Assembly (NCBI RefSeq): GCF_000724545.1
Contig: NZ_JHBV01000033.1
Location: forward strand, 1 to 64,000
Origin: Aureispira sp. CCB-QB1
GTDB lineage: Bacteria; Bacteroidota; Bacteroidia; Chitinophagales; Saprospiraceae
Length of the DNA: 64,000 bases
Reading direction: 5' to 3'
In this document: positions 1 to 64,000 of the stretch, in pieces
Layout of the letters: every line of letters begins with the position of its first letter
Position numbering within the stretch: position 1 is the first letter of the stretch
Made by a program: the position numbers and the translations under genes
Notes under the pieces: model-generated
The model's input: the letters and a program-made list of their open reading frames with translations, nothing else
Database searches by the model: none
Told to the model about the DNA's origin: nothing

Positions 1-70
1 CCTAATTATCCTGTCGTTTCAAATATCTTTTTCTGTTTCTTTCGAAACTTTTTTATCCGCTCTTTCGTTA

Positions 71-153
71 AGCGGTTGCAAATCTCTAACTTTATTTCCA
101 AACCACCAAATATTTTTTAAACTTTTTTAAAAATTATTTTTCTGTAGGTTTTT
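71..153. repeat. direct repeat, copy 1 (~83 bp)
   Basis: Starts AGCGGTTGCAAATCTC and ends CTGTAGGTTTTT. It is nearly identical to 190-271, differing by one base in the T-rich part. It contains one complete leftward promoter core, so the duplication duplicates a promoter. Confidence 0.85.
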
Positions 154-189
154 CTTAGCGTTTTCAATTTTGCTGTGCTTCTCTTTTGA

Positions 190-271
190 AGCGGTTGCAA
201 ATCTCTAACTTTATTTCCAAACCACCAAATATTTTCTAAACTTTTTTAAAAATTATTTTTCTGTAGGTTTT
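190..271. repeat. direct repeat, copy 2 (~82 bp)
   Basis: Second copy of the repeat at 71-153. A third, diverged unit begins at 305 and shares AGCGGTTGCAAA and the promoter spacing but not the rest. Confidence 0.85.
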
Positions 272-644
272 CATTGTTTTCAATTGCCAATGCCTCTCTT
301 TCGAAGCGGTTGCAAAGGTGCAATGTTTTTCCTTTACTTCCAAATTTGAGGTGTTTTTTTTAGCGTTTTTTTTAAACTTTTTTCTTTCTCCCAACTCTCT
401 CTAATTAACCACCAATTAAAACACAAACACAATCAACATCTTATAAAATCATTCCTTTTTCTGGGACATTTATTTTTTTTCAAAAAAATCATCTCCAAGT
501 TGGGTTAGACCATAGAATATAAAGCAAAAATACGCTCTATTACAATAAAAAAAATTGAAAGTGGCCTCTATATACACAGTCCTAACACAATATTTAGTAT
601 TTTCATTATCTCCTATTTGCTTAATATACTAATACCGATTTGCT

Positions 645-2048
645 ATGTTTGGACTCATGCATCCCCAAAATACGTGTTCAACGAAAAAAAATAATTCCAA
701 TTATTTGTACCATCGCAGGCATTATTGTGGTACTTGTAAAGCTATTGGCAAAAATTATAATCAACAAAGTCGGTTAATGCTGAATTGGGATACTGTTTTT
801 TTATCTGAGCTATTATCACAATTAGAACATGAAAATTTTAAATCATGGAGCGATCGTTTAAAAACAGTGAATACTTGTTTTTCTATACCAAAAGAAAAAC
901 TCCCTTTTTCTTTAGAGTATGCCGCAACTGTTTCTGTTTTATTAGGAACGTTAAAGATTAATGACAATAATCAAGATGAGCCAGCTCTAAAGTGGAAATT
1001 TGCTCAATGCCTTTATACTTCTTCGCAAAAGAAAGTTCTTTTACAATTTGAGCACTGGGGTATTGATACTATATATATACAAAGCATAATTCAACAGCAA
1101 TACCAAAGAGAGCGCAAAAAAATACAATTTAAACATTTGCATTCTTGTTTAAACTATTATGCAGAGGCTACTGCTAAAATAACAGCTTACCTTTTTCAAC
1201 AAGGAGGACTTCGACTGCAACAAAAAACAGACTTATATCAATTAGGTTATTCTTTTGGTCAACTCATCTACATCTTAGATGCCTTTGAAGATTATGAAAA
1301 AGATGTTTTTAAAGACCAGTTTAATCCTTTGATAAAATACTTTGGGTCCTTCAATCAGTTAGACGAATCAAATTTAGAGTCTGTCCGATCTATTTTATTA
1401 GATATACAAGCAGAAATAGACACACATCTTCAACAACTCAGTATAACAGCAGAGGCAATATCTATTTATAAAGATAGATTAGCATCTAACCTTGCGCTTC
1501 GGTTGTATCAAGAACGACGTATTCCTAAAACGATTAATGACCAAATTGCTTTAAGGTGGAATGAGGCAAAGATTTTTGCTAACCAAATTACATGTCAACC
1601 CAAAACTTGGTTGCGCCAACTAAACTACTATGTGATTGTCTTGGCTGTGTTTGCGAATCCACAAACAAAAACATATTTGCCTCAAGAGGGTAAATTACAG
1701 ATTGTGGGCTGGACCTTGTTGATGACAACTATCTTAGCAAGTATTGGTATCGCAGGAGTTGTTAGAAGAGATAGAAAAAAACAAAAGGATCAAAAACGTA
1801 AAGAAAAAAGGATTAAGCGTCTAAAAAGAAAAATAAAAAATCTATTTCGTAAAAAGGATTGTTGGTCGGACTGCTGTAGCAATTGTTGCAATCAATGTTG
1901 TAGTGATTCTTGTAGTAACTGTTGTGGTGATTGTTGCGAATGGATGTGCCAAGAAGATAACTTAATGATTACAGTAATTCTGCTTATATCTATTGTAGCA
2001 ATCACCACCATTATCATTCTTATCTTATTCTTCTTGGGGCTACTTTAA
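645..2048 (+). CDS. DUF5685 family protein with Cys-rich tail
   Basis: A 467-residue protein. The N-terminus (MFGLMHP, then YCGTCKAIG with Cys28 and Cys31) and the central LIYILDAFEDYEKD segment ending in FNPL match the DUF5685 family, whose function is unknown; the Asp-rich helix recalls isoprenoid synthase-like all-alpha folds. After about residue 320 come two hydrophobic stretches, a strongly basic linker, a Cys-rich segment at residues 406-435 with 13 Cys in 30 positions, mostly CC pairs spaced by two residues, and a last membrane helix. DUF5685 proteins usually end in Cys motifs, but such a dense tail is unusual. No SD is visible. It stands alone; neighbours give no hint of role. Confidence 0.8.
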   Translation: MFGLMHPQNTCSTKKNNSNYLYHRRHYCGTCKAIGKNYNQQSRLMLNWDTVFLSELLSQLEHENFKSWSDRLKTVNTCFSIPKEKLPFSLEYAATVSVLLGTLKINDNNQDEPALKWKFAQCLYTSSQKKVLLQFEHWGIDTIYIQSIIQQQYQRERKKIQFKHLHSCLNYYAEATAKITAYLFQQGGLRLQQKTDLYQLGYSFGQLIYILDAFEDYEKDVFKDQFNPLIKYFGSFNQLDESNLESVRSILLDIQAEIDTHLQQLSITAEAISIYKDRLASNLALRLYQERRIPKTINDQIALRWNEAKIFANQITCQPKTWLRQLNYYVIVLAVFANPQTKTYLPQEGKLQIVGWTLLMTTILASIGIAGVVRRDRKKQKDQKRKEKRIKRLKRKIKNLFRKKDCWSDCCSNCCNQCCSDSCSNCCGDCCEWMCQEDNLMITVILLISIVAITTIIILILFFLGLL

Positions 2049-2205
2049 TATAGTATGACCACCTACTTCCATCTTATTCATTAACCTCTCTACAAATATT
2101 AAACTATAAAACAGTTAAAGCAACTTTATTCGCCAATTGAGTTCTTATCATATCTATCTATCCCCCGTCTATAAGTATTCTATTGTTCACAATTAAAAAA
2201 TACTA

Positions 2206-2964
2206 ATGATGAAAAACTTTGGTTTTATATTTATTTTAATCGTCCTATTCAACGCAGCATGCAAAACAAACTCTACCAATACTCAAAATACACCATCGGA
2301 AGCTAGCGATTTTGGAACTGCTGCCTATTATCAAAAATATCAACGAAATATTGATCGCTTGTATCATATGCTTCAAGGAACATTTATCTGTTACTCTCAA
2401 TCGACAGAGAAAGAAGCTAAGTTGATTCCTTGGAAAGTAAACAATCAGCAAGATAGTGTTATTACTTATTCGGTTCCAATAAAAGAGCCTGCAAAAGATG
2501 GATATTGGTTAATTTGTTACCAATTTATAACTAGTTTGCCTGATGAGCCTATATATTGTGCTGTACAAAAAATTACTCCTGTAGATCGAGATACGTTTTT
2601 ATCTGAATTTTTTGACTCGCCAGCAGAGATTAAATTAACTAAAATGATTAAAGATTTAAAAACGGTAGAGCAATCTATTGATTTAGAACAGCTAACACCT
2701 ATTGATGAGGTTGTTACTTATTATAGAGAAAAAATCACCTTTTTTAAAGGCTTTTCTAACATTTATAAAGATCACCAAAATCAAAACTTGACCTATAGAC
2801 AAGAAAACTATGAAGTTCATCCAGAAAACACCCAGTTTGCTACCCGATACTTTAAAGATATAAATGGAGATACTACTATTAATAAAGCATCCAATATTGC
2901 CATCGAGATTAGAACTTCCAAACCTGTTTCCGAAATGATTGACCAAACGTTGTTAGGCAAGTAA
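2206..2964 (+). CDS. CpeT/CpcT-like lipoprotein
   Basis: A 252-residue predicted lipoprotein with a signal peptide ending in lipobox NAAC (Cys19). Residues ~45-120 (LYHMLQGTF, YWLICYQF, PIYCAVQKI) follow the order of conserved blocks in the CpeT/CpcT family, which in cyanobacteria are phycobilin lyases and in Bacteroidota occur without phycobilisomes and without known role. The C-terminal half is not typical of the family. The ATG at 2209 is an equally good start. The match is by pattern only, so the family call is moderate; the lipoprotein call is firm. Confidence 0.6.
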   Translation: MMKNFGFIFILIVLFNAACKTNSTNTQNTPSEASDFGTAAYYQKYQRNIDRLYHMLQGTFICYSQSTEKEAKLIPWKVNNQQDSVITYSVPIKEPAKDGYWLICYQFITSLPDEPIYCAVQKITPVDRDTFLSEFFDSPAEIKLTKMIKDLKTVEQSIDLEQLTPIDEVVTYYREKITFFKGFSNIYKDHQNQNLTYRQENYEVHPENTQFATRYFKDINGDTTINKASNIAIEIRTSKPVSEMIDQTLLGK

Positions 2965-3017
2965 CAAACAGTATGGCACGAAGCATCATTTTTAGTTTTG
3001 CTGATTTACTTAAATTT

Positions 3018-3210
3018 AGTAGTTAGCTACGCTGCTACTTCGTGGTCGTTGCTTTTTTACTTTTTCACAAAAAAGATAAAAAAGCACATTTATATTAGTT
3101 TGATAATCATTTTTTTTTTTAACACAAAACACAATAAATACACAACTTATTAATTATCAAACTAATAAAGTTTAGCTTCGCTGCTACTGCGTGGTTTCAA
3201 CGAACTATTG
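3018..3210 (-). repeat. dispersed intergenic repeat, composite type
   Basis: Begins TAGTAGTTAGCTACGCTGCT, contains ACTTCGTGG, an inner inverted repeat (TTAGTTTGATAATCA near 3096-3110 against its complement near 3152-3168) around a poly-T run, and ends GTGGTTTCAACGAACTATTG. Its reverse complement matches the element at 53284-53534 over most of its length; parts recur at 24289-24540 and 12764-12835. No ORF inside. Confidence 0.85.
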
Positions 3211-3298
3211 CAAATTAAAAGCACTTGTGCTTTAGGTTCTAAATTTTCTTTTGATCATTAAATCATTATTACTCAAAACAATCAAATATTTTCACTAT

Positions 3299-4198
3299 AT
3301 GCCCAACCTTAGTTATCCATCTAAAGTACTTTTATTCGGTGAATATACTATTATTCAAAACTCTGCTGCATTGGCTATTCCCTATGCTCACTACCAAAGC
3401 TACTGGAGTGATCACCCTTTGTCTAAAGATTGGGAGAATACAATTAAACCTGCTTTTTCAAAACAAAGTTTGCAAAAAATAGCCGTAGATCTTCAATCTC
3501 TTCAATATCCGTTGTTGAACTTAAAACAATTCAAAGAAGATTTAAAAAATGGGCTTTGGCTCTGTACAAATTCTCCGATGGGATATGGACTCGGAAGTTC
3601 GGGAACTGTTTGTGCTGCTATTTATGACCGCTACGCTATCCACAAAACCACAAATTTGCAATTACTAAAACAAGAATTAGCTTGCTTAGAACATAGTTTT
3701 CATGGCAAGAGCTCTGGAATAGATCCCTTAATTGCATACAACAAACGCCCCTTGTGGGTGCATTCTGATGCCTCCATTGAATCTGTCGAATTGCCATCTT
3801 TGCAGAAACTAACTTTTTTCTTAATCGATACTCAACTACCAAGAGTTTCTACACCACTCATTCATTTTTTTGTCGAATCTTGTAAAAATGCTTCTTTTGA
3901 AAATGCATTTGTACAGCCTACCAGTCGTGCTGTTGATGATGCGATTCACGCCCTAATGACCAATAATTCTAGCTCCTTAATGCAGGCAATTCATTTGATT
4001 TCTAAATTACAGTTCGCCTACCTACCACCAATGATTCCAGAAAGCATGCACGCACTTTGGAAAAAAGGATTAGCATCGAATGAATTTTATTTAAAAATTT
4101 GTGGTGCTGGCGGAGGTGGTTTTATGTTGGGAGTTACTCGAAATTGGGAAGCAGTAAAGCAACATTTTCATTCGTTTAAAACATTACAATTGCTCTAA
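3299..4198 (+). CDS. mvaK: mevalonate kinase (GHMP family)
   Basis: Phosphorylates mevalonate in the mevalonate route to isoprenoids, used by many Bacteroidota. The 299-residue protein has the GHMP ATP loop as GYGLGSSGT at residues 95-103, an N-terminal SKVLLFGEYTII block, HGKSSGIDPL near 135 and the C-terminal CGAGGGGF at 268-275. These blocks match the short Bacteroidota mevalonate kinases. The start at 3299 (MPNLSYPSKV) is preferred because the 16 residues upstream would be AT-rich non-conserved sequence. It stands as a single gene and ends at a hairpin shared with the convergent ABC operon. Confidence 0.82.
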   Translation: MPNLSYPSKVLLFGEYTIIQNSAALAIPYAHYQSYWSDHPLSKDWENTIKPAFSKQSLQKIAVDLQSLQYPLLNLKQFKEDLKNGLWLCTNSPMGYGLGSSGTVCAAIYDRYAIHKTTNLQLLKQELACLEHSFHGKSSGIDPLIAYNKRPLWVHSDASIESVELPSLQKLTFFLIDTQLPRVSTPLIHFFVESCKNASFENAFVQPTSRAVDDAIHALMTNNSSSLMQAIHLISKLQFAYLPPMIPESMHALWKKGLASNEFYLKICGAGGGGFMLGVTRNWEAVKQHFHSFKTLQLL

Positions 4199-4202
4199 TA
4201 CA

Positions 4203-4236
4203 ACCAAAGCATTCTCCAGTTGGGGAATGCTTTGGT
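4203..4236. terminator. bidirectional terminator hairpin
   Basis: Stem ACCAAAGCATTC paired with GAATGCTTTGGT around a ten-base loop, lying between the convergent mevalonate kinase and ABC permease genes. Confidence 0.7.
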
Positions 4237-4258
4237 CATTATAATTAATGTTCTATTG

Positions 4259-5581
4259 TTAATCTTTACGAAACATCCACTTCATAAAGTCCTTTACCGT
4301 CGTTTTCTTTCCATACATTAAAATACCAATTCGATAAATACGCCCTGATACCCAAGTAAAAAAGATCCCTGTTAATACTAATATGACTGAGGATATAACA
4401 ACTTGATATATTGGAGGATCAAAAACAACTCGCACAGGCATCACTACAGGAGCAAAAAATGGAAACATAGAAGCCCATACTCCAAGTGAACTAGTTGGGT
4501 TTTGAACTACAGCAGAACCAATATATAATGCAATAATAATTGGAACTGAAATTACAAGCATCAATGACTGCCCTTCTCCCCAATCATCGCCCATTGCAGC
4601 TCCTACCGCAGCAAATAATGACGCATACAAAAGGTACCCAGCTAGAAAGAAAACCAAGAAAACTACAATTATATAAGCATAATCAAAGTTTTGTAACTCT
4701 TGCCAAATAGCCATTATTTCTGTTGTATCACCAACGGGACTTGCTGTTGATGTAGTCATGCTTTCTTGAAGTTCTTGCAATTTTCCTGCAAACAAGAGTC
4801 CCACACCAAGATATAAAAGTGGTAATGTGATTGCCCATATTGCAAATTGAGTTAATCCCACTGCTCCAACCCCTATAATTTTACCTAACATTAACTGGAA
4901 TGGCTTAACTGAAGAAATTAGAACCTCTACAATTCGATTAGTTTTTTCTTCCATTACAGAACGCATAACCATATTACCATAGATAAAAATAACTGAGTAA
5001 ATCAATATCATCATAATTCCCCCAAGTACAGTTGCGATTCTTGCTCTATAAATAGAAACCTCTTCATCAGAAGATTTCATATTCGTTGGAATTACATTAA
5101 TATCTGTTTTCAATCGCTTCAAAGTCAGCTCATCGACTTCCAACTGACGCATTTTGAGCTTTTTGATCCTTTGTTCAATCCCTTCTTTAATGTTTTTTTC
5201 TACATTAATTCCTAAGCTTTCATTAGAATAATATTCAACTTTGAAGTTTGTTGTCATACTATCTAATGATTGTTCAGGAACAAAAACAATTCCTTTATAA
5301 CCATCCTTTTCAAAACTTTCTTTAAGTATTTCTAATTTCTTTTGTGGATACTTGTACATAACCAGACCATCTCTTAGCTTTCCTTTTTCTTTAATTTCTA
5401 AGATATTGCTAGGATCTAGTAGAGCCACTTTCTGCGTATCCTGTCCAGAAGACATGATAAATATTAATGCCACCCAAGAAATAACAAATCCAATGGGAGC
5501 AAATATAGTTGTCAATATAAAGGTCTTTTTCTTTACTCTTGACAAATACTCTCTTCCTATAATTAACCAAAGCTTACTCAT
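4259..5581 (-). CDS. ABC-2 type transporter permease
   Basis: A 440-residue membrane subunit of an ABC exporter. It has one N-terminal membrane helix (residues ~20-45), a large extracytoplasmic domain to ~170, then five or six helices, the layout of the NatB-like ABC2_membrane_3 family. Substrate cannot be read from sequence; NatB itself exports sodium. The gene overlaps the 3' end of its ATPase gene by 8 bases, so both are made from one transcript and probably translated with coupling. Confidence 0.85.
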   Translation of the reverse strand: MSKLWLIIGREYLSRVKKKTFILTTIFAPIGFVISWVALIFIMSSGQDTQKVALLDPSNILEIKEKGKLRDGLVMYKYPQKKLEILKESFEKDGYKGIVFVPEQSLDSMTTNFKVEYYSNESLGINVEKNIKEGIEQRIKKLKMRQLEVDELTLKRLKTDINVIPTNMKSSDEEVSIYRARIATVLGGIMMILIYSVIFIYGNMVMRSVMEEKTNRIVEVLISSVKPFQLMLGKIIGVGAVGLTQFAIWAITLPLLYLGVGLLFAGKLQELQESMTTSTASPVGDTTEIMAIWQELQNFDYAYIIVVFLVFFLAGYLLYASLFAAVGAAMGDDWGEGQSLMLVISVPIIIALYIGSAVVQNPTSSLGVWASMFPFFAPVVMPVRVVFDPPIYQVVISSVILVLTGIFFTWVSGRIYRIGILMYGKKTTVKDFMKWMFRKD

Positions 5582-6479
5582 CTGACTTCCCTCCTACTAT
5601 TTTGATAAAGATTTCGTTTAAGGTTGGTAATATTTCATTAAAAGCCGTTACAACTGTTCCGTGATGCAACAAGTATTTTAAGAAATTATTGGCATGTTCC
5701 ACATCTCTTAGTTTGACAACAACTTGCCCCATGTCTTTGGATATAATGGTCACATGTTCTTCTATTTGTTCGGGCAAAGCACCTCGATAGTTTACTTGGA
5801 ACAAGAACTCTTTGAACTGTTCTTTGATAGATGCAACAGAACCGCTCAGTACATTGGTACCTTTATTAATCAAAACGATATGTTCGCAAATTTGCTCGAC
5901 TTGCTCCATTCGGTGGGTTGAAAACAAAATAGTCGTGCCATTTTTATGCAATTCGTCAATTTCATCCCGAATTAAGTTGGCATTCACAGGATCCAAACCA
6001 GAAAAAGGCTCATCCAAAATCAATAATTTAGGCTTGTGAATGACGGTCGTAATAAATTGAATTTTTTGTTGCATTCCTTTCGAAAGCTCTTCAACCTTTT
6101 TGTTGCGCCAGTCCTGAATATTGAATTTTTCTAACCAGTAATCCAATTGGTTTTTAGCTTCTTTCTTGGTCAATCCCTTGAGACGAGCAAGATAGGTAAT
6201 CTGCTCTTCTACTTTCATTTTTTTGTACAGACCTCTTTCTTCAGCCATATAGCCAATTTGGGCGGGGTGTGTATTGTTTAAGGGTTCTCCTCTAAATAAA
6301 ATGGTTCCAGAATCTGCTCTGGTTATTGTAGTAATAATACGAATCAAAGAGGTTTTTCCTGCACCATTAGGTCCTAACAAGCCAAAAATTTTGCCTTCAG
6401 GGATTTCAAAAGAAATATTGTTGCAAGCGACATGCTCTTGATACGTTTTTCGGACATCTTTTAGTTCTAAAACGTTCAC
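5574..6479 (-). CDS. ABC transporter ATP-binding protein
   Basis: A 301-residue ATPase with Walker A GPNGAGKTS (residues ~37-45), signature LSKGMQQK (~135), Walker B LLILDEP (~155) and a switch His in FSTHRMEQ. The ~80-residue C-terminal extension is the type found in NatA-like exporters (DUF4162 region). The start is GTG at 6477-6479, because in-frame TGA lies 27 bases upstream and no ATG is available. It is the first gene of a two-gene operon with the permease. Confidence 0.9.
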   Translation of the reverse strand: MNVLELKDVRKTYQEHVACNNISFEIPEGKIFGLLGPNGAGKTSLIRIITTITRADSGTILFRGEPLNNTHPAQIGYMAEERGLYKKMKVEEQITYLARLKGLTKKEAKNQLDYWLEKFNIQDWRNKKVEELSKGMQQKIQFITTVIHKPKLLILDEPFSGLDPVNANLIRDEIDELHKNGTTILFSTHRMEQVEQICEHIVLINKGTNVLSGSVASIKEQFKEFLFQVNYRGALPEQIEEHVTIISKDMGQVVVKLRDVEHANNFLKYLLHHGTVVTAFNEILPTLNEIFIKIVGGKSDE

Positions 6480-6549
6480 TGAGAAAGTTGTTGTTCGATT
6501 ATAAATTCAATAGTAGATAAATCTTCATTCAATCTATCTTATTTAATTA

Positions 6550-6557
6550 CAAATGTA
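6550..6557 (-). promoter_or_regulatory. -7 promoter element for ABC operon
   Basis: Minus-strand TACATTTG fits TAnnTTTG and would start transcription about 60 bases before the GTG. The -33 TTG is not clear. The rest of the 6480-6846 spacer shows no ORF or structure. Confidence 0.4.
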
Positions 6558-6846
6558 AAAGTTCTAACTACAATCTCATGCATTTAGTTTCTAAATTCCA
6601 TTAATAATCTTGTTTTTTAGATCAAAAACTATTTCAAATGATACCAATTCTTGTTAAAATAAGAACCGTTTTGAAAAAAACTTCTAAAAGGATAACCTTT
6701 TTTTAATGCCTGTATCTAAAAGTAATAAAGGGTAATGCATATAAAAAATCAGGAAGATAGTTACCCTGTTTTTTTGATTTTTAATAGAAAGAAGTGTCCT
6801 TATTTTTAAACAATCTTTGTAACACTTTATTGAGAGCTAACCAACA

Positions 6847-7170
6847 TCAAACTTTACTTTCTTCTTTTTGAATTTTTTTCAAAATCTTATGATCGATGTA
6901 AAATGTTCCAAAAGGAATAATACAAGCAATGAGTACTTTCCATATTATTTGGGTAAACTTCCAACTTTGTTCTATTGCTACATTTAGGGTACTCATGACA
7001 AATAGCAAAAATAAAGCTCCGTGAATAGGTCCTATAAATTGAGAACCTTCTGGAATATCCCATAGATATTTTAAAGGAACAGCAATAAAAACTAAAAAAA
7101 GTAAGGAACTTCCTTCTAAAAGTGCCAATAATCTCAATCGTCCGATAGGACTAGATAAATATTTATTCAT
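6847..7170 (-). CDS. DUF3817 family membrane protein
   Basis: A 107-residue integral membrane protein with three hydrophobic helices. The motif GRLRLLALLEGSSLL...PLKY and a central GPIHG are typical of DUF3817 (YdzA-like) proteins of unknown function. The start at 7170 (MNKYLSSPIG) is chosen because the longer frame up to 7386 only reads antisense-phase sequence of the upstream gene. It begins two bases after the stop of the upstream gene, so the two form an operon. Confidence 0.75.
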   Translation of the reverse strand: MNKYLSSPIGRLRLLALLEGSSLLFLVFIAVPLKYLWDIPEGSQFIGPIHGALFLLFVMSTLNVAIEQSWKFTQIIWKVLIACIIPFGTFYIDHKILKKIQKEESKV

Positions 7171-7172
7171 AA

Positions 7173-7637
7173 TTAAAATGGTCTGAAATATGGTCGATTT
7201 GCAAAGGGGGAAAACGGCCAAGGAATTGCTAAAAATAAAATAATAAGGGCAATTGTAAACCAAACAAGCATGGTTTTGAACTTTTCTCGATCTACTTTTT
7301 TTCGTTTGGTTAAAGCAGAACCAATTGTTATCAATACAATCGCTACAAACATAGCGACAGCGTGATACAACCCAAAGAATAAGCACTCTACACTTTTTAA
7401 TGCTTCTCCTGTATTTTTCATAAAATGCAGTGCAATTGGACTTTTAAAATACAACAACATCCCAACAATAAGTTGTATATGGGCAATCGTCGCTGTCCAA
7501 TGACGAATAGAATTGTAACTTTCTGAAAATGCTTTTTTTTGCGTATATCCATAAGTCGCCATCAAAATTGCTATGACTAGAGATACAACAACAAAATAAC
7601 GAGTGGCAGAGTGTACTCCTAAAAGTATTGCATACAT
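7173..7637 (-). CDS. cytochrome b-like four-helix membrane protein
   Basis: About 154 residues with four hydrophobic helices. His residues sit near helix ends (GVHSATRYF at the N-terminus, HIQ in helix 2, YHAVAM in helix 3), and it ends in the conserved-looking IPWPFSPFANRPYFRP. Homologues in Bacteroidota are annotated as membrane or cytochrome b-like proteins; haem binding is not shown. The start at 7637 (MYAILLGVHS) fits the family as I recall it; an in-frame ATG at 7688 would add 17 residues. First gene of an operon with the DUF3817 gene. Confidence 0.65.
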   Translation of the reverse strand: MYAILLGVHSATRYFVVVSLVIAILMATYGYTQKKAFSESYNSIRHWTATIAHIQLIVGMLLYFKSPIALHFMKNTGEALKSVECLFFGLYHAVAMFVAIVLITIGSALTKRKKVDREKFKTMLVWFTIALIILFLAIPWPFSPFANRPYFRPF

Positions 7638-7936
7638 ACCTAAGTTTTTGTCAGTCAGAATAATGGAGTACAAAAACAAAGTTTTCATGGATGGTCTTTT
7701 ACGACTTACTTTGTTCTACTACTCAGAATAACAAGTGCAAATTTGTACATTTATCTAATAGCATTCCAGTACTTTTTATGCCTTTATTGACATTAATCTG
7801 TCATTTTTCTAACATACGGAAATAGCTTTTGCACAAGACTTGTACTCCAACAGCATATAACTTGCTCAATATAAAAAAGTTAGTAGCCCAAGTGGTCGTT
7901 CAAAGAAAATAGCCTTACTCTTTTGTGCTTACTCGC

Positions 7937-8704
7937 TTAAATATGAATGACGGTATTGGGAAGAATGTTTCGAACTTTCTCTTGTTCAGATTTGTTTAAA
8001 GGGTTCTGGCTTAAATATAGAATTTTTAAGTTTTGCAAGACGCTCAAAGCACCAGGTAAACGTTTGATATTGTTCTCGGAGAGATCAAGAATCTCCAAGT
8101 TTTCTAACATACATAACTCCATGGGAACTTCACTTAAAGCATTGCCACGCAAAATCAGTTTTTTGAGCTTGTCTAAACGAATCAATCCATTGGGCAAATT
8201 GTCAATTTGATTGTCAATTAAGGAAAGTATTTCTAACTTTGGTAATTCTAGAATACAGATTGGAAATTCATTCAAACCACTTCCAACTAAGGATAGTTCT
8301 ATTATATTTTTTAAATTACTGACTTCTTTGGGGATATGGTTTAGTGTATTATAGTTGATAATTAACCGTTCTAGTTGGGTTAAATCACCTATTGCCTTGG
8401 GCAAATCTGATAAGGTACAGTGACTTATAGATAGTACTTCTAAGTTTTTGAGCAGATTTAAGTTTTCTGGTAAATTAGCAATTGGTTGATAACGGAACTC
8501 TATTCTTTTTATTAATTCCAGCAATTCCGTCCAGTTATTTTTTAAGCTGCGTAATAAATATTGTGGTTGTGCACTGATCACTTCTGCTAACTCATAGCTA
8601 GATATAACACCTAAACTTTCTAACAATTGGAATCCGAGTTCATGATTCGTTTCATCCTCACTTTTTAACAAAGCAATAATTGCTTTATAGTCTAAATTAG
8701 ACAT
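7937..8704 (-). CDS. leucine-rich repeat protein, short
   Basis: A 255-residue cytoplasmic-looking protein with no signal peptide. Residues 1-70 are a helical module (IIALLKSEDETNHELGF, then LLESLGVISSYEL). From about 72 onward come eight 23-residue LRRs of the bacterial/Shoc2 type (LPxxxxxLxxLexLxLxxNxL) ending with a capping segment at LPNTVIHI. LRR arrays of this kind bind proteins. The helical module resembles one inside the LRR protein encoded divergently at 9261. No downstream gene within an operon distance. Confidence 0.8.
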   Translation of the reverse strand: MSNLDYKAIIALLKSEDETNHELGFQLLESLGVISSYELAEVISAQPQYLLRSLKNNWTELLELIKRIEFRYQPIANLPENLNLLKNLEVLSISHCTLSDLPKAIGDLTQLERLIINYNTLNHIPKEVSNLKNIIELSLVGSGLNEFPICILELPKLEILSLIDNQIDNLPNGLIRLDKLKKLILRGNALSEVPMELCMLENLEILDLSENNIKRLPGALSVLQNLKILYLSQNPLNKSEQEKVRNILPNTVIHI

Positions 8705-9260
8705 GACTTACTTTTAAGGGTGGTATATAATTTGAGCATAAATTTATACCATAAATAGTTTGATTTTTATTTTTTAATTGCTAAATACCAAACACTCAAT
8801 AGGTTTCATTTTTCGCAATACATTTTGGCATCACATAAGCAATAAATTTACTTATTTTGTGTCGATTTTTTCACCTTTTTAAGTTCTTTTTAAAAAAAAT
8901 TATAAACCAAAGAAAAAAAAAATAGTTTTTATCGTATGGACATTTATCAAACAATACAAAAATTCCAAAATAAGTTTTCTCAGATGGTTGTGCTCTCTCC
9001 ATAAAACCGCATTTATTACACACTCCATTAGAAATATGACCAAACATTCTAAATTCATTTAATAAAAAAAGATAATATTATTTGAATCCCATACCCCCAC
9101 TTTTTGCAACAATTGTGTCAACTCCCTTTTTTAGGCACAATCACATCGTAAAAAGAATGGTCTCTTCAATGTATAATAATGTTATCAACTAGATTGGCTT
9201 TGCAAAATAGTATGATACACGCTTTTTTTGTTGATCTATGACCTCAATAAAATTACTGAT
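8705..9260. other. non-coding spacer between divergent LRR genes
   Basis: About 555 AT-rich bases. No ORF, repeat copy, tRNA or clear hairpin was seen. It must carry the promoters of both LRR genes, but no TAnnTTTG/TTG pair was convincing. Confidence 0.5.
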
Positions 9261-11135
9261 ATGAGTATCGAAACAGAACAATATTTGCGTCTAAAGAATA
9301 AAATATATAGTGACCTAAGCACTAAACATTTTTCAATCAATTACTGGGAGAAACTAAGAGAAATCCCAAGTGAAATCAACTTATTACAACAATTAGAAAC
9401 TTTAAGCATTTACAGAAACAAGTCTATCAAGAAATATCCTGCGGAATTGGCAGATTTGCCCAACCTAAAGCACATCTCTTTAAGATTTAATAATCTAAAA
9501 CAAATTCCAACCGTTTTTAGGGAACTAAACCAATTAGAAACTTTGGTACTGTCCAACAATCGCTTCTTGGCTTCTACCCAATGGGATTATTTGTCCAATA
9601 TGCAGGCCTTAGAAGTGTTGGACCTGAGCTACTCCTTACAAAATTTATCTATCTTACCTCCCGAAATTGGTAATTTACATAATTTAAGGGAATTGAATAT
9701 TTCAGGCAACAAATTGAAAGAGCTACCTAGCAGCCTAAAAAACCTGACTAAGTTAGAAAAGCTGCACTGCGAACTAAATGATTTTGAGTCTTTTCCAAGT
9801 GTATTAGTGGAGCTTCCTCAACTAAAGGAGCTTCAAATTTCTGCTAAGTCCTTAGAAGGGTTGCCACAAGAAGTTCTACAACTACAACACATTACGTCCC
9901 TTAAATTTACGGCTAAAAGCAATACAAAAACAGCCTATATTTTTCCATTTGAGCGATTACTTAAGAACATTAAAAACTACCAATTTAGCCCTGAATTGCA
10001 ACGATTCTTTTTGGATGTCATTCGAGGTAGTCTTCTTATCAAAGATCTTGACAACAAACAATTACTAACCTTACTGAATTGCGCTATTCCTGAATATACC
10101 AATCAGGCTTTAGAAGAAATTGACATCCGCATCAATAACAACCAATTTAGTTCCTTTTCGTTCCCTACGGCTAACGACCGATTGGTTATCAAGGGCAAAA
10201 CAAAAGGAAAAGTATCTGAATTAAAATCTAGGGTGGCACAACACGCTATTCAAACAGGTGTCAAGATTAATCGATCTACGACGCACCTTCTTATTGGAAG
10301 TATGCCTGGTGATATTTATGACCAAATAGAAGCCTACAATATTGCTCTAATCACAGAACAAAGTTTAGTAAAATACCTCAATCAACTTGAGCAACCTTAT
10401 TTATTGGCCTCTACAGAAGTTACGGATCTTGACAATATTCGGCAACTGCTGCACAGTGATCAGACCGAAAATATTTTGTTGGCATTAGAAATGTTGAAAA
10501 GTGGTGGCGTTCCTGAAGAACTGTTAACAGAACTATTTTTGATTTATAAATTGACTAGAGTTCAAAAAATCAAACGTGTCATTTATCAAATCGTTGGTCA
10601 ATATGCTCCATTGTCTTTTGTAACAGCCATCAAAAGTCGCAAACCAATTGGTCCATTAATTTCCGAAACAGCTCGATCAACGAACTTGGAATACTATTGC
10701 AAGACAGGTGCCTTAGATAAAAAATATATTGCTTTTTATTTACTCAAAAAAGGCGGTTATGGTCATTTGTTTGCCTTATTTAATTTGGATACCGAAGACA
10801 AAATGGCTTATTTTGAACAAGCTTTGCAAGATGGTCATTTATCCTTGTCTAGTTTGGAACTGACACAATTACCCGATGACTTAGGGGCAATTAAAGGGTT
10901 GACGCATTTGGATATTTCGTATAACAAATTCACGGAAATCCCCCCCCAACTATTTAAGTGTCAAGAATTGACACATTTGTACATTAGAGGATTGCATGAG
11001 ATTCACAAAAAACCTGAAGATCTTTGGAAAATCCCTAATTTAGAAGTTGTCTATGTGGGTTACAACAATAAGTGGGTTGGTGCTGACAATACCAGTAGTG
11101 TTGTTATAAATGGAAAAACAATAGTAGGTCGATAA
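9261..11135 (+). CDS. mosaic LRR / BRCT-like / helical-repeat protein
   Basis: A 624-residue cytoplasmic protein with four zones: residues ~15-240, about nine LRRs (LPxEIGNLxNLRELNISGNKL type); ~290-375, a segment that reads like a BRCT domain (RLVIKGKTKGKV..., GVKINRSTTHLLIGS, YNIALITEQSLVKYL); ~380-520, helical, HEAT-like (NIRQLLHSDQTENILLALEMLKSGGV); ~525-610, two or three more LRRs. BRCT folds usually mediate DNA-repair or phosphopeptide contacts, so this could be a scaffold, but no function is known. The start at 9261 (MSIETEQ) is preferred to 9228. Confidence 0.75.
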   Translation: MSIETEQYLRLKNKIYSDLSTKHFSINYWEKLREIPSEINLLQQLETLSIYRNKSIKKYPAELADLPNLKHISLRFNNLKQIPTVFRELNQLETLVLSNNRFLASTQWDYLSNMQALEVLDLSYSLQNLSILPPEIGNLHNLRELNISGNKLKELPSSLKNLTKLEKLHCELNDFESFPSVLVELPQLKELQISAKSLEGLPQEVLQLQHITSLKFTAKSNTKTAYIFPFERLLKNIKNYQFSPELQRFFLDVIRGSLLIKDLDNKQLLTLLNCAIPEYTNQALEEIDIRINNNQFSSFSFPTANDRLVIKGKTKGKVSELKSRVAQHAIQTGVKINRSTTHLLIGSMPGDIYDQIEAYNIALITEQSLVKYLNQLEQPYLLASTEVTDLDNIRQLLHSDQTENILLALEMLKSGGVPEELLTELFLIYKLTRVQKIKRVIYQIVGQYAPLSFVTAIKSRKPIGPLISETARSTNLEYYCKTGALDKKYIAFYLLKKGGYGHLFALFNLDTEDKMAYFEQALQDGHLSLSSLELTQLPDDLGAIKGLTHLDISYNKFTEIPPQLFKCQELTHLYIRGLHEIHKKPEDLWKIPNLEVVYVGYNNKWVGADNTSSVVINGKTIVGR

Positions 11136-11218
11136 GCAATTGTCACTTAATTCTCTTTCGGATTGAGACAATTCAAAATGGGTAGTTTCTTGATTTTCAC
11201 GGATAAAAAAGTTAAAGT

Positions 11219-11250
11219 TTGGCATGACCGTATTATTTTTTGTATCTTTA
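11219..11250 (+). promoter_or_regulatory. promoter of MbnP-like gene
   Basis: TTG at 11219-11221, 21 bases, then TATCTTTA at 11243-11250. It predicts a start near 11257 and a leader of about 30 bases to the ATG at 11286, which supports that start over upstream in-frame codons. Confidence 0.6.
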
Positions 11251-11285
11251 AAATAGTACAAAAAACTTGCAAAATTTTATTCACG

Positions 11286-12263
11286 ATGCTCAACAAACTA
11301 CTCTTCCTCTTTTTTCTCTGTTCTTATTGGAGTTTGCAGGCTCAAACCGATGTAGAATTACAAATTCAACATAAATTCGGAAAATCAAACTATATTCCTA
11401 ATCAACCTTATGTTGATGATGAAAACCGAGTTATTTTAATCAATAGAATTCAGTACTATTTATCTAATATAGAATTAGTATTCGATGGCGGACAATCCAC
11501 GCTTATCAATCGGCAACATTTGTTAATGGATGGTGAAACGAGTATATACAACCTAGGAACCGTTACTCCTGAAATACAACAGCTAGAAGCAATGCACCTT
11601 AATTTGGGTGTTGATCCTGCACTAAACAATACAAGACCTATCCACCATCCCGTTGGACATCCTTTGGCAGACAATGCTATGTATTCGAATGATCAACAAA
11701 GTTATATTTTTGTTGCAATAGAAGGTATGATTGACTCTGATGGCGATCAAATTCCAGACAAGCCATTTAGCTTTCGAGCGACCGGTGATCCATTGTTTCG
11801 TGACTTATCCATACAAGCATCTACGAGTCGAAATGGCAATAGCCTAAAGATAAATTTAGTTGCCAATATTTCTAACTGGCTAAAGGAAATTGATCTAGAG
11901 TTGGTGGGCAATCAAGAAAATGGACATACCGACAATGAAAAATTATGTGATAACACAGACGATCATAAGGTTTTCTACAATGTTGCTACGACCAGTGTTA
12001 CAACCTTGGTTTCTCCTCAAAATCAAATTAATATTGACTCTAGGCTTTCAACTGCTCCTACCATTTACTACGATTTTTATACCTTAGAACAACTGGATAT
12101 GACAATTACTAATGTCAATGGCACCTATTTTATTCAACGTTCTAACCTAGATCCTCAAGGAGATTTTTATATGGACAGCGATTTAGCCGCAGGGATTTAT
12201 ATCGTTATTTTTACTACTCCTAAGGGGATTCGTCAATGCAAACGTTTTGTCATTAGAAATTAA
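11286..12263 (+). CDS. MbnP-like T9SS-secreted protein
   Basis: A 325-residue exported protein. The signal peptide ends at SLQAQ. The block IQYYLSNIELVFDGG, HLLMDGE, LNLGVDPALN and FRATGDP follows the MbnP-like domain, a copper-associated family often partnered with the dihaem enzyme MbnH. The C-terminus (GIYIVIFTTPKGIRQCKRFVIRN region) is a type A sorting domain for type IX secretion, so the protein is probably placed on the cell surface. The mature chain has only one Trp (in SNWLKEI). It faces three convergent genes that also look metal-related. No MbnH gene is in the window. Confidence 0.75.
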   Translation: MLNKLLFLFFLCSYWSLQAQTDVELQIQHKFGKSNYIPNQPYVDDENRVILINRIQYYLSNIELVFDGGQSTLINRQHLLMDGETSIYNLGTVTPEIQQLEAMHLNLGVDPALNNTRPIHHPVGHPLADNAMYSNDQQSYIFVAIEGMIDSDGDQIPDKPFSFRATGDPLFRDLSIQASTSRNGNSLKINLVANISNWLKEIDLELVGNQENGHTDNEKLCDNTDDHKVFYNVATTSVTTLVSPQNQINIDSRLSTAPTIYYDFYTLEQLDMTITNVNGTYFIQRSNLDPQGDFYMDSDLAAGIYIVIFTTPKGIRQCKRFVIRN

Positions 12264-12275
12264 ATAATTCTTGCT

Positions 12276-12315
12276 AAAAAACAGGGGCTTTCCATAAAAG
12301 AGAGCCCCTGTTTTT
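12276..12315. terminator. bidirectional intrinsic terminator
   Basis: Stem AAACAGGGGCT with AGCCCCTGTTT, flanked by A6 on the left and T5 on the right, so it works both ways between convergent genes. Confidence 0.9.
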
Positions 12316-12334
12316 ATTTGAATAATCTGCTAGA

Positions 12335-12724
12335 TTAAGGGTTTACTTCAAAATTAACTGCGTGGGTAGCTGATTCTCCCGAATGATTGGATGCCGTTGC
12401 TGTGATTGTAAACAAACTGTGTGTTCCTACAGACAAAGTAATCGTGCTATCAACCGTGTAAGAAGTCTCATGCGTATGCCCACTCAAATTCAAAACGGCT
12501 GTATTTTTATTCTTGTCCCATACCTCAACCGAGTAAGTATGTAATTCTGTCGGGTCTGTAAAAGTCACCTTAACATTTAAGTCATCTCCATTATTCATTA
12601 CAGTCCCTTCTAAAGGATTGTTGATTGTTGCAGTTACTGTTTCTTGGATTTCAGGTTCTTTCTCACAAGAGCTAAAAGTGATTCCCATTGTAACTAAAGT
12701 AAATAAAATTAGTACGCTTTTCAT
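12335..12724 (-). CDS. small lipoprotein with Ig-like domain
   Basis: A 129-residue lipoprotein: signal peptide with lipobox FSSC (Cys20), then a single all-beta domain (INNPLEGTVMNNGDDLNVKVTFTD..., HTYSVEVWD). It resembles DUF4625-type immunoglobulin-like domains of Bacteroidota, which often accompany metal-uptake genes with MbnP-like proteins. HTHETS in the middle may bind metal; this is speculation. It lies just downstream of the CDICGCG protein in the same direction, separated by a dispersed repeat. Confidence 0.6.
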   Translation of the reverse strand: MKSVLILFTLVTMGITFSSCEKEPEIQETVTATINNPLEGTVMNNGDDLNVKVTFTDPTELHTYSVEVWDKNKNTAVLNLSGHTHETSYTVDSTITLSVGTHSLFTITATASNHSGESATHAVNFEVNP

Positions 12725-12763
12725 TGTTTTGATTTTTTAAATAATATTACTCCATTGAAACCA

Positions 12764-12835
12764 CGCAGTAGCAGCACAGCTAACTAAAAGCAAAGCGCTC
12801 GCGCAGTAAAAACTAAAAAAGCAACAGAGTATTAA
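12764..12835. repeat. dispersed intergenic repeat, partial
   Basis: Contains CCACGCAGTAGCAGC followed by AGCTAACTAAAAGCAAAGCGCTC, the same module found at 24384-24440, and CAACAGAGTATTA as at 21753. It separates the lipoprotein from the CDICGCG gene. Confidence 0.7.
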
Positions 12836-13749
12836 AATAAATAATTGATATTGGCTGAAAATCTAGGCTTCGCTTGCACCAAACCATCTGATAAGTTTTG
12901 CCAAGTAGGTTGCTGATAATTGATTCCCACTTGAATTTTTTTATAATATACCTCTATTCCAACAGTAGCAATTAATTGATTGCCTCCCGTATTAATTCGC
13001 TTATAGCCATTTTTTAGATTATAATTCGCATGCTCAAAGGCAAGTCCTAGTTGGGGCATAATTCCCCACTCTGTATTTTTCACCTTGTGCAAGAAAAAAG
13101 CTGTTGCTGCTGTCATTAGTTGGTTTCCAAACTTGTATGTATGGGCATTGGGCAAATTAATTTTATAGGTAGCGTTTACATTTACTCCCCAACGTTTGTA
13201 GCGCATGGTATATACTGCCATTGTCAGAAAATCAACCGATCCAGTTCCTAATTGTAAGCTTGGGGTTAGCAATTCTCCTTGCATATCGGTTCGTTGAAAA
13301 CTCCCTGTTGGTACTTTGACTCCTCCTCCTACTAATAGATTGTGTTTAAGGTCCTTTTCGGCGACAAAGCTTGTATTATAAATATTGTACAATGCAATAA
13401 CGGATATGTCTCCCAAACCGATTAAATGATTTGCTTCCTCTGGAGCAATTCGGACATTATAACTCAAAGGAACAAAAGCTAGAATTTGTACGCGTCTATG
13501 CGGATAAAAACGCCCCATTAATTCCAATGAATGAAAGTGTTCTCTCGAAAAAGCATTGATGCCTTCTCCTTCATGTCCTAAATCTGAACTAAAAGAGCTC
13601 AAACGCCATCGAAGTCCTATAAAATTCTTATGATATTGAGGCAACATTCCACTATAATATCCACCAACACCACAACCACAAATATCGCAAGCTATTACTG
13701 AAACGCTAAGCCCCATCCACAAGCTGAATAGTATTAAAATATTCTTCAT
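12832..13749 (-). CDS. outer-membrane protein, CDICGCG family
   Basis: A 305-residue exported protein. The signal peptide ends in VIACDICGCG, a Cys-rich N-terminal motif at residues 21-26 that could bind a metal ion. The remainder has alternating beta strands with aromatic ends and finishes in SANINYLF, as expected for an outer-membrane barrel. Similar proteins are annotated as putative transporters beside MbnP-like proteins in Bacteroidota (recalled, not checked). First gene of a likely operon with the small lipoprotein; a 20-bp palindrome lies 95 bases upstream. Confidence 0.65.
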   Translation of the reverse strand: MKNILILFSLWMGLSVSVIACDICGCGVGGYYSGMLPQYHKNFIGLRWRLSSFSSDLGHEGEGINAFSREHFHSLELMGRFYPHRRVQILAFVPLSYNVRIAPEEANHLIGLGDISVIALYNIYNTSFVAEKDLKHNLLVGGGVKVPTGSFQRTDMQGELLTPSLQLGTGSVDFLTMAVYTMRYKRWGVNVNATYKINLPNAHTYKFGNQLMTAATAFFLHKVKNTEWGIMPQLGLAFEHANYNLKNGYKRINTGGNQLIATVGIEVYYKKIQVGINYQQPTWQNLSDGLVQAKPRFSANINYLF

Positions 13750-13843
13750 AATATAATCTTTGCAATAGTTCGCTTCTATTGTATATCACATTAACTTCTA
13801 GTGATGCCAAGACGTGTTGCTCATAGACAACAACACTTCTCCC

Positions 13844-13863
13844 CTATTAGGTTAACCTAATAG
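13844..13863. promoter_or_regulatory. 20-bp perfect palindrome, possible operator
   Basis: CTATTAGGTTAACCTAATAG reads the same on both strands. It lies about 95 bases upstream of the CDICGCG start codon and in the 334-base gap before the next gene. A shorter relative (TAGGTTAAACCTA) is at 30545-30557. No other gene is seen in this gap. Confidence 0.45.
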
Positions 13864-14083
13864 ATGATTACGCTAGAAATCCTAAATAGAAAATAGGCTT
13901 GATATAACTTGCAGAAACTGGCGAACTATCAATTTTTATAAATTATAGTCAACTAGACATACGACATAGAAGTTCCTTTATAGATTATAGCATTAGCTAC
14001 TTTTTCTATGAAAGAAAAAATAAACTACACGCTAACCTAGGTATACTCACATAAGCTACATCGCATGAAATTATGGTTCGTGT

Positions 14084-14479
14084 CTAAAATTGTGGCGGAT
14101 GAAAAAGCGCCCTTATCATTTGGTGGGTATAATGAAAGGAATAATTAAAAATAGGTGCTTCTTCCATCTGAATGGAGAGGTGTTTTTTAGGTATAAAAAA
14201 AGGTGCCTGTATTGCTTGAAAGAATAAAACAGGGACTTTCAGCTCTTCTAAATTAGGCATAGGATGCTGTTGGTCGGTATGGTTTTCTTTTTGAGCAATG
14301 GATAACACTTCTTTGAGATGACATTTTCCATTACACTCTAAAACAGGCGTATTTCTATTCTCGCAGAGATGCTGAATAATATAATCTTTATTTAAGGTAA
14401 AGTAGGTATAAATCAGCCCTTGATGTACAGTTTGTACACCTATTATTATTATAAATAAAAGAGCTAATAATTGACGCAT
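14084..14479 (-). CDS. small exported CxGKC protein
   Basis: A 131-residue protein with an N-terminal hydrophobic segment (LLALLFIIIIGVQTV), then LCENRNTPVLECNGKCHLKEVL, where Cys39, Cys49 and Cys53 plus a following His form a likely metal-binding cluster. The rest is His-rich (HTDQQHP, HYTHQ). Proteins of this pattern occur next to heavy-metal genes in Bacteroidota. No function is established. It has its own promoter at 14505-14535. Confidence 0.6.
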   Translation of the reverse strand: MRQLLALLFIIIIGVQTVHQGLIYTYFTLNKDYIIQHLCENRNTPVLECNGKCHLKEVLSIAQKENHTDQQHPMPNLEELKVPVLFFQAIQAPFFIPKKHLSIQMEEAPIFNYSFHYTHQMIRALFHPPQF

Positions 14480-14504
14480 TATATTTTCTTTGTTATTAGA
14501 AGCT

Positions 14505-14535
14505 CGAAGGTATCATTTTCGCGAAGGTTATACAA
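14505..14535 (-). promoter_or_regulatory. promoter of CxGKC protein gene
   Basis: Minus strand: TTG (complement at 14533-14535), exactly 20 bases, TACCTTCG (complement at 14505-14512). Transcription would start about 20 bases before the ATG. Confidence 0.6.
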
Positions 14536-14684
14536 GTTAATAGGTCGCTTATTTTTTAGTTTTTTAGCCCGCTACACTTGTAAAAATGCAAGCTAAGTTG
14601 GTAAAAACATAAACTACATGAGTACTGCACAGTTGATAATCAGCCTTTCAAGATTCCCAACACTTAAAAGCTATCATGATAATT

Positions 14685-16214
14685 TTATTCTGAGGGAACT
14701 TGTTTCAACATAAGTTTGATTCTCGTTCCATCAACAAGCCATATTACTCCTAAATAAACCAACATTAAAGTACTACTTACAAGATAAGAGACCAAGCTAT
14801 TGGGAACTAGATATGGTGCAATTGTCCATGCATACAGCATATAAATGACGACTACGGTGACAATGTATCCTAGCATACGAAAAATTGGGTAGGGAATTGG
14901 ATAGTGTTTTTGCCCCAACGTATAAGCTAACACAACCATTGTCGCATAGCAAAATAGGGTTGCCCAAGCAGATCCTAAGTATCCAGGATGTCCCAATTGC
15001 ATCATAAAAGGAATCAATAAAATATTGCCCAAAATAGTAACACTAGCTCCAATAACAGCTATCATTCCTCCATAACGAGTTTGGTCACTCAACTTGAACC
15101 AAATTGCCAGATTGTAATACAAACCCAAGCATAAATTAGCTAATAAAAGGACAGGAACAATCATCAAGCCTTCTCGATAATTGGAGGCAACAAAAAATTG
15201 TACAATATCCATAAAAAGCATGATTCCCAAAAAGCCAATCGTTCCGATTAAGGTAAAAAGGAAAGCGATATTGGCATATAATAATTTAGAATAGGCTTTA
15301 TCTGCATTTCGGAAAAAGAATGGTTCAGCAGCATAATTAAAAGCTTGGGTAAACAGGTTCATGAAAATAGCAATTTTATAACAGGCTCCATAAACTCCGA
15401 GTTGTTCCAAGACGTCCTTACTATCTCCCACCAAAAGCGCTTTGAGTAAAATTCGATCCAATACTTCATTGATAATACCTGCAAATCCTGCCAAAACTAA
15501 TGGCATTGAGTAGATAAGCATCCTTCTTAATAAAGCAGCGTCAAATACTGCTGTGGCTTCTTTTCCTTCTTCTGTTTTAGTTTTGTACCAATAGGTGGGC
15601 AATAAGAGTAAAAAAGTAGCTCCACTCGCTAACAAATTAGCTAAAAATACGTATCCTATCCCCATAGTTGGGTCAAAATATTGTGGAAAATAATTGGGCA
15701 AGAGATACAAAAAGAAAAATACAAATCCTAAATGTATCAACAAGTTGGTCAACTTAACAAGGGCAAATTTTAATGCTTTTCCTTCTAGTCGAAGCATCGC
15801 AAATGGAATGGCAACCAATGCATCAAACCCTAAGATAAAAGCAAACCATACAATGTAGTTGCTATGGTCTGGATACCCTAATTGAGTAGCAATGGGGTTA
15901 GATAGTGCCACCAACAACAATACAAAGATACTGGTTGTGCCAACTACCGTAGATGTAGCTGTTTTGTAAGCTGTCGCCCGATCTTCCTTTTTAGAACCAA
16001 ATCGAAAAAAAGCTGTTTCCATTCGATAGGTAAACACAATCATTAAGAAAGCTGCCCAAGCGTATACATCTGTTTGAATGCCCATTTGAGCACGATCATC
16101 ATTGAAAATATGCGTCAAAAATGGAGTCAAAAAAACAAATGTAAGCAAACGTCCTAGAATGCTACTAAGCCCATATAAAGCTGTTTCACCTGCTAATTTT
16201 TTAAGTAGGGACAC
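14685..16214 (-). CDS. polysaccharide flippase (MOP superfamily)
   Basis: A 509-residue integral membrane protein with about 14 hydrophobic helices. The N-terminus (LAGETALYGLSSILGRLLTFVFLTPF) is typical of Wzx-like flippases of the MOP superfamily, which move lipid-linked saccharides across the inner membrane. No other polysaccharide genes surround it, so the substrate is open. A perfect promoter precedes it at 16260-16290. Confidence 0.85.
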   Translation of the reverse strand: MSLLKKLAGETALYGLSSILGRLLTFVFLTPFLTHIFNDDRAQMGIQTDVYAWAAFLMIVFTYRMETAFFRFGSKKEDRATAYKTATSTVVGTTSIFVLLLVALSNPIATQLGYPDHSNYIVWFAFILGFDALVAIPFAMLRLEGKALKFALVKLTNLLIHLGFVFFFLYLLPNYFPQYFDPTMGIGYVFLANLLASGATFLLLLPTYWYKTKTEEGKEATAVFDAALLRRMLIYSMPLVLAGFAGIINEVLDRILLKALLVGDSKDVLEQLGVYGACYKIAIFMNLFTQAFNYAAEPFFFRNADKAYSKLLYANIAFLFTLIGTIGFLGIMLFMDIVQFFVASNYREGLMIVPVLLLANLCLGLYYNLAIWFKLSDQTRYGGMIAVIGASVTILGNILLIPFMMQLGHPGYLGSAWATLFCYATMVVLAYTLGQKHYPIPYPIFRMLGYIVTVVVIYMLYAWTIAPYLVPNSLVSYLVSSTLMLVYLGVIWLVDGTRIKLMLKQVPSE

Positions 16215-16259
16215 GTTTTGTAATTGAAAATAAAAAAAACTATTTTAGTAAGAGTGGCT

Positions 16260-16290
16260 CAAAGATACATCAAGCTTTTAGAATTTACAA
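16260..16290 (-). promoter_or_regulatory. promoter of flippase gene
   Basis: Minus strand: TTG (complement 16288-16290), 20 bases, TATCTTTG (complement 16260-16267). Predicted leader is about 40 bases. Confidence 0.7.
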
Positions 16291-16476
16291 TACTGCTCAA
16301 AATCGATTTATTAATTGGTTGATAATTTATAAAAAGCGGGATAGAACATCCTTTTCAAAATATTTTCTAAGCAAATTTTAAAATAATCGTTATCTTAATA
16401 AGGTTACTTTTAAAATTTAAGCCCATTAAAGAAGTAAATATCTAAACCGAATTCGAACAAACAACTTGGGTACTTT

Positions 16477-17040
16477 ATGTCCAAATATTCTAATATACTG
16501 ACGCAACTTAGGTCTGGAGACAACAAAAAGGCAATTGCTGTTTTGTATCAATCCTTTCCGATGATACGCAAATTAATTTGCAATAATGGAGGCAATGATG
16601 CCGATGCACAAGATGTCTTTCAAGATGCCTTGCTCGTGCTTTATCGAAATGCTCAAAAACCAGAGTTTGAATTAACTTGTGCTCCTAGCACGTATTTATA
16701 TAGTGTTGCGCGTTTTCTGTGGAAAGATTTGCTCAAAAAACGAAATAAAGAAGTTTCGTTGGAATACGATACACGAGACCAAGCTGCCTTAGAATCCGAT
16801 TTAGAACTTTACCAAGAACAAAATAATAAATCATCCCAACTGGCTTCTGTATTGCGACAACTTGGCGATAAATGCAAGTTATTATTACAAGCCTATTATT
16901 ACAAAAAAATGTCGATGAAGGAAATTGCTCAAACCTTTGAGTACAGCAGTGTTAATAGTGCCAAAACACAAAAATACAAATGCATTGAGCGAGCAAAAAA
17001 AATTGCTAGCAACCAGCTTCCATCAACATCTAAACTGTAA
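16477..17040 (+). CDS. ECF-type RNA polymerase sigma factor
   Basis: A 187-residue sigma-70 family protein. Region 2 covers residues ~25-95 (DADAQDVFQDALLVLYRN, TYLYSVARFLWKDLLKK) and region 4 covers ~120-180 (LLLQAYYYKKMSMKEIAQTFEYSSVNSAKTQKYKCIERAKK). Extracytoplasmic-function sigma factors direct envelope-response genes. It is followed after six bases by a membrane protein with anti-sigma architecture and then by an OmpA-like gene, so the three are one operon. Confidence 0.88.
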   Translation: MSKYSNILTQLRSGDNKKAIAVLYQSFPMIRKLICNNGGNDADAQDVFQDALLVLYRNAQKPEFELTCAPSTYLYSVARFLWKDLLKKRNKEVSLEYDTRDQAALESDLELYQEQNNKSSQLASVLRQLGDKCKLLLQAYYYKKMSMKEIAQTFEYSSVNSAKTQKYKCIERAKKIASNQLPSTSKL

Positions 17041-17046
17041 AAAGCG

Positions 17047-18483
17047 ATGCGCCAAGAGTTACAAAACATAGAATATATTGAACGCTACCTAGAAAATGGT
17101 CTTTCTAGTATAGAAAAACGTAAGTTTGAACAGCATATGAATGAGGACGAGGGGTTCAAGCAAGCTGTCAATCTGCAACGTCAAATCATTAATCAGCTAA
17201 AAGAAGAGGCTTTTCTCTCTGATGTCGCGAATTATCACCAAGAGTTTATTCAACATCATACCAAGCCAAAACGCTTTTCGCCTTGGTGGATCATACTGCC
17301 AATCCTTTGCTTAATTAGTATTCCTATTGTTTGGTATAATTTGCCTCCGCAAGAAACAAAATCGGTGGCTATTGTAAAAGAAGTTAAAAACACACCAATC
17401 AAAGCAACTAAGGCGGAGGCTGCTCCTGCTCAACTTAAAGCTTTTCAAACTGCTTTTGTTACCAAAAAAATAAGTGCCCGAAAAGGTGCTACCATTCAGC
17501 TAAAAGCATCCAAATCGACCTTGCACATCCCTAAAAATGCGGTGGTAGATAAGAATGGAGTGCCTGTCAAAGGTGCTTATGAAGTGCAATACCGAGAACT
17601 AAGAGATCGCGTTGACATGGCTTTTTCTGGATTGCCTATGAACTACAAGAACCAAGCTACTGCCGAGGGCGTTAACTCTTTTGGCATCTTAGAAGTTCGT
17701 GCTTTTAAAGATGGTGAAGAGCTTCAAATAGCACCTGGCAAAGCTTTAAGTTTAGACTATGAAGTCAACAAACGAGCTAAAAATTTGGATTTGTATTATT
17801 TGGATGAGACCAATCAAACATGGGAATCTACCTCTGAGGTTGTAGACCTTCCCAAACGTGGTGCTTATACAGAAGAATTTGATAGCATTGCTTACAAAGC
17901 TGCGGTAATTGCACACAATGAAAAATTTAAGAATATGGGACTAAAAGATGGTGTGGAACGTGACAAAGATGCGTTTAACCTACAAACTACCTTGATCCCT
18001 GAAGGAATGAAAAAATTAGAAAAAGAGGAACGTCCCGATCCTAACAAATACATTGTTAAACACTACAAAAATCCAAGGCTGGTCGAGGATTTGCGCCTAA
18101 ACTCTTTTGGCGTTTATAATTGTGGTAAAAAATATAAAATTAAAAACCAAATTGCCGTCTCAGCAGATTATACCGACTTAGAACAAATTGCTATAGACAA
18201 TGCGCACACATTGTCTATCATTGATATAAATTATAACGCTGCTTATAGTTTTAAACCTGAACAATTTATTTGTAATAGTAAGGCAAATAATGTCTTTTTG
18301 TTATGGTCTAAAGAAGGCAAACTTTATGCTTTTGTCAAAAGAGCTACTGTAAAAATGAATACAGGAGATTATTCTTTTCAAATGGAAGATTTGTCGGATA
18401 AAATTAAAAATACTGCGGACTTAAAACGCTATCTAAAATTCGTAGAACAAAAAACAAAAGAAACTGTAACTAAAATAGAATAA
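17047..18483 (+). CDS. membrane regulator, probable anti-sigma protein
   Basis: A 478-residue single-pass protein. Residues 1-70 are a cytoplasmic helical region (IEYIERYLENGLSSIEKRKFEQHM) as in anti-sigma factors; a membrane helix lies at ~78-97; the remaining ~380 residues are periplasmic and include a beta-rich module (ARKGATIQLKASKSTLHIPKNAV) like those in surface-associated Bacteroidota proteins. Its place directly after the sigma gene supports an anti-sigma role, but there is no zinc-binding HxxxCxxC motif, so binding of the sigma factor is inferred. Confidence 0.65.
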   Translation: MRQELQNIEYIERYLENGLSSIEKRKFEQHMNEDEGFKQAVNLQRQIINQLKEEAFLSDVANYHQEFIQHHTKPKRFSPWWIILPILCLISIPIVWYNLPPQETKSVAIVKEVKNTPIKATKAEAAPAQLKAFQTAFVTKKISARKGATIQLKASKSTLHIPKNAVVDKNGVPVKGAYEVQYRELRDRVDMAFSGLPMNYKNQATAEGVNSFGILEVRAFKDGEELQIAPGKALSLDYEVNKRAKNLDLYYLDETNQTWESTSEVVDLPKRGAYTEEFDSIAYKAAVIAHNEKFKNMGLKDGVERDKDAFNLQTTLIPEGMKKLEKEERPDPNKYIVKHYKNPRLVEDLRLNSFGVYNCGKKYKIKNQIAVSADYTDLEQIAIDNAHTLSIIDINYNAAYSFKPEQFICNSKANNVFLLWSKEGKLYAFVKRATVKMNTGDYSFQMEDLSDKIKNTADLKRYLKFVEQKTKETVTKIE

Positions 18484-18522
18484 GTGCATTATACAGAGGA
18501 ACATAATATAAAAATCCTCCGT

Positions 18523-19209
18523 ATGAAATATGTATTTAGTATTCTTTGCCTCTTCTCTATGTGTAGAGTTGTAGCGCAAACCGTAGACAGTTTAGTTCCT
18601 ACAGAAGATCAGGCCTTATTATCCGTGATTGTTCTGGACATGGAAGAAAACCCAAGACCTAAAGATAAAATTATCTTTCAAGGTAAACATTCTCAATTAA
18701 CCTTTGAAGGCATCGCCGACCTTCATGGCGCCTTCTCTATTTTATTACCAGAAGGAGATACTTATTTCATCAAAATTCAAGGCTTGGGCAATAGTGTTGA
18801 TTTTGACGAACTGTCTATCCCTAAGCAAAAGGGTAAAATAAGTGGTGAGATTGCCATCCGATATCGTCCTGCTCGCACATTCAATTTGGATGATGTACAT
18901 TTTGAAACAAACAAAGCAACATTGCTCCCCCCATCCTTCGCTTCACTTGATGAGCTTGCTGAAGTATTATTATTAAAAAAGGATTTGTATGTAGAAATAG
19001 CAGGGCATACCGATAACGTTGGTGATTCATCTAGCAATCTCTTGCTTTCTCAAAAAAGAGCAGACGCTGTTGTCAAATATTTGATACAAAAAGGGGTACC
19101 TGCTAATCAACTAACGGCCAAAGGCTATGGTGAATCAAACCCCATTGCCGATAATAATACACAAGAAGGCAGAAGAGAAAACCGCCGTACAGAGGCGAGA
19201 GTTTTATAA
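18523..19209 (+). CDS. OmpA family protein
   Basis: A 228-residue exported protein. Signal peptide ends at VVAQ; residues ~30-100 form an Ig-like, carboxypeptidase-regulatory type domain; residues ~115-228 are an OmpA C-terminal domain (VHFETNKATLLP, EIAGHTDNVGDS, LSQKRADAVVKYLIQKGV, GYGESNPIADN, RRENRRTEARVL) that binds peptidoglycan. It has no beta barrel. The ATG at 18523 is chosen over the GTG at 18484 because the signal peptide starts there. Third gene of the sigma operon. Confidence 0.87.
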   Translation: MKYVFSILCLFSMCRVVAQTVDSLVPTEDQALLSVIVLDMEENPRPKDKIIFQGKHSQLTFEGIADLHGAFSILLPEGDTYFIKIQGLGNSVDFDELSIPKQKGKISGEIAIRYRPARTFNLDDVHFETNKATLLPPSFASLDELAEVLLLKKDLYVEIAGHTDNVGDSSSNLLLSQKRADAVVKYLIQKGVPANQLTAKGYGESNPIADNNTQEGRRENRRTEARVL

Positions 19210-19269
19210 GCTATCTTGTGAAGGTGTTTCTTATTATTTACAATACGAATCTGATTTTATACTCTTTTA

Positions 19270-20181
19270 TTAATTTAGCTTTTTCCAATTAGAATAACCA
19301 AAAATAGTTTTTCTTCCATAAAATACATTCTCTATCCAAGTCAGCATTTTATATTTGAATTTCTCGTGCTTCATTTTAGGGCGATTGAGCTTGCCTTTTT
19401 GAGTATAATTGAGTTTAGATTTCCAAAACATCTTCGAAATCAAATGGCTCATAACCGAAGGGTGTTTGCCTTCAAAAGTAGGGATTGCTCCCAAATAGCC
19501 GTAATCAAACTCATGGGCTTTTAATTCATATTCGTTCTGAATTTGATCGGAATCATGATGCATTGACTCTTGTTCTTTCCTTTTGGATTGCATTACTTGC
19601 GGAGGACGCACCCAACCATAATGATAAATGTACGGTTCTATTTCGATGACAGTTAACTTTTCATCCTTATTTTTTCTGAATGATTGGGCATCTTTGTACG
19701 AATAGATGTGTTTTTTATTTCTTACAATTCGTATCTCATTTTTGTACCAACAATGTACTGGCAAATGATGCTTGTAATCGCCCCAAAAATGATAGTAGTT
19801 AAATAAAAAACCATCTACACTATCCTCCGTCAAATATTGTTTGCAATAAGTGGTGATTGATTTCAAATCTTTTTCGTGAACCACCTCATCAGCCTGTAAG
19901 TAAAAACACCAATCTCCCGTACATTGAGAAAGAGCAAAATTAGTTTCAGTGGCAAAAATTTTTCCATCTAGGAACTCTTCTTCATCCCAAACGCGATCTA
20001 TTATCACAATTTTATCAGAGTTAATAGACTCAATTAAAGCTCTGGTTTTATCTTCTGGATCACAATTACCCAAGGCCACAATAAATTCGTCTACAATTGG
20101 TAAAATAGATTCAATAGATTCCTTAATAGGAAAATAATACAAATCCGCATTTCTTACCATTGTAAAACCACTAATCTTCAT
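19270..20181 (-). CDS. glycosyltransferase family 2 protein
   Basis: A 303-residue GT-A fold enzyme. It shows the opening ISGFTMVRNADLYYFP, VDEFIVALGNCDPEDKT, and the donor-binding region DWCFYLQADEVVHEKD with the DxD-like QADE. Such proteins transfer sugars to surface polysaccharides or lipids; donor and acceptor are unknown. It begins 12 bases after the stop of the upstream membrane protein gene, so the two are probably cotranscribed. Confidence 0.82.
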   Translation of the reverse strand: MKISGFTMVRNADLYYFPIKESIESILPIVDEFIVALGNCDPEDKTRALIESINSDKIVIIDRVWDEEEFLDGKIFATETNFALSQCTGDWCFYLQADEVVHEKDLKSITTYCKQYLTEDSVDGFLFNYYHFWGDYKHHLPVHCWYKNEIRIVRNKKHIYSYKDAQSFRKNKDEKLTVIEIEPYIYHYGWVRPPQVMQSKRKEQESMHHDSDQIQNEYELKAHEFDYGYLGAIPTFEGKHPSVMSHLISKMFWKSKLNYTQKGKLNRPKMKHEKFKYKMLTWIENVFYGRKTIFGYSNWKKLN

Positions 20182-20193
20182 AAATCGTCTATT

Positions 20194-21651
20194 TTAGTCC
20201 TTCGAAGTATCAAAGATAATATCTCCCAAGCTACTATCGTCCTTTTTTTCTAATCTTAATTTATCAATTGCATTTAATTCCTGTGCAATTAAGTCAAATT
20301 TATAGACAATTTCAGCATGGTCATTCACATATGCTTCTCCTCCCAAATCAGCCAAAGTATCTTTCATGACACGCTCAACCGTAGCGGGATCTAGTTTTTC
20401 TTCTGTTTTCCGCTGGCGATTAGCTACTTCTGTCAATGTAGACAATGGAATTTCGTGTACGTGTTGCTCCCCTTGGTCATAAGTTTGAAAGACAATCCGC
20501 ATCAATCGCTTTCGAATATTCAATTCGCGTTGTTTTTTGCGCAGCGGGCGCAAACGAATCCATCTAATCATAGGAATTAAAAAGAATAAACTAGAATACA
20601 CCAATGGAAAACCTCCTAAGAAGAACTGTCCCCAAAAACCCAAATTTAAGCCCATTGGTCCCAACCAACCACCAAAAACGAGCATTAAGGACATGATAAG
20701 GTTAAAAGTATTCATAGCAATAATTCCTGCATTACGACCACCAGAGTTTCCCGTCAACTCATATTCTGGTTCGTACTCATCCCAATACCAAACAACAGGT
20801 TCTTCCCCTGTTCGGTCTTTGGATCGAATCAATTGAGAAAAATCGCCATACAAAGTTCCATTGTCAGAAACATGCCCTTCTCCATCAAACATTCCTAGGC
20901 ATTCGGTCATAAAATTCTCGGCTTCTTCTCTTCTCCAACCAGCCAAAGCCTGAATCTCTGAAGTTGTAATCAGTCCTTTTTGTTCTCTCAAAAAAGTCGC
21001 TACTTCTTGATTGTTTGCCAAGGGATCCAACTCAACTCTTGGCGGACCAAAGATAAAATCATAGATGGAAGCCACATAACTTTTTTCATCTTTAGGGTTT
21101 TTAGGTTTCTTCTTTTTTCCTAAAATGCGTTGTTTTTCTTTATAATGTTGATAATTATAACCATAATCGTCTCGCTGATAATAACGATTGTTATACCCCA
21201 TAATTGTATTCCATTCAAAAATGGAAATAAACAAACGTAGCATAACCGCTATCAAATCACCAACACCATCTCCATCTTCAGAAGCAATAGCCGCACCGAT
21301 TAGCAGCACAATAAACACAACAAAATAAACGACTAAAAAAATAGACGTCAATAGTTTATACCCTATTTGAAACCCTTTCCAAAGCAAACGCATCAAGTCG
21401 GCGACATATTCAGAAAAAGGCTTTTTGTCTCGACGCTCCAAATGAGGACCAAAATCATAAATTAAATCCCCATTCTCTGTCACTTTTAGTTTACAATCGT
21501 ATTTTTCCATCATATTTTTGATGGCTTCATCGGTTTCGATGATAGGCATTCCTGTAACAGAAACTGCATCTTCTAATGTGAAAGAAGTTGTATTTTGAGT
21601 CGCGTACTTTTCGAGTACGACTAAATTATCCTTAGGATTTTCAAATGCCAT
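20194..21651 (-). CDS. membrane protein with three winged-helix-like modules
   Basis: A 485-residue protein not recognised as a named family. Three ~60-residue modules repeat: residues ~10-70 ending GDLIYDFGPHL, ~218-280 ending GTLYGDFSQL, ~395-465 ending AEIVYKFDLI. Each has two or three helices and an acidic/glycine turn before a short strand, like a winged helix. Membrane helices lie at ~100-125 and ~310-365. A basic/Tyr-rich linker (NNRYYQRDDYGYNY) joins the first two. This arrangement suggests a regulator of membrane proteins, but that is a guess. Confidence 0.65.
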   Translation of the reverse strand: MAFENPKDNLVVLEKYATQNTTSFTLEDAVSVTGMPIIETDEAIKNMMEKYDCKLKVTENGDLIYDFGPHLERRDKKPFSEYVADLMRLLWKGFQIGYKLLTSIFLVVYFVVFIVLLIGAAIASEDGDGVGDLIAVMLRLFISIFEWNTIMGYNNRYYQRDDYGYNYQHYKEKQRILGKKKKPKNPKDEKSYVASIYDFIFGPPRVELDPLANNQEVATFLREQKGLITTSEIQALAGWRREEAENFMTECLGMFDGEGHVSDNGTLYGDFSQLIRSKDRTGEEPVVWYWDEYEPEYELTGNSGGRNAGIIAMNTFNLIMSLMLVFGGWLGPMGLNLGFWGQFFLGGFPLVYSSLFFLIPMIRWIRLRPLRKKQRELNIRKRLMRIVFQTYDQGEQHVHEIPLSTLTEVANRQRKTEEKLDPATVERVMKDTLADLGGEAYVNDHAEIVYKFDLIAQELNAIDKLRLEKKDDSSLGDIIFDTSKD

Positions 21652-21715
21652 TTTGTATATTTATTGTGAGTGTTTGATTGTTTACAACAAAAAAACTTTT
21701 TTATATTTTTTACTT

Positions 21716-21765
21716 TGTGAGCCTATAGGTTCGTGGAAAAACTAAAAAGCAACGGAGTATTATTA
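21716..21765. repeat. dispersed intergenic repeat, remnant
   Basis: TTCGTGGAAAAACTAAAAAGCAACGGAGTATTA; the last part repeats the segment at 12815-12830. Degenerate and short. Confidence 0.45.
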
Positions 21766-21926
21766 TTTATAACCGTAACCTAAGATAGTTTGTTCCTTGT
21801 GAAATGTTTGTATTTTGTTATCATTATAAATCTATAATAAGCAATCGTTCAAAAAATAACAAATCTTTACGAAATGTAAAGCAAAGCAACTTGGATGCCT
21901 TATTATTAACACCATCAAACAAATAC

Positions 21927-22535
21927 ATGCATTACTTCTACAACTTGATGCTCATAATTATCATTTGGGGCAATAACTTTAATCAAGCTGTTGCACAAAC
22001 AGAGAGTAGTTTTCAACTAGAAGCTATGACCGAGGGCAATTATTATTGGCAACAGTTTGATTGGTCAGTTACTACTGGCTTTGGTTTTAACTACTGGTTT
22101 ACAGATCATTTTGCGATTAACTACGAATTTCAAATAGGCTACGACAAACGATATGGCTTTACGATGAATAGTGGCTGGGGACAAGTAGCGGCTGGTTTTT
22201 TGTACTCAGAATTAGGTGGTACTTTTACAGGAGATTTTTTAGGAACAGTCTCTATTTTAGCCTTATTAATTCCCGAAGGGGTAACATTTGCTGCCAATCC
22301 TTACGATGATTTGGTCTTTATGCCTTACTTAATACCTTTTGAAGCACAGTATTTGGCTAGTGACTATCCACGGGTTCGATGTGCAGGAGAAGTTGGCTTA
22401 AAAATGCATTACAAATTGGGCAATGGCTTGGCTTTGCGTCCTAAAATAGGATTGCGTTATTTATACAGCAAACAACGTTTGGGGATTGAAGTAGGCATTG
22501 GAATGGTTTTGCTAGACACAGAAGAACAGCTGTAA
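21927..22535 (+). CDS. outer-membrane beta-barrel protein
   Basis: About 202 residues. Signal peptide ends at QAVAQ; the mature part is rich in alternating aromatic and glycine residues (GFGFNYWFTDHFAINYEFQIGYD, GLALRPKIGLRYLYSKQRLGIEVGIGMVLL), as in small outer-membrane barrels. No specific family was recognised. The start at 21927 (MHYFYNLMLI) is used because the 41 residues upstream are not signal-like. Confidence 0.65.
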   Translation: MHYFYNLMLIIIIWGNNFNQAVAQTESSFQLEAMTEGNYYWQQFDWSVTTGFGFNYWFTDHFAINYEFQIGYDKRYGFTMNSGWGQVAAGFLYSELGGTFTGDFLGTVSILALLIPEGVTFAANPYDDLVFMPYLIPFEAQYLASDYPRVRCAGEVGLKMHYKLGNGLALRPKIGLRYLYSKQRLGIEVGIGMVLLDTEEQL

Positions 22536-22622
22536 AATTACAACAATTTATCCCCCAAAAAGCTTCTTTCTCTTTGAGCAGTACTTTAAATGCAACTTTG
22601 TTGCTTTAATTTTGCTTATTAA

Positions 22623-22653
22623 TTGTACAACGTATGATTTTTTATTACCTTCG
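22623..22653 (+). promoter_or_regulatory. promoter of zupT-like gene
   Basis: TTG 22623-22625, 20 bases, TACCTTCG 22646-22653. Its position inside the longer reading frame supports the ATG at 22687 as the true start. Confidence 0.65.
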
Positions 22654-22686
22654 CAGATTCAAAAAAATAAGCCAAGGATTCTAATC

Positions 22687-23526
22687 ATGGAAGAAAACGT
22701 ACAAACTGCCTTTATGCTCACTATTCTTGCGGGGTTATCTACAGGAATCGGTAGCCTAATTGCATTCTTTATCAAAGACAAGAGCATTAAGTTTTTGGCA
22801 TTCTCCATGGGCTTAGCAGCTGGGGTTATGCTCTATCTTTCGTTTATGGAAATGTTGCCACATGCTGTACATTCCATTGGTGCTACCTTAGAGCATGCTC
22901 ACAATGGAACTTGGTATGCCATCATTGCATTTTTCAGTGGCATGTTACTGGTAGGGGCTATTGATCGGCTCACCCCTCATCACCATGGCCCTCACGAATC
23001 AGATACCTCCTTGGATGATGGAGATATTGTTATTAATAACAAAAAGTTAATGCGGGTAGGAGTGATGACCGCCATTGCTCTAGCCATCCACAATTTCCCT
23101 GAAGGTTTGGCTACTTTTATTTCTGCCTTAGAAGATCCACACTTGGGAATAACCATTGCCATTGCCATTGCGCTGCATAATATTCCAGAAGGAATTGGTG
23201 TCTCTATGCCTATTTATTATGCAACAGGTAGTAGAAAAAAAGCCTTTTTATACTCTTTTTTCTCAGGTTTGGTGGAACCTCTTGGCGCAATATTGGGTTA
23301 TTTTCTATTCATGACTTATCTTACACCATTCGTCATGGGAATGCTTATTGCTGCTGTAGCAGGAATTATGGTCTTTATTTCTTTAGATCAATTGCTCCCT
23401 GCTGCGCATGAATACGACGATCATCGTTTATCTATTTATGGAGTTGTTTTAGGAATGTTTGCGATGGCAGTTAGTCTTGCTTTATTGGTTGGACATCATT
23501 CTCACCACGTACATCATGTACATTAG
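22687..23526 (+). CDS. zupT: ZIP family zinc transporter
   Basis: A 279-residue inner-membrane transporter that imports zinc and other divalent metals. It has eight hydrophobic helices, the metal-site helices HNFPEGLATFISAL and HNIPEGIGVSMPI (helices 4 and 5 of ZupT), and a His-rich loop (HHHGPHE) plus a His-rich C-terminus (HHSHHVHHVH). The helix motifs identify the ZupT/GufA branch. Start supported by the promoter at 22623-22653. Confidence 0.9.
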   Translation: MEENVQTAFMLTILAGLSTGIGSLIAFFIKDKSIKFLAFSMGLAAGVMLYLSFMEMLPHAVHSIGATLEHAHNGTWYAIIAFFSGMLLVGAIDRLTPHHHGPHESDTSLDDGDIVINNKKLMRVGVMTAIALAIHNFPEGLATFISALEDPHLGITIAIAIALHNIPEGIGVSMPIYYATGSRKKAFLYSFFSGLVEPLGAILGYFLFMTYLTPFVMGMLIAAVAGIMVFISLDQLLPAAHEYDDHRLSIYGVVLGMFAMAVSLALLVGHHSHHVHHVH

Positions 23527-23622
23527 ACCTTGTGATCTTCGCCATTATTATTAATAAAAGTAAATTACCTTACCACTTGTTTTCATACTTAGAATTTCGA
23601 ATAATCCAAAATACCATTCATT

Positions 23623-24228
23623 ATGAATCTATCTTCCAAATTACTCGAAAACACTGTTGAAGTTTTTGCCACTCTTCCAGGTATTGGAAAAAAAACAGCT
23701 TTGCGTTTAGCTTTGCATTTGCTTCAAACAGAAAGCACGGAAGTGACGCAGTTTTGTGAAGCCATTCTAAATATGAAAAAACACATTCAGTTTTGTTCTT
23801 CTTGTCATAATATTGCCGATGACGAAACTTGTAGTATTTGCTTGTCTCCAAAACGAGACAAAACGACGATTTGTGTTGTTGAAAGCATAAAAGAGGTCAT
23901 GGCAATTGAAAACACACAACAATTTAATGGTGTTTATCATGTATTGGGTGGTGTCATCTCTCCTATTGAAGGCATTGGTCCCAACCAACTTAACATTGAT
24001 AGCTTATTGGATCGTATAGAAAGAGAACAAACCAAAGAATTGATTATGGCCATCAGTCCCACAATAGAAGGAGAAACGACCATCTTTTATATTTCCAAAC
24101 AGTTAAAAGAAAGTGCTGTCAAAATCTCTACGATTGCTAGAGGCGTTTCTTTTGGAGGAGAGTTAGAATATGCCGATGAGTTAACACTAGGTCGTTCGAT
24201 TTTGTCAAGAGTTGCTTATAAGAAGTAA
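23623..24228 (+). CDS. recR: recombination mediator protein RecR
   Basis: A 201-residue protein of the RecFOR pathway, which loads RecA on gapped DNA. It has an N-terminal helix-hairpin-helix (LPGIGKKTALRLALHLL), a four-Cys zinc site (CSSCHNIADDETCSIC, residues ~57-72), a Toprim domain (VVESIKEVMAIENT) and a C-terminal ARGVSFGGELEYADELTL motif. Length and domain order are standard. Confidence 0.95.
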   Translation: MNLSSKLLENTVEVFATLPGIGKKTALRLALHLLQTESTEVTQFCEAILNMKKHIQFCSSCHNIADDETCSICLSPKRDKTTICVVESIKEVMAIENTQQFNGVYHVLGGVISPIEGIGPNQLNIDSLLDRIEREQTKELIMAISPTIEGETTIFYISKQLKESAVKISTIARGVSFGGELEYADELTLGRSILSRVAYKK

Positions 24229-24288
24229 TCATTTCGCTGGGGCTTATAGCTCCTTTTTTCTTTTTGGGGTATTTTTGACAACAGTTTG

Positions 24289-24540
24289 TTAAAAAACTAT
24301 TATCTTGATAATCAACAGGTTATGCTTTTATTACATTTTGCATTAAAATCTTGATTATCAACTGCGCAGCACTCATGAAGTACCACGAAGTAGCAGCGAA
24401 GCTAACTAAAAGCAAAGCGCTCACGAAGTAATCTAATATAAAGGTGCTTTTTTATCTTTTTGGTAACTAAGCTTGCGCTCTCATGAGCGTAGCGAATAAT
24501 AATCAACGACCACGAAGTAGCAGTGTAGCTAACTACTATT
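24289..24540 (+). repeat. dispersed intergenic repeat, composite type
   Basis: Contains TTGATAATCAACAGG, the module CCACGAAGTAGCAGCGAAGC at 24383-24402 followed by TAACTAAAAGCAAAGCGCTC, then AGGTGCTTTTTTATCTTTTT and a second CCACGAAGTAGCAG at 24501-24514. Same order and orientation as 53284-53534. The rest of the 24229-24838 gap shows no gene. Confidence 0.85.
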
Positions 24541-24838
24541 TGATATACTTTTCTAAATTCTAGCATTATGCAGGGTAGCTTCTTGAAAAAACAGCTACTA
24601 AAACTCTTTAATACCCACTTAACTGTATTTTTTTTAAAATTTAAGACCTTTAGGTCTTCTGATTTGCCCTACTCAAAGGAAGTCCTTTTTTAAGCATTCG
24701 TCTGTAACAAGACAAAATCTTTCGGCGTAAAAAGCCCTTGTTGTTCTCTCAAAGCCAACAATCCTAAGTATGACGTTATTAACTAATTGTGATTTCATAC
24801 TTATTTCTCTCATCTTTATAATAACCGTTAATATAATT

Positions 24839-26392
24839 ATGCTAGTAAAAACATTTGCCAGTGCAGTAGAAGGAATTGATGCGCAAACCATTACCATAGA
24901 AGTGAGTGCAGGAGGTCAAATTGTTCAAGGAAAACCAGGGTACTCTTTAGTAGGGCTTCCAGACAATGCCGTCAAAGAAGGTTATTGGCGAATCGAAACA
25001 GCACTCAAAGAAATTGGCTATAGAATCCCTCGCATTAAGATTATTATCAATATGGCGCCAGCCGACCTAAAGAAAGAGGGGTCTTATTACGATTTGCCGA
25101 TTGCCATTGGGGTTATGGCTGCCAATAAGCAATTGCCTCACGAACAATTAAAGGATTATATTTTGATGGGTGAACTCTCTTTGGATGGAACACTTCGACC
25201 AATTAAAGGTGCCTTGCCGATTGCCATTCAAGCTAGAAAAGAAGGCTTTAAAGGAATTATTTTGCCAAAGGCGAATGCAAGAGAAGCTGCTATTGTTAAC
25301 AAAATTGAGGTTTTTGGGGTAGAACACCTGCGAGATGTGATCGAATTTTTTCAAGGAAGCAAAGAACTTTCTAAAACAGTTGTCGATACTCGTGAAGAAT
25401 TTGCTTACAATCAAACTATTTTCTCTGTTAACTTTTCAGATGTAAAAGGGCAACGCAGCATCAAACGAGCCATGGAAATTGCCGCAGCGGGTGGTCACAA
25501 CTTGATTTTAATTGGTCCCCCTGGTGCAGGCAAAACCATGCTGGCGAAACGCTTTCCAAGTATTTTACCTCCTCTCAATCTAGGCGAGGCATTAGAAACA
25601 ACCAAAATTCACTCTGTAGTAGGGCTACTTCCCGAAGATTGCTCTTTAATTCATCAACGCCCATTTCGCAATCCTCATCATACCATTAGTGACGTGGCTC
25701 TGGTAGGTGGCGGCAATTATCCTAGACCTGGTGAAATTTCCTTAGCACACAATGGTGTCCTATTTTTGGACGAACTTCCAGAATTTAAACGCTCGGTACT
25801 AGAAGTGTTGCGACAGCCCATGGAATCTAGAAAAATAACTATTTCCCGCTCGAAATTCACGGTCGATTATCCCGCCAGTTTTATGTTAGTAGCATCCATG
25901 AACCCCTGCCCTTGTGGTTATTATACACATCCTGAAAAAGAGTGTGTTTGTTCTCCTAATGCGGTTCAAAACTATCTTAACAAAATATCGGGTCCATTGA
26001 TGGATAGAATTGATTTACACATTGAGGTAAAGCCTGTCAATTATGATGAACTGTCAGATGAAACGGCACAAGAAAGTAGCGAAGAGATATTAAATAGGGT
26101 GATTGCTGCAAGGCAGCTACAAACAGAACGTTATAAAGAGGATCAGCATACTTATTGCAATGCACAAATGGAATCGAAGCATATCCAACTGTTTTGTCAA
26201 CTCAACAAAGCCAGCAAGTTATTGCTAAAACGAGCCATGGAACACTTTCAATTATCCGCTCGTGCTTATGATAGAATCCTAAAGGTAGCCCGAACCATTG
26301 CCGATCTAGATGGTCAAGAAAACGTCCATGCTCAACATATTGCGGAAGCGATCCAATTTAGAAGCTTGGATAAAGAAAATTGGGTACAATAG
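24839..26392 (+). CDS. YifB/ComM family Mg-chelatase-like AAA+ ATPase
   Basis: A 517-residue AAA+ protein; the ComM relative is a branch-migration helicase acting in natural transformation. An N-terminal Lon-protease-like domain (residues 1-170) is followed by the chelatase-type ATPase with Walker A GPPGAGKTML and the Walker B-like LFLDELPEF, a four-Cys insertion (CPCGYYTHPEKECVC), and a C-terminal helical domain (SARAYDRILKVARTIADL). The start at 24839 (MLVKTFASAVEG) matches family practice; the frame upstream encodes a non-conserved hydrophobic stretch. Confidence 0.92.
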   Translation: MLVKTFASAVEGIDAQTITIEVSAGGQIVQGKPGYSLVGLPDNAVKEGYWRIETALKEIGYRIPRIKIIINMAPADLKKEGSYYDLPIAIGVMAANKQLPHEQLKDYILMGELSLDGTLRPIKGALPIAIQARKEGFKGIILPKANAREAAIVNKIEVFGVEHLRDVIEFFQGSKELSKTVVDTREEFAYNQTIFSVNFSDVKGQRSIKRAMEIAAAGGHNLILIGPPGAGKTMLAKRFPSILPPLNLGEALETTKIHSVVGLLPEDCSLIHQRPFRNPHHTISDVALVGGGNYPRPGEISLAHNGVLFLDELPEFKRSVLEVLRQPMESRKITISRSKFTVDYPASFMLVASMNPCPCGYYTHPEKECVCSPNAVQNYLNKISGPLMDRIDLHIEVKPVNYDELSDETAQESSEEILNRVIAARQLQTERYKEDQHTYCNAQMESKHIQLFCQLNKASKLLLKRAMEHFQLSARAYDRILKVARTIADLDGQENVHAQHIAEAIQFRSLDKENWVQ

Positions 26393-26526
26393 CTTTAAAA
26401 AGTCTTCTTTGCTTACCAAAATACGCCCCTTCTATTTATTTTTTCATACAAATAGCTTGTTCCTAAATAGATTCTTAGTAATATTGCAGCAATAAAAAGA
26501 CTTAGGCGAATGGTTATTATAATAAG

Positions 26527-26618
26527 ACTTCGTGACTTTTTTAGTTTTTTTGTAAAACGCTAAAAAAAACTCTTTACATCCTATTGATAATCAAATGGAT
26601 GCAATTTCGCCGCGAAGT
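26527..26618. repeat. short dispersed element with terminal inverted repeats
   Basis: Begins ACTTCGTG and ends CGCGAAGT, 92 bases, with the inner segment TTGATAATCAAATGGATGC. It is a shortened relative of 30875-31015 and sits 60 bases before fabI. Confidence 0.7.
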
Positions 26619-26677
26619 AATGCATACATAACCAGACACTTAATATCCAATTAAAGTAAAAATAGAAGCATAACGTT

Positions 26678-27481
26678 ATGATTTTAAAAGGAAAAAAAGG
26701 AATTATCTTTGGAGCATTAGATGATATGTCTATTGCATGGAAAGTTGCCGAAGCTTGTGTTGCGGAAGGTGCAGAAATCGTCTTAACCAATGCACCTGTT
26801 GCTTTTCGTATGCCAGGTGATTCCAACATAAAAGTTTTAGCTGAAAAATTAAACTGTCCAGCCATTCCAGCGGATGCCACTCGTTTAGATGATTTAGAGA
26901 AATTGATTGACAAAAGCATGGAGCATTTTGGTGGTCAATTTGACTTTGTTTTGCACTCTATTGGTATGTCCATCAATATTCGCAAAGGGAAGTCATACAC
27001 AGATTTAAATCATGACTTTATGCAAAAATCTTTTGACATCTCCTCTATTTCGTTCCATAAGTTGATGCAATCACTATGGAAAAAAGAAGCGATTAAGGAT
27101 TGGGGTTCTGTTGTTGCCTTGACTTATATCGGTGCACAGCGTGTATTTCCACATTATAGCGAAATGGCAGAAGCAAAATCATTGTTAGAATCATTTGCTC
27201 GTTCTTTTGGTTATCACTTTGGAGAACGCAACAATATTCGTGTCAATACAATTTCTCAATCGCCTACTATGACGACAGCAGGTACAGGAATTGACGGATT
27301 TAAAGAATTTTTGGATTACTCTGAAAACATGTCTCCGATTGGAAATGCTCCTGCCGAAGCTTGTGCTCAATACTGTGTTTCGTTGTTCTCTGACTATACT
27401 CGTTATGTCACGATGCAAAATTTATATCACGATGGCGGTTTCTCTAATATGGGAATGAATCCTGCTATTTTGAATAAATAA
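26678..27481 (+). CDS. fabI: enoyl-ACP reductase FabI
   Basis: A 267-residue NADH-dependent reductase that completes each cycle of fatty acid elongation. It has the nucleotide-binding start GKKGIIFGALDDMSIAW, the HSIGM block, and the FabI catalytic spacing with Tyr150, Tyr160 and Lys167 (Y160-x6-K167). Short-chain dehydrogenase fold, tetrameric in the family. It stands alone and ends in a strong terminator. Confidence 0.95.
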   Translation: MILKGKKGIIFGALDDMSIAWKVAEACVAEGAEIVLTNAPVAFRMPGDSNIKVLAEKLNCPAIPADATRLDDLEKLIDKSMEHFGGQFDFVLHSIGMSINIRKGKSYTDLNHDFMQKSFDISSISFHKLMQSLWKKEAIKDWGSVVALTYIGAQRVFPHYSEMAEAKSLLESFARSFGYHFGERNNIRVNTISQSPTMTTAGTGIDGFKEFLDYSENMSPIGNAPAEACAQYCVSLFSDYTRYVTMQNLYHDGGFSNMGMNPAILNK

Positions 27482-27539
27482 AAAACCACAAAGAAACAAC
27501 TCTTATTCACTTGAATAAGAAGAAGTTTATAAATCATAC

Positions 27540-27576
27540 AAAAGTGCAATTGCCAAACATAGCAATTGCACTTTTT
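27540..27576 (+). terminator. intrinsic terminator of fabI
   Basis: Stem AAAGTGCAATTGC with GCAATTGCACTTT, nine-base loop, followed by T5. About 60 bases after the fabI stop. Confidence 0.88.
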
Positions 27577-27736
27577 AATACCAATATACCCTATATTTCT
27601 TGCTCTAAAATTCACTTGCAATACAAATATTTTTTTCAATTATTCTTCTACATTCAAACCTAAAAAGATTATAACACGTCTCTTTTATAGAAGTTACCCC
27701 ACAAGCTGTTATTCGCAATTATTATAATAGAATAAC

Positions 27737-28210
27737 ATGTTAAACAAAATATTATTAATCTCTACTTGCTATTTTTTAATAGCATGCGCTGGACCTCCTC
27801 CAGCTAACCACATACGAGCCAGTGGTTTTTCTCCCAGCAAAATTTTATTAAAAAATTCAAAAAATCAATTTGTAAGACTTGCCTCAGAGCCTCCCTATTA
27901 TCTAATTGCCGATGCTCTACAATCCAGTGACGCAGATACATTTCAACTTTGCAACTTAGGTCATGATATTATCGCTTTAAAAGCTAAAGATCAGTATGTG
28001 ACGGTACATCTTCAATTAAACAATCAAGCGATTTTAAGGCAAAAACACATTGATCACTGGGAAAGGCTAACGTTAGAAAAACACCATAGATTGGCGAGTT
28101 TCAAAGGCTGTAATGGCAAATATTTATGCCCCTCTAACGAGAATATTCTCGCTGCCATTGGCTCTAATGTCACAACTCAGTGTCTCTTTCAAATTATCGA
28201 ATTGCAATAA
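27737..28210 (+). CDS. fascin-like (beta-trefoil) lipoprotein
   Basis: A 157-residue lipoprotein: lipobox LIAC (Cys17). The mature part contains two repeats typical of fascin-like beta-trefoils: ALKAKDQYVTVHL...AILRQKHIDHWERLTL and ASFKGCNGKYLCPSNENILAAIG...FQIIEL. In eukaryotes this fold bundles actin; in bacteria it is found in carbohydrate-binding or surface proteins. It overlaps no neighbour; the GT-C-like gene starts 20 bases later and may be cotranscribed. Confidence 0.6.
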   Translation: MLNKILLISTCYFLIACAGPPPANHIRASGFSPSKILLKNSKNQFVRLASEPPYYLIADALQSSDADTFQLCNLGHDIIALKAKDQYVTVHLQLNNQAILRQKHIDHWERLTLEKHHRLASFKGCNGKYLCPSNENILAAIGSNVTTQCLFQIIELQ

Positions 28211-28230
28211 CCTTCCCCAACATTTTACAT

Positions 28231-29592
28231 ATGAAAATCACATACCCGCCAAATAAATATTCGTTGCTAGCTATTTTTTTATTCCTCACAATAGCGTTAA
28301 CCCATCGAGACAGCTTTAGAGTTTATCTAAAACCATATAAAGTAATTTCTTTTGATATGGGAGGATACTATGTTTACTTACCTGCTTTTTTCATTCATCA
28401 GTCAACCGATTTTTCATTTATTCACCAACAAGCCAAACAATCAGGAAAAGTATACATCACTAGTCGTGATGGGAAAAAAGTTGAGGTGAATAAATATAGC
28501 ATGGGACCTGCTATTTTGTTAAGCCCCTTTTTTTTGTTGGGACATTTAGAAGCCTATTATTGGCAAGTGCCTAGAGACGGTTTTTCGTATACCTATCTTT
28601 TTTGGATGATAACAGGTACTATTTTCTATACTAGTCTTGCACTATTTTTGTTGCGAGCAGTTTTATTACGTTATTACAAAGATGTCCCTGTTGCGATCAC
28701 CCTATTAATTTTAGGGCTAGGAACCAATTTATTTTTCTACACTGTTTATGAATTTTTAATGTCCCATGCTTTTTCATTTTTTCTTTTTTCTTTAGCCTTA
28801 TTTTTAGCTATCAAATGGCTGGAACGTCCTACTCTACTGCCATTATTAGCCTTATCTTTTGTGGCAGGAATGTTAGCAATGACTCGATTGCCCAATATGA
28901 TCTTTTTCTTAGTATTAGCTTTTTGGAATGTTTGCTCTATAGAAAGCCTCAAAAATCGACTGCTGCTCTTTAAGACACACTGGAAAGCACTAGGTATTGG
29001 GTTGTTATTCTTTGCACTGCCCTTTGTTCCTCAACTATTGTATTGGAAAACTGTTGTAGGGTTTTATTTGATGAACGGCTATACTACCAATGGAGAAAAC
29101 TTTATCTTTAGCCAGCCTCACATATTTGAAATATTATTAGGATACAGAAAAGGTTGGTTAGTTTATAGTCCTGTCCTACTTTTAGGCTTTGTAGGGCTTC
29201 TGGTTTTATTAAAAAAACATAAAAATCTATTTGGCTCTCTCGCTATTTACATTGTTATTAATATTTATGTTGTGTCTTGTTGGTGGTGCTGGTCATATGG
29301 AGGCAGTTTTGGTATGCGAGCATTGGTAGAAGCCAGTGTTGTTCTTAGCATTCCGCTAGCAGCTCTCCTCCAAGAACTTTCTAAAAGCCCATTGATTAGT
29401 CACTTTTTGACTATTTTTATAACCGCTTGTCTTTGTTTGAATATGTTTCAATCGTATCAATACCACCATGGAATCATCCATTGGTCGAGGATGACTCAAA
29501 AATCCTACTGGGCTGTTTTTGGCGTAACACATCCTGCTCATCCTTATCATATCTATGAACGAGATAAGTATCTTTTGAAATCTGGACATTAA
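28231..29592 (+). CDS. polytopic membrane protein, GT-C-like
   Basis: A 453-residue integral membrane protein with about eleven hydrophobic helices. An aspartate in the first extracytoplasmic loop (SFDMGGYYVYLPAFF) and the overall layout resemble lipid-dependent GT-C glycosyltransferases. No diagnostic motif fixes substrate. It is followed after 107 bases by a GT2 enzyme like dolichyl-phosphate sugar synthases, which make the lipid donors that GT-C enzymes use; this context supports the call. Start at 28231 gives a proper N-terminal helix. Confidence 0.62.
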   Translation: MKITYPPNKYSLLAIFLFLTIALTHRDSFRVYLKPYKVISFDMGGYYVYLPAFFIHQSTDFSFIHQQAKQSGKVYITSRDGKKVEVNKYSMGPAILLSPFFLLGHLEAYYWQVPRDGFSYTYLFWMITGTIFYTSLALFLLRAVLLRYYKDVPVAITLLILGLGTNLFFYTVYEFLMSHAFSFFLFSLALFLAIKWLERPTLLPLLALSFVAGMLAMTRLPNMIFFLVLAFWNVCSIESLKNRLLLFKTHWKALGIGLLFFALPFVPQLLYWKTVVGFYLMNGYTTNGENFIFSQPHIFEILLGYRKGWLVYSPVLLLGFVGLLVLLKKHKNLFGSLAIYIVINIYVVSCWWCWSYGGSFGMRALVEASVVLSIPLAALLQELSKSPLISHFLTIFITACLCLNMFQSYQYHHGIIHWSRMTQKSYWAVFGVTHPAHPYHIYERDKYLLKSGH

Positions 29593-29699
29593 TTCCCTAT
29601 TTTTAACCATAGATTACTTCACTGCCAATACATAACAATCGTTACTTATGTATCCAAACATATGAAGTATTTATTTACAAATCGTTTTACTCAATCATA

Positions 29700-30524
29700 A
29701 TGCAACTACCAACTATCAATACGTTATCCATTGTTATTCCTGCTTATAATGAAGGGGCAACCATTCATTTGATTCTAAACAAAGTAAAAGCAGTACATTT
29801 AGCCCAAGGCATTCAGAAAGAAATTTTGATTATCAACGATTGTTCTACCGATAATACAGAAGCAGCTATTCAACAATATATAAAGGAAAATCCAACACTC
29901 GACATTCAATATTTCAAACATCAAAAAAACAAAGGGAAGGGGGCTGCCTTACATACGGGAATATCTAAAGCTACAGGAGAATATCTTGTCATTCAAGATG
30001 CCGACTTGGAATATGATCCTGAAGAGTACAATATTCTGCTCAAGCCTATTTTAAATGGAAATGCAGATGTCGTTTATGGCTCTAGATTCATGGGAGGCAA
30101 CCCACACCGCATTCTATTCTTTTGGCATAGTATCGGCAACAAACTATTGACCTTTTTATCAAATATGAATACCAATTTGAATCTAACAGACATGGAAACG
30201 TGTTACAAAATGTTTGATACTAAAATGGTTCAAAGTTTGGATCTGAAAGAAAAACGATTTGGTTTTGAGCCAGAGGTAACGGCTAAAATGGCGCGTATTC
30301 CAGATATTAGAGTGTATGAAGTTGGCATTTCTTATTATGGGAGAACCTTTGCAGAAGGCAAAAAAATCAATTGGAAAGATGGCGTTCGAGCTATCTATTG
30401 CATTGCTAAATTCAACCCTGTTAGAACTATAAAAAATGTATTTTTTGTAGGAATTTTGTTTCTACTTTTTATGATGCTAATTGCAGGCTCTTTAGCCTTC
30501 TTTAAGCTAGTCTTAGGATTATAA
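29700..30524 (+). CDS. GT2 polyprenyl-phosphate glycosyltransferase
   Basis: A 274-residue enzyme. Shows SIVIPAYNEGATI (nucleotide-sugar site, residues ~10-22), the QDADLEYDP DxD motif (~98), VYGSRFMGG and the KRFGFEPEVTAK block typical of dolichyl/polyprenyl-phosphate mannose or glucose synthases. One hydrophobic helix near the C-terminus anchors it to the membrane. Likely supplies a lipid-linked sugar to the neighbouring GT-C-like protein. Confidence 0.85.
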   Translation: MQLPTINTLSIVIPAYNEGATIHLILNKVKAVHLAQGIQKEILIINDCSTDNTEAAIQQYIKENPTLDIQYFKHQKNKGKGAALHTGISKATGEYLVIQDADLEYDPEEYNILLKPILNGNADVVYGSRFMGGNPHRILFFWHSIGNKLLTFLSNMNTNLNLTDMETCYKMFDTKMVQSLDLKEKRFGFEPEVTAKMARIPDIRVYEVGISYYGRTFAEGKKINWKDGVRAIYCIAKFNPVRTIKNVFFVGILFLLFMMLIAGSLAFFKLVLGL

Positions 30525-30676
30525 GTCCTATTACAATTCTATATTAGGTTAAACCTATTTGCCTTCATTGGCATGACAATTAACCATAACCTATACCTAT
30601 TATCCTGTGGGAGATTTGCTATTTTCACTCCAATAACTTGGTAGTGTCACAACTACTCCTTAGCTTCGCATTTATT

Positions 30677-30759
30677 ACTTATCGAGAAAGGTGGAGGGAC
30701 TTGCCCTTAGAAGCCTTGGCAACCTGCTTTAGTAAGGTGCTAACTCAAGACAGATAAGT
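30677..30759 (+). promoter_or_regulatory. SAM-I (S-box) riboswitch aptamer
   Basis: P1 is ACTTATC (30677-30683) paired with GATAAGT (30753-30759). Between them are the S-box signatures GAGAAAGGTGGAGGGACT, TGCCC, GGCAACC and AAGGTGCTAACTC. S-adenosylmethionine binding represses sulfur-assimilation and methionine genes. The genes downstream encode a homoserine sulfhydrylase and MetX, matching that role. Confidence 0.92.
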
Positions 30760-30830
30760 TAGAAAGCTTGATATCTACTGATAATCTACTATACCAAACG
30801 CTTCTAACTTTATCTGTTGGAAGCGTTTTT
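30751..30830 (+). terminator. riboswitch expression platform (antiterminator/terminator)
   Basis: A terminator hairpin at 30796-30830 (AAACGCTTCTAAC with GTTGGAAGCGTTT, then T5). Its 5' arm plus loop (30799-30816) is complementary, with one bulge, to 30751-30767, which includes the 3' half of P1. So P1 and the antiterminator exclude each other: SAM bound gives termination; SAM absent lets the antiterminator form. Confidence 0.85.
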
Positions 30831-30874
30831 CATTTTCTCGATAATGATGATATTTCTATCGTTACTAAACTTAG

Positions 30875-31015
30875 TACTTCGTGGATTTTTTAGCTTTTTT
30901 GTAAAAACCTAAAAAAGCATCTTTGCATCAGTTTGATTCTCAAACCTTTAAGAAATTAAGCAACAAAAAACATACTCTATTGATAATCAAACTGATGCGA
31001 TTTTCCCACGAAGTA
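30875..31015. repeat. MITE-like element with 10-bp terminal inverted repeats
   Basis: Ends are TACTTCGTGG and its exact complement CCACGAAGTA. An inner pair (GCATCAGTTTGAT near 30930 and ATCAAACTGATGC near 30985) extends the fold. 141 bases, no ORF. It lies between the riboswitch terminator and the start codon at 31032. Related to 26527-26618 and 51889-52066. Confidence 0.8.
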
Positions 31016-31031
31016 ATGTAAACTTTTTTTT

Positions 31032-32642
31032 ATGAAAATCACATTAAATCGACAAAATGATTTTTATCATTTTTTAGCACAAAACGAATCGGGTGCTCGC
31101 TTAGAATTAGATGCAGCGCCTTCTATTGGTGGTCAAAATAAGGGATTCCGCCCTATGGAATCTTTACTAGCAGGGCTCGGTGGTTGCTCTGCCATTGATA
31201 TTATTAGTATCTTAAAAAAGCAACGTCAAGAAATCATAGACTTCCAAATAGAAATTGAAGCCAATAGAGACACCGAAGCTGTTCCTGCCATTTTTAAAGA
31301 TATTGAGGTAAAAATTATCATAACAGGAACAGTTGATGAGAAAAAGCTTCAAAAGGCAATTGATTTAACCGTAGATAAATATTGCTCTGTCTATCATATT
31401 TTAAAAGAAACGGCTGCTATCAATTACAGCTATGAATTGGTTCCTGCCTCCCCTAAAAAAGTAGCATCAACAACTTATAAAGCAGAAACGTTGGCAATTC
31501 GAACACAAACAGCACCAACGCACAACAGAGAACACTCAGCTCCATTGTACTTGACTTCTAGCTTTACCTTTGAAAATGCCGAACAAGCTAGAGCCGTCTT
31601 TGCAGGAGAAGAAGAAGCACACATTTATTCTCGTTTTTCCAATCCAAATGCTAGTGAATTCATTCAAAAAATGTGTTTGTTAGAAGGTACTGAAGATGGG
31701 TTTGCAACTGCTTCGGGAATGTCTTCTATCTTTGCCTCACTCGCTCCTTTTCTCAAAAAAGGAGATCACTTAATTGCTTGCCGCTCTGTTTTTGGAAATA
31801 CACACCGTATTATCACAGAAATTTTACCCGAATGGGGCGTGGACTATACTTATGTAGACATTGACCAGCCTGAAACATGGGAAGCCGCAATACAGCCCAA
31901 CACGAAGATGTTGTTTGCCGAAACACCCTCTAATCCCGCCTTAGATTTTATTGATTTAGAATGGTTAGGGAAATTAACAAAAAAACACAACATATTGCTT
32001 AATATCGACAACTGCTTTGCTACTCCTTACTTACAACGACCTAGCGACTATGGAGCAGATTTAGTCGTTCACTCTGCTACCAAATGGATCGATGGACAAG
32101 GAAGGGTTTTAGGTGGTTTGGTATTGGGCAAAAAAGAACTGGTTGCCAAAGTTTATGCCTTTGCTCGTCGGACAGGACCTTCTATCTCACCATTTAATGC
32201 TTGGATATTATCCAAAAGTTTAGAGACACTAGCTGTTCGAATGGAGTGCCACTCTGCCAATGCCTATGCGCTGGCTAGTTATCTAGAACATCACCCAGAA
32301 ATAGAATCGGTTAAATATCCTCATCTCCCTTCACATCCTCAGTTTGATTTAGCCAAACGCCAAATGAAGTTAGGAGGAGGTCTATTTACTTGTATTGTAA
32401 AAGGAGGCTTAGAACGTGGTCGCCGATTCTTGGACGCTTTAGAACTGTTGTCTTTAACAGCCAACCTAGGGGATACTAGAACCATTGCCACACATCCTGC
32501 GTCTACCACACATTCTAAGCTCAGTACAACTGATCGAGAAGCCGTTGGCATTTTAGATGGTTTGATTCGCTTTTCTGTAGGCTTAGAACATTTAGATGAC
32601 CTTATTAATGATATTAATCAAGCTTTAGAAAAATCTAAATAA
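31032..32642 (+). CDS. OsmC domain fused to O-acyl-homoserine sulfhydrylase
   Basis: A 536-residue fusion. Residues 1-137 are an OsmC-family domain with both reactive cysteines (Cys52 in GGCS, Cys118 in KYCSVYH); OsmC proteins reduce organic peroxides. Residues ~145-536 are a PLP-dependent Cys/Met-metabolism enzyme of the MetZ/MetY type, with the PLP lysine Lys351 in HSATKWIDGQG and SGMSSI near 228. It would make homocysteine from acylhomoserine and sulfide. Under SAM-I control and followed five bases later by metX. Confidence 0.87.
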   Translation: MKITLNRQNDFYHFLAQNESGARLELDAAPSIGGQNKGFRPMESLLAGLGGCSAIDIISILKKQRQEIIDFQIEIEANRDTEAVPAIFKDIEVKIIITGTVDEKKLQKAIDLTVDKYCSVYHILKETAAINYSYELVPASPKKVASTTYKAETLAIRTQTAPTHNREHSAPLYLTSSFTFENAEQARAVFAGEEEAHIYSRFSNPNASEFIQKMCLLEGTEDGFATASGMSSIFASLAPFLKKGDHLIACRSVFGNTHRIITEILPEWGVDYTYVDIDQPETWEAAIQPNTKMLFAETPSNPALDFIDLEWLGKLTKKHNILLNIDNCFATPYLQRPSDYGADLVVHSATKWIDGQGRVLGGLVLGKKELVAKVYAFARRTGPSISPFNAWILSKSLETLAVRMECHSANAYALASYLEHHPEIESVKYPHLPSHPQFDLAKRQMKLGGGLFTCIVKGGLERGRRFLDALELLSLTANLGDTRTIATHPASTTHSKLSTTDREAVGILDGLIRFSVGLEHLDDLINDINQALEKSK

Positions 32643-32647
32643 CCAGT

Positions 32648-33688
32648 ATGATTTATCCAAAAAACGTACAAATTTACAAATATCAACAAGGTTTTAACCT
32701 AGAACAAGGCGGGCATTTAGTCGAACTAGAGATTGCCTATCATACTTTTGGGACACTCAATGCAGCCAAAGATAATGTTGTTTGGGTTTTTCATGCTTTA
32801 ACAGCAAACTCTGATCCTACGGATTGGTGGCAAGGTGTGGTAGGAGACAATACACTTGTCAATCCTGACAAACATTTTATTGTTTGTGCCAATGTCTTGG
32901 GTTCTTTTTATGGCACAACGAACCCTCGCTCTATTAATCCTACAACTGGCTTAGCTTATGGCATTGAATTTCCTTCATTTACGGTTCGAGATGTCGTACA
33001 AGCACACCATTTACTACGTCAACATTTAGGTATTTCTACCGTAATGATGGGGCTTGGAGGCTCTTTTGGAGGACATCAAGCTTTAGAATTTGCGCTTGCG
33101 GCTCCTAATGTGGTCAAAAGTTTGGTCTTGTTGGCAACTAGTGCACGAGAAACGGCTTGGAGTATTGCCATTCACGAAGCGCAACGAATGGCATTAGAAA
33201 CAGATGCTACTTGGCAAGAGGACAGTCCATCAGCTGGCTCCATGGGCTTAAAAACAGCGAGAGCCTTAGGGCTTATTTCTTACCGAACCATCAATGCCTA
33301 TATCCAAACCCAAACAGATAATACGCCCAAACTCGATCAACATCGTGCCGCTTCGTATGTCCGTTATCAAGGCGAAAAACTAGCCCAACGCTTTCACGCA
33401 CATTGTTATTGGCACCTTTCTAAATGTCTAGATACGCATCATATTGGTCGAGATAGAGCTCCAATCGAAACTGTTTTGGCAAATCTCAATATTCCTGTGT
33501 CTGTTATTGGGATTACGAGTGACTTGTTAATTCCTGTATCTGAACAGCAGTTTTTAACGCAGCATTTGCCCAAAAGTGTTTATTATGAAATCGACTCAAA
33601 ATTTGGTCATGATGGATTTTTAATTGAAGTCTCACAAATTAATACTATTTTGGAAGAACACTTTAAACGACTGAGGACAAACTATTAA
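32648..33688 (+). CDS. metX: homoserine O-acetyltransferase MetX
   Basis: A 346-residue alpha/beta hydrolase-fold enzyme that activates homoserine with acetyl-CoA (or succinyl-CoA; specificity is not certain). Catalytic residues by position are Ser139 in GGSFGG, Asp292 in SDLLIP and His321 in FGHDGF. The usual nucleophile elbow is GGSMGG; Phe replaces Met here. It supplies the acylhomoserine for the sulfhydrylase immediately upstream. Confidence 0.92.
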   Translation: MIYPKNVQIYKYQQGFNLEQGGHLVELEIAYHTFGTLNAAKDNVVWVFHALTANSDPTDWWQGVVGDNTLVNPDKHFIVCANVLGSFYGTTNPRSINPTTGLAYGIEFPSFTVRDVVQAHHLLRQHLGISTVMMGLGGSFGGHQALEFALAAPNVVKSLVLLATSARETAWSIAIHEAQRMALETDATWQEDSPSAGSMGLKTARALGLISYRTINAYIQTQTDNTPKLDQHRAASYVRYQGEKLAQRFHAHCYWHLSKCLDTHHIGRDRAPIETVLANLNIPVSVIGITSDLLIPVSEQQFLTQHLPKSVYYEIDSKFGHDGFLIEVSQINTILEEHFKRLRTNY

Positions 33689-33707
33689 GTTTCCTAAAAC
33701 CATTCTT

Positions 33708-34826
33708 ATGAAAATCATTCTATTATTTTTTATCCTAACAGGACTCTTTGCTTGTTCTAATTTTGTAACAGCTGACGAAATTCTAAATCAAGGCATTGAA
33801 AAAGTCGAGCAACAAAACTACAAAGGGGCTATTGAAGATTTTACCAAGGTCATCGAGGCGAATCCTGAAAATGCGACAGCGTATACCGAGAGAGCTTTTG
33901 CACATTGTGAATTGGAAAATTACCCAGCAGCACAAAGTGACTTAGACAAAGCACTAGAGTTAGTTCCAAACTCCTTTAGAGCATACAATTGTCAAGGCAT
34001 TCTTTTTTCTGCTTTGGGGCAAGAGGAAAAAGCCATTGAAAGTTATTCCACTGCGATTCAATTGCAAGCTAATTCTGCTACCTTGTATTATAATCGTGGT
34101 ATTTCTTATAATACAATAGCCAATTATGAAGCAGCATTGGCCGACTTTGATGCAGCGATTGAGTTAGAAGAAGATAATACCGATTGTTTTTACCAAAAAG
34201 CAGCCTGTTTTTATGATATGGAGGCTTATGATATGGCCATTGATGAATTGGATAGAATTATTGAGTCAGTCCCTAATTATGCAGATGCATTTATCAAACG
34301 TGGCGATGCCTACGAGATGAAAGCTGATTATGAAGCGGCAATTGAGGACTACAATCGCTTTATTGAACTGCAAAGCGATGATCCACTAGGTTATAACAAT
34401 AGAGGATATACGTTTAATAAAATGGGAAAGTATGAGGCAGCTTGTCAAGATTTTGACAAAGCAATTGAATTAGATGTTGATTATGAATTGGCTTATTTAA
34501 ATAAGGGAGATGCCAAACTAGCTACCCTACAATACGATGAAGCAATTCAACTTTACCAAAAAGTTTTAGATATTAATCCCGTGTCATTTGCGGCCTTGAG
34601 TTCGCTAGCAGATGTCTACGAAGCAACCAACAATTATTCGGCTGCCATTGAGCGTTATCACCAAATAATAGCTATAGATTCTACTTACGGAGAGGATTAT
34701 TTAGCTAGGGGAATGCTTTACATCAAGGAAAATGAGCGGCAAAAAGCCTGTATGGATTTCAAAACAGCTATCGAGTTGGGAGAAGAAACAACTGCTGTTG
34801 ATGCTTTCAATGAATATTGTAGGTAA
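33708..34826 (+). CDS. TPR lipoprotein
   Basis: A 372-residue lipoprotein with lipobox LFAC (Cys16) and about ten 34-residue tetratricopeptide repeats from residue ~25 to the end (pattern YxxAIxDFxxAIELxPxNAxxYxxRG). TPRs mediate protein contacts; here it is probably in the periplasm or on the outer membrane. It starts 19 bases after metX, but its function is not obviously linked to methionine. Confidence 0.85.
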   Translation: MKIILLFFILTGLFACSNFVTADEILNQGIEKVEQQNYKGAIEDFTKVIEANPENATAYTERAFAHCELENYPAAQSDLDKALELVPNSFRAYNCQGILFSALGQEEKAIESYSTAIQLQANSATLYYNRGISYNTIANYEAALADFDAAIELEEDNTDCFYQKAACFYDMEAYDMAIDELDRIIESVPNYADAFIKRGDAYEMKADYEAAIEDYNRFIELQSDDPLGYNNRGYTFNKMGKYEAACQDFDKAIELDVDYELAYLNKGDAKLATLQYDEAIQLYQKVLDINPVSFAALSSLADVYEATNNYSAAIERYHQIIAIDSTYGEDYLARGMLYIKENERQKACMDFKTAIELGEETTAVDAFNEYCR

Positions 34827-34969
34827 TTTTTAAGGTTCAAGGCATATCTTCCGCCTTATCTTGGCATATGTTTTGGATTCATAATAAGTATACTTTTAAG
34901 GTTGGATCAATAGTACCTTGCCAAAACCTAGCGGTCTATTGTCCCAACCATTCTTAGAAAAATACACAC

Positions 34970-35836
34970 ATGAGAATTTTATTATTGCTTTTAAGTACTT
35001 TATTTATTTCCTTGTCTATTCACGCTCAAGGTACTTGGAATGATTATGTAATTGGGCGTCCAATGCCTGGTTATTTTGAAGCCAAACAAACGGTTGCCAA
35101 AGCCTGGGGCATCAATTATCAAGCTACTTTTGCTGGCTGTGTTTTATCTGATGAGATGTCTGATAAATCCAAGCAGTACCAAGCTACCAATAAAGCCTAC
35201 TTCAAAACCTTGGCCATTAAATATGGGGATAATTGGATGGAGGAATTTGAATTGGAAGTAAAAAAAGAAATGCATCGTAATACAAGCCAAAAAAAAGGGA
35301 TTTGGTACGAACTAGTTGATAACAATAAAGACAAATCCTTTTACGCTGCCAAACAAGTTGTTGCTCAAACGTGGGGCATTACCTACAAACCTCAATTTTT
35401 GACAAAAGACATGAGTGCAACCGAAAAAGCTGCCTTAACAGAGCTTTTTCTCGCTAATAACGATTACGTACAACAACTAGAAAATACCTTTGGTAAAGGT
35501 TGGCAAAAAATACTCGATCAAGAAGTAGAGTTTGAAGTAGCCAAGCAGCAACATTTAGCCAATAATACAGCTACTTGGGTGGATTATGTGGTTGGCAAGC
35601 CTTATATGACTTATTTTGAGGCTAAAAAAATAGTAGCCAAAGATTGGGGAATTGCTTACGAAGTAAAATTCCAAGGTTGTGAACTCACGCCCAAAATGGA
35701 AAAAGAAATGGCTAAAGTAGAAAAATCAAACGCTCGCTATTTCAAAACCTTAGAAAAGCTTTATGGGGAAGATTGGAAAACGAAATTTGATAGGGCAGTA
35801 CAGAAAAAAGTCGCTCAAGCGCATTTGTCTCAATAG
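34970..35836 (+). CDS. secreted protein with three tandem ~85-residue domains
   Basis: A 288-residue exported protein: signal peptide ending SIHAQ, then three copies of one domain at residues ~20-105, ~106-192 and ~195-285. Each copy starts with T/IW-x-D/E-Y/L-V, then YFEAKxxVAKxWGIxY, and ends near LYGxDWxxxFxxxVxxxV. Copies 1 and 3 are closest and share a Cys (FAGC, FQGC) missing in copy 2, so copies 1 and 3 could be disulfide-related. The domain is not one I recognise. Confidence 0.7.
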   Translation: MRILLLLLSTLFISLSIHAQGTWNDYVIGRPMPGYFEAKQTVAKAWGINYQATFAGCVLSDEMSDKSKQYQATNKAYFKTLAIKYGDNWMEEFELEVKKEMHRNTSQKKGIWYELVDNNKDKSFYAAKQVVAQTWGITYKPQFLTKDMSATEKAALTELFLANNDYVQQLENTFGKGWQKILDQEVEFEVAKQQHLANNTATWVDYVVGKPYMTYFEAKKIVAKDWGIAYEVKFQGCELTPKMEKEMAKVEKSNARYFKTLEKLYGEDWKTKFDRAVQKKVAQAHLSQ

Positions 35837-35852
35837 TTTTGCTCTATATTAG

Positions 35853-35893
35853 ACAACCGAATTCCAGCTAAAATAGGAACTCGGTTGTTTTTT
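35853..35893. terminator. intrinsic terminator
   Basis: Stem ACAACCGAATTCC with GGAACTCGGTTGT, then T6, after the triple-domain gene and facing the convergent NTF2-like gene. Confidence 0.85.
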
Positions 35894-35897
35894 ATAA

Positions 35898-36332
35898 TTA
35901 TGACTCCACCTTTTCGATTACAGGCATATCGTTGACAATCTGCCAAGTGCCATCCTCTTGTTCTACCAACAATAAATAAGTATTAAAAATCAGCTTTTTG
36001 CCAACAAATGTTGCGTGAACATAAGCATTAACACCTTGAATGTTGATGCTATTTATACGAACAGCCCTATCATCGCCTCCTATCTTTTTTGCCTCTAACA
36101 ACGACAGGTACGTTTCTTTATCCGTTACACTCAAATCTTTACTTCCAAACATCCGATTGACCAAAGCACGAAAATCTTTGTGTAAAACTTTCTTCATTTT
36201 GGTAACGTTCTGTTGGTCGGCACTTTTGGCAAACATCTCTACAACGTCTACAATTGCTTTAGCAGAATTGGATTGCCCATAGTTATCGGTAAGCGATAAA
36301 CATAAAATCGTTCCTAATAATAATGTTTTCAT
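35898..36332 (-). CDS. exported NTF2/SnoaL-like protein
   Basis: A 144-residue protein, signal peptide ending NYGQ, then an NTF2-like alpha+beta cone domain (IVDVVEMFAKSADQQNVTKMKKVLHKDFRALVNR ... VNAYVHATFVGKKLIFNTYLLLVEQEDGTWQIVND). Such domains bind small ligands or act as enzymes; no catalytic residue can be assigned. The start at 36332 (MKTLLLG) is used as it opens the signal peptide. A MarR-type operator copy lies 80-100 bases upstream. Confidence 0.65.
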   Translation of the reverse strand: MKTLLLGTILCLSLTDNYGQSNSAKAIVDVVEMFAKSADQQNVTKMKKVLHKDFRALVNRMFGSKDLSVTDKETYLSLLEAKKIGGDDRAVRINSINIQGVNAYVHATFVGKKLIFNTYLLLVEQEDGTWQIVNDMPVIEKVES

Positions 36333-36412
36333 AATAATCTTTTTTATAGTAATTAAAATCAATGATTTCTGTGTTTTTAAATTCGATAAAATGCACCTAA
36401 CGATTGACTAAA

Positions 36413-36434
36413 CAATTATTGACTTATCAATGAT
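36413..36434. promoter_or_regulatory. MarR-type operator, copy 1
   Basis: CAATTATTGACTTATCAATG contains the inverted repeat TTGA-N2-TATCAA and is 17 of 18 identical over its first part to 36972-36989. It lies upstream of the NTF2-like gene. Confidence 0.6.
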
Positions 36435-36523
36435 CAGTATAAAAAAATAGCACTAGTTATTGCATCTCGCTATTCCTCTGGAAGGGCAGTACTTAAAACA
36501 ATTGCTCTTTGCCTTTTGTCTTG

Positions 36524-36964
36524 CTAAAGTTTGTCAAAATTATCATGAATTTTCTTGAGCAATCGATTCAAAGTAACTTTCTCTTCATCACTAATTCCAT
36601 CCAATCCTTTAGCTCTCATTTCAACGGCTACTGGCAAGACTTTTTCGACCACTCCTGCCCCTTTTTCTGTCAGATAAATACCAAAAGAGCGGCGATCGGC
36701 CCCACCTTCTCTTTTTATTAGCATTTGCTTTTGTAACAAGTCCAAAATTCTAGTAATCGACGCTGGGTCTTTGTAAGTAGAAGTTGCAATTTCTCGTTGA
36801 GTGGTTCCTGGATACTCACTGATTCGTTTTAAGACGACCCACTGTTCGCTAGACAAATTGACTCCAATGTTTGATAATTCCTTTTTAGCGTACTTTTTGA
36901 ACCTTCTAGAAACTCGTTCCAACAAAAAAACATAAACATCATCTAATAGTAAATCTTTGCTCAT
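36524..36964 (-). CDS. MarR family transcriptional regulator
   Basis: A 146-residue winged-helix repressor. The recognition region TQREIATSTYKDPASITRILDLLQKQMLIKREG (residues ~55-90) and RSFGIYLTEKGAG wing are standard for MarR. These proteins respond to phenolic or toxic ligands and repress efflux genes. Divergent from a MacB-type permease/adaptor pair. Two near-identical operators, upstream and downstream of the gene, point to autoregulation and control of the NTF2-like gene. Confidence 0.88.
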   Translation of the reverse strand: MSKDLLLDDVYVFLLERVSRRFKKYAKKELSNIGVNLSSEQWVVLKRISEYPGTTQREIATSTYKDPASITRILDLLQKQMLIKREGGADRRSFGIYLTEKGAGVVEKVLPVAVEMRAKGLDGISDEEKVTLNRLLKKIHDNFDKL

Positions 36965-36971
36965 AGAATAT

Positions 36972-36993
36972 CAATTATTGATTTATCAACAAT
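36972..36993. promoter_or_regulatory. MarR-type operator, copy 2
   Basis: CAATTATTGATTTATCAACA begins eight bases before the marR-like start codon. It repeats the site at 36413. Confidence 0.6.
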
Positions 36994-37177
36994 AATAATA
37001 GAAATAACTTAGTAATCCAAGTTTTTGATTTAGAAATGTACAAATCCATCCTTCACTTGTTCTCCTATAAATGAGTGACATTAAAGCTAGCCCTATATTT
37101 CTAACATAAAAAAAAGTTGTTGTTTAGGCGCTTATCAAAATGAATCGTTAAAATAAGTCTATTCGTCTTTTTAATTT

Positions 37178-37206
37178 TTGCACTTTTAAATTTTCTCTTA
37201 CTTTTG
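37178..37206 (+). promoter_or_regulatory. promoter of permease/adaptor operon
   Basis: TTG 37178-37180, 18 bases, TACTTTTG 37199-37206. The leader to the GTG start would be about 125 bases. Confidence 0.5.
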
Positions 37207-37339
37207 TAGCTTCAATTCATTTATACCCAACTTGGCTTAAATATTGTTTAAAATTTAGTTTTTCCTAGAAAAACAGCTATCTCCTAATACAATAATACCC
37301 TGCTGTTTAAAAGGCTACCATAATAAAAATTACATCAAA

Positions 37340-38587
37340 GTGTTTGATAGAGATAAATGGCAAGAAATATTCGGAACCATCCGACAAAACAAACTACGCA
37401 CTGGTTTAACAGCAGCTGGCGTGTTTTGGGGCATTTTTATGCTTATTTTTATGCTAGGTATGGGAGATGGCCTCGAAAAAGGTATTTTGAATGAGTTTGG
37501 AGGGCGTTCTACCAATAGTTTGTACATCTGGCCCCAAGAGACAAGTCTTGCTTACAAAGGCATGCCTGTTGGTCGCTGGGAATCGTTTAATATAGAAGAC
37601 ATCAATGCCTTGAAAGAGCATGCGCCTTATATTGACATTTTAGCACCTCGCCATGTTACTCGTAATATTGTCGCTTCCTACAAAACGCAATCTAATAATT
37701 TTGATGTTCGAGGGGAATGGGAAGGTATCTTTAAAGTAGAATCGTTGCTTCCTACTCAAGGGCGTGTTTTGAACCCAAAAGACGAAAAAGAAGCACGAAA
37801 AGTAGCTGTGATTGGTCGAACCGTGCAAGAAGAAGTTTTTGGCAATGAGAACCCAATTGGCAAATACATGATTGTCAAAGGAATTCCATTTCAGGTCATT
37901 GGCGTTGTCAAATTTGAGGGAGAATCAAGGCGATTGCAAGAAGCTGAGGAAACAATTTTTATTCCATTGAGCACCTCTTTACGCTTGTTTGGCAATGGAA
38001 AAGATATTTCTTGGTTTGTATGCACGATTACTGGTGAAACCAAAATCAGTGATGTAGAAGATAATATCATTCAATTTTTAAAAGCAAGGCATAGAATTTC
38101 TCCAGAAGATCAGCAAGCTATTGGTTGTTTTAATTTGGAGAAAGAGTATCGAAAAATTACAGGATTATTCAGTGGCGTTCGTTGGTTTTTGTGGATTGTA
38201 GGAATTGGTACGCTAATGGCTGGTGTTGTTAGTGTTAGCAACGTCATGCTGATTACGGTCAAAGACCGAACTAGAGAAATTGGTGTCCGCAAAGCTATTG
38301 GAGCAACTCCTTGGTCTATTATTAGCTTAATTCTGTTGGAATCTGTGTTTATTACGACCCTATCAGGGTATATTGGATTACTTTTGGGAACGGGCATTAT
38401 TTCTTTTATCAATTACTCTATTTCTGCAATGGATATGTCAGGGCAAATGTTCATGAATCCTGAAGTTAATTTAGGTGTCAGTATTGGCTCTTTAGTTGTT
38501 CTAGTTTTATCTGGCTTGTTGGCTGGGTTGCTGCCCTCGCTGCATGCGGCTAGAATCAACCCTGTGGAAGCTTTACGTTCGGAGTGA
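37340..38587 (+). CDS. MacB-type ABC transporter permease
   Basis: A 415-residue permease. One N-terminal helix (residues ~22-42), a MacB-like periplasmic domain (~45-270), then three C-terminal helices with the FtsX signature (TREIGVRKAIGATPWSI). MacB-type systems extrude antibiotics, peptides or lipoproteins without moving them through the membrane. The start is GTG at 37340. The cognate ATPase, usually adjacent, is absent; an adaptor follows at 65 bases. Confidence 0.85.
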   Translation: MFDRDKWQEIFGTIRQNKLRTGLTAAGVFWGIFMLIFMLGMGDGLEKGILNEFGGRSTNSLYIWPQETSLAYKGMPVGRWESFNIEDINALKEHAPYIDILAPRHVTRNIVASYKTQSNNFDVRGEWEGIFKVESLLPTQGRVLNPKDEKEARKVAVIGRTVQEEVFGNENPIGKYMIVKGIPFQVIGVVKFEGESRRLQEAEETIFIPLSTSLRLFGNGKDISWFVCTITGETKISDVEDNIIQFLKARHRISPEDQQAIGCFNLEKEYRKITGLFSGVRWFLWIVGIGTLMAGVVSVSNVMLITVKDRTREIGVRKAIGATPWSIISLILLESVFITTLSGYIGLLLGTGIISFINYSISAMDMSGQMFMNPEVNLGVSIGSLVVLVLSGLLAGLLPSLHAARINPVEALRSE

Positions 38588-38652
38588 TTTATTATTTATA
38601 ATATTCCATACTATTTACTAACCTACTAGTTTGTTCACACATATAGTTTAAA

Positions 38653-39894
38653 ATGAAAAACATCATACTTGGAGTTGTACTAACCTTATTTTTATTTCTA
38701 ACAATTTGGCTGGTTTCCTACTTTTATAATGGTTCTGGATCAGGAAGTACGGTTCATGAAATCACAACTCCTTATCAAACTTCTATCACTTTAAAGTCAG
38801 TTGCGACAGGTACTGTAAAACCAAGAATAGAGATTATGATTACCTCACAAGTCTCTGGTATTGTAGACGAGATTTTTGTAAAAGGAGGTGACATTGTCAA
38901 AAAAGGAGATCCTATTGCTCGCTTGCAATTGGTGCCTAGCCCTACCGCACTTAACAATGCTAAAGCTAATGTAGAACTGGCTCGCATTCGTTTGGAAGAA
39001 GCGAAACGTCGTTACCAACAACAAAAAAATATTAGTGCTAAAAAATACGATATTCAACAAGCAACAACACAGTTTGAGAATGCTAAAATTCAGGAGGAAA
39101 AATATCGAAAACTGTTTGAAGAAGGCGTTGTTCCTGAATTAGAATATCTACAATTTAAAACGGCTTTGGATGTTGCGCAGACAACCTTAGAAAACACAAA
39201 AATTGGTGCCAATAGCTCGGTTATTGAGTTAAAATCAAATGTAGAAGTGCTTACGCAAGAACTAGAATCGGCTATTAGTAATGTTCAATTGTTACAAAAA
39301 GGGGTCGCTAGTAAGTCTGGACAAATTGCCAATATGGTTCGTGCTACGGTTGATGGGATGGTTTTGGATGTTAGTGTTGAAGTTGGGGATGCTGTTATCG
39401 AACGAAATACGTTCAACGATGGTACAGAAATCGCTGAGGTTGCCAATATGCAAGATTTAGTTTTTGAAGGGAATATAGATGAGTCGGATGTAGGACAACT
39501 CAAAAAAGGAATGCGCTTGGAATTAACCGTTGGAGCAATTGAAAAAGAGAAATTTGAAGCGGTCTTGGATTATATTTCTCCTAAAGGAGTAGAAGAATCT
39601 GGTTCTGTAAAATTTGAAATCATTGCCGATGTCATTCAAAAAGAAGGTATTTTCCTTCGCGCTGGTTACAGTGCTAGTGCCGATATTATCTTAGACAAAC
39701 GAACCAATGTCATGGCCATTCTAGAGCGTGATTTGATGTTTGAGGACGATGGTCGAGTTTATGTAGAAACAGAAGTGGGCGATCAAGAATTTGAAAAGAA
39801 ATACATTCAAGTCGGTCTGTCGGATGGAATTAATATTGAAATCTTAGAAGGCGTTGATACTAGTACTAAAATCAAGGTGCAGGGGGCTATGTAA
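38653..39894 (+). CDS. HlyD/MacA-type periplasmic adaptor
   Basis: A 413-residue membrane-fusion protein with one N-terminal helix (residues ~5-23), the lipoyl half-motifs SQVSGIVDEIFVKGGDIVKKGDPIARL (residues ~60-90), a long coiled coil (~95-195) and beta-barrel parts. It bridges an inner-membrane ABC pump and a TolC-like channel. Operonic with the permease; no TolC or ATPase in this window. Confidence 0.88.
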   Translation: MKNIILGVVLTLFLFLTIWLVSYFYNGSGSGSTVHEITTPYQTSITLKSVATGTVKPRIEIMITSQVSGIVDEIFVKGGDIVKKGDPIARLQLVPSPTALNNAKANVELARIRLEEAKRRYQQQKNISAKKYDIQQATTQFENAKIQEEKYRKLFEEGVVPELEYLQFKTALDVAQTTLENTKIGANSSVIELKSNVEVLTQELESAISNVQLLQKGVASKSGQIANMVRATVDGMVLDVSVEVGDAVIERNTFNDGTEIAEVANMQDLVFEGNIDESDVGQLKKGMRLELTVGAIEKEKFEAVLDYISPKGVEESGSVKFEIIADVIQKEGIFLRAGYSASADIILDKRTNVMAILERDLMFEDDGRVYVETEVGDQEFEKKYIQVGLSDGINIEILEGVDTSTKIKVQGAM

Positions 39895-39932
39895 CTAACC
39901 ATACTTCCAACTTTCTACCTAGGTAGATTACC

Positions 39933-39970
39933 TAAAAGCTCCATTTTGAAATTTCAAAATGGAGCTTTTA
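39933..39970. terminator. hairpin terminator between convergent genes
   Basis: Perfect stem TAAAAGCTCCATTTTGAAA with its complement and almost no loop. A short palindrome CTACCTAGGTAG lies just before it at 39916-39927. Confidence 0.7.
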
Positions 39971-40008
39971 GGTTCTTCATTACTTCATAAAAACTATATA
40001 TCCACTCA

Positions 40009-40509
40009 TCAACAGCAAGTAAATGGAAAAGTAGGATGCAACTCCAAATCGACATAAGCAGAATAGCCTGTCATAGAAGTTTCTGTTCCCTTAAAATCAA
40101 TGGAAAATTGAAAGCCCCAAGCAACCCCTTCCAAATTTGTGGTCAAGTCTTGTTTCAACCGATCGGTCATCGGATAAGCTTGGATGTAGAGTTGCTCTAA
40201 AGCAAGCATCGCTTTGGAAGTCTGTGGTTGTTCTTCTTGTAGTTGAGCAGCGATGCCTTTTTTCGATTCAAGCACATACGCCTCTACATTACCTACAATT
40301 TGATTAAAAAGTGTTGTTTGTTTAGGATGTGGTGCCTCGTTCTTGTCGCCCCATATAATTAGCGTAGTTGGGCTATCTCCCATCAATTGCAAACGCCCTT
40401 GCCAAAAGCCAGGAAGTACGGTTTTGTTCGTCGCCCGATTGGCTCTATAAACCAACTCACCAAACAAGGGATGCTGTATTTTTTTATTTTTTCTAAAAAG
40501 AGAGAACAT
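40009..40509 (-). CDS. hypothetical protein
   Basis: A 166-residue cytoplasmic-looking protein with no membrane segment. It opens MFSLFRKNKKIQHPLFGELVYRANR and contains WGDKNEAPHPKQTTLFNQIV and a final FPFTCC. It looks like a small globular protein of unknown family. Its start lies 20 bases after the nrnA stop, so it belongs to the nrnA operon. Confidence 0.6.
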   Translation of the reverse strand: MFSLFRKNKKIQHPLFGELVYRANRATNKTVLPGFWQGRLQLMGDSPTTLIIWGDKNEAPHPKQTTLFNQIVGNVEAYVLESKKGIAAQLQEEQPQTSKAMLALEQLYIQAYPMTDRLKQDLTTNLEGVAWGFQFSIDFKGTETSMTGYSAYVDLELHPTFPFTCC

Positions 40510-40529
40510 AGGTTTTAGTTTTCGAAGCT

Positions 40530-41555
40530 TTATAATTCTACCACCAGTTCTTTGGTTAATTCCTCTTTGTATTCATTTTGAATAACATGTTTGAACTGCT
40601 CAATTACTTCTTGGAAAGATTTTTTGCTGGCACCTCCTGAGGCATTTTTGTGTCCCCCACCATTAAAATGTTCCGAACAAATTTTTTGAACAGAAAAGTC
40701 GCCTTTAGAGCGTAAAGACAGTTTGACAATGTCACGGCGTTCTGTAATCAGAGCTGCACAACGCATCTTTCTTATTTTTAGAATAAAATTGACCACGCCT
40801 TCTAAATCGCCGCGTTGAATGTTGTATTTTCTATGATCGGCATGAGAAAGGGTTATAATTCCAGTATTGTATTCGTCCATAATTTCTAAACACTCAGAAA
40901 TACAATAGGCCAATAAATTAAAACTCTTAACAGTATACGAATTGAACACTAAGTCTGTCAATTTATTATTATCAACCCCTTTTTCTAACATATTGGCAAC
41001 AATCCGAAACAACCTCGCAGAAGTTGCATAGCGAAACCCTCCTGTATCCGTCAAAATACCAACATACAAAGCATTTAAAATATCCGCATCCAATTGATCC
41101 AAATCTCCCATCATTTCGATAAATTCGTAAATCAACTGACAAGTTGAGCTTGCTGTAACATCGGACAACATAGCATGACAAAAATCTTCTGGATCTATAT
41201 GGTGGTCAATCATAGCTTTGTAGGCTTTGCTATTACCAACCAACGACCCCATGCCTTCTATTCTTCCCAAACCATTATAATCTAATGCAAAAATCAATTC
41301 TGCTTCTTTTAGTATTTGGGTAGAAAACGTACGTGTATTTTCATAAACCAACACATTGTCAAAATCCTTCATCCAATTTAGAAATTGTGGCATTTCGGTT
41401 GGCATAATGACAGTGATTCTGTGACCTTGTTTTTTTAGATAATGATACAAGCCCAAAGACGACCCCAAGGCATCACCATCTGGATTAGCATGGGAAGTAA
41501 TTACAATACGTTTGGGGCTTGATAACAGGTCTTTTAATTGTTCAAAATTTTGCAT
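40530..41555 (-). CDS. nrnA: DHH family oligoribonuclease/pAp phosphatase NrnA
   Basis: A 341-residue enzyme that degrades short RNAs and dephosphorylates 3'-phosphoadenosine 5'-phosphate. Motifs: HANPDGDAL (residues 22-30), the DYNG and DHHIDPED blocks (~100-125), and the DHHA1 C-terminal GGGHKNASGG (~305-315). Length is standard. It lies after the DUF6495 gene and before a hypothetical gene in the same direction. Confidence 0.93.
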   Translation of the reverse strand: MQNFEQLKDLLSSPKRIVITSHANPDGDALGSSLGLYHYLKKQGHRITVIMPTEMPQFLNWMKDFDNVLVYENTRTFSTQILKEAELIFALDYNGLGRIEGMGSLVGNSKAYKAMIDHHIDPEDFCHAMLSDVTASSTCQLIYEFIEMMGDLDQLDADILNALYVGILTDTGGFRYATSARLFRIVANMLEKGVDNNKLTDLVFNSYTVKSFNLLAYCISECLEIMDEYNTGIITLSHADHRKYNIQRGDLEGVVNFILKIRKMRCAALITERRDIVKLSLRSKGDFSVQKICSEHFNGGGHKNASGGASKKSFQEVIEQFKHVIQNEYKEELTKELVVEL

Positions 41556-41639
41556 AAGGAGGTATTAAAGGTCTTGGTTTATTTCATTTTGGGGTATATG
41601 AATGATAAAATAAAAGGGACAAGAATATCGTTGACACGA

Positions 41640-42125
41640 TTAGGTGGTTGTTTCATACATTTTTACCAATGCATCAAACATAGATTTACTTGCAGGTTGG
41701 CAACCATCTTTGTACAACATACTGAATACTTCGTCAGCGCGATCCTGAGCATAAGCCTTATCCATTTGAAAGACTTTTACACTTCCATTTAGATTATTGG
41801 GATTTGCCAAAACGTTCAAATCCTCTGGATTGGTCAAATCTTTGGTAGGATCGTTAATTTGTAAGCCTGTCATTGTAATTTTATCTTCTTGGCAATAGAA
41901 CACTCGAATGGTATCTTTGGTTCTATGTTGCAAGCAATCAATTTTAGAAAACACCTTTTCTAATACAATATCGCTAAACAAAGTGATTAACTCCTCTACT
42001 TTGGCTGGATGATTCTCTTTTAGGCTAACCCACTCTTTGGCTGTAATTTGATTGGAAGCTAAAAACTGGACGAAATCTTCTTCCAATGTTTCCAATTCTT
42101 CATTTGTCAGTCGTCTAAATCTCAT
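41640..42125 (-). CDS. DUF6495 family protein
   Basis: A 161-residue cytoplasmic protein. The opening MRFRRLTNEELETLEEDFVQFLASNQITAKEW and later FSDIVLEKVFSKI and YAQDRADEVFSMLYKDG match DUF6495, a Bacteroidota-specific family of unknown function often next to nrnA. It is the first gene of the three-gene minus-strand cluster. Confidence 0.75.
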   Translation of the reverse strand: MRFRRLTNEELETLEEDFVQFLASNQITAKEWVSLKENHPAKVEELITLFSDIVLEKVFSKIDCLQHRTKDTIRVFYCQEDKITMTGLQINDPTKDLTNPEDLNVLANPNNLNGSVKVFQMDKAYAQDRADEVFSMLYKDGCQPASKSMFDALVKMYETTT

Positions 42126-42508
42126 GTTTCTGCTAATTAAATTCAGAAATGTTATCTATTCCTTTTGTTAATGCAAAATTAAGCATTTTATTGAACTTTT
42201 TATTGAACAAGCCGTTCACAGCTTGCTTATCAAGGCTCAAAAACAACCTAAACAATTACTAATCAAATACATAAAAACAAAGCGTGTTCTTAAAATTAGC
42301 CTAAGTTGAAACACCAAAAACTACCATTAAGCGCAATTTTAAGTTTAAATAGCTTCTCTAATATTTTTTTGGCATCATTCTAGAATTATAGATTCCCAAA
42401 AGCAGATTACACTGCCCAATCACACTCAATTGCAATAATAATAGTCCATTACTTAGCTTGGCTGCTACTCCTTGTTTTAATCGGACTAATCAATAAAATA
42501 CGAATACT
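42126..42508. other. non-coding spacer
   Basis: About 380 AT-rich bases between divergent genes. A degenerate fragment like the dispersed repeat (TTAGCTTGGCTGCTACTCC, 42454-42472) is the only structure seen. Confidence 0.4.
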
Positions 42509-42931
42509 ATGACAATGAAACTTTGTTCCCTAATTCTTTTTATTGCGCTTAGTCTAAACTACAGTTATGGACAAGCCAATTTCAAATTCAATCAAACATT
42601 TTCATCGATGAATGCGACCAACATAACCATGGATGTAGACGATAGTGAAATCTTAGTTAAAACAATTAAGGGCTCTCGTATAGTAATTGAAATGTTGATT
42701 AACGTTTCCTCACCCAATACTCGTTTACTAGAATTTATAGCCAAAGGAGGACGTTATGACTTAGAGAAATCGTATGATGACAACACACAAACATTAACTT
42801 TAAGTTCTAAGAAAAACAAAAATATTATTACAATCAAAGGAGAAGAAATTGAAGAACAAATAAGCTATGTTATCTATGTTCCAGAAAACATTCAACGTGT
42901 TAATGATAGCGTTGCTGTGCTTCATTTATAA
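42509..42931 (+). CDS. exported beta-rich protein, DUF4097-like
   Basis: A 140-residue protein with a signal peptide ending SYGQ and a beta-rich mature part (ITMDVDDSEILVKTIKGSRIVIEMLINV, ISYVIYVPENIQ). The alternating strand pattern recalls DUF4097 secreted beta-helix proteins, but it is short for that family. An internal ATG at 42515 is equally possible. Unknown role. Confidence 0.5.
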   Translation: MTMKLCSLILFIALSLNYSYGQANFKFNQTFSSMNATNITMDVDDSEILVKTIKGSRIVIEMLINVSSPNTRLLEFIAKGGRYDLEKSYDDNTQTLTLSSKKNKNIITIKGEEIEEQISYVIYVPENIQRVNDSVAVLHL

Positions 42932-42936
42932 GAACA

Positions 42937-43395
42937 TTAATCCTCTTCTAACTCTACCAAATGCTGTTCTAAACTATGAAATGTTTGGGTTGGCGCAGGA
43001 GGATACTCTGTTATTAGATAAATTATTCCTGTAACAATAGCTAAACTCGCCCAAGCTATACTTCCCCACTGCCAATTCATTTGCTCAAATAAAAAGGGGT
43101 AAGTCACTAAAAAAGTCAAGACAAGTACCAAGCCCCTGTTTAACAAACTTTTGTCTGTATAAAGGCTCAACCAACGATGTATTTCTGGTACTCGCGACCA
43201 ATACAAAACCAACAAAAAAGTAGTTACCATCCATCTAATACTCCATATCGTAGCCAAATCGGTATCTGGAATGTTATCTGCAAAAATAGAGTGCCACATC
43301 TCAAACTCTACCTCATACCCTGATAGTCGGTCTACAAAAGGTAATAAATAACTCAACAAGTAAAAAAGTAGAGACAGATTAAATACATATTTCAT
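42937..43395 (-). CDS. membrane protein, four helices
   Basis: About 152 residues with four or five hydrophobic segments (FNLSLLFYLLSYLLPF, WMVTTFLLVLYW, LVLVLTFLVTYPFLF, IAWASLAIVTGIIYLI) and an acidic C-terminus. Not a family I recognise. The start at 43395 (MKYVFNL) avoids overlap with the upstream gene, which ends at 43400; the two are an operon. Confidence 0.55.
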   Translation of the reverse strand: MKYVFNLSLLFYLLSYLLPFVDRLSGYEVEFEMWHSIFADNIPDTDLATIWSIRWMVTTFLLVLYWSRVPEIHRWLSLYTDKSLLNRGLVLVLTFLVTYPFLFEQMNWQWGSIAWASLAIVTGIIYLITEYPPAPTQTFHSLEQHLVELEED

Positions 43396-43399
43396 ATTT

Positions 43400-44863
43400 C
43401 TAATATTTAGAAGCGTTTTGAGCCAACTCCTCAATGATTTCTCTGATCCAATCAGAATTAGACAAAGGACTCAACTCTGCATACAACAGCTGCAATTTTG
43501 TTCGTTCTTTTTCAAACTGCTTCTCTGCCATAAAAGTTGACTTTTCTTTTAATTTTGCCACTTTTTTGACAATTCTTAACATATTTAGGTTGGCTTTTTT
43601 TCGGTAGTCGGATTGGGTTTTGTGACGCATGACATACAATCGGAATGTATCGACCAAATTAATCAAAGGTTCCATTTCTTGCAATTCATAATAAATTTGT
43701 AGTTGTATTGTTTTGGCTCCAACACCATAAGATATATCTGTAAATAAGATCGTCATCAACAACTTTAAAGCTTTTGAGTATTGTTGAGTTGCATAATAAA
43801 AAACAGCCAAATTGTAGTTAAAGGCATTTTCTTGAACTTCTGGTCGAAGTTTCTTTTTGTTTTTGTGAATAAAAGTTTCTGTCCACTGATAATCTTTCGT
43901 TCTTACCCCTGCTGTTACAATATTCTTGTAATCACTTTCTGGCAAATAACCATCTTCTAACAATAAGTGCTTTTCTAACTTTTGTTTATAAATCGTCAAA
44001 AACTCCTTGTAATAGCTCGTAATACCATTGTTAATTTTCCGAATACAAAAATTCTCTGCATAATCGTAAAGTAAAATCAACTCTTCTCGCAAAAAAAGCT
44101 TGCCGTAGTCCTCTATCAACACTTTTAACTGTTGGTAAGCCTTATCATCACTGTTCTGAAGCGTTTTTAACACTTGATAATACACATGAATTAAAGGATG
44201 TTGCTTTTTATCAAAATCCGCTGCTTCCAACCAAGACAACAAATCTTTGATATAATGCGCTTCATAATTTGCCTGAATTACAATATTCCGACTCAGCATA
44301 TCACAAGCTATTTTTAATTTTTGAGCGATGTAAAAATAATCTAGTTGATTGTTTTGTTCTTGCAAATGTACATCGTACAACCGCTGCTTCTTATCTAAGT
44401 GAATTTGATTGAGTAAAGTGTGATAATGATATTTTTGATAATAAAAATCAACCGTTTGAAAGGGATATTGCTTTTGCAACAACTGATGTTGCCTGCTATG
44501 GCTTGCAGCTTGTTTGGGCACTCCCAATTCATGTACCGCCTTCAACGCATTGGATTTTTGTTGAAATGCCTGTGTTTCATATTCTTGATAAGCTAAAAAA
44601 CCACTCAGTAACTCTAACAATTTAGAAACAATATAATTGAATTGGGTATCACTAAACTTTTTGTGGGGATATATCGCATAAAATACCTGCTCTTTGCCAA
44701 CCGAACTCAAATCAAATACAGGAGCATACTGCATCAAAAAATCTAACAACAAAATGGTAGGCTTATGCTTATTAAAAAAAGGGGCGTGTACATATTCACT
44801 AAATCGATGTTGTGCTCGGGTAGATAAATTTCTTAAAACTTCTAATAATTTGCTATTATTCAA
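43400..44863 (-). CDS. all-helical hypothetical protein
   Basis: A 487-residue protein without signal or membrane segment, almost entirely helical and Gln/Leu/Tyr-rich. The opening LLEVLRNLSTRAQHRFSEYVHAPFFNKHKP resembles a Saprospiria family of TPR-like solenoids with an RFxxYVxSPFFN start (recalled, not checked). Later NAFNYNLAVFYYATQQYSKALKLL reads like a TPR unit. It probably binds proteins; function unknown. Confidence 0.6.
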   Translation of the reverse strand: MNNSKLLEVLRNLSTRAQHRFSEYVHAPFFNKHKPTILLLDFLMQYAPVFDLSSVGKEQVFYAIYPHKKFSDTQFNYIVSKLLELLSGFLAYQEYETQAFQQKSNALKAVHELGVPKQAASHSRQHQLLQKQYPFQTVDFYYQKYHYHTLLNQIHLDKKQRLYDVHLQEQNNQLDYFYIAQKLKIACDMLSRNIVIQANYEAHYIKDLLSWLEAADFDKKQHPLIHVYYQVLKTLQNSDDKAYQQLKVLIEDYGKLFLREELILLYDYAENFCIRKINNGITSYYKEFLTIYKQKLEKHLLLEDGYLPESDYKNIVTAGVRTKDYQWTETFIHKNKKKLRPEVQENAFNYNLAVFYYATQQYSKALKLLMTILFTDISYGVGAKTIQLQIYYELQEMEPLINLVDTFRLYVMRHKTQSDYRKKANLNMLRIVKKVAKLKEKSTFMAEKQFEKERTKLQLLYAELSPLSNSDWIREIIEELAQNASKY

Positions 44864-45057
44864 AACAAAATAGTTATTTTATAAAAATTACAACAAAATA
44901 AAAACCTGATTATCAATATAAAAATAACAATTAAAACTATTTTTCATGTTATTTTAGTTCAAAAAAGTACTTTTTTTATAAATATAGATGAAGTATGTTT
45001 GTAACAATGAAAAAATAGGGTTGGGTTATCGCTTCCCTATGTATTTAGATTTTTAAT

Positions 45058-45175
45058 ACTCTGTTGATTATTATTCGCTATGCTCATGAGATTACAAGCA
45101 AAGCAAGTAACAAAAACTCCTAAAGTAAAAACATAAAAAGCATCTTCCATTAGTTTATTTCAACGGAGTAATAAT
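45058..45175. repeat. dispersed intergenic repeat, partial
   Basis: ACTCTGTTGATTATTATTCGCT, TGCTCATGAGA, AAGCAAAGCAAGTAAC and AACGGAGTAAT share words with 24440-24520 and 21753. It fills part of the 44864-45218 gap; nothing else is seen there. Confidence 0.5.
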
Positions 45176-45218
45176 TCTAACGCAGACGCTTAATCCTCCA
45201 ACTTTAAATAAACATTTT

Positions 45219-47624
45219 ATGAAACGTTACAACATACACTCATTTATCTCTATACTACTATTTTTATTAAGTAGTCACGCTCATGCAAGCCACTTCTATG
45301 CTGGCGAAATCACCTATCGCTGTATCAACAACAATCAATATGTTGTTCAATTAGAAACTTTTCAAGATTGTGCAGCAATTGCCCCTCCTACTTCTGTATC
45401 GATTGCAGCTAGTTCTTCTTGCATTGGGAATTTAACATTCAACTTACCTCAAATTTCACTAACAGACATTTCGCCAGTTTGCCCCAACGGAACAAGCCCT
45501 TGTTTGTCTGGCAACTATGGGACTTACCACGTTATTTATTCAGATACGGTCAGTCTTTCGAGTTGTACCGATTGGATCTTATCCTATACCAACTGTTGTC
45601 GCCCGGCTAGTATCGTTAACTTAGCCAATTCGAACACGACAATTCATACAGAAGTAAGCTTAGACAATAGCACCACTTGTAATAATGCTGCCTTGGTAAC
45701 AACACCAGCCTATATCCATGTATGCATTGGACAAGTCCACACGCATAGCCTTCAAGCTTATGACTTGGATGGAGATTCTTTGACCTTTTCACTAACCAAT
45801 CCATTAGGAAGCAATGGTTCTCCTGAGCCCTATGTTACAGGATATAGTGTTAACACACCACTAGGCAATAGCTCTCCTTTTAGTTTTGACAGTAGCACAG
45901 GAACATTTACATTTACAGCCAATACAATAGGAGGCTATATCGTAGGTATTCAAATTAACGAATATCGTAATGGAACGTTAATCTCTACTTCCAACAAAGA
46001 CGTTTCCATCGTAGCGTTTAATTGTTCTAATAGTGCCCCTAACTATAGTATTTCTAATGTACAAGGTGGTTATTTAGATGATAATATTTTTTACGTTACC
46101 AATCCTAGTCAATTAAGTTTTGATATCACGACCATCGACACTGCTGATGTCAACGATACCCTTACCTTTTATAGCAATATCAGCTCCATTGGAGGAACAT
46201 TTACTAGTACTGGAGTAAATCCTGTTACAGCCAACTTTGTTTGGCCAACTTCAAGCCCCACTCCACAAAACTTTATGGTAGAAATAGTAGACAATGCCTG
46301 TTTTCCAACTCCTGTTGCAGGGCAACAACTCTTTGGATTTGCTATTGTGTTGCTAAATCATTGTGTCCCTGACTCTGTTCTTGGCATTGTTGCCCCTGAC
46401 TCTATTTTTGAAATTGGAGGAAATTGTCACAATAACAACGGATTTCCAATTACAGCCATTACCTCTCCTACCACCACCACTTATGGCAGCTTAAGCATTC
46501 ACCCTAACCAAGATCGCTTGCTATATCAAGCTGGTTCTAGCTACGAAGTACAAGAAAGCTTTTGGGTACACTTTGAAATGAATGGAGGTCTTCAGTCGGA
46601 TTCTATTTGGGTAGATATAACAACAACGTCTTGTGTTTGGGCAGGCGATACGGATACCAATAACATCGTCAACAACTTTGATTTGCTACCGATTGGTTTG
46701 GGATATGGCGAAACTGGTGCTGCCCGCCCCAATGCAGGAATAGATTATGATTGTGAGCCTGCTCTAAACTTTCTTAATAGTACCCCTATTACTGGAATTA
46801 ACTACAAACATTCTGACACCAATGGAGATGGCATTGTTAATGCCGATGATACAACAGCCATTTTATTAAATTGGGGACAAATACACCTCAAAAACAATCC
46901 TGTTGCTCCTCTAAATGCGATTCCTTTTTATGCCGAACCTACCACGGGCTTGCCAGGACAAATGCTGCAAATTCCAATTATCCTAGGCGATACCACTGTA
47001 CCAGCCGATAGTATTTATGGTGTTGCTTTCACTATTAATTACGATGAAACAATGACAGATACCAACTCTGTTTTTGTCGACTTTAATACATCGTGGCTAG
47101 GCACTCACAATACGGACATGATTTCTGTTCAAAAAGATTTTTATTATCAAGGAAAAATAGAGGTGGCTGTTGTGCGTATCGACCACACCAACAGAGATGG
47201 AATGGGACAAATTGGCACTTTAAATCTGACCATCAAAGATGATATCCTAAAAAAAGCAAACAACCAGCGATTAGATTTGTCCATTTCTGATGTCAGAATA
47301 ATTACCAATATAGAAACAGAACGGTTAGCTAGTACACCTCCTACAGATGTTTTGGTTAGCATTATTTCTTCTACTCCCCAATTGCCTCTAAATTCTTATG
47401 TCAATGTTTTTCCTAACCCTGCGAAAACAAATCTCAACATTCAATCTAACCATGAAATTCAATGGGTTCGATTGTATAATTTGAATGGGCAAGAAATTAA
47501 ATCAATGTCCTTACAAGACTTGCATACAACTATAAACATTCAAAACTTAGCTACAGGGGTCTATGTTCTCCAAGTTCAAACCCAACAAAATATTACTACT
47601 CAAAAAATACAAATTGCTCGATAA
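45219..47624 (+). CDS. large T9SS-secreted protein with dockerin- and cohesin-like domains
   Basis: An 801-residue surface protein. The signal peptide ends at HAHAS. Residues ~25-270 are beta-rich with paired Cys (SHFYAGEITYRCINNNQYVVQLETFQDC), a start seen in many Saprospiria/Cytophagia secreted proteins. Residues ~475-560 hold two calcium-loop motifs of dockerin type (DTDTNNIVNNFDL, DTNGDGIVNADD). Residues ~570-710 read like a cohesin domain (LPGQMLQIPIILGD, YGVAFTINYDE, GKIEVAVVRID). The last ~75 residues (FPNPAKTNLNIQ, TGVYVLQVQT) are a type A sorting domain. Probably an adhesin or scaffold. Confidence 0.8.
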   Translation: MKRYNIHSFISILLFLLSSHAHASHFYAGEITYRCINNNQYVVQLETFQDCAAIAPPTSVSIAASSSCIGNLTFNLPQISLTDISPVCPNGTSPCLSGNYGTYHVIYSDTVSLSSCTDWILSYTNCCRPASIVNLANSNTTIHTEVSLDNSTTCNNAALVTTPAYIHVCIGQVHTHSLQAYDLDGDSLTFSLTNPLGSNGSPEPYVTGYSVNTPLGNSSPFSFDSSTGTFTFTANTIGGYIVGIQINEYRNGTLISTSNKDVSIVAFNCSNSAPNYSISNVQGGYLDDNIFYVTNPSQLSFDITTIDTADVNDTLTFYSNISSIGGTFTSTGVNPVTANFVWPTSSPTPQNFMVEIVDNACFPTPVAGQQLFGFAIVLLNHCVPDSVLGIVAPDSIFEIGGNCHNNNGFPITAITSPTTTTYGSLSIHPNQDRLLYQAGSSYEVQESFWVHFEMNGGLQSDSIWVDITTTSCVWAGDTDTNNIVNNFDLLPIGLGYGETGAARPNAGIDYDCEPALNFLNSTPITGINYKHSDTNGDGIVNADDTTAILLNWGQIHLKNNPVAPLNAIPFYAEPTTGLPGQMLQIPIILGDTTVPADSIYGVAFTINYDETMTDTNSVFVDFNTSWLGTHNTDMISVQKDFYYQGKIEVAVVRIDHTNRDGMGQIGTLNLTIKDDILKKANNQRLDLSISDVRIITNIETERLASTPPTDVLVSIISSTPQLPLNSYVNVFPNPAKTNLNIQSNHEIQWVRLYNLNGQEIKSMSLQDLHTTINIQNLATGVYVLQVQTQQNITTQKIQIAR

Positions 47625-47639
47625 TAAAGAGAGCATACA

Positions 47640-47700
47640 TTTTTATAGTAGTTAGCTACGCTGCTAATTATTATTTTTAACGATCATTCGTTTTAGCTTT
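47640..47700 (-). repeat. dispersed intergenic repeat, fragment
   Basis: TATAGTAGTTAGCTACGCTGC matches the left end of the element at 3018, followed by CGTTTTAGCTTTTTCGCAAAG. Confidence 0.55.
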
Positions 47701-47703
47701 TTC

Positions 47704-47734
47704 GCAAAGAAAGTCTCACTCCTTCCTAGTGAGG
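47704..47734. terminator. terminator between convergent genes
   Basis: Stem AGTCTCACT with AGTGAGGCT (one G-T pair), followed by T8 on the plus strand. Confidence 0.8.
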
Positions 47735-47741
47735 CTTTTTT

Positions 47742-49175
47742 TTATTTTAAAAATTCTTGAAACCAAAGCCCAGAGTCTTTAATAGTTCGTTCTTGAGTCT
47801 TATAATCTACGTGTACCAATCCAAAACGAGGATCGTACCCTTCTGCCCATTCAAAATTATCCATAAAACTCCATGCAAAATAGCCTCTAATATCAATACC
47901 TTCTTGTTGGGCTTGATACACATTTTTTAAATAGTTTTGATAAAATTTCACGCGTTGCACATCGTGTATGCGGTTGTTTTCTTTAACATCTTTAAAAGCA
48001 GCACCATTTTCAGTAATAATAATTGGTGGTAAGTTTTTATAAGCCGCAAACTGTTTGAGTATTTGATAAATACCTTGTGGATAAACTTCCCAACCCATTT
48101 CAGTAATTTGGCTAGGCGCTACGCCTCTATGCTTAGCTTTTTCCTCCAAAAGCCAAACATAAGGCAAGATGTATTTTTTCACAACAGTTTGTGTATAATT
48201 TTGCAAACCAATAAAATCAAAATCAAAGGCAACTACATCCATATCTCCAGCCTCAACATATTTTTCAATCCCTTTCATAAATTGAAACCCCTCTGTAGGA
48301 TAACCCATTCCTAAAAGAGGCTCTATAAAAAGTCGATTGAGTAAGATATTAGCTCGATGTGCTGCTTTAGCATGTGCTTTTTTATTCCCCTTAGGGCGTA
48401 CAGGCGAACAAGAAAGTGTGGTTCCAACGTTCGCATTGGGAACATTTTGCCGTATAATTCGACCTCCTTCGGCTTGCACCATGGTTGTATAGTGTGCTGC
48501 TCGTAAAAACTTTTTGGGAGCAATATAGCCTGGTGCGTGTACTCCTGCAAAATAGCCTACCGCCGTAAAAGCCATGGGTTCGTTCAATACCATCCAATTT
48601 TTAACCTTACTTCCATATTCTTTGGTAATAAAATTCGTATACTCTTTGAACCACCCCACAATAGAACGATTTGCCCAGCCGCCCTTATCCTCTAGTGCTT
48701 GAGGCAAATCCCAATGATAGATCGTTATCCATGGTTCGATGCCCAATTCCAAACAACGATCAATGACTCGGTGATAAAAATCTACTCCTTTGGGATTTGG
48801 TTTTCCTGTTCCTTCTGGGAAAATACGAGTCCAAGCAATTGAAAATCTAAAAACATCAAAATTCATCTCCTTAACGAGCAAAAGATCATCGTAATAACGA
48901 TGATAAAAATCGCAAGCAACATCTCCATTCTCTCTATTTTTAACTTTCTTCGGCTTTTGATGTGTCATATGATCCCAAACAGACGGTCCTTTTCCATCTT
49001 CGTTCCACGCCCCTTCGATTTGATAAGCGGCAGTCGCCACACCCCACTTAAAGTTTTCTCCAAAATCTTCTTTGGTTAAAGTAGGGTTAGAAATAGCCAA
49101 CACATTAAAAGGATGGGATAAATAAGTAGCTCCCAACAAAGAGGAGGAAAATTTAATAAAGTCTCTGCGATTCAT
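47742..49175 (-). CDS. GH1 beta-glucosidase with Tat-type signal
   Basis: A 477-residue glycoside hydrolase family 1 enzyme releasing glucose from beta-glucosides. Residues 1-27 are a twin-arginine type signal (NRRDFIKF, then a hydrophobic run), so export in folded form is likely. GH1 blocks: FKWGVATAAYQIEG, acid/base Glu199 in LNEPMAF, nucleophile Glu389 in IITENGAAF, and FAWSFMDNFEWAEGY. Most GH1 enzymes are cytoplasmic, so the leader is notable. Single gene ending at a terminator. Confidence 0.9.
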   Translation of the reverse strand: MNRRDFIKFSSSLLGATYLSHPFNVLAISNPTLTKEDFGENFKWGVATAAYQIEGAWNEDGKGPSVWDHMTHQKPKKVKNRENGDVACDFYHRYYDDLLLVKEMNFDVFRFSIAWTRIFPEGTGKPNPKGVDFYHRVIDRCLELGIEPWITIYHWDLPQALEDKGGWANRSIVGWFKEYTNFITKEYGSKVKNWMVLNEPMAFTAVGYFAGVHAPGYIAPKKFLRAAHYTTMVQAEGGRIIRQNVPNANVGTTLSCSPVRPKGNKKAHAKAAHRANILLNRLFIEPLLGMGYPTEGFQFMKGIEKYVEAGDMDVVAFDFDFIGLQNYTQTVVKKYILPYVWLLEEKAKHRGVAPSQITEMGWEVYPQGIYQILKQFAAYKNLPPIIITENGAAFKDVKENNRIHDVQRVKFYQNYLKNVYQAQQEGIDIRGYFAWSFMDNFEWAEGYDPRFGLVHVDYKTQERTIKDSGLWFQEFLK

Positions 49176-49266
49176 AATTTTTTTTTATAAAAATAAACTA
49201 TTTACAGCATCCAACAAAAATCTAGACAAATGATTAGAACAACCAGTTTCTAATACTCCAACCATC

Positions 49267-49302
49267 AAAAAAATCCTCTTCCTAGCAACTAGAAAGAGGA
49301 TT
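49267..49302 (-). terminator. intrinsic terminator of DUF3857 gene
   Basis: Minus-strand stem AATCCTCTTTCTAG with CTAGGAAGAGGATT, small loop, then T6. Confidence 0.85.
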
Positions 49303-49347
49303 CATTATGCAACACGGTATACTGGTTGTTACGGGTATTGTTTTGTT

Positions 49348-51414
49348 TTATGCTCGTTTGGTTTTAAACGAAAATTTAGCGTTTCTAACATCCTTATACG
49401 CTTGGTTAACTTCATCCAGCTTCATCACCTCATCTTTAGGAATAAATAGTTTTTTCACTTGATAAGTAGATTGGATGCGAATCATATTTGGCTTCATTTG
49501 AGTTACCTTCATTTCATAAGAAGCATATTCATTGTCCACTTTTTTCTCTAGATCACTAATATTTTCTAACTCTACTTCTTCATCAAAAACCAAGTAGTAC
49601 TCCTCCTTATCTGTTCCCAAATAAGGAACATGATAATCTAAAGTACGTTTTTCAGCGTTCACGACATTTCGAATAGAATGCCCTAAAAATTCATCTGCAT
49701 TGACCTTAAACGTTCCTTTTTCTTCCTTTAATAAATTGTCAATTTTGACATCATAACCATATTTGAATGCAAAATTTGCCAAAGGCGATGTTTCCATTTT
49801 TTCAACCTTTGCATTAGACACTTTTGTTTTAATCTTATCATAAGCACGGAAGCTATAATCGTAAGATTCTTGTAGCGTTTTATCTAAAGTATCTGCTTTG
49901 TGTCCATTCATAATTCCACCTCTTGCACCTCTTGCATACAATCCAGAATACGAACTAGAAACTTTTTGAGTAATGCTATTATTTTTAAGATTGACTTGTA
50001 CTTGAGCACGAATCAAACGTTTATTATTTTCGGCATCCATTAACGGTCCATTGCCAAAGTTAATTTCTTGAAGTTTAGCATTTCTATCCGTAATATCTCT
50101 CATATAACATTTGGTATCGTAGAAATTCCATGGCAATTCATTCAAACCACCCATGCCGTTGATAGACAAAAAGCCGTCACCGTTTTTGAATACAAAGAAA
50201 TAATCTCCAATTTGAGTATTAGAAACAAAGCCCAAATCAATTGGTCCACTAAAACGACTTTTGGCAATTGCCACATAATAAGGAATATTAAAACGCTCAA
50301 AGAAATCTCTATAAATACGCACTAAGTTTCTTCTATCTGTTTTGCCATTCAACAAGAAATAATCAATCCCCTCACTTTTTTCAAAATCCTCCAATTCTTC
50401 ATTGATAATTTGCATTTTTTTAGCCACATACTCATTTAATAAATATACCTTTTCAATGGCTTGTAAATCTTCTTGTTTTTTGCCAAACGTTTTGGCACCT
50501 TCTGCAAACATTTGCTCATAAAACTCTTCTAATTTCTTTTTCTTACGAACACGTACTTTTAAGAAATCTTCTGAGTATTGCAAAATTTGATCGGCATAGT
50601 TTTTAACTTGAAAAGACAGTTGATCTTGGCGGAAAGCATCAAAGTTCAATTCATAGATAAAGTACTCCAAGTCATTCTGATAAATTGTTCCTTGCGAATT
50701 AGCCTCTGGTACTCCTTTTAGGTTTTTCATCTCCCAACTCAAAATTTTGTTGGTTGACGTTGTACGAGTATCTGGTTTGGGCATATTATTATAAATACGA
50801 CCATCAATTTTTACTTTAAGTGGCACCGAAATACCAAAAGAAGCTCTTAATGTTGGATACTGGCTGTACAAGTTCACCGTACGACCTTGATCCAAAAACT
50901 TAGACTCAATAATCGTAATTGTTTCTAACTCATCTCCTACTTCTAAGTCCTCCAATTCGTAAATAAACAAATCATCTTTACTTGCATACAAGTTGTCTTC
51001 TTCTGTCAATTTTGCAAAAGGTAAATCGCGAACATTGTAATTTTTAACTTCTCCATTCGCTTTGCGAATACGGACATCAACGGTTTTGTATTGTACATAG
51101 TCTGCAATACGCCCTTTGAACCGTTGTATAATTAGTCGATCATAATTTTCTAAAGCATCTTCTTTTTGTATTTTAACATGCATTTGTGTTCGATAGGTCG
51201 CTAACTGCTCTATGTATGGAAACGTTCCAGAGAATGTCCCACGACTATACGTTTCATTATTGATAATAACAGCATCTGCATCTGCATATTCGCTTGGAAT
51301 TTCTGGCACAGGTGCCATTTCCTCTTTCCAGACATGGTCGCCAAAACTTTGAGCCGATAGGTATCCATAGGACAGACTCAATAAAAGAACAATTAGGAAA
51401 CAATTTTTTTTCAT
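49348..51414 (-). CDS. DUF3857/transglutaminase-like exported protein
   Basis: A 688-residue exported protein: signal peptide ending LSAQS; residues ~40-250 carry the DUF3857 beta-rich region (AVIINNETYSR, ETITIIESKF); ~290-440 are helical with a transglutaminase-like core. The usual Cys/His/Asp triad is not clear, so it may be catalytically dead. Such proteins are common in Bacteroidota and lack a firm role. Ends in a strong terminator. Confidence 0.7.
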   Translation of the reverse strand: MKKNCFLIVLLLSLSYGYLSAQSFGDHVWKEEMAPVPEIPSEYADADAVIINNETYSRGTFSGTFPYIEQLATYRTQMHVKIQKEDALENYDRLIIQRFKGRIADYVQYKTVDVRIRKANGEVKNYNVRDLPFAKLTEEDNLYASKDDLFIYELEDLEVGDELETITIIESKFLDQGRTVNLYSQYPTLRASFGISVPLKVKIDGRIYNNMPKPDTRTTSTNKILSWEMKNLKGVPEANSQGTIYQNDLEYFIYELNFDAFRQDQLSFQVKNYADQILQYSEDFLKVRVRKKKKLEEFYEQMFAEGAKTFGKKQEDLQAIEKVYLLNEYVAKKMQIINEELEDFEKSEGIDYFLLNGKTDRRNLVRIYRDFFERFNIPYYVAIAKSRFSGPIDLGFVSNTQIGDYFFVFKNGDGFLSINGMGGLNELPWNFYDTKCYMRDITDRNAKLQEINFGNGPLMDAENNKRLIRAQVQVNLKNNSITQKVSSSYSGLYARGARGGIMNGHKADTLDKTLQESYDYSFRAYDKIKTKVSNAKVEKMETSPLANFAFKYGYDVKIDNLLKEEKGTFKVNADEFLGHSIRNVVNAEKRTLDYHVPYLGTDKEEYYLVFDEEVELENISDLEKKVDNEYASYEMKVTQMKPNMIRIQSTYQVKKLFIPKDEVMKLDEVNQAYKDVRNAKFSFKTKRA

Positions 51415-51888
51415 AATGAATTTTAATTTAAGTTTATGGTATTTTGATAAAGAATGCTAAGGAGTCAACTTATTTTCCCTGTTGTTGTAATAAGTTAGTT
51501 TGAGACGACCCACATAGTACTTAGAGTATATTGAAATTATATCTTCAAGCTACAAATGCTTGATTTAGGGACTACAGTTGCTTTTTCAAAACAAAGTGAA
51601 CTCTATCAAACCTGACTAATCCTTAACCAACTGTTCTGAACAAACTTTATCAAGTTATTAAAAAGCTGCTTTGACAAAACTACAGGATATTCCCAAAAAT
51701 TTAAGCAAAGATTCTTCGTAAGTTACTGTAAAAATACATATTTAAAGTCAAAAAAGGTTCCAGATTTTAACTTTGAGTTTAATAATTCGACAAAAATAAA
51801 TAGTTCAACGATAAATCTGGCTAGTACTAATTTTTAGTTATAATACATAAATTGTATCTTTACAATAAGTTTTACGATCAGACAATAA
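51415..51888. other. non-coding spacer
   Basis: AT-rich, no ORF, hairpin or convincing promoter seen; it continues into the MITE-like element at 51889. Confidence 0.4.
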
Positions 51889-52066
51889 TACGTCGTGGAT
51901 TATTTATTTCATGAACTTTGTTTCATGAAGGCACAAGCTTAGTTTTTTAGTTTTTTTATAAAAAAGTCAAAAAACACCTTTGCATCAGCCTGATTATCAA
52001 ATCTTAAAAAATCCAAACAATAAAATCACATTCAATTGATAATCAACTATGCAACTCCACGAGGTA
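51889..52066. repeat. MITE-like element, longest copy of short type
   Basis: Ends TACGTCGTGG and CCACGAGGTA match the termini of 30875-31015 at 9 of 10 and 9 of 10 bases; inner ATTGATAATCAAC and the shared CTTTGCATCAGCCTGATTATCAA also match. It contains an extra TTTCATGAA pair near 51908-51934. Upstream of parB. Confidence 0.75.
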
Positions 52067-52251
52067 AGAGACAATAGTCTACTAAAAAAGTGCATTAGGT
52101 TGATTCAAAATCTACTGACAACGTTATACGTGTTTAGCACAATACCTATGCTTATTACTACAACACTAAAGTATTGATAATTGACCTAATACACTCCAAA
52201 AACCTACAAAATATTATACTAGTACCACATATATAAATATAAGATATTGTA

Positions 52252-53151
52252 ATGGCAAAACGCAAAAACAAAGGATTAGGAATTAGTGCCTTATTAGGTA
52301 ATATTGATGCAGATATAGAATCTTCAAAAAAGAAGCAAGCTATTGTAAATGACTTATCCAATACGGTCGCTTTCATTCCTTTGACTAGCATTGAGGTAAA
52401 TCCTTTTCAACCAAGGGTAGATTTTGACCAAACTGCTTTGAAAGAGCTGTCTGATTCGATTGCTGTACATGGTCTTATCCAACCAATTACGGTACGTCAC
52501 CTTGGTAACGACAAGTTTCAATTGATTTCAGGAGAACGTCGTTTGAGAGCGTCAAAAATGGCTAATTTGGAAGAAATTCCTGCTTTTATCCGTTTGGCAA
52601 ATGACCAAGAGATGATTGAAATGGCTTTGATTGAAAATATTCAACGCCAACAACTAAACCCTATTGAGGTCGCCATCACCTATGGTCGTTTGATGAAGGA
52701 ATGTAACTTGACGCATTTGCAATTGGCTGAACGTGTCGGCAAAGCTCGTACAACAATCACCAATTTCACACGCCTACTTTCTCTGCCAGAAGCCATCCAA
52801 AAAGGATTAAAAGAGCACGACATTACAATGGGGCATGCCAAAGCTTTATTAGGAGTTGATGATTATGCTTTTCAAATGGCAACCTACAAAAGTATTATAG
52901 AAAAGGAACTTTCCGTTCGCCAAACAGAAGATTTGGTAAAGTTGAAAAAAAGTGCTGGTACGGGCTCAAAGGCTAAAGGCAAAAAAACGCTCCCTCAAGC
53001 TTATCAAAAAGTTCAATCGGAACTAACTTCTATGTTAAGCACAAGAGTTAATCTCAAAGCTGACGCCAAAGGAAAAGGACAAATTGTGATCAATTTTAGT
53101 AATACCGACGATTTGAATCGCATCTTGGATTTGCTAGAAACCAACAAATAA
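52252..53151 (+). CDS. parB: ParB/Spo0J family partition protein
   Basis: A 299-residue DNA-binding CTPase that spreads on parS and guides chromosome segregation. It has the ParB N-terminal domain (ISLEVNPFQPR-like block at ~45, GERRLRASK CTP motif at ~100), helix-turn-helix (LTHLQLAERVGKARTTITNFTRLLSLP, ~165-190) and a C-terminal dimer segment. A parA is not adjacent, although the pair is usually together. No parS copy (TGTTTCACGTGAAACA-like) was seen in the window. Confidence 0.92.
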   Translation: MAKRKNKGLGISALLGNIDADIESSKKKQAIVNDLSNTVAFIPLTSIEVNPFQPRVDFDQTALKELSDSIAVHGLIQPITVRHLGNDKFQLISGERRLRASKMANLEEIPAFIRLANDQEMIEMALIENIQRQQLNPIEVAITYGRLMKECNLTHLQLAERVGKARTTITNFTRLLSLPEAIQKGLKEHDITMGHAKALLGVDDYAFQMATYKSIIEKELSVRQTEDLVKLKKSAGTGSKAKGKKTLPQAYQKVQSELTSMLSTRVNLKADAKGKGQIVINFSNTDDLNRILDLLETNK

Positions 53152-53283
53152 ATATCCTTTTTAAAGCTTCTACCAACAAGCTTTAACTCATACGGAACCT
53201 ATATTTTGATCTTGAATAGAATACTTTAGCATGCATTTTGATTTGTAATGTATGAGATTTATTTTATTCAAGATTTTTTATTT

Positions 53284-53534
53284 CAATAGTTCGTTGAAAC
53301 CACGCAGTAGCAGCGAAGCTAAACTTTATTAGTTTGATAATCAACAAGTTGTATATTTACTGCGTTTTGTGTTAAAATTTTGATTATCAACTGCGCAGCA
53401 CTCATGAAGTACCACGAAGTAGCAGCGCAGCTAAACTAATATAAATGTGCTTTTTTATCTTTTTTGGTGAAAAAGTAAACAACTAAGCGATAGCGATCTC
53501 ACGACCGCAGGGAGCTAATCAACGAACTACTATT
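53284..53534 (+). repeat. dispersed intergenic repeat, composite type, fullest copy
   Basis: Starts CAATAGTTCGTTGAAACCAC, ends TAATCAACGAACTACTATT. It contains CCACGCAGTAGCAGCGAAGC, the inverted pair TTAGTTTGATAATCAAC / TTGATTATCAACTGC, CCACGAAGTAGCAGCGCAGC and TTTTTTATCTTTTTTGGTG. The reverse complement matches 3018-3210. The 53152-53572 gap holds nothing else. Confidence 0.9.
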
Positions 53535-53572
53535 GTTTAATACCTTCTCGTATATTTTTATAACTTTTTCTC

Positions 53573-54166
53573 ATGCGCTACCTTCTCTTCTTTTTATCCA
53601 TTTGTTATTACACTACCTCTATTACAGCTCAAGATAAACTAGTAGAACAGTTTGAAAAAGGTATTGCAGCTTTTGAAAAAGGCAATTATGCCAAAGCAGA
53701 GCGCTTGTTTGATAAATTACTAAAAGAAGAACCTAGTTATGCCGCAGTATACGTCTGGAAAGGTAAGTGTTTACAAGAATTTGAGGAATATTCTGCTGCA
53801 TATCAGGCGATTCATACAGCTTGCAACTTAGAACCTACAGAGGCTAGCTATTGGTTCGAATTGGGTTATTTGAAATACAATCTGGCGATTCATAGTATAA
53901 AAAAGCCAGAGCTTTGTGGAGATTGTGGTAAATTTTTGTTGCCTGAAGGAGAAAGTATCAATACAACGGATTATTATAAAAGTGCTCTAAAAGATTATCA
54001 AAAAGCCATTCAATTAAACCCACAATATGCAGACGCTTATTACCAAATGGCAGTTGCATATACTGCCCTTGCCGAAAAAGAAAAAGCTTGTTTGCAACTT
54101 CAAAAAGCCATTGACCTAAAGCACCCCAAAGCTTCAGAATATCATCTTGAAATTTGCTCCAATTAG
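53573..54166 (+). CDS. exported TPR protein
   Basis: A 197-residue protein with a signal peptide ending SITAQ and four TPR-like units (GIAAFEKGNYAKAERLFDKLLKEEPSYAAVYVWKG; DYQKAIQLNPQYADAYYQMAVAY). A four-Cys loop (CGDCGKFL and two flanking) breaks the array. Role unknown; probably a periplasmic scaffold. Confidence 0.75.
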   Translation: MRYLLFFLSICYYTTSITAQDKLVEQFEKGIAAFEKGNYAKAERLFDKLLKEEPSYAAVYVWKGKCLQEFEEYSAAYQAIHTACNLEPTEASYWFELGYLKYNLAIHSIKKPELCGDCGKFLLPEGESINTTDYYKSALKDYQKAIQLNPQYADAYYQMAVAYTALAEKEKACLQLQKAIDLKHPKASEYHLEICSN

Positions 54167-54420
54167 CCTTTTTTACAATTTATTTGTCGATATTCGTCAA
54201 AAATTCAGTATTGTTCTTTAACTCCTTATGTGATCAATCACATTAATCACTAAATTATCATCTAAGCATACTCTCAATACAATTGGAACAAATCCATTGG
54301 AATCATGCTTAGCCCTTGCTTCTATCCGTAGCTGCAAGGCGATTCATCTATTTTATAATTATTGAGATCACATAATTTGCAACAGAACTGTATCAAATTG
54401 AGACTATAATCGAATAAAAC

Positions 54421-55779
54421 ATGGAAAAAGCACCCGTAATTATTGTTGGAGCAGGACTAGCTGGTTCATTAATGGCTATCTACTTGGCTCAAAAAGGCTT
54501 GGCAGTTGAAGTTTTTGAAAGTCGTCCAGATATGCGAACGACAGCTATTAGCGCTGGACGCTCTATTAACTTAGCCTTGTCTGATCGAGGAATTTTACCA
54601 TTAAAAGAAGTTGGCATTCTAGACAAAGTAATGGCTGAAGCTGTTAAAATGCCTGGTAGAATGCTGCATTCTGTAGAAGGGCAACTTCAATTCGCTCCTT
54701 ATGGCAAAGATAGTTCTCAATACATCAATTCTATTTCTCGTGGAGGATTGAATCAGTTGCTAATGACTGAGGCAGAATCCTACCCTGATGTAAACATTCA
54801 TTTTAATCAAAAATGTATCGATGTTGATTTTGAGAACAGCATTGTTACCGTAGAAGATCAAGCTACCCAACAACAAACAACTGTTCAAGGTTGTACTATT
54901 ATTGGCGGAGATGGAGCTAACTCAGTAGTACGCAATGCTATGGAACAAGAAATCGAAGGCTATCAAGCTCATGTAGATTGGTTGGATCATGGTTACAAAG
55001 AACTTTCTATTCCTCCGATGCAAGACGCAGGTTTTGCCTTAGAAAAAAATGCTTTGCACATTTGGCCTAGAGGCAATTATATGTTGATTGCGCTGCCCAA
55101 TGCAGATGGCAGTTTTACCTGTACCTTATTCTTTCCTTATAAAGGTAATCCTAGTTTTGAAAGTTTGGATACCCCTGAAAAGATTCAAACATTTTTTGAA
55201 GCCCAATTTGGCGATGCTGTACCTCATTTGGTGCACCTCCAAGAAGAATTCGCCAACAACCCTGTTGGCAAGCTAGGTACCTTAAAATGCTACCCTTGGA
55301 TACATAACGATAAGGCGGCATTGATTGGAGATGCGGCACACGCCATTGTTCCTTTTTATGGGCAAGGTATGAATGCTTCTTTTGAAGATTGTCGAGTACT
55401 AAATGCTTGTATTGAAACGCATGGTGTAGGCAACTGGGCAGCAGCTTATAGCGCCTATCAAGATTTGCGCAAAGTTAATGGAGATGCTATTGGCGATTTG
55501 GCTGTAGAAAACTTTTATGAAATGCGTGACCATGTTGCCGATCCGACCTTTCGAAAAAAACGTGCCCTAGAGCATATCCTAGAAAACACCTATGATGATT
55601 ATCATTCAAAATATTCCTTAGTTACCTTCCAACCTGATGTGCCTTATGCTGTCGCAAGGAATTTAGGAAACCAACAGGATGCCCTATTGATGAACTTATG
55701 TAAAGAGGTAGAAGATATTAAAACTCTAGATATTCCTAGTGTTTACCAACAGCTTAAAGCTCTAAAGACACAAGTTTAA
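54421..55779 (+). CDS. kmo: kynurenine 3-monooxygenase
   Basis: A 452-residue FAD-dependent aromatic hydroxylase that converts kynurenine to 3-hydroxykynurenine in tryptophan breakdown. It has the FAD-binding GAGLAGSLMAIYLAQKG (residues ~9-25), SINLALSDRG typical of KMO, the second FAD motif GDAAHAIVPFYGQGMNASFEDC (~305-326) and a C-terminal helix region in place of the eukaryotic membrane anchor. Followed after 34 bases by a deaminase gene. A short dyad TGTGATCAATCACA lies 180 bases upstream. Confidence 0.9.
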   Translation: MEKAPVIIVGAGLAGSLMAIYLAQKGLAVEVFESRPDMRTTAISAGRSINLALSDRGILPLKEVGILDKVMAEAVKMPGRMLHSVEGQLQFAPYGKDSSQYINSISRGGLNQLLMTEAESYPDVNIHFNQKCIDVDFENSIVTVEDQATQQQTTVQGCTIIGGDGANSVVRNAMEQEIEGYQAHVDWLDHGYKELSIPPMQDAGFALEKNALHIWPRGNYMLIALPNADGSFTCTLFFPYKGNPSFESLDTPEKIQTFFEAQFGDAVPHLVHLQEEFANNPVGKLGTLKCYPWIHNDKAALIGDAAHAIVPFYGQGMNASFEDCRVLNACIETHGVGNWAAAYSAYQDLRKVNGDAIGDLAVENFYEMRDHVADPTFRKKRALEHILENTYDDYHSKYSLVTFQPDVPYAVARNLGNQQDALLMNLCKEVEDIKTLDIPSVYQQLKALKTQV

Positions 55780-55813
55780 GTATAAAAATAGTTAATACAA
55801 ATAAATCGGAACG

Positions 55814-56245
55814 ATGGATAAATTTATGCAAGCGGCTATTGATGAGGCAAAAAAAGGACGTGATACGGGTGGAATTCCCATTGGTTCCGTCTTAGTTAAA
55901 GGAGAGACTGTTATTGGAGCAGGACACAACCAACGTGTTCAGCAAAATGATCCAATGGCACATGCTGAAATTGACTGCCTCAAACAAGCTGGGCGAGTAG
56001 GTTCCTACAAAGATATGGTGCTTTATTCTACCTTAATGCCTTGTTATTTATGTGCAGGTGCAGTAGTACAATTTGGGATTAAGCGTGTTGTCGTAGGAGA
56101 AAACACAACATTTCCTGGAGCAGAGGCTTTTATGAAAGAACATGGGGTGGAAATCATTAACCTGCAAAACCAAGAATGCATTGACCTAATGACAACTTTT
56201 ATTGAGCAATACCCAAAGCTTTGGAACGAAGATATTGGTGAATAA
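55814..56245 (+). CDS. cytosine deaminase (yeast FCY1 type)
   Basis: A 143-residue zinc deaminase: HAE (His50, Glu52) and PCYLC (Cys77, Cys80) bind zinc. The C-terminus (VVVGENTTFPG...HGVEIINL..., WNEDIGE) matches yeast-type cytosine deaminase rather than bacterial CodA or tRNA-specific TadA. It converts cytosine to uracil. It shares a transcript with kmo, which is not an obvious metabolic partner. Confidence 0.82.
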   Translation: MDKFMQAAIDEAKKGRDTGGIPIGSVLVKGETVIGAGHNQRVQQNDPMAHAEIDCLKQAGRVGSYKDMVLYSTLMPCYLCAGAVVQFGIKRVVVGENTTFPGAEAFMKEHGVEIINLQNQECIDLMTTFIEQYPKLWNEDIGE

Positions 56246-56262
56246 CAACGTTATGGTATCCC

Positions 56263-56303
56263 CAAAGTGATTTGATTACTCAATGTATAATCAAATCACT
56301 TTG
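56263..56303. terminator. 16-bp perfect hairpin between convergent genes
   Basis: CAAAGTGATTTGATTA pairs perfectly with 56288-56303 around a nine-base loop. No U-run follows on either strand, so it may act as an RNA-stabilising end. Confidence 0.65.
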
Positions 56304-56326
56304 AGGAAAACTCTAATAATATTACC

Positions 56327-56623
56327 TTATCCAATTTGTGTCATTTCATGCACTGCAAACTCCTCTAAAGCACCCTCTGTTGCTTTCTTGTACGCTTCTA
56401 AATGGCTGTTATTAATATGCTGCTCCCACAATGCTCTACTTTCCCAATTTTCATAAAACAAAAACAAGTTTTTATTGTTGTTATCTTGATGCAAATCATA
56501 ATTAAGGCAACCTTCTTCTGCTCTTGTCACCTCAATGAGTTTTAATAATTCCGCTTTCACCAAATCTCTTTTCTCCTCTTTTGCCACTATTCTGGCTACA
56601 ATTGTTAATTTTTGATTCGTCAT
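56327..56623 (-). CDS. antibiotic biosynthesis monooxygenase domain protein
   Basis: A 98-residue ABM-family protein of the YgiN type: KLTIVARIVAKEEKRDLVKAELLKLIEVTRAEEGCLNYDLHQDNNNKNLFLFYENWES, plus WEQHINNSHLEAY. The family forms dimeric ferredoxin-like barrels and oxidises quinols or polyketides. It lies downstream of the nitroreductase gene, 168 bases away, both under the HxlR region. Confidence 0.83.
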   Translation of the reverse strand: MTNQKLTIVARIVAKEEKRDLVKAELLKLIEVTRAEEGCLNYDLHQDNNNKNLFLFYENWESRALWEQHINNSHLEAYKKATEGALEEFAVHEMTQIG

Positions 56624-56791
56624 TTTTTTTAGTTTTGTTTAGAAGTTGTTTAAAATGGCATCTTTTTTAAATAGGAGTACACCTTGAAGGAACAATGAAG
56701 CTAATAGTCGTAACTATTGGACGAAAATCCAACGCAAAGGAGCGCAAAAAGTGATTCCATATTTGATGATTACTTAATTTTAAACATCTAC

Positions 56792-57391
56792 TTAGATTGT
56801 TTCTGTCACCAGATCTATTGCCCTTCTTGATTTGGGCTGTTTGCTAGGTTGATTAAAATCATCGTTGTCTCTGTATCCAATAGCAACAGCTACAATTGTT
56901 GCATAATCGTTGTTTTTTAGTATTCTATCGTAATTTTGAGGTTCAATCCCTTCCATTGGTGTCGCATCAATCCCCATTTCTGCACAGGCACTTAAAAACA
57001 CCCCCAAAGCTAAGTAGACTTGTTTATCAAACCAAGCCTTTATTTCTTCTTCAGGTTTATTTTTGATAAATTCTTTGTAATAATCCACTGCTCCCTTTGG
57101 CAATTCACTTTCAATGACATTTTCAAATAAGTTAATATCATTAATACGGCTGAACACGACAACCCAATCGCTATCAAGAACTTTATTAGTATTCAACCAA
57201 GAAACTTGAGATAATTTTTCCTTGGTCTCCGCATCATTTACAAACGTAAACTTCCATGGCTGACTGTTAATAGAAGAAGGACTTAATTGTAAAATTTGTT
57301 TCAATTCCTGAATTTTCTCCGCTTCTATTTTTTTAGAAGCATCATACTTTTTGGTTGTATACCGCTTTTGCATTGATTCTATAAAACTCAT
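56792..57391 (-). CDS. NAD(P)H-dependent nitroreductase family protein
   Basis: A 199-residue FMN flavoprotein of the NfsB-like family: RYTTKKYDASKKI at the N-terminus, LSPSSINSQPWKFTFV (residues ~37-52), GIDATPMEGIEPQNYD and the final KSRRAIDLVTE. It reduces quinones or nitroaromatics. Divergent from HxlR through overlapping promoters. The pairing of nitroreductase with an ABM protein and HxlR suggests a quinone/aldehyde response, inferred. Confidence 0.86.
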   Translation of the reverse strand: MSFIESMQKRYTTKKYDASKKIEAEKIQELKQILQLSPSSINSQPWKFTFVNDAETKEKLSQVSWLNTNKVLDSDWVVVFSRINDINLFENVIESELPKGAVDYYKEFIKNKPEEEIKAWFDKQVYLALGVFLSACAEMGIDATPMEGIEPQNYDRILKNNDYATIVAVAIGYRDNDDFNQPSKQPKSRRAIDLVTETI

Positions 57392-57426
57392 ACTTTTTAT
57401 TTTTAGTTAAACTATATTTTTTATAG

Positions 57427-57460
57427 TTGCAAATTTATGTATAGTTTTCTACCTTTGCAA
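57427..57460. promoter_or_regulatory. interlocked divergent promoters
   Basis: Plus: TTG 57427-57429, 20 bases, TACCTTTG 57450-57457 (hxlR-like gene). Minus: TTG (complement 57458-57460), 20 bases, TAAATTTG (complement 57430-57437) for the nitroreductase. Each promoter's -7 lies between the other's elements. Dyad ACTATA...TATAGT at 57411-57427 may be the operator. Confidence 0.75.
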
Positions 57461-57508
57461 TAACGGTCAAAAAGGATAGTATAAAGTTTATGAAAAAAGG
57501 AGACTAAA

Positions 57509-57865
57509 ATGATTGAATTTAAAGGCGTACAATATCCCTGTTGTACCAGCTTAACAATGGGTATTATTGGAGGTAAATGGAAAGCTGTGATACTTTTTCA
57601 CTTGATGAATGAAAAATTGAGATACAATGAGTTGCGGAAACTGATGCCAACAGTTACCGAAAGAACTTTAAGTTTGCAGTTAAAGGCTTTGGTAGAAGAT
57701 GGATTGCTTAAGCGACAAGTTTATACTTCAAAGCCCCCTTTAAAAGTAGAGTATTCGCTCACAGAATTTGGAAAAACACTAATTCCATTAATTCAATCTA
57801 TTGCAGATTGGGGTGACTTTGTTCATCAAAATGGTACTTTGCTTACTCAAAATCGCATTAAGTAA
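57509..57865 (+). CDS. HxlR family transcriptional regulator
   Basis: A 118-residue winged-helix regulator: CCTSLTMGIIGGKWKAVILFHLMNEKLRYNELRKLMPTVTERTLSLQLKALVEDGLLKRQVY is the canonical HxlR core, with Cys11 and Cys12 near the N-terminus where redox-sensing family members have a reactive Cys. It likely controls the divergent nitroreductase and itself. Confidence 0.9.
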   Translation: MIEFKGVQYPCCTSLTMGIIGGKWKAVILFHLMNEKLRYNELRKLMPTVTERTLSLQLKALVEDGLLKRQVYTSKPPLKVEYSLTEFGKTLIPLIQSIADWGDFVHQNGTLLTQNRIK

Positions 57866-57941
57866 ATACACAAGAAGATTCAACTCCTCTAAGAATATTA
57901 GGAGCTAAATCTAGAATTCGTTCAAAAACAAGTAAATCTAT

Positions 57942-58520
57942 TTAATGCAAATGGCAACGACCATTACAATTTCGTGTTTGAACCTTACATGATTCACCAG
58001 CAGGAGTATTGGCCCCACACACGACAGAAGGGCATTCGTATCGAATACGAAAGGCAGAAGGAGAATCTGTTAAGTTATCTACAGCCTTTTTTTGCACCAA
58101 TCCCTCCTCTATCAAATTAAGTGGATATGTCTCCATACTAGGTGTCATCTTGAGATTATACACATAGCCGATTTGATCGTTTACTTTTATCTTATAATAA
58201 CCATATTTATCCTTGTCTAGTAACAAAACCTCTTGTTTGTCTTCCAATGTTGCAATTACATTTCCTTGCAAAGGATACGTTTTATCTTGAACATCTAGGG
58301 TAGTTATGGTGTTTATAATAATAGGATAGCCATTGGTTTGGATATATTCAAGGATTTCATCTTCCAAGCGATCAATTTTTGCACGGATTGCCTTTTTGGG
58401 TTTTGCTTCATAAGTTTCTAACAGCAAGACTCTTTCTTTTGATAGACTTTCAAAGGATTTTTGTGCAAATGCACTTGTTACAAAAAGAAACAAACTGAAA
58501 ATAATTATATATCGCAACAT
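57942..58520 (-). CDS. exported protein with Cys-rich C-terminus
   Basis: A 192-residue protein: signal peptide ending TSAFAQ, a Lys/Glu-rich helix, a beta domain with an SH3-like look (YYKIKVNDQIGYVYNLKM), and a C-terminal Cys cluster (ECPSVVCGANTPAGESCKVQTRNCNGRCHLH) with five Cys and a CNGRCH end resembling the CNGKCH of the protein at 14084-14479. It may bind metal or form disulfides. The start at 58520 (MLRYIII) opens the signal peptide. Confidence 0.6.
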   Translation of the reverse strand: MLRYIIIFSLFLFVTSAFAQKSFESLSKERVLLLETYEAKPKKAIRAKIDRLEDEILEYIQTNGYPIIINTITTLDVQDKTYPLQGNVIATLEDKQEVLLLDKDKYGYYKIKVNDQIGYVYNLKMTPSMETYPLNLIEEGLVQKKAVDNLTDSPSAFRIRYECPSVVCGANTPAGESCKVQTRNCNGRCHLH

Positions 58521-59050
58521 ATTTAGGATTGTTATTGGTTTTTGAATATAGAAGTTACCACTAAATAAATACAATGGAGTATTCCCCTTCGTTTTTAGTA
58601 CGCTGTTTATCAAGTTATGTTTCTTTTTATAAGACATTTCAATAAAACTTGACACCTATTAAAATGAAACTGTATGGTTATTGTAACAACAGCAATAAAA
58701 GAAAAAATTTGCTCTTAATGACAACCATAATACGGTGTGCAGTTCATTTAATTGCTTTTAATGAATAATTTCGTGGCATTAATATATTATGCACTTGAAA
58801 AATAAAATTAATACTAACTAAAAATATAAGTGTTTTTTTCTGCTTTTATAGCAACAAAACTAACAATTCTACTACATTACAAGGGGCTTATTTATAACTA
58901 AAACTCTCCATTTTTCCCAAAAATGCGTATTTTAAGCCGTAACTCAATCCACAAACCTAGGTACAATGTTCGCTTCAAATTATATAGTTTGGCAAACAAT
59001 GCACCCAGTGCTACCTTATCTATAATTAACAATCAATCAATTAATATAAC
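58521..59050. other. non-coding spacer
   Basis: About 530 AT-rich bases between divergent genes. No ORF above 40 codons that looks real, no repeat copy and no clear hairpin. Confidence 0.4.
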
Positions 59051-59284
59051 ATGGGGTATTATGTAAAGTATGGCCATCGCTTCATCAAGCGAACACGCAA
59101 TCGGAGGATTGACACCATTGACGCCATTTTGGGCACCAAAAAGCAAGCAAAAATTTACGGTTCTGAACGAGATGCCAAAAAGGCAATTACAACCTATATG
59201 TATGCCTACAAAGAATTAGAAGGAAATTGTGAAATTGTAAAAGCCAAAGTTCCTCCTAAGAGTGCGGCAAAAGAGGATTCTTAG
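59051..59284 (+). CDS. small basic hypothetical protein
   Basis: A 77-residue protein, positively charged at the start (GHRFIKRTRNRRID) and helical later (YGSERDAKKAITTYMYAYKELEGNCEIV). No family recognised. The composition and codon use look like a real gene. Confidence 0.5.
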   Translation: MGYYVKYGHRFIKRTRNRRIDTIDAILGTKKQAKIYGSERDAKKAITTYMYAYKELEGNCEIVKAKVPPKSAAKEDS

Positions 59285-59327
59285 ATTAGGATGAAGCAAC
59301 TTATCTTGAGTGGACTTTTTCTAAATC

Positions 59328-59690
59328 AAAAAGAAAAAGCCAATCGCAGTACGATTGGCTTGCCTTTGCATAATCATTAACATGGATTAGGTTGTCATGG
59401 TTTGTTAAGACTTAGTAAAGCATTGGTCTAAAGTTTAGTTCTGATTATTTCAAAGGCAATCTCTTTGTTTCATGGGCAAAGAGTTGTTCATAGGTTAAAA
59501 ATTTAGTTGAAGGTTTTAGGTTTGTTTAGTTGAATTTTAGGTATTAGTTTTTCTCAAGCTATTTTCTTTATATTGTTAAAGTATAAAGAAGTTTCTCATG
59601 GATTTTAAAATTTAGTTGAAGGTTTAGGTTTAGGTAAATTTTAAAGTTTAGTTTTTTAATTTTCATGAGGAAGGGTTAGCTCCTTTTGTT
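59328..59690 (-). ncRNA. candidate small RNA, copy 1
   Basis: Leftward unit with a promoter at 59695-59725 and a terminator at 59337-59361 followed by a U-rich run. The full transcript would be ~360 bases. A second, weaker promoter (CAAAGGCA complement at 59451-59458, TTG complement 59477-59479) could give a ~117-base form. The 3' part (plus strand ATTAACATGGATTAGG, then the stem) is shared with copy 2. A 32-codon frame (start near 59666) is not conserved in copy 2. No downstream gene is fed, so it is not a leader. Confidence 0.6.
59337..59361 (-). terminator. intrinsic terminator of small RNA copy 1
   Basis: Minus strand: AAGCCAATCG, loop TACTG, CGATTGGCTT, then TTTCTTTTT. Perfect 10-bp stem. 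Confidence 0.85.
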
Positions 59691-59694
59691 GTTA

Positions 59695-59725
59695 CAAATA
59701 TAGTCCTTTTATAGTTTCAGAACAA
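59695..59725 (-). promoter_or_regulatory. promoter of small RNA copy 1
   Basis: TTG (complement 59723-59725), exactly 20 bases, TATATTTG (complement 59695-59702). Confidence 0.8.
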
Positions 59726-59729
59726 GCCG

Positions 59730-59781
59730 AACTAACGAAAGGAACATTTGAACTAATGAAAGGTACATTTCACCTAACGAA
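59730..59781 (-). promoter_or_regulatory. three 21-bp-spaced operator boxes, copy 1
   Basis: Plus-strand words AACTAACGAA (59730), AACTAATGAA (59751) and ACCTAACGAA (59772) repeat at exactly 21 bases, directly upstream of the -33 element. Two 9-bp half-sites with a 12-bp spacer is the LytTR-type arrangement. Confidence 0.65.
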
Positions 59782-59942
59782 TGGATTTTGTATTCTTTTC
59801 CTTTACTTTCGTTTAACCTTAAAAACATATTTTTCGCCCCCTACCATACCTAATTTTATCACTTATTTACGATCTTCCACTCGATCAGATTAAGAGTGCC
59901 TTACAATTGATTATTAACTTTTTGAATCTTGAGTAGTTCCTT

Positions 59943-60190
59943 AAAAAGAAAAAGCCAACCGCTTTGCGATTGGCTTACCTTTTTATAACCATTAACATGA
60001 ATTAGGGTTGGGGATCATGGTATTCACTTTAAGGTTCAGCATGGGTTTAACGTTTAGCTGAATTTTAAGGTTTAGTTTTGGCTATGCAAAGGTAACTTTC
60101 CTGATTTCATGGATAAAGAGCAGTTTACAATTACTTGGTTTAACTACATTCTAAAACGTTTGACACAAAGAAAGATGTATCCTTCTTTGT
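59943..60190 (-). ncRNA. candidate small RNA, copy 2
   Basis: Homologue of the unit at 59328-59690 with the same order: boxes, promoter, body, conserved 3' block (plus strand ATTAACATGAATTAGGG) and U-tailed hairpin. About 247 bases from the main promoter, or ~138 from an inner TACCTTTG (complement 60087-60094). Small reading frames here are not those of copy 1, so an RNA product is favoured. Confidence 0.6.
59952..59976 (-). terminator. intrinsic terminator of small RNA copy 2
   Basis: Minus strand: AAGCCAATCG, loop CAAAG, CGGTTGGCTT, then TTTCTTTTT. Differs from copy 1 in the stem by a U-A to U-G change, so pairing is kept; the loop sequence has changed. Confidence 0.85.
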
Positions 60191-60195
60191 TGTTA

Positions 60196-60226
60196 CAAAT
60201 ATACACCATCTAACTACATCAAACAA
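60196..60226 (-). promoter_or_regulatory. promoter of small RNA copy 2
   Basis: TTG (complement 60224-60226), exactly 20 bases, TATATTTG (complement 60196-60203), as in copy 1. Confidence 0.8.
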
Positions 60227-60230
60227 GTCC

Positions 60231-60282
60231 AACTAATGAAAGGAACATTCTATCTAATGAAAGATACATTTCACCTAATGAA
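60231..60282 (-). promoter_or_regulatory. three 21-bp-spaced operator boxes, copy 2
   Basis: AACTAATGAA (60231), ATCTAATGAA (60252) and ACCTAATGAA (60273) with the same 21-base period and the same distance to the promoter as copy 1. The last box overlaps the 3' end of the frame at 60275-60502. Confidence 0.65.
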
Positions 60283-60502
60283 TGGATTTTTTATAGTGGA
60301 CACCGTCTCTATTAGGCAGAATATCTTTAAGCCTTTCTCTCTCTTTTGAAAACCAAATAGCACCTTGATTAATCCAACGATAACGCACAACATTGCCTTT
60401 GGGATACGCTTTTTTTAAAGACAAACCTCCCCGCTTAAGACGAATTGGATAATCATTCCAATTTTTTCCCTTTTTAAAAATCAATTCTTGCAATGCCGCC
60501 AC
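60275..60502 (-). CDS. small hypothetical protein, possibly a gene remnant
   Basis: A 75-residue frame from GTG at 60502: MAALQELIFKKGKNWNDY..., basic and Trp-containing. The frame stays open five codons upstream of the GTG with no ATG, and its stop lies within the operator boxes of small RNA copy 2. It could be the C-terminal remnant of a longer gene whose start is the small frame at 60525-60683. No family recognised. Confidence 0.35.
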   Translation of the reverse strand: MAALQELIFKKGKNWNDYPIRLKRGGLSLKKAYPKGNVVRYRWINQGAIWFSKERERLKDILPNRDGVHYKKSIH

Positions 60503-60524
60503 ACAATAATCACTTTATTGGTTG

Positions 60525-60659
60525 TTATCTCACAATACTAAACCATTCAATTCCTAAATTACCTTCTCTACTTTTGATATCTAATAATGCTCCTTTTTCT
60601 GTTTGATCAAAAAAATCCTCATCCACAGCTATTTGAGTTTGATTAAAATCCTTTTTCAT
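60525..60659 (-). CDS. 44-residue small ORF
   Basis: Frame MKKDFNQTQIAVDED...IEWFSIVR; an in-frame ATG at 60683 would give 52 residues. Acidic, with no signal peptide. It is 22 bases from the next small frame in the same direction. Composition looks protein-like, but size makes the call uncertain. Confidence 0.35.
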   Translation of the reverse strand: MKKDFNQTQIAVDEDFFDQTEKGALLDIKSREGNLGIEWFSIVR

Positions 60660-60799
60660 AGATTTTAAAATCAAATAATACATCTTTTTTATTCTATGCT
60701 ATTAATTTGCTCTGAACATTACTAAATAGCTTCTACTCATCCTATTGAGAACTACAAGAGTCTCTTAAATATTTTAATACTAAAATCTAGGAAAATTTA

Positions 60800-60807
60800 T
60801 ATCTTTG
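60800..60807 (+). promoter_or_regulatory. -7 promoter element of pheT
   Basis: TATCTTTG fits TAnnTTTG; no good TTG is found 20 bases upstream. Would give a leader of about 75 bases. Confidence 0.45.
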
Positions 60808-60888
60808 TGTTTTATTTTATAATAGCTTGCTAATAGTCGAGCGAACTATTGATTTTAACAACTACTATTCATAACATAAATACAAACC

Positions 60889-63372
60889 ATGAAAGTTTCA
60901 CTAAATTGGTTAAAACAATACGTTAACGTAAACGAATCCAAAGAGGAAGTCAGTGACATTCTAACGAATATAGGTTTAGAAGTAGAGGGAATGGACATTT
61001 TTGAGAACATCAAAGGTAGCCTAGCAGGATTGGTCATTGGCGAAGTATTGACTTGCCAGAAACACCCTGATGCAGATAAATTGTCTATCACAACGGTTAA
61101 TATTGGTGCAGAAGCACCGTTACAAATTGTTTGTGGAGCACCTAATGCCCCACAGGCAGTTGGCAAAAAAGTTGTTGTGGCGACTGTTGGAACGACCTTG
61201 TATGCTGAAGATGGCAAATCTTTTAAAATCAAAAAGGGAAAAATACGTGGTGAGGAATCTATTGGAATGATTTGCGCAGAAGATGAGATTGGCTTAGGCA
61301 CTTCACACGATGGCATTATGATACTAGACGATGAAAAAGCAAGTGCTGGTATGCCTGCTGCTACTTATTTTTCCGATCGTGTTGTCAGCGATGTGGTTTA
61401 TGAAATTGGCTTAACCCCCAACCGTTCAGATGCAACAGGGCATTTAGGAGTTGCTTTTGATTTGGCTGCCGCTCTCAAAACAAATTATACCAACCAAGGA
61501 ACATTTGAACAACCTGATGTCTCCAATTTCTCTATTGACAATCACAATTTAAACATTGATGTCAATGTTGAAAATCAAGATGCGTGTCCAAGGTATACTG
61601 GGGTTTGCATTGAAGGGGTAACCATTCAAGACGCTCCTCTATGGATGCAAAACCACCTAAAAGCCATCGGCATTGAACCTAAAAACAATGTTGTCGATAT
61701 TACCAACTATGTGCTTCATGAGCTTGGTCAGCCCCTACATGCGTTTGACTATGACCAAATTGAAGGCAAAAAAGTAGTTGTTAAAAACCTAGCAGATCAA
61801 ACAAAATTCACAACACTAGATGAGGTAGAACGCAAACTAAGTCACGAGGATTTGATGATTTGCGATGGGAATGGCAATGGCATGTGCATTGCAGGTGTAT
61901 TTGGAGGTATCCAATCTGGCGTTACCCAAACAACTACTAATATTTTCTTAGAATCTGCTTTTTTTGATGCAATTTCTATTCGCCGTTCAAGCATGCGCCA
62001 TTTGTTGCGTACAGATGCTGCTACTCGTTTTGAAAAGGGAGTAGATCCAAATGGAACTCTATACGCTTTGAAACGAGCGGCATTGCTAATCAAAGAGTAT
62101 GCTGGTGGTACAATTGCTTCAGAAGTCATTGATATTTATCCAAAGCCTGTTCAAAGAGCACAAGTAACGGTTCGTTTTGAGAAAGTAACTGACTTAATTG
62201 GTGCCGATATCCCCAAAGAAGATATTAAGAAAATCTTGGGTTATTTAGACATGAACATCCTAGAAGAAAATGCAGAAGCGTTTACAGTAGATGTTCCCAC
62301 CAACAAAGTTGATGTTACTAGAGATGCGGACGTTATTGAGGAAATCTTGAGAATTTATGGCTACAACAAAGTAGAAACGCCTACAACCGTACACTCTGTA
62401 TTGTCGTTTGCTCCAACTCCTAACCCTTTCAAAGTAAAGAACTTAATTGCTGATTTGTTAACAAGTTCTGGTTTTAATGAGATGATGGCAACCTCTATGA
62501 CGCGTTCTGATTATTACAAAAAGCATTTGCCTCAGGATGAAGATAGTTTGGTGTATGTTAACAATACATCCAACCAACACCTAGACTTGATGCGTCCAAG
62601 TATGCTTTTTAGTGGTCTAGAAGCCATTGTTCACAACCAAAACCGCCAAAATCAAGATTTAAAGTTGTATGAATTTGGCAAAACTTACTTCAAGAAAGTA
62701 ATTGATGGACAAGGAAATAGAGATTATTTTGAACAACAACACATCAGTTTGTTCCTAACTGGTCAACGCAATCCAGAAAATTGGCATCAAAAGGAAAACA
62801 AAGTTAGCTTTTATACGTTAAAAGCTTATGTTGAACATCTTATGACTCGTTTAGGTATATTGCCTAGTTCGATTCAATGTACGCCTCTTAAAGAGGACAA
62901 CGAAGTATTCACCTATGGTTTGAAATATCATAGAGGGAAACAAGAAATTGTATCTTTTGGGCGTTTAGATGGGAACATTGCCTTAGGCATGGGCATCAAA
63001 CAAGAGGTGTTTTATGCTGATTTTGATTTTGACACCATACTTCAAATTTTGAAAAAACACAAAATGAAGTATCAAGCAATGTCAAAATACCCCGCTGTTC
63101 GTCGTGACTTGGCTTTGGTCTTGGATCAAACAGTTGGCTACAACGAAATTTTGGGCATTGCGGTTAAAACTGGTGGCAAACAATTGCAAGCAACGAATTT
63201 ATTTGATGTTTATGAAAATGAAGCGCAAATTGGAGCAGGCAAAAAATCTTGCTCGGTTAGTTTTATCTTTCAAGACGACAATAAAACATTAAAAGATAAA
63301 GATATTGACAAAGTTATGTCAAAACTAATTGCTACTTATGAGAAAAAATTAAACGCCCTCATTCGTAAGTAA
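60889..63372 (+). CDS. pheT: phenylalanine-tRNA ligase beta subunit
   Basis: An 827-residue subunit of the alpha2-beta2 phenylalanyl-tRNA synthetase. Domains in order: start MKVSLNWLKQYV, tRNA-binding OB fold (~40-150, HPDADKLSITTVNIG), B3/B4 editing region (~210-390), B5 (~405-475), catalytic-like core (~480-690) and the C-terminal ferredoxin-fold anticodon-binding domain (~735-827, YPAVRRDLALVLD). Length is normal. pheS is elsewhere, as is common in Bacteroidota. Confidence 0.96.
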   Translation: MKVSLNWLKQYVNVNESKEEVSDILTNIGLEVEGMDIFENIKGSLAGLVIGEVLTCQKHPDADKLSITTVNIGAEAPLQIVCGAPNAPQAVGKKVVVATVGTTLYAEDGKSFKIKKGKIRGEESIGMICAEDEIGLGTSHDGIMILDDEKASAGMPAATYFSDRVVSDVVYEIGLTPNRSDATGHLGVAFDLAAALKTNYTNQGTFEQPDVSNFSIDNHNLNIDVNVENQDACPRYTGVCIEGVTIQDAPLWMQNHLKAIGIEPKNNVVDITNYVLHELGQPLHAFDYDQIEGKKVVVKNLADQTKFTTLDEVERKLSHEDLMICDGNGNGMCIAGVFGGIQSGVTQTTTNIFLESAFFDAISIRRSSMRHLLRTDAATRFEKGVDPNGTLYALKRAALLIKEYAGGTIASEVIDIYPKPVQRAQVTVRFEKVTDLIGADIPKEDIKKILGYLDMNILEENAEAFTVDVPTNKVDVTRDADVIEEILRIYGYNKVETPTTVHSVLSFAPTPNPFKVKNLIADLLTSSGFNEMMATSMTRSDYYKKHLPQDEDSLVYVNNTSNQHLDLMRPSMLFSGLEAIVHNQNRQNQDLKLYEFGKTYFKKVIDGQGNRDYFEQQHISLFLTGQRNPENWHQKENKVSFYTLKAYVEHLMTRLGILPSSIQCTPLKEDNEVFTYGLKYHRGKQEIVSFGRLDGNIALGMGIKQEVFYADFDFDTILQILKKHKMKYQAMSKYPAVRRDLALVLDQTVGYNEILGIAVKTGGKQLQATNLFDVYENEAQIGAGKKSCSVSFIFQDDNKTLKDKDIDKVMSKLIATYEKKLNALIRK

Positions 63373-63381
63373 AGCATTCAA

Positions 63382-63429
63382 AATTGATGGTTTGGGTATC
63401 TATTCATTTAATTTCCCCAACCATCAATT
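63382..63429 (+). terminator. hairpin after pheT
   Basis: Stem TTGATGGTTTGGG with CCCCAACCATCAA, 20-base loop, then a T-rich stretch. May reduce read-through into the zapA pair. Confidence 0.65.
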
Positions 63430-63468
63430 TTACTTTAATAATTCATAATTTTTTTAGAATTACCAAAA

Positions 63469-63768
63469 ATGAGTACCTTAGAGGTAAAGTTAGAGGAGAT
63501 AGAGAGAAAAGTAATAAAACTAGTAGAACAAAATCTTCAATTCAAAGAAATTTGTGAAGATTTGTTAATCGTGCGCCGTAGGCTAGAAAAAGAGAATGAA
63601 GCATTGAGGCAACAGCTTGCTGGACAAGCAGACGAAGTTAAAGAACTCGCAAACAAAACACAAAAACTAGAACTAACTTACAAAGAGGACACGGAAGGAA
63701 TAAAGAAAAAAATCGATCAATATATTCAAGATATAGATACAAGTATTGAGTGGCTTCAGCAGCTCTAA
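63469..63768 (+). CDS. coiled-coil protein next to zapA
   Basis: A 99-residue soluble protein, almost wholly heptad coiled coil (EVKLEEIERKVIKLVEQNLQFKEICEDLLIVRRRLEKENEALRQQL). In Bacteroidota a ZapB-like short coiled-coil gene commonly sits between pheT and zapA, as here. Likely acts in division-ring assembly; inferred from context. Confidence 0.75.
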   Translation: MSTLEVKLEEIERKVIKLVEQNLQFKEICEDLLIVRRRLEKENEALRQQLAGQADEVKELANKTQKLELTYKEDTEGIKKKIDQYIQDIDTSIEWLQQL

Positions 63769-63778
63769 ATTGTAGCCA

Positions 63779-64000
63779 ATGGACGAAGATAACTTATTGA
63801 CTATACCAGTTGTGTTAGCAGGACGTACATACCCTGTTATGGTAACACAAGATGAAGTTGAAGGTGTAACGCTTATCAACCAACAACTTAATAAGGAGTT
63901 CTTGGATTTGCAACGTCGCTATGCCAATAAGCTAAACAAACAAGATATCTTATCGATGCTTTTATTAACCTATGCTAAAGATTTGCACGAGGAGCGCCAA
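63779..64000 (+). CDS. zapA: cell division protein ZapA (3' truncated by window)
   Basis: The first 74 residues from ATG at 63779 are visible: IPVVLAGRTYPVMVTQDEVEGVTLINQQLNKEF, then a start of the coiled coil. The beta-hairpin/helix N-terminal domain matches ZapA, which crosslinks FtsZ filaments. The frame is open to the window edge. It starts ten bases after the coiled-coil gene's stop. Confidence 0.85.
   Translation, partial: MDEDNLLTIPVVLAGRTYPVMVTQDEVEGVTLINQQLNKEFLDLQRRYANKLNKQDILSMLLLTYAKDLHEERQ

Follow-up and report, generated by a model that had tools for sequence, protein, structure and literature searches.

What do two similar, leftward-oriented units in a 64,000-nucleotide stretch of the Aureispira sp. 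CCB-QB1 genome (the whole stretch that was analysed, hereafter the window) produce, and what could switch them on? A preliminary description had proposed a tandem pair of homologous, regulated small-RNA units, and boxes, promoter, 3' block and terminators of both units indeed lie at the positions that it gave. The two units, u1 (60282-59943) and u2 (59781-59328), have direct-repeat boxes, a promoter, a 3' block and a terminator in common. The features of the window's minus strand are as follows:

60241..60282, minus strand: two full 21-bp direct-repeat boxes of u1 (LytTR-like sites)
60227..60240, minus strand: third box of u1, partial, adjoining the promoter TTG
60196..60226, minus strand: promoter of u1, TTG-N20-TATATTTG
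59943..60195, minus strand: predicted small RNA of u1, 253 nt by the boundaries of this analysis
60079..60095, minus strand: 5' arms of the long-range helices P1 and P2 of u1
59975..59991, minus strand: 3' arms of P2 and P1 of u1, adjoining the common 3' block
59952..59976, minus strand: intrinsic terminator hairpin and U tail of u1
59740..59781, minus strand: two full 21-bp boxes of u2
59726..59739, minus strand: third box of u2, partial
59695..59725, minus strand: promoter of u2, TTG-N20-TATATTTG
59328..59694, minus strand: predicted small RNA of u2, 367 nt by the boundaries of this analysis, with five CTAAAC words
59461..59483, minus strand: u2 hairpin CTCTTTG-CCCATGAAA-CAAAGAG with a CCATGAA word in its loop
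59442..59459, minus strand: 5' arms of P1 and P2 of u2
59360..59376, minus strand: 3' arms of P2 and P1 of u2
59337..59361, minus strand: intrinsic terminator hairpin and U tail of u2

The promoter TTG-N20-TATATTTG of both units is one that we take to be of the Bacteroidota type, and the 3' block, in plus-strand reading, is ATTAACATG(A/G)ATTAGG at 59991-60006 (u1) and 59376-59391 (u2). The upstream parts of u1 and u2 match at 83% over 105 bases (BLAST, E 2.4e-22), and their bodies align poorly except at the 3' block. Three terminator-like sites, including both unit terminators, lie in 59000-60900, where shuffled sequences average 1.1. Both terminator changes reported earlier are real, i.e., a U-A pair that becomes U-G with pairing kept and an altered loop, and the micro-frames of u1 do not match those of u2, just as had been stated. 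By contrast, the additional, shorter transcripts (about 117 and 138 bases) that had been proposed are not supported, the promoter pattern used here occurring just twice on the minus strand in 59300-60330. The absence of a same-direction gene downstream was borne out as well, the next same-strand frame ending at 58655, and attenuation is unlikely because this frame lies about 670 bases from the u2 terminator, beyond a convergent gene (59051-59284, plus strand).

This convergent neighbor of u2 is a small conserved gene of 77 aa (MGYYVKYGHRFIKR...), and relatives of it also adjoin RNA units in three other Aureispira genomes (G040, G003, and G006). On the other side, between u1 and pheT, lie two short minus-strand frames, 60275-60502 (75 aa) and 60525-60683 (52 aa), the former without a Pfam match and with its stop codon inside the first u1 box. 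Because G040 has longer genes of this kind at the same place, parts of them were apparently lost in the window strain.

The boxes follow the pattern TTCRTTAGnT...ATGT.CC with a period of 21 bp, two full copies being followed by an incomplete third one directly at the promoter TTG. With up to two mismatches, the two-box pattern matches at only six sites in the 7.37 Mb genome (four in u1 and u2, one in a unit behind pssA, and one ahead of an OmpH-like gene), compared to none for the reversed control. The last full box starts 35 nt before the TTG in all 12 aligned promoters (10 before RNA units and 2 before protein genes), among which the post-pssA unit of G003 (u3_G003) has a weak last box that was placed from the first one, and from which two sites were left out: L003, without a TTG and with 57 instead of 58 nt from the last box to TATATTTG, and L014, with 36 instead of 35 nt from the last box to the TTG. 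A profile of the boxes (R1) finds 17 sites at E below 1e-10 across the genus, 13 before RNA units and 4 before protein genes, and these sites are not independent since 12 of the 17 were used to build the model.

Is the product an RNA? With arms placed by hand (the MAFFT alignments A2 and A4 shift P1 by one base between the window genome, G000, and G003), all eight pairs of P1 and all seven of P2 form in both u1 and u2, with one A-U/G-C exchange in the former helix and one C-G/U-A exchange in the latter. P2 pairs at 5/5 positions in all five G003 copies with one U-A/C-G exchange, and P1 pairs there in its own register at 6/8 positions in copy a and 8/8 in copies b to e. G006 retains the CCATGAA hairpin of u2 with the closing pair changed from G-C to A-U, and the terminator shows another G-C to A-U change between the same two units, in a comparison of terminator arms that leaves out the post-pssA units u3_G000, u3_G006, and u3_G003. 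Folding z-scores of seven segments were -4.0, -3.0, -0.7, -2.8, -3.1, -4.7, and -1.3, the u2 segment in this set taking in part of the terminator. One universal fold was rejected, given that P1 and P2 are present in u1, u2, and G003 copies a to e only (weaker in a), and neither the G006 copy nor the post-pssA units showed them. We favor an RNA product because a few compensatory changes keep the helices while the small frames change. That u1 and u2 yield an RNA product and are co-regulated, as the preliminary description held, is well supported by the comparison with related genomes, from which we infer transcription itself and in which compensatory changes are few.

Beyond what had been described before, the pair is part of a larger, dispersed family of variable copy number that, as far as seen, is found in the genus Aureispira only. 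Our genus sample comprised nine genomes, G000 and eight others including G040 of the same species, and RNA units, whole or cut, were found in six of them (G000, G040, G001, G003, G004, and G006). A third unit of the window genome, with a predicted RNA of about 254 nt, lies behind pssA and is also present in four of the eight others (G040, G006, G004, and, in a shorter form, G003); it was not seen in the 800-1000 bases examined after pssA in G001, G002, G005, and G007. At the orthologous pheT locus, copy number varies between genomes: in G040 both units recur at a distance of about 2.4 kb from pheT, and G003, which belongs to another species, carries four units with a promoter (a, c, d, and e), of which c to e are nearly identical tandem duplicates, plus a 3' domain (b) that lacks its own boxes. 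This amounts to three units in G000 and six in G003, one of the latter without its own boxes. G001 retains boxes, promoter, and the 5' part of a unit up to a contig end, and G006 the 3' part of a unit from a contig start, beside the small conserved gene.

Several of these loci have peculiarities of their own. Within the G006 copy (L133, 1-250), the CCATGAA hairpin plus a CTAAACCC segment is repeated in tandem. In G003 (L031), the boxless 3' domain b at about 2050-2200 lies behind a box-led, lipoprotein-like gene at 1091-1777 (no Pfam match), as if the RNA could also come from an mRNA 3' end. Behind the post-pssA RNA of G000 (L036, 898-964) lies an inverted-repeat element (core TTAGTTTGAT..ATCAG / CTGAT..ATCAAACTAA) that is absent from the G040 counterpart (L037), and a similar element is found between boxes and OmpH-like gene at L096.

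Plain BLAST with u1 matched in 2 of 40 relatives (G000 and G006), the exact two-box pattern occurs on two GTDB contigs, both of uncultured Aureispira (records near the window's own were possibly excluded), and plasmids gave no match. Across 100 genomes of the family, R1 has a match at E<=0.1 in 65, mostly weak, and below 1e-4 only in G000 and in G098, a member of another genus; a further search, R2, covered Aureispira only. G098 has 15 R1 matches at E<=0.1 (best 1.9e-7), and among the seven examined (L113-L119), six are followed within 95-263 bases by a frame of at least 60 aa and one by none; the box regulon may extend to G098 because these six precede protein frames. Among the literature matches listed, drawn from a body of text with subscription journals mostly outside, no such RNAs are described for Aureispira.

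What might activate the units? The boxes are also predicted ahead of a histidine-kinase/LytTR operon and of further protein genes, which adds to the earlier picture of the locus. R1 places them before propeller-kinase genes in G000 (E 1.0e-5), G040 (3.0e-6; kinase assigned by likeness), G003 (2.0e-4), and G006 (1.6e-12; gene cut by the contig end to a 123-aa piece), and directly before a LytTR gene in G004 (3.3e-4). By Pfam, the kinases of G000 and G003 contain His_kinase, Reg_prop, and Y_Y_Y domains, the G006 fragment has only Reg_prop, and the regulators of G000, G003, and G004 combine Response_reg with LytTR. The LytTR gene follows the kinase gene or genes in G000 (two kinases, then LytTR) and G003, and the G000 regulator (C27:121193-121945) is 78% identical to that of G004 over 250 aa and 85% to that of G003 over 240 aa. 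Other genes behind boxes encode OmpH-like proteins (G000 and G003 by Pfam, a second one in G000 by likeness), LamG-type proteins (G000 C41:48257 and G003 by Pfam, two in G006 by likeness, and a second one in G000 by likeness with a weak box match, E 0.010), and, in G000, a leucine-rich-repeat protein with a Por secretion tail (Pfam).

Single LytTR repeats are 9 bp long. For its 21-bp period, an AraC-type activator was considered for the boxes as well. LytTR sites are direct repeats mostly 12 bp apart and located upstream of the -35 element, with a bias to 10 bp before it, and positive autoregulation is described for such systems (accessible part of PMC6193735). Aureispira likewise has 21-bp direct repeats upstream of the promoter, though its partial third box sits closer than 10 bp before -35, and the predicted boxes before its own kinase/LytTR operon parallel the autoregulation. 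Because the 21-bp period fits LytTR sites and the same boxes precede its operon, i.e., judged by geometry and target genes, the histidine-kinase/LytTR system is likely the activator of the RNA units, and these boxes apparently let it activate its own operon as well.

The RNAs themselves are marked by two words that are repeated inside units and shared among them. Over eight units, CTAAAC was counted 16 times (seven units; 1.6 expected) and CATGAA 11 times (every unit; 0.7 expected), counts that none of 500 dinucleotide shuffles reached in either case, with the words picked from the same eight units and related units counted as independent. Among nine units examined, CCATGAA is missing in three and CTAAAC in one. 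CCATGAA sits inside a better-than-shuffled stem (p<0.05) at six of nine tested sites (a tenth was dropped for its short flank), giving a combined p of 8.9e-6 if related units are treated as independent; with six of nine, a constant position in loops is ruled out. Accessibility of CATGA over 14 sites showed no gain (0.52 compared to 0.50 at random positions). The CTAAAC words are mostly unpaired (mean 0.80 over 16 words, compared to 0.50 at random positions), without excess over words of the same composition (0.82 compared to 0.78, p 0.39).

We propose u1 and u2 to be tandem paralogous genes for small non-coding RNAs that a LytS-type histidine kinase/LytTR response-regulator system would switch on, the regulator acting as an activator from the 21-bp direct repeats at constant spacing to the promoter. 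The RNAs would end at the intrinsic terminators and act in trans together with the dispersed third unit, they would titrate an RNA-binding protein in the manner of Rsm/Csr decoys through the recurring words CUAAAC and CCAUGAA, of which CCAUGAA often sits in a hairpin loop, and copy number would set the dose of these decoy RNAs. Two-component-induced, multicopy, trans-acting decoy RNAs under LytTR control are in our eyes the best explanation, which we consider somewhat more probable than its opposite. Its weakest step is the titration of an RNA-binding protein, which we believe rather less than we doubt it. The narrower idea of Aureispira-specific decoys for a novel type of RNA-binding protein that reads CCAUGAA loops and CUAAAC tracts, with tandem amplification setting the dose, is offered tentatively. 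Hfq has no match in the window genome, compared to 5 of 14 in a control search, and RRM_1 has none either, compared to 2 of 14 including Bacteroides ihuae.

A serious rival to the decoy step, in itself possible yet rather doubtful, is that the LytTR-controlled RNAs act as base-pairing sRNAs with CUAAAC, CCAUGAA, or the 3' block as seeds near mRNA start codons. Multicopy sRNAs of Bacteroides, FopS, bind near start codons (PMC11697453, accessible part), and the largely unpaired state of the CUAAAC words would suit seeds; yet the complement of CTAAACYTTAAAA with up to one mismatch has 76 matches, sRNA copies included, fewer than the 129 of the reversed control. One candidate target was a sigma-70 gene whose 5' leader holds a perfect complement of 13 bases to u2, but among the other genomes this site is kept in G040 of the same species and in none of the seven remaining ones, being changed in G006, G001, and G003 and absent in G007, G004, G005, and G002, and the sigma-70 gene was rejected as a conserved target for this reason. 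The two other exact matches outside the sRNAs lie on the strand opposite a coding frame and between frames running in the other direction, respectively, and were set aside. Regarding the preferred decoy reading, two very different explanations of the units as such carry far less weight. Coding of small peptides, with the RNA as an mRNA for several micro-ORFs that start at CATGAA, could draw on the apparent likeness of CCATGAAA to a start-codon context, on a 32-codon frame in u2, and on MKTKLNFCKK (G000) and MKRLNLCK (G006) in post-pssA units. The homologous hairpin frame, however, is MKQRDCL (7 codons) in u2 and MK (2 codons) in G006, where the stem is held by a compensatory change as the frame breaks, and the conserved leader is followed by MKIKK... 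(32 aa) in u2 but MKRSADN in G001. Micro-ORFs are present in seven of eight listed units, among which no common peptide was seen. We regard this explanation as highly improbable. About equally improbable is a mostly recent duplication of co-regulated promoters and a terminator, with the RNA bodies as neutral by-products. The poorly aligning bodies of u1 and u2 outside the 3' block and the near-identical tandem copies c to e of G003 would fit, but the post-pssA unit persists in G000, G040, G006, G003, and G004, the compensatory changes speak against it, and the words are enriched in units with otherwise unrelated bodies.

Regulatory RNAs of Bacteroidota are known mostly from gut Bacteroides. 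The units described here would add a multicopy RNA family, so far of Aureispira only, with a candidate activator and with a candidate regulon of LamG-type and OmpH-like proteins beside the RNAs, and the repeated words together with the lack of detectable Hfq or RRM in the window genome suggest a search for a new RNA-binding protein. In agreement with the preliminary description, which had recognized no known RNA family, an Rfam search of the window at gathering score gave no match to u1 or u2 and returned solely a SAM riboswitch elsewhere (RF00162, 30676-30760, plus strand, 68.7 bits). Permissive scans had nothing at gathering score, the lowest E (0.0012) belonging to a miRNA model in L039 outside the unit.

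Several known systems are nevertheless instructive. CsrB, RsmY, and RsmZ are protein-decoy RNAs under two-component control, and GGA is the word bound by CsrA. The Aureispira RNAs resemble them in the proposed two-component control and in a short repeated word often placed in hairpin loops, but their words are CUAAAC and CAUGAA, and GGA is not enriched (9 in eight units compared to 11.1 in mononucleotide shuffles). The Qrr sRNAs of Vibrio comprise several homologous, co-activated sRNAs under one regulatory system, much like the joint control that we propose for the Aureispira units. Membership in Qrr (RF00378) is marked by the gathering score of 50 and by Hfq, whereas our units score 22.0, 19.3, and 18.7 (the best on the wrong strand) and the window genome is without an Hfq match. 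Qrr are named as multicopy sRNAs alongside the FopS sRNAs of Bacteroides, which are multicopy paralogues with a Rho-independent terminator and a single-stranded 5' seed region that bind the RRM protein RbpB (PMC11697453, accessible part). FopS and the Aureispira units thus have multicopy paralogy and a Rho-independent terminator in common within the Bacteroidota, but the latter differ by internal helices, boxes shared with a two-component operon, restriction to their genus as far as seen, and a genome without an RRM_1 match for a partner like RbpB. FopS came up neither at gathering score nor among the permissive matches with E up to 2, but Rfam 15 may not hold this family. Similar in regulatory layout is a quorum-sensing system, agr of Staphylococcus with its LytTR regulator AgrA, next to which VR-RNA of the Clostridium VirR/VirS system is a comparable regulatory RNA under LytTR-type control. 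RNAIII of agr, a family contained in Rfam, was missing from our results both at gathering score and in the permissive scans with E up to 2. Its promoter has upstream LytTR direct repeats, and the same regulator activates its own operon (PMC4227749, accessible part). In contrast to agr, the Aureispira kinase carries Reg_prop and Y_Y_Y domains, and the RNAs occur in several copies at a distance from the two-component operon, with pheT and the small conserved gene as neighbors; in their LytTR-repeat promoter and a seemingly autoactivated operon, the two systems resemble each other.
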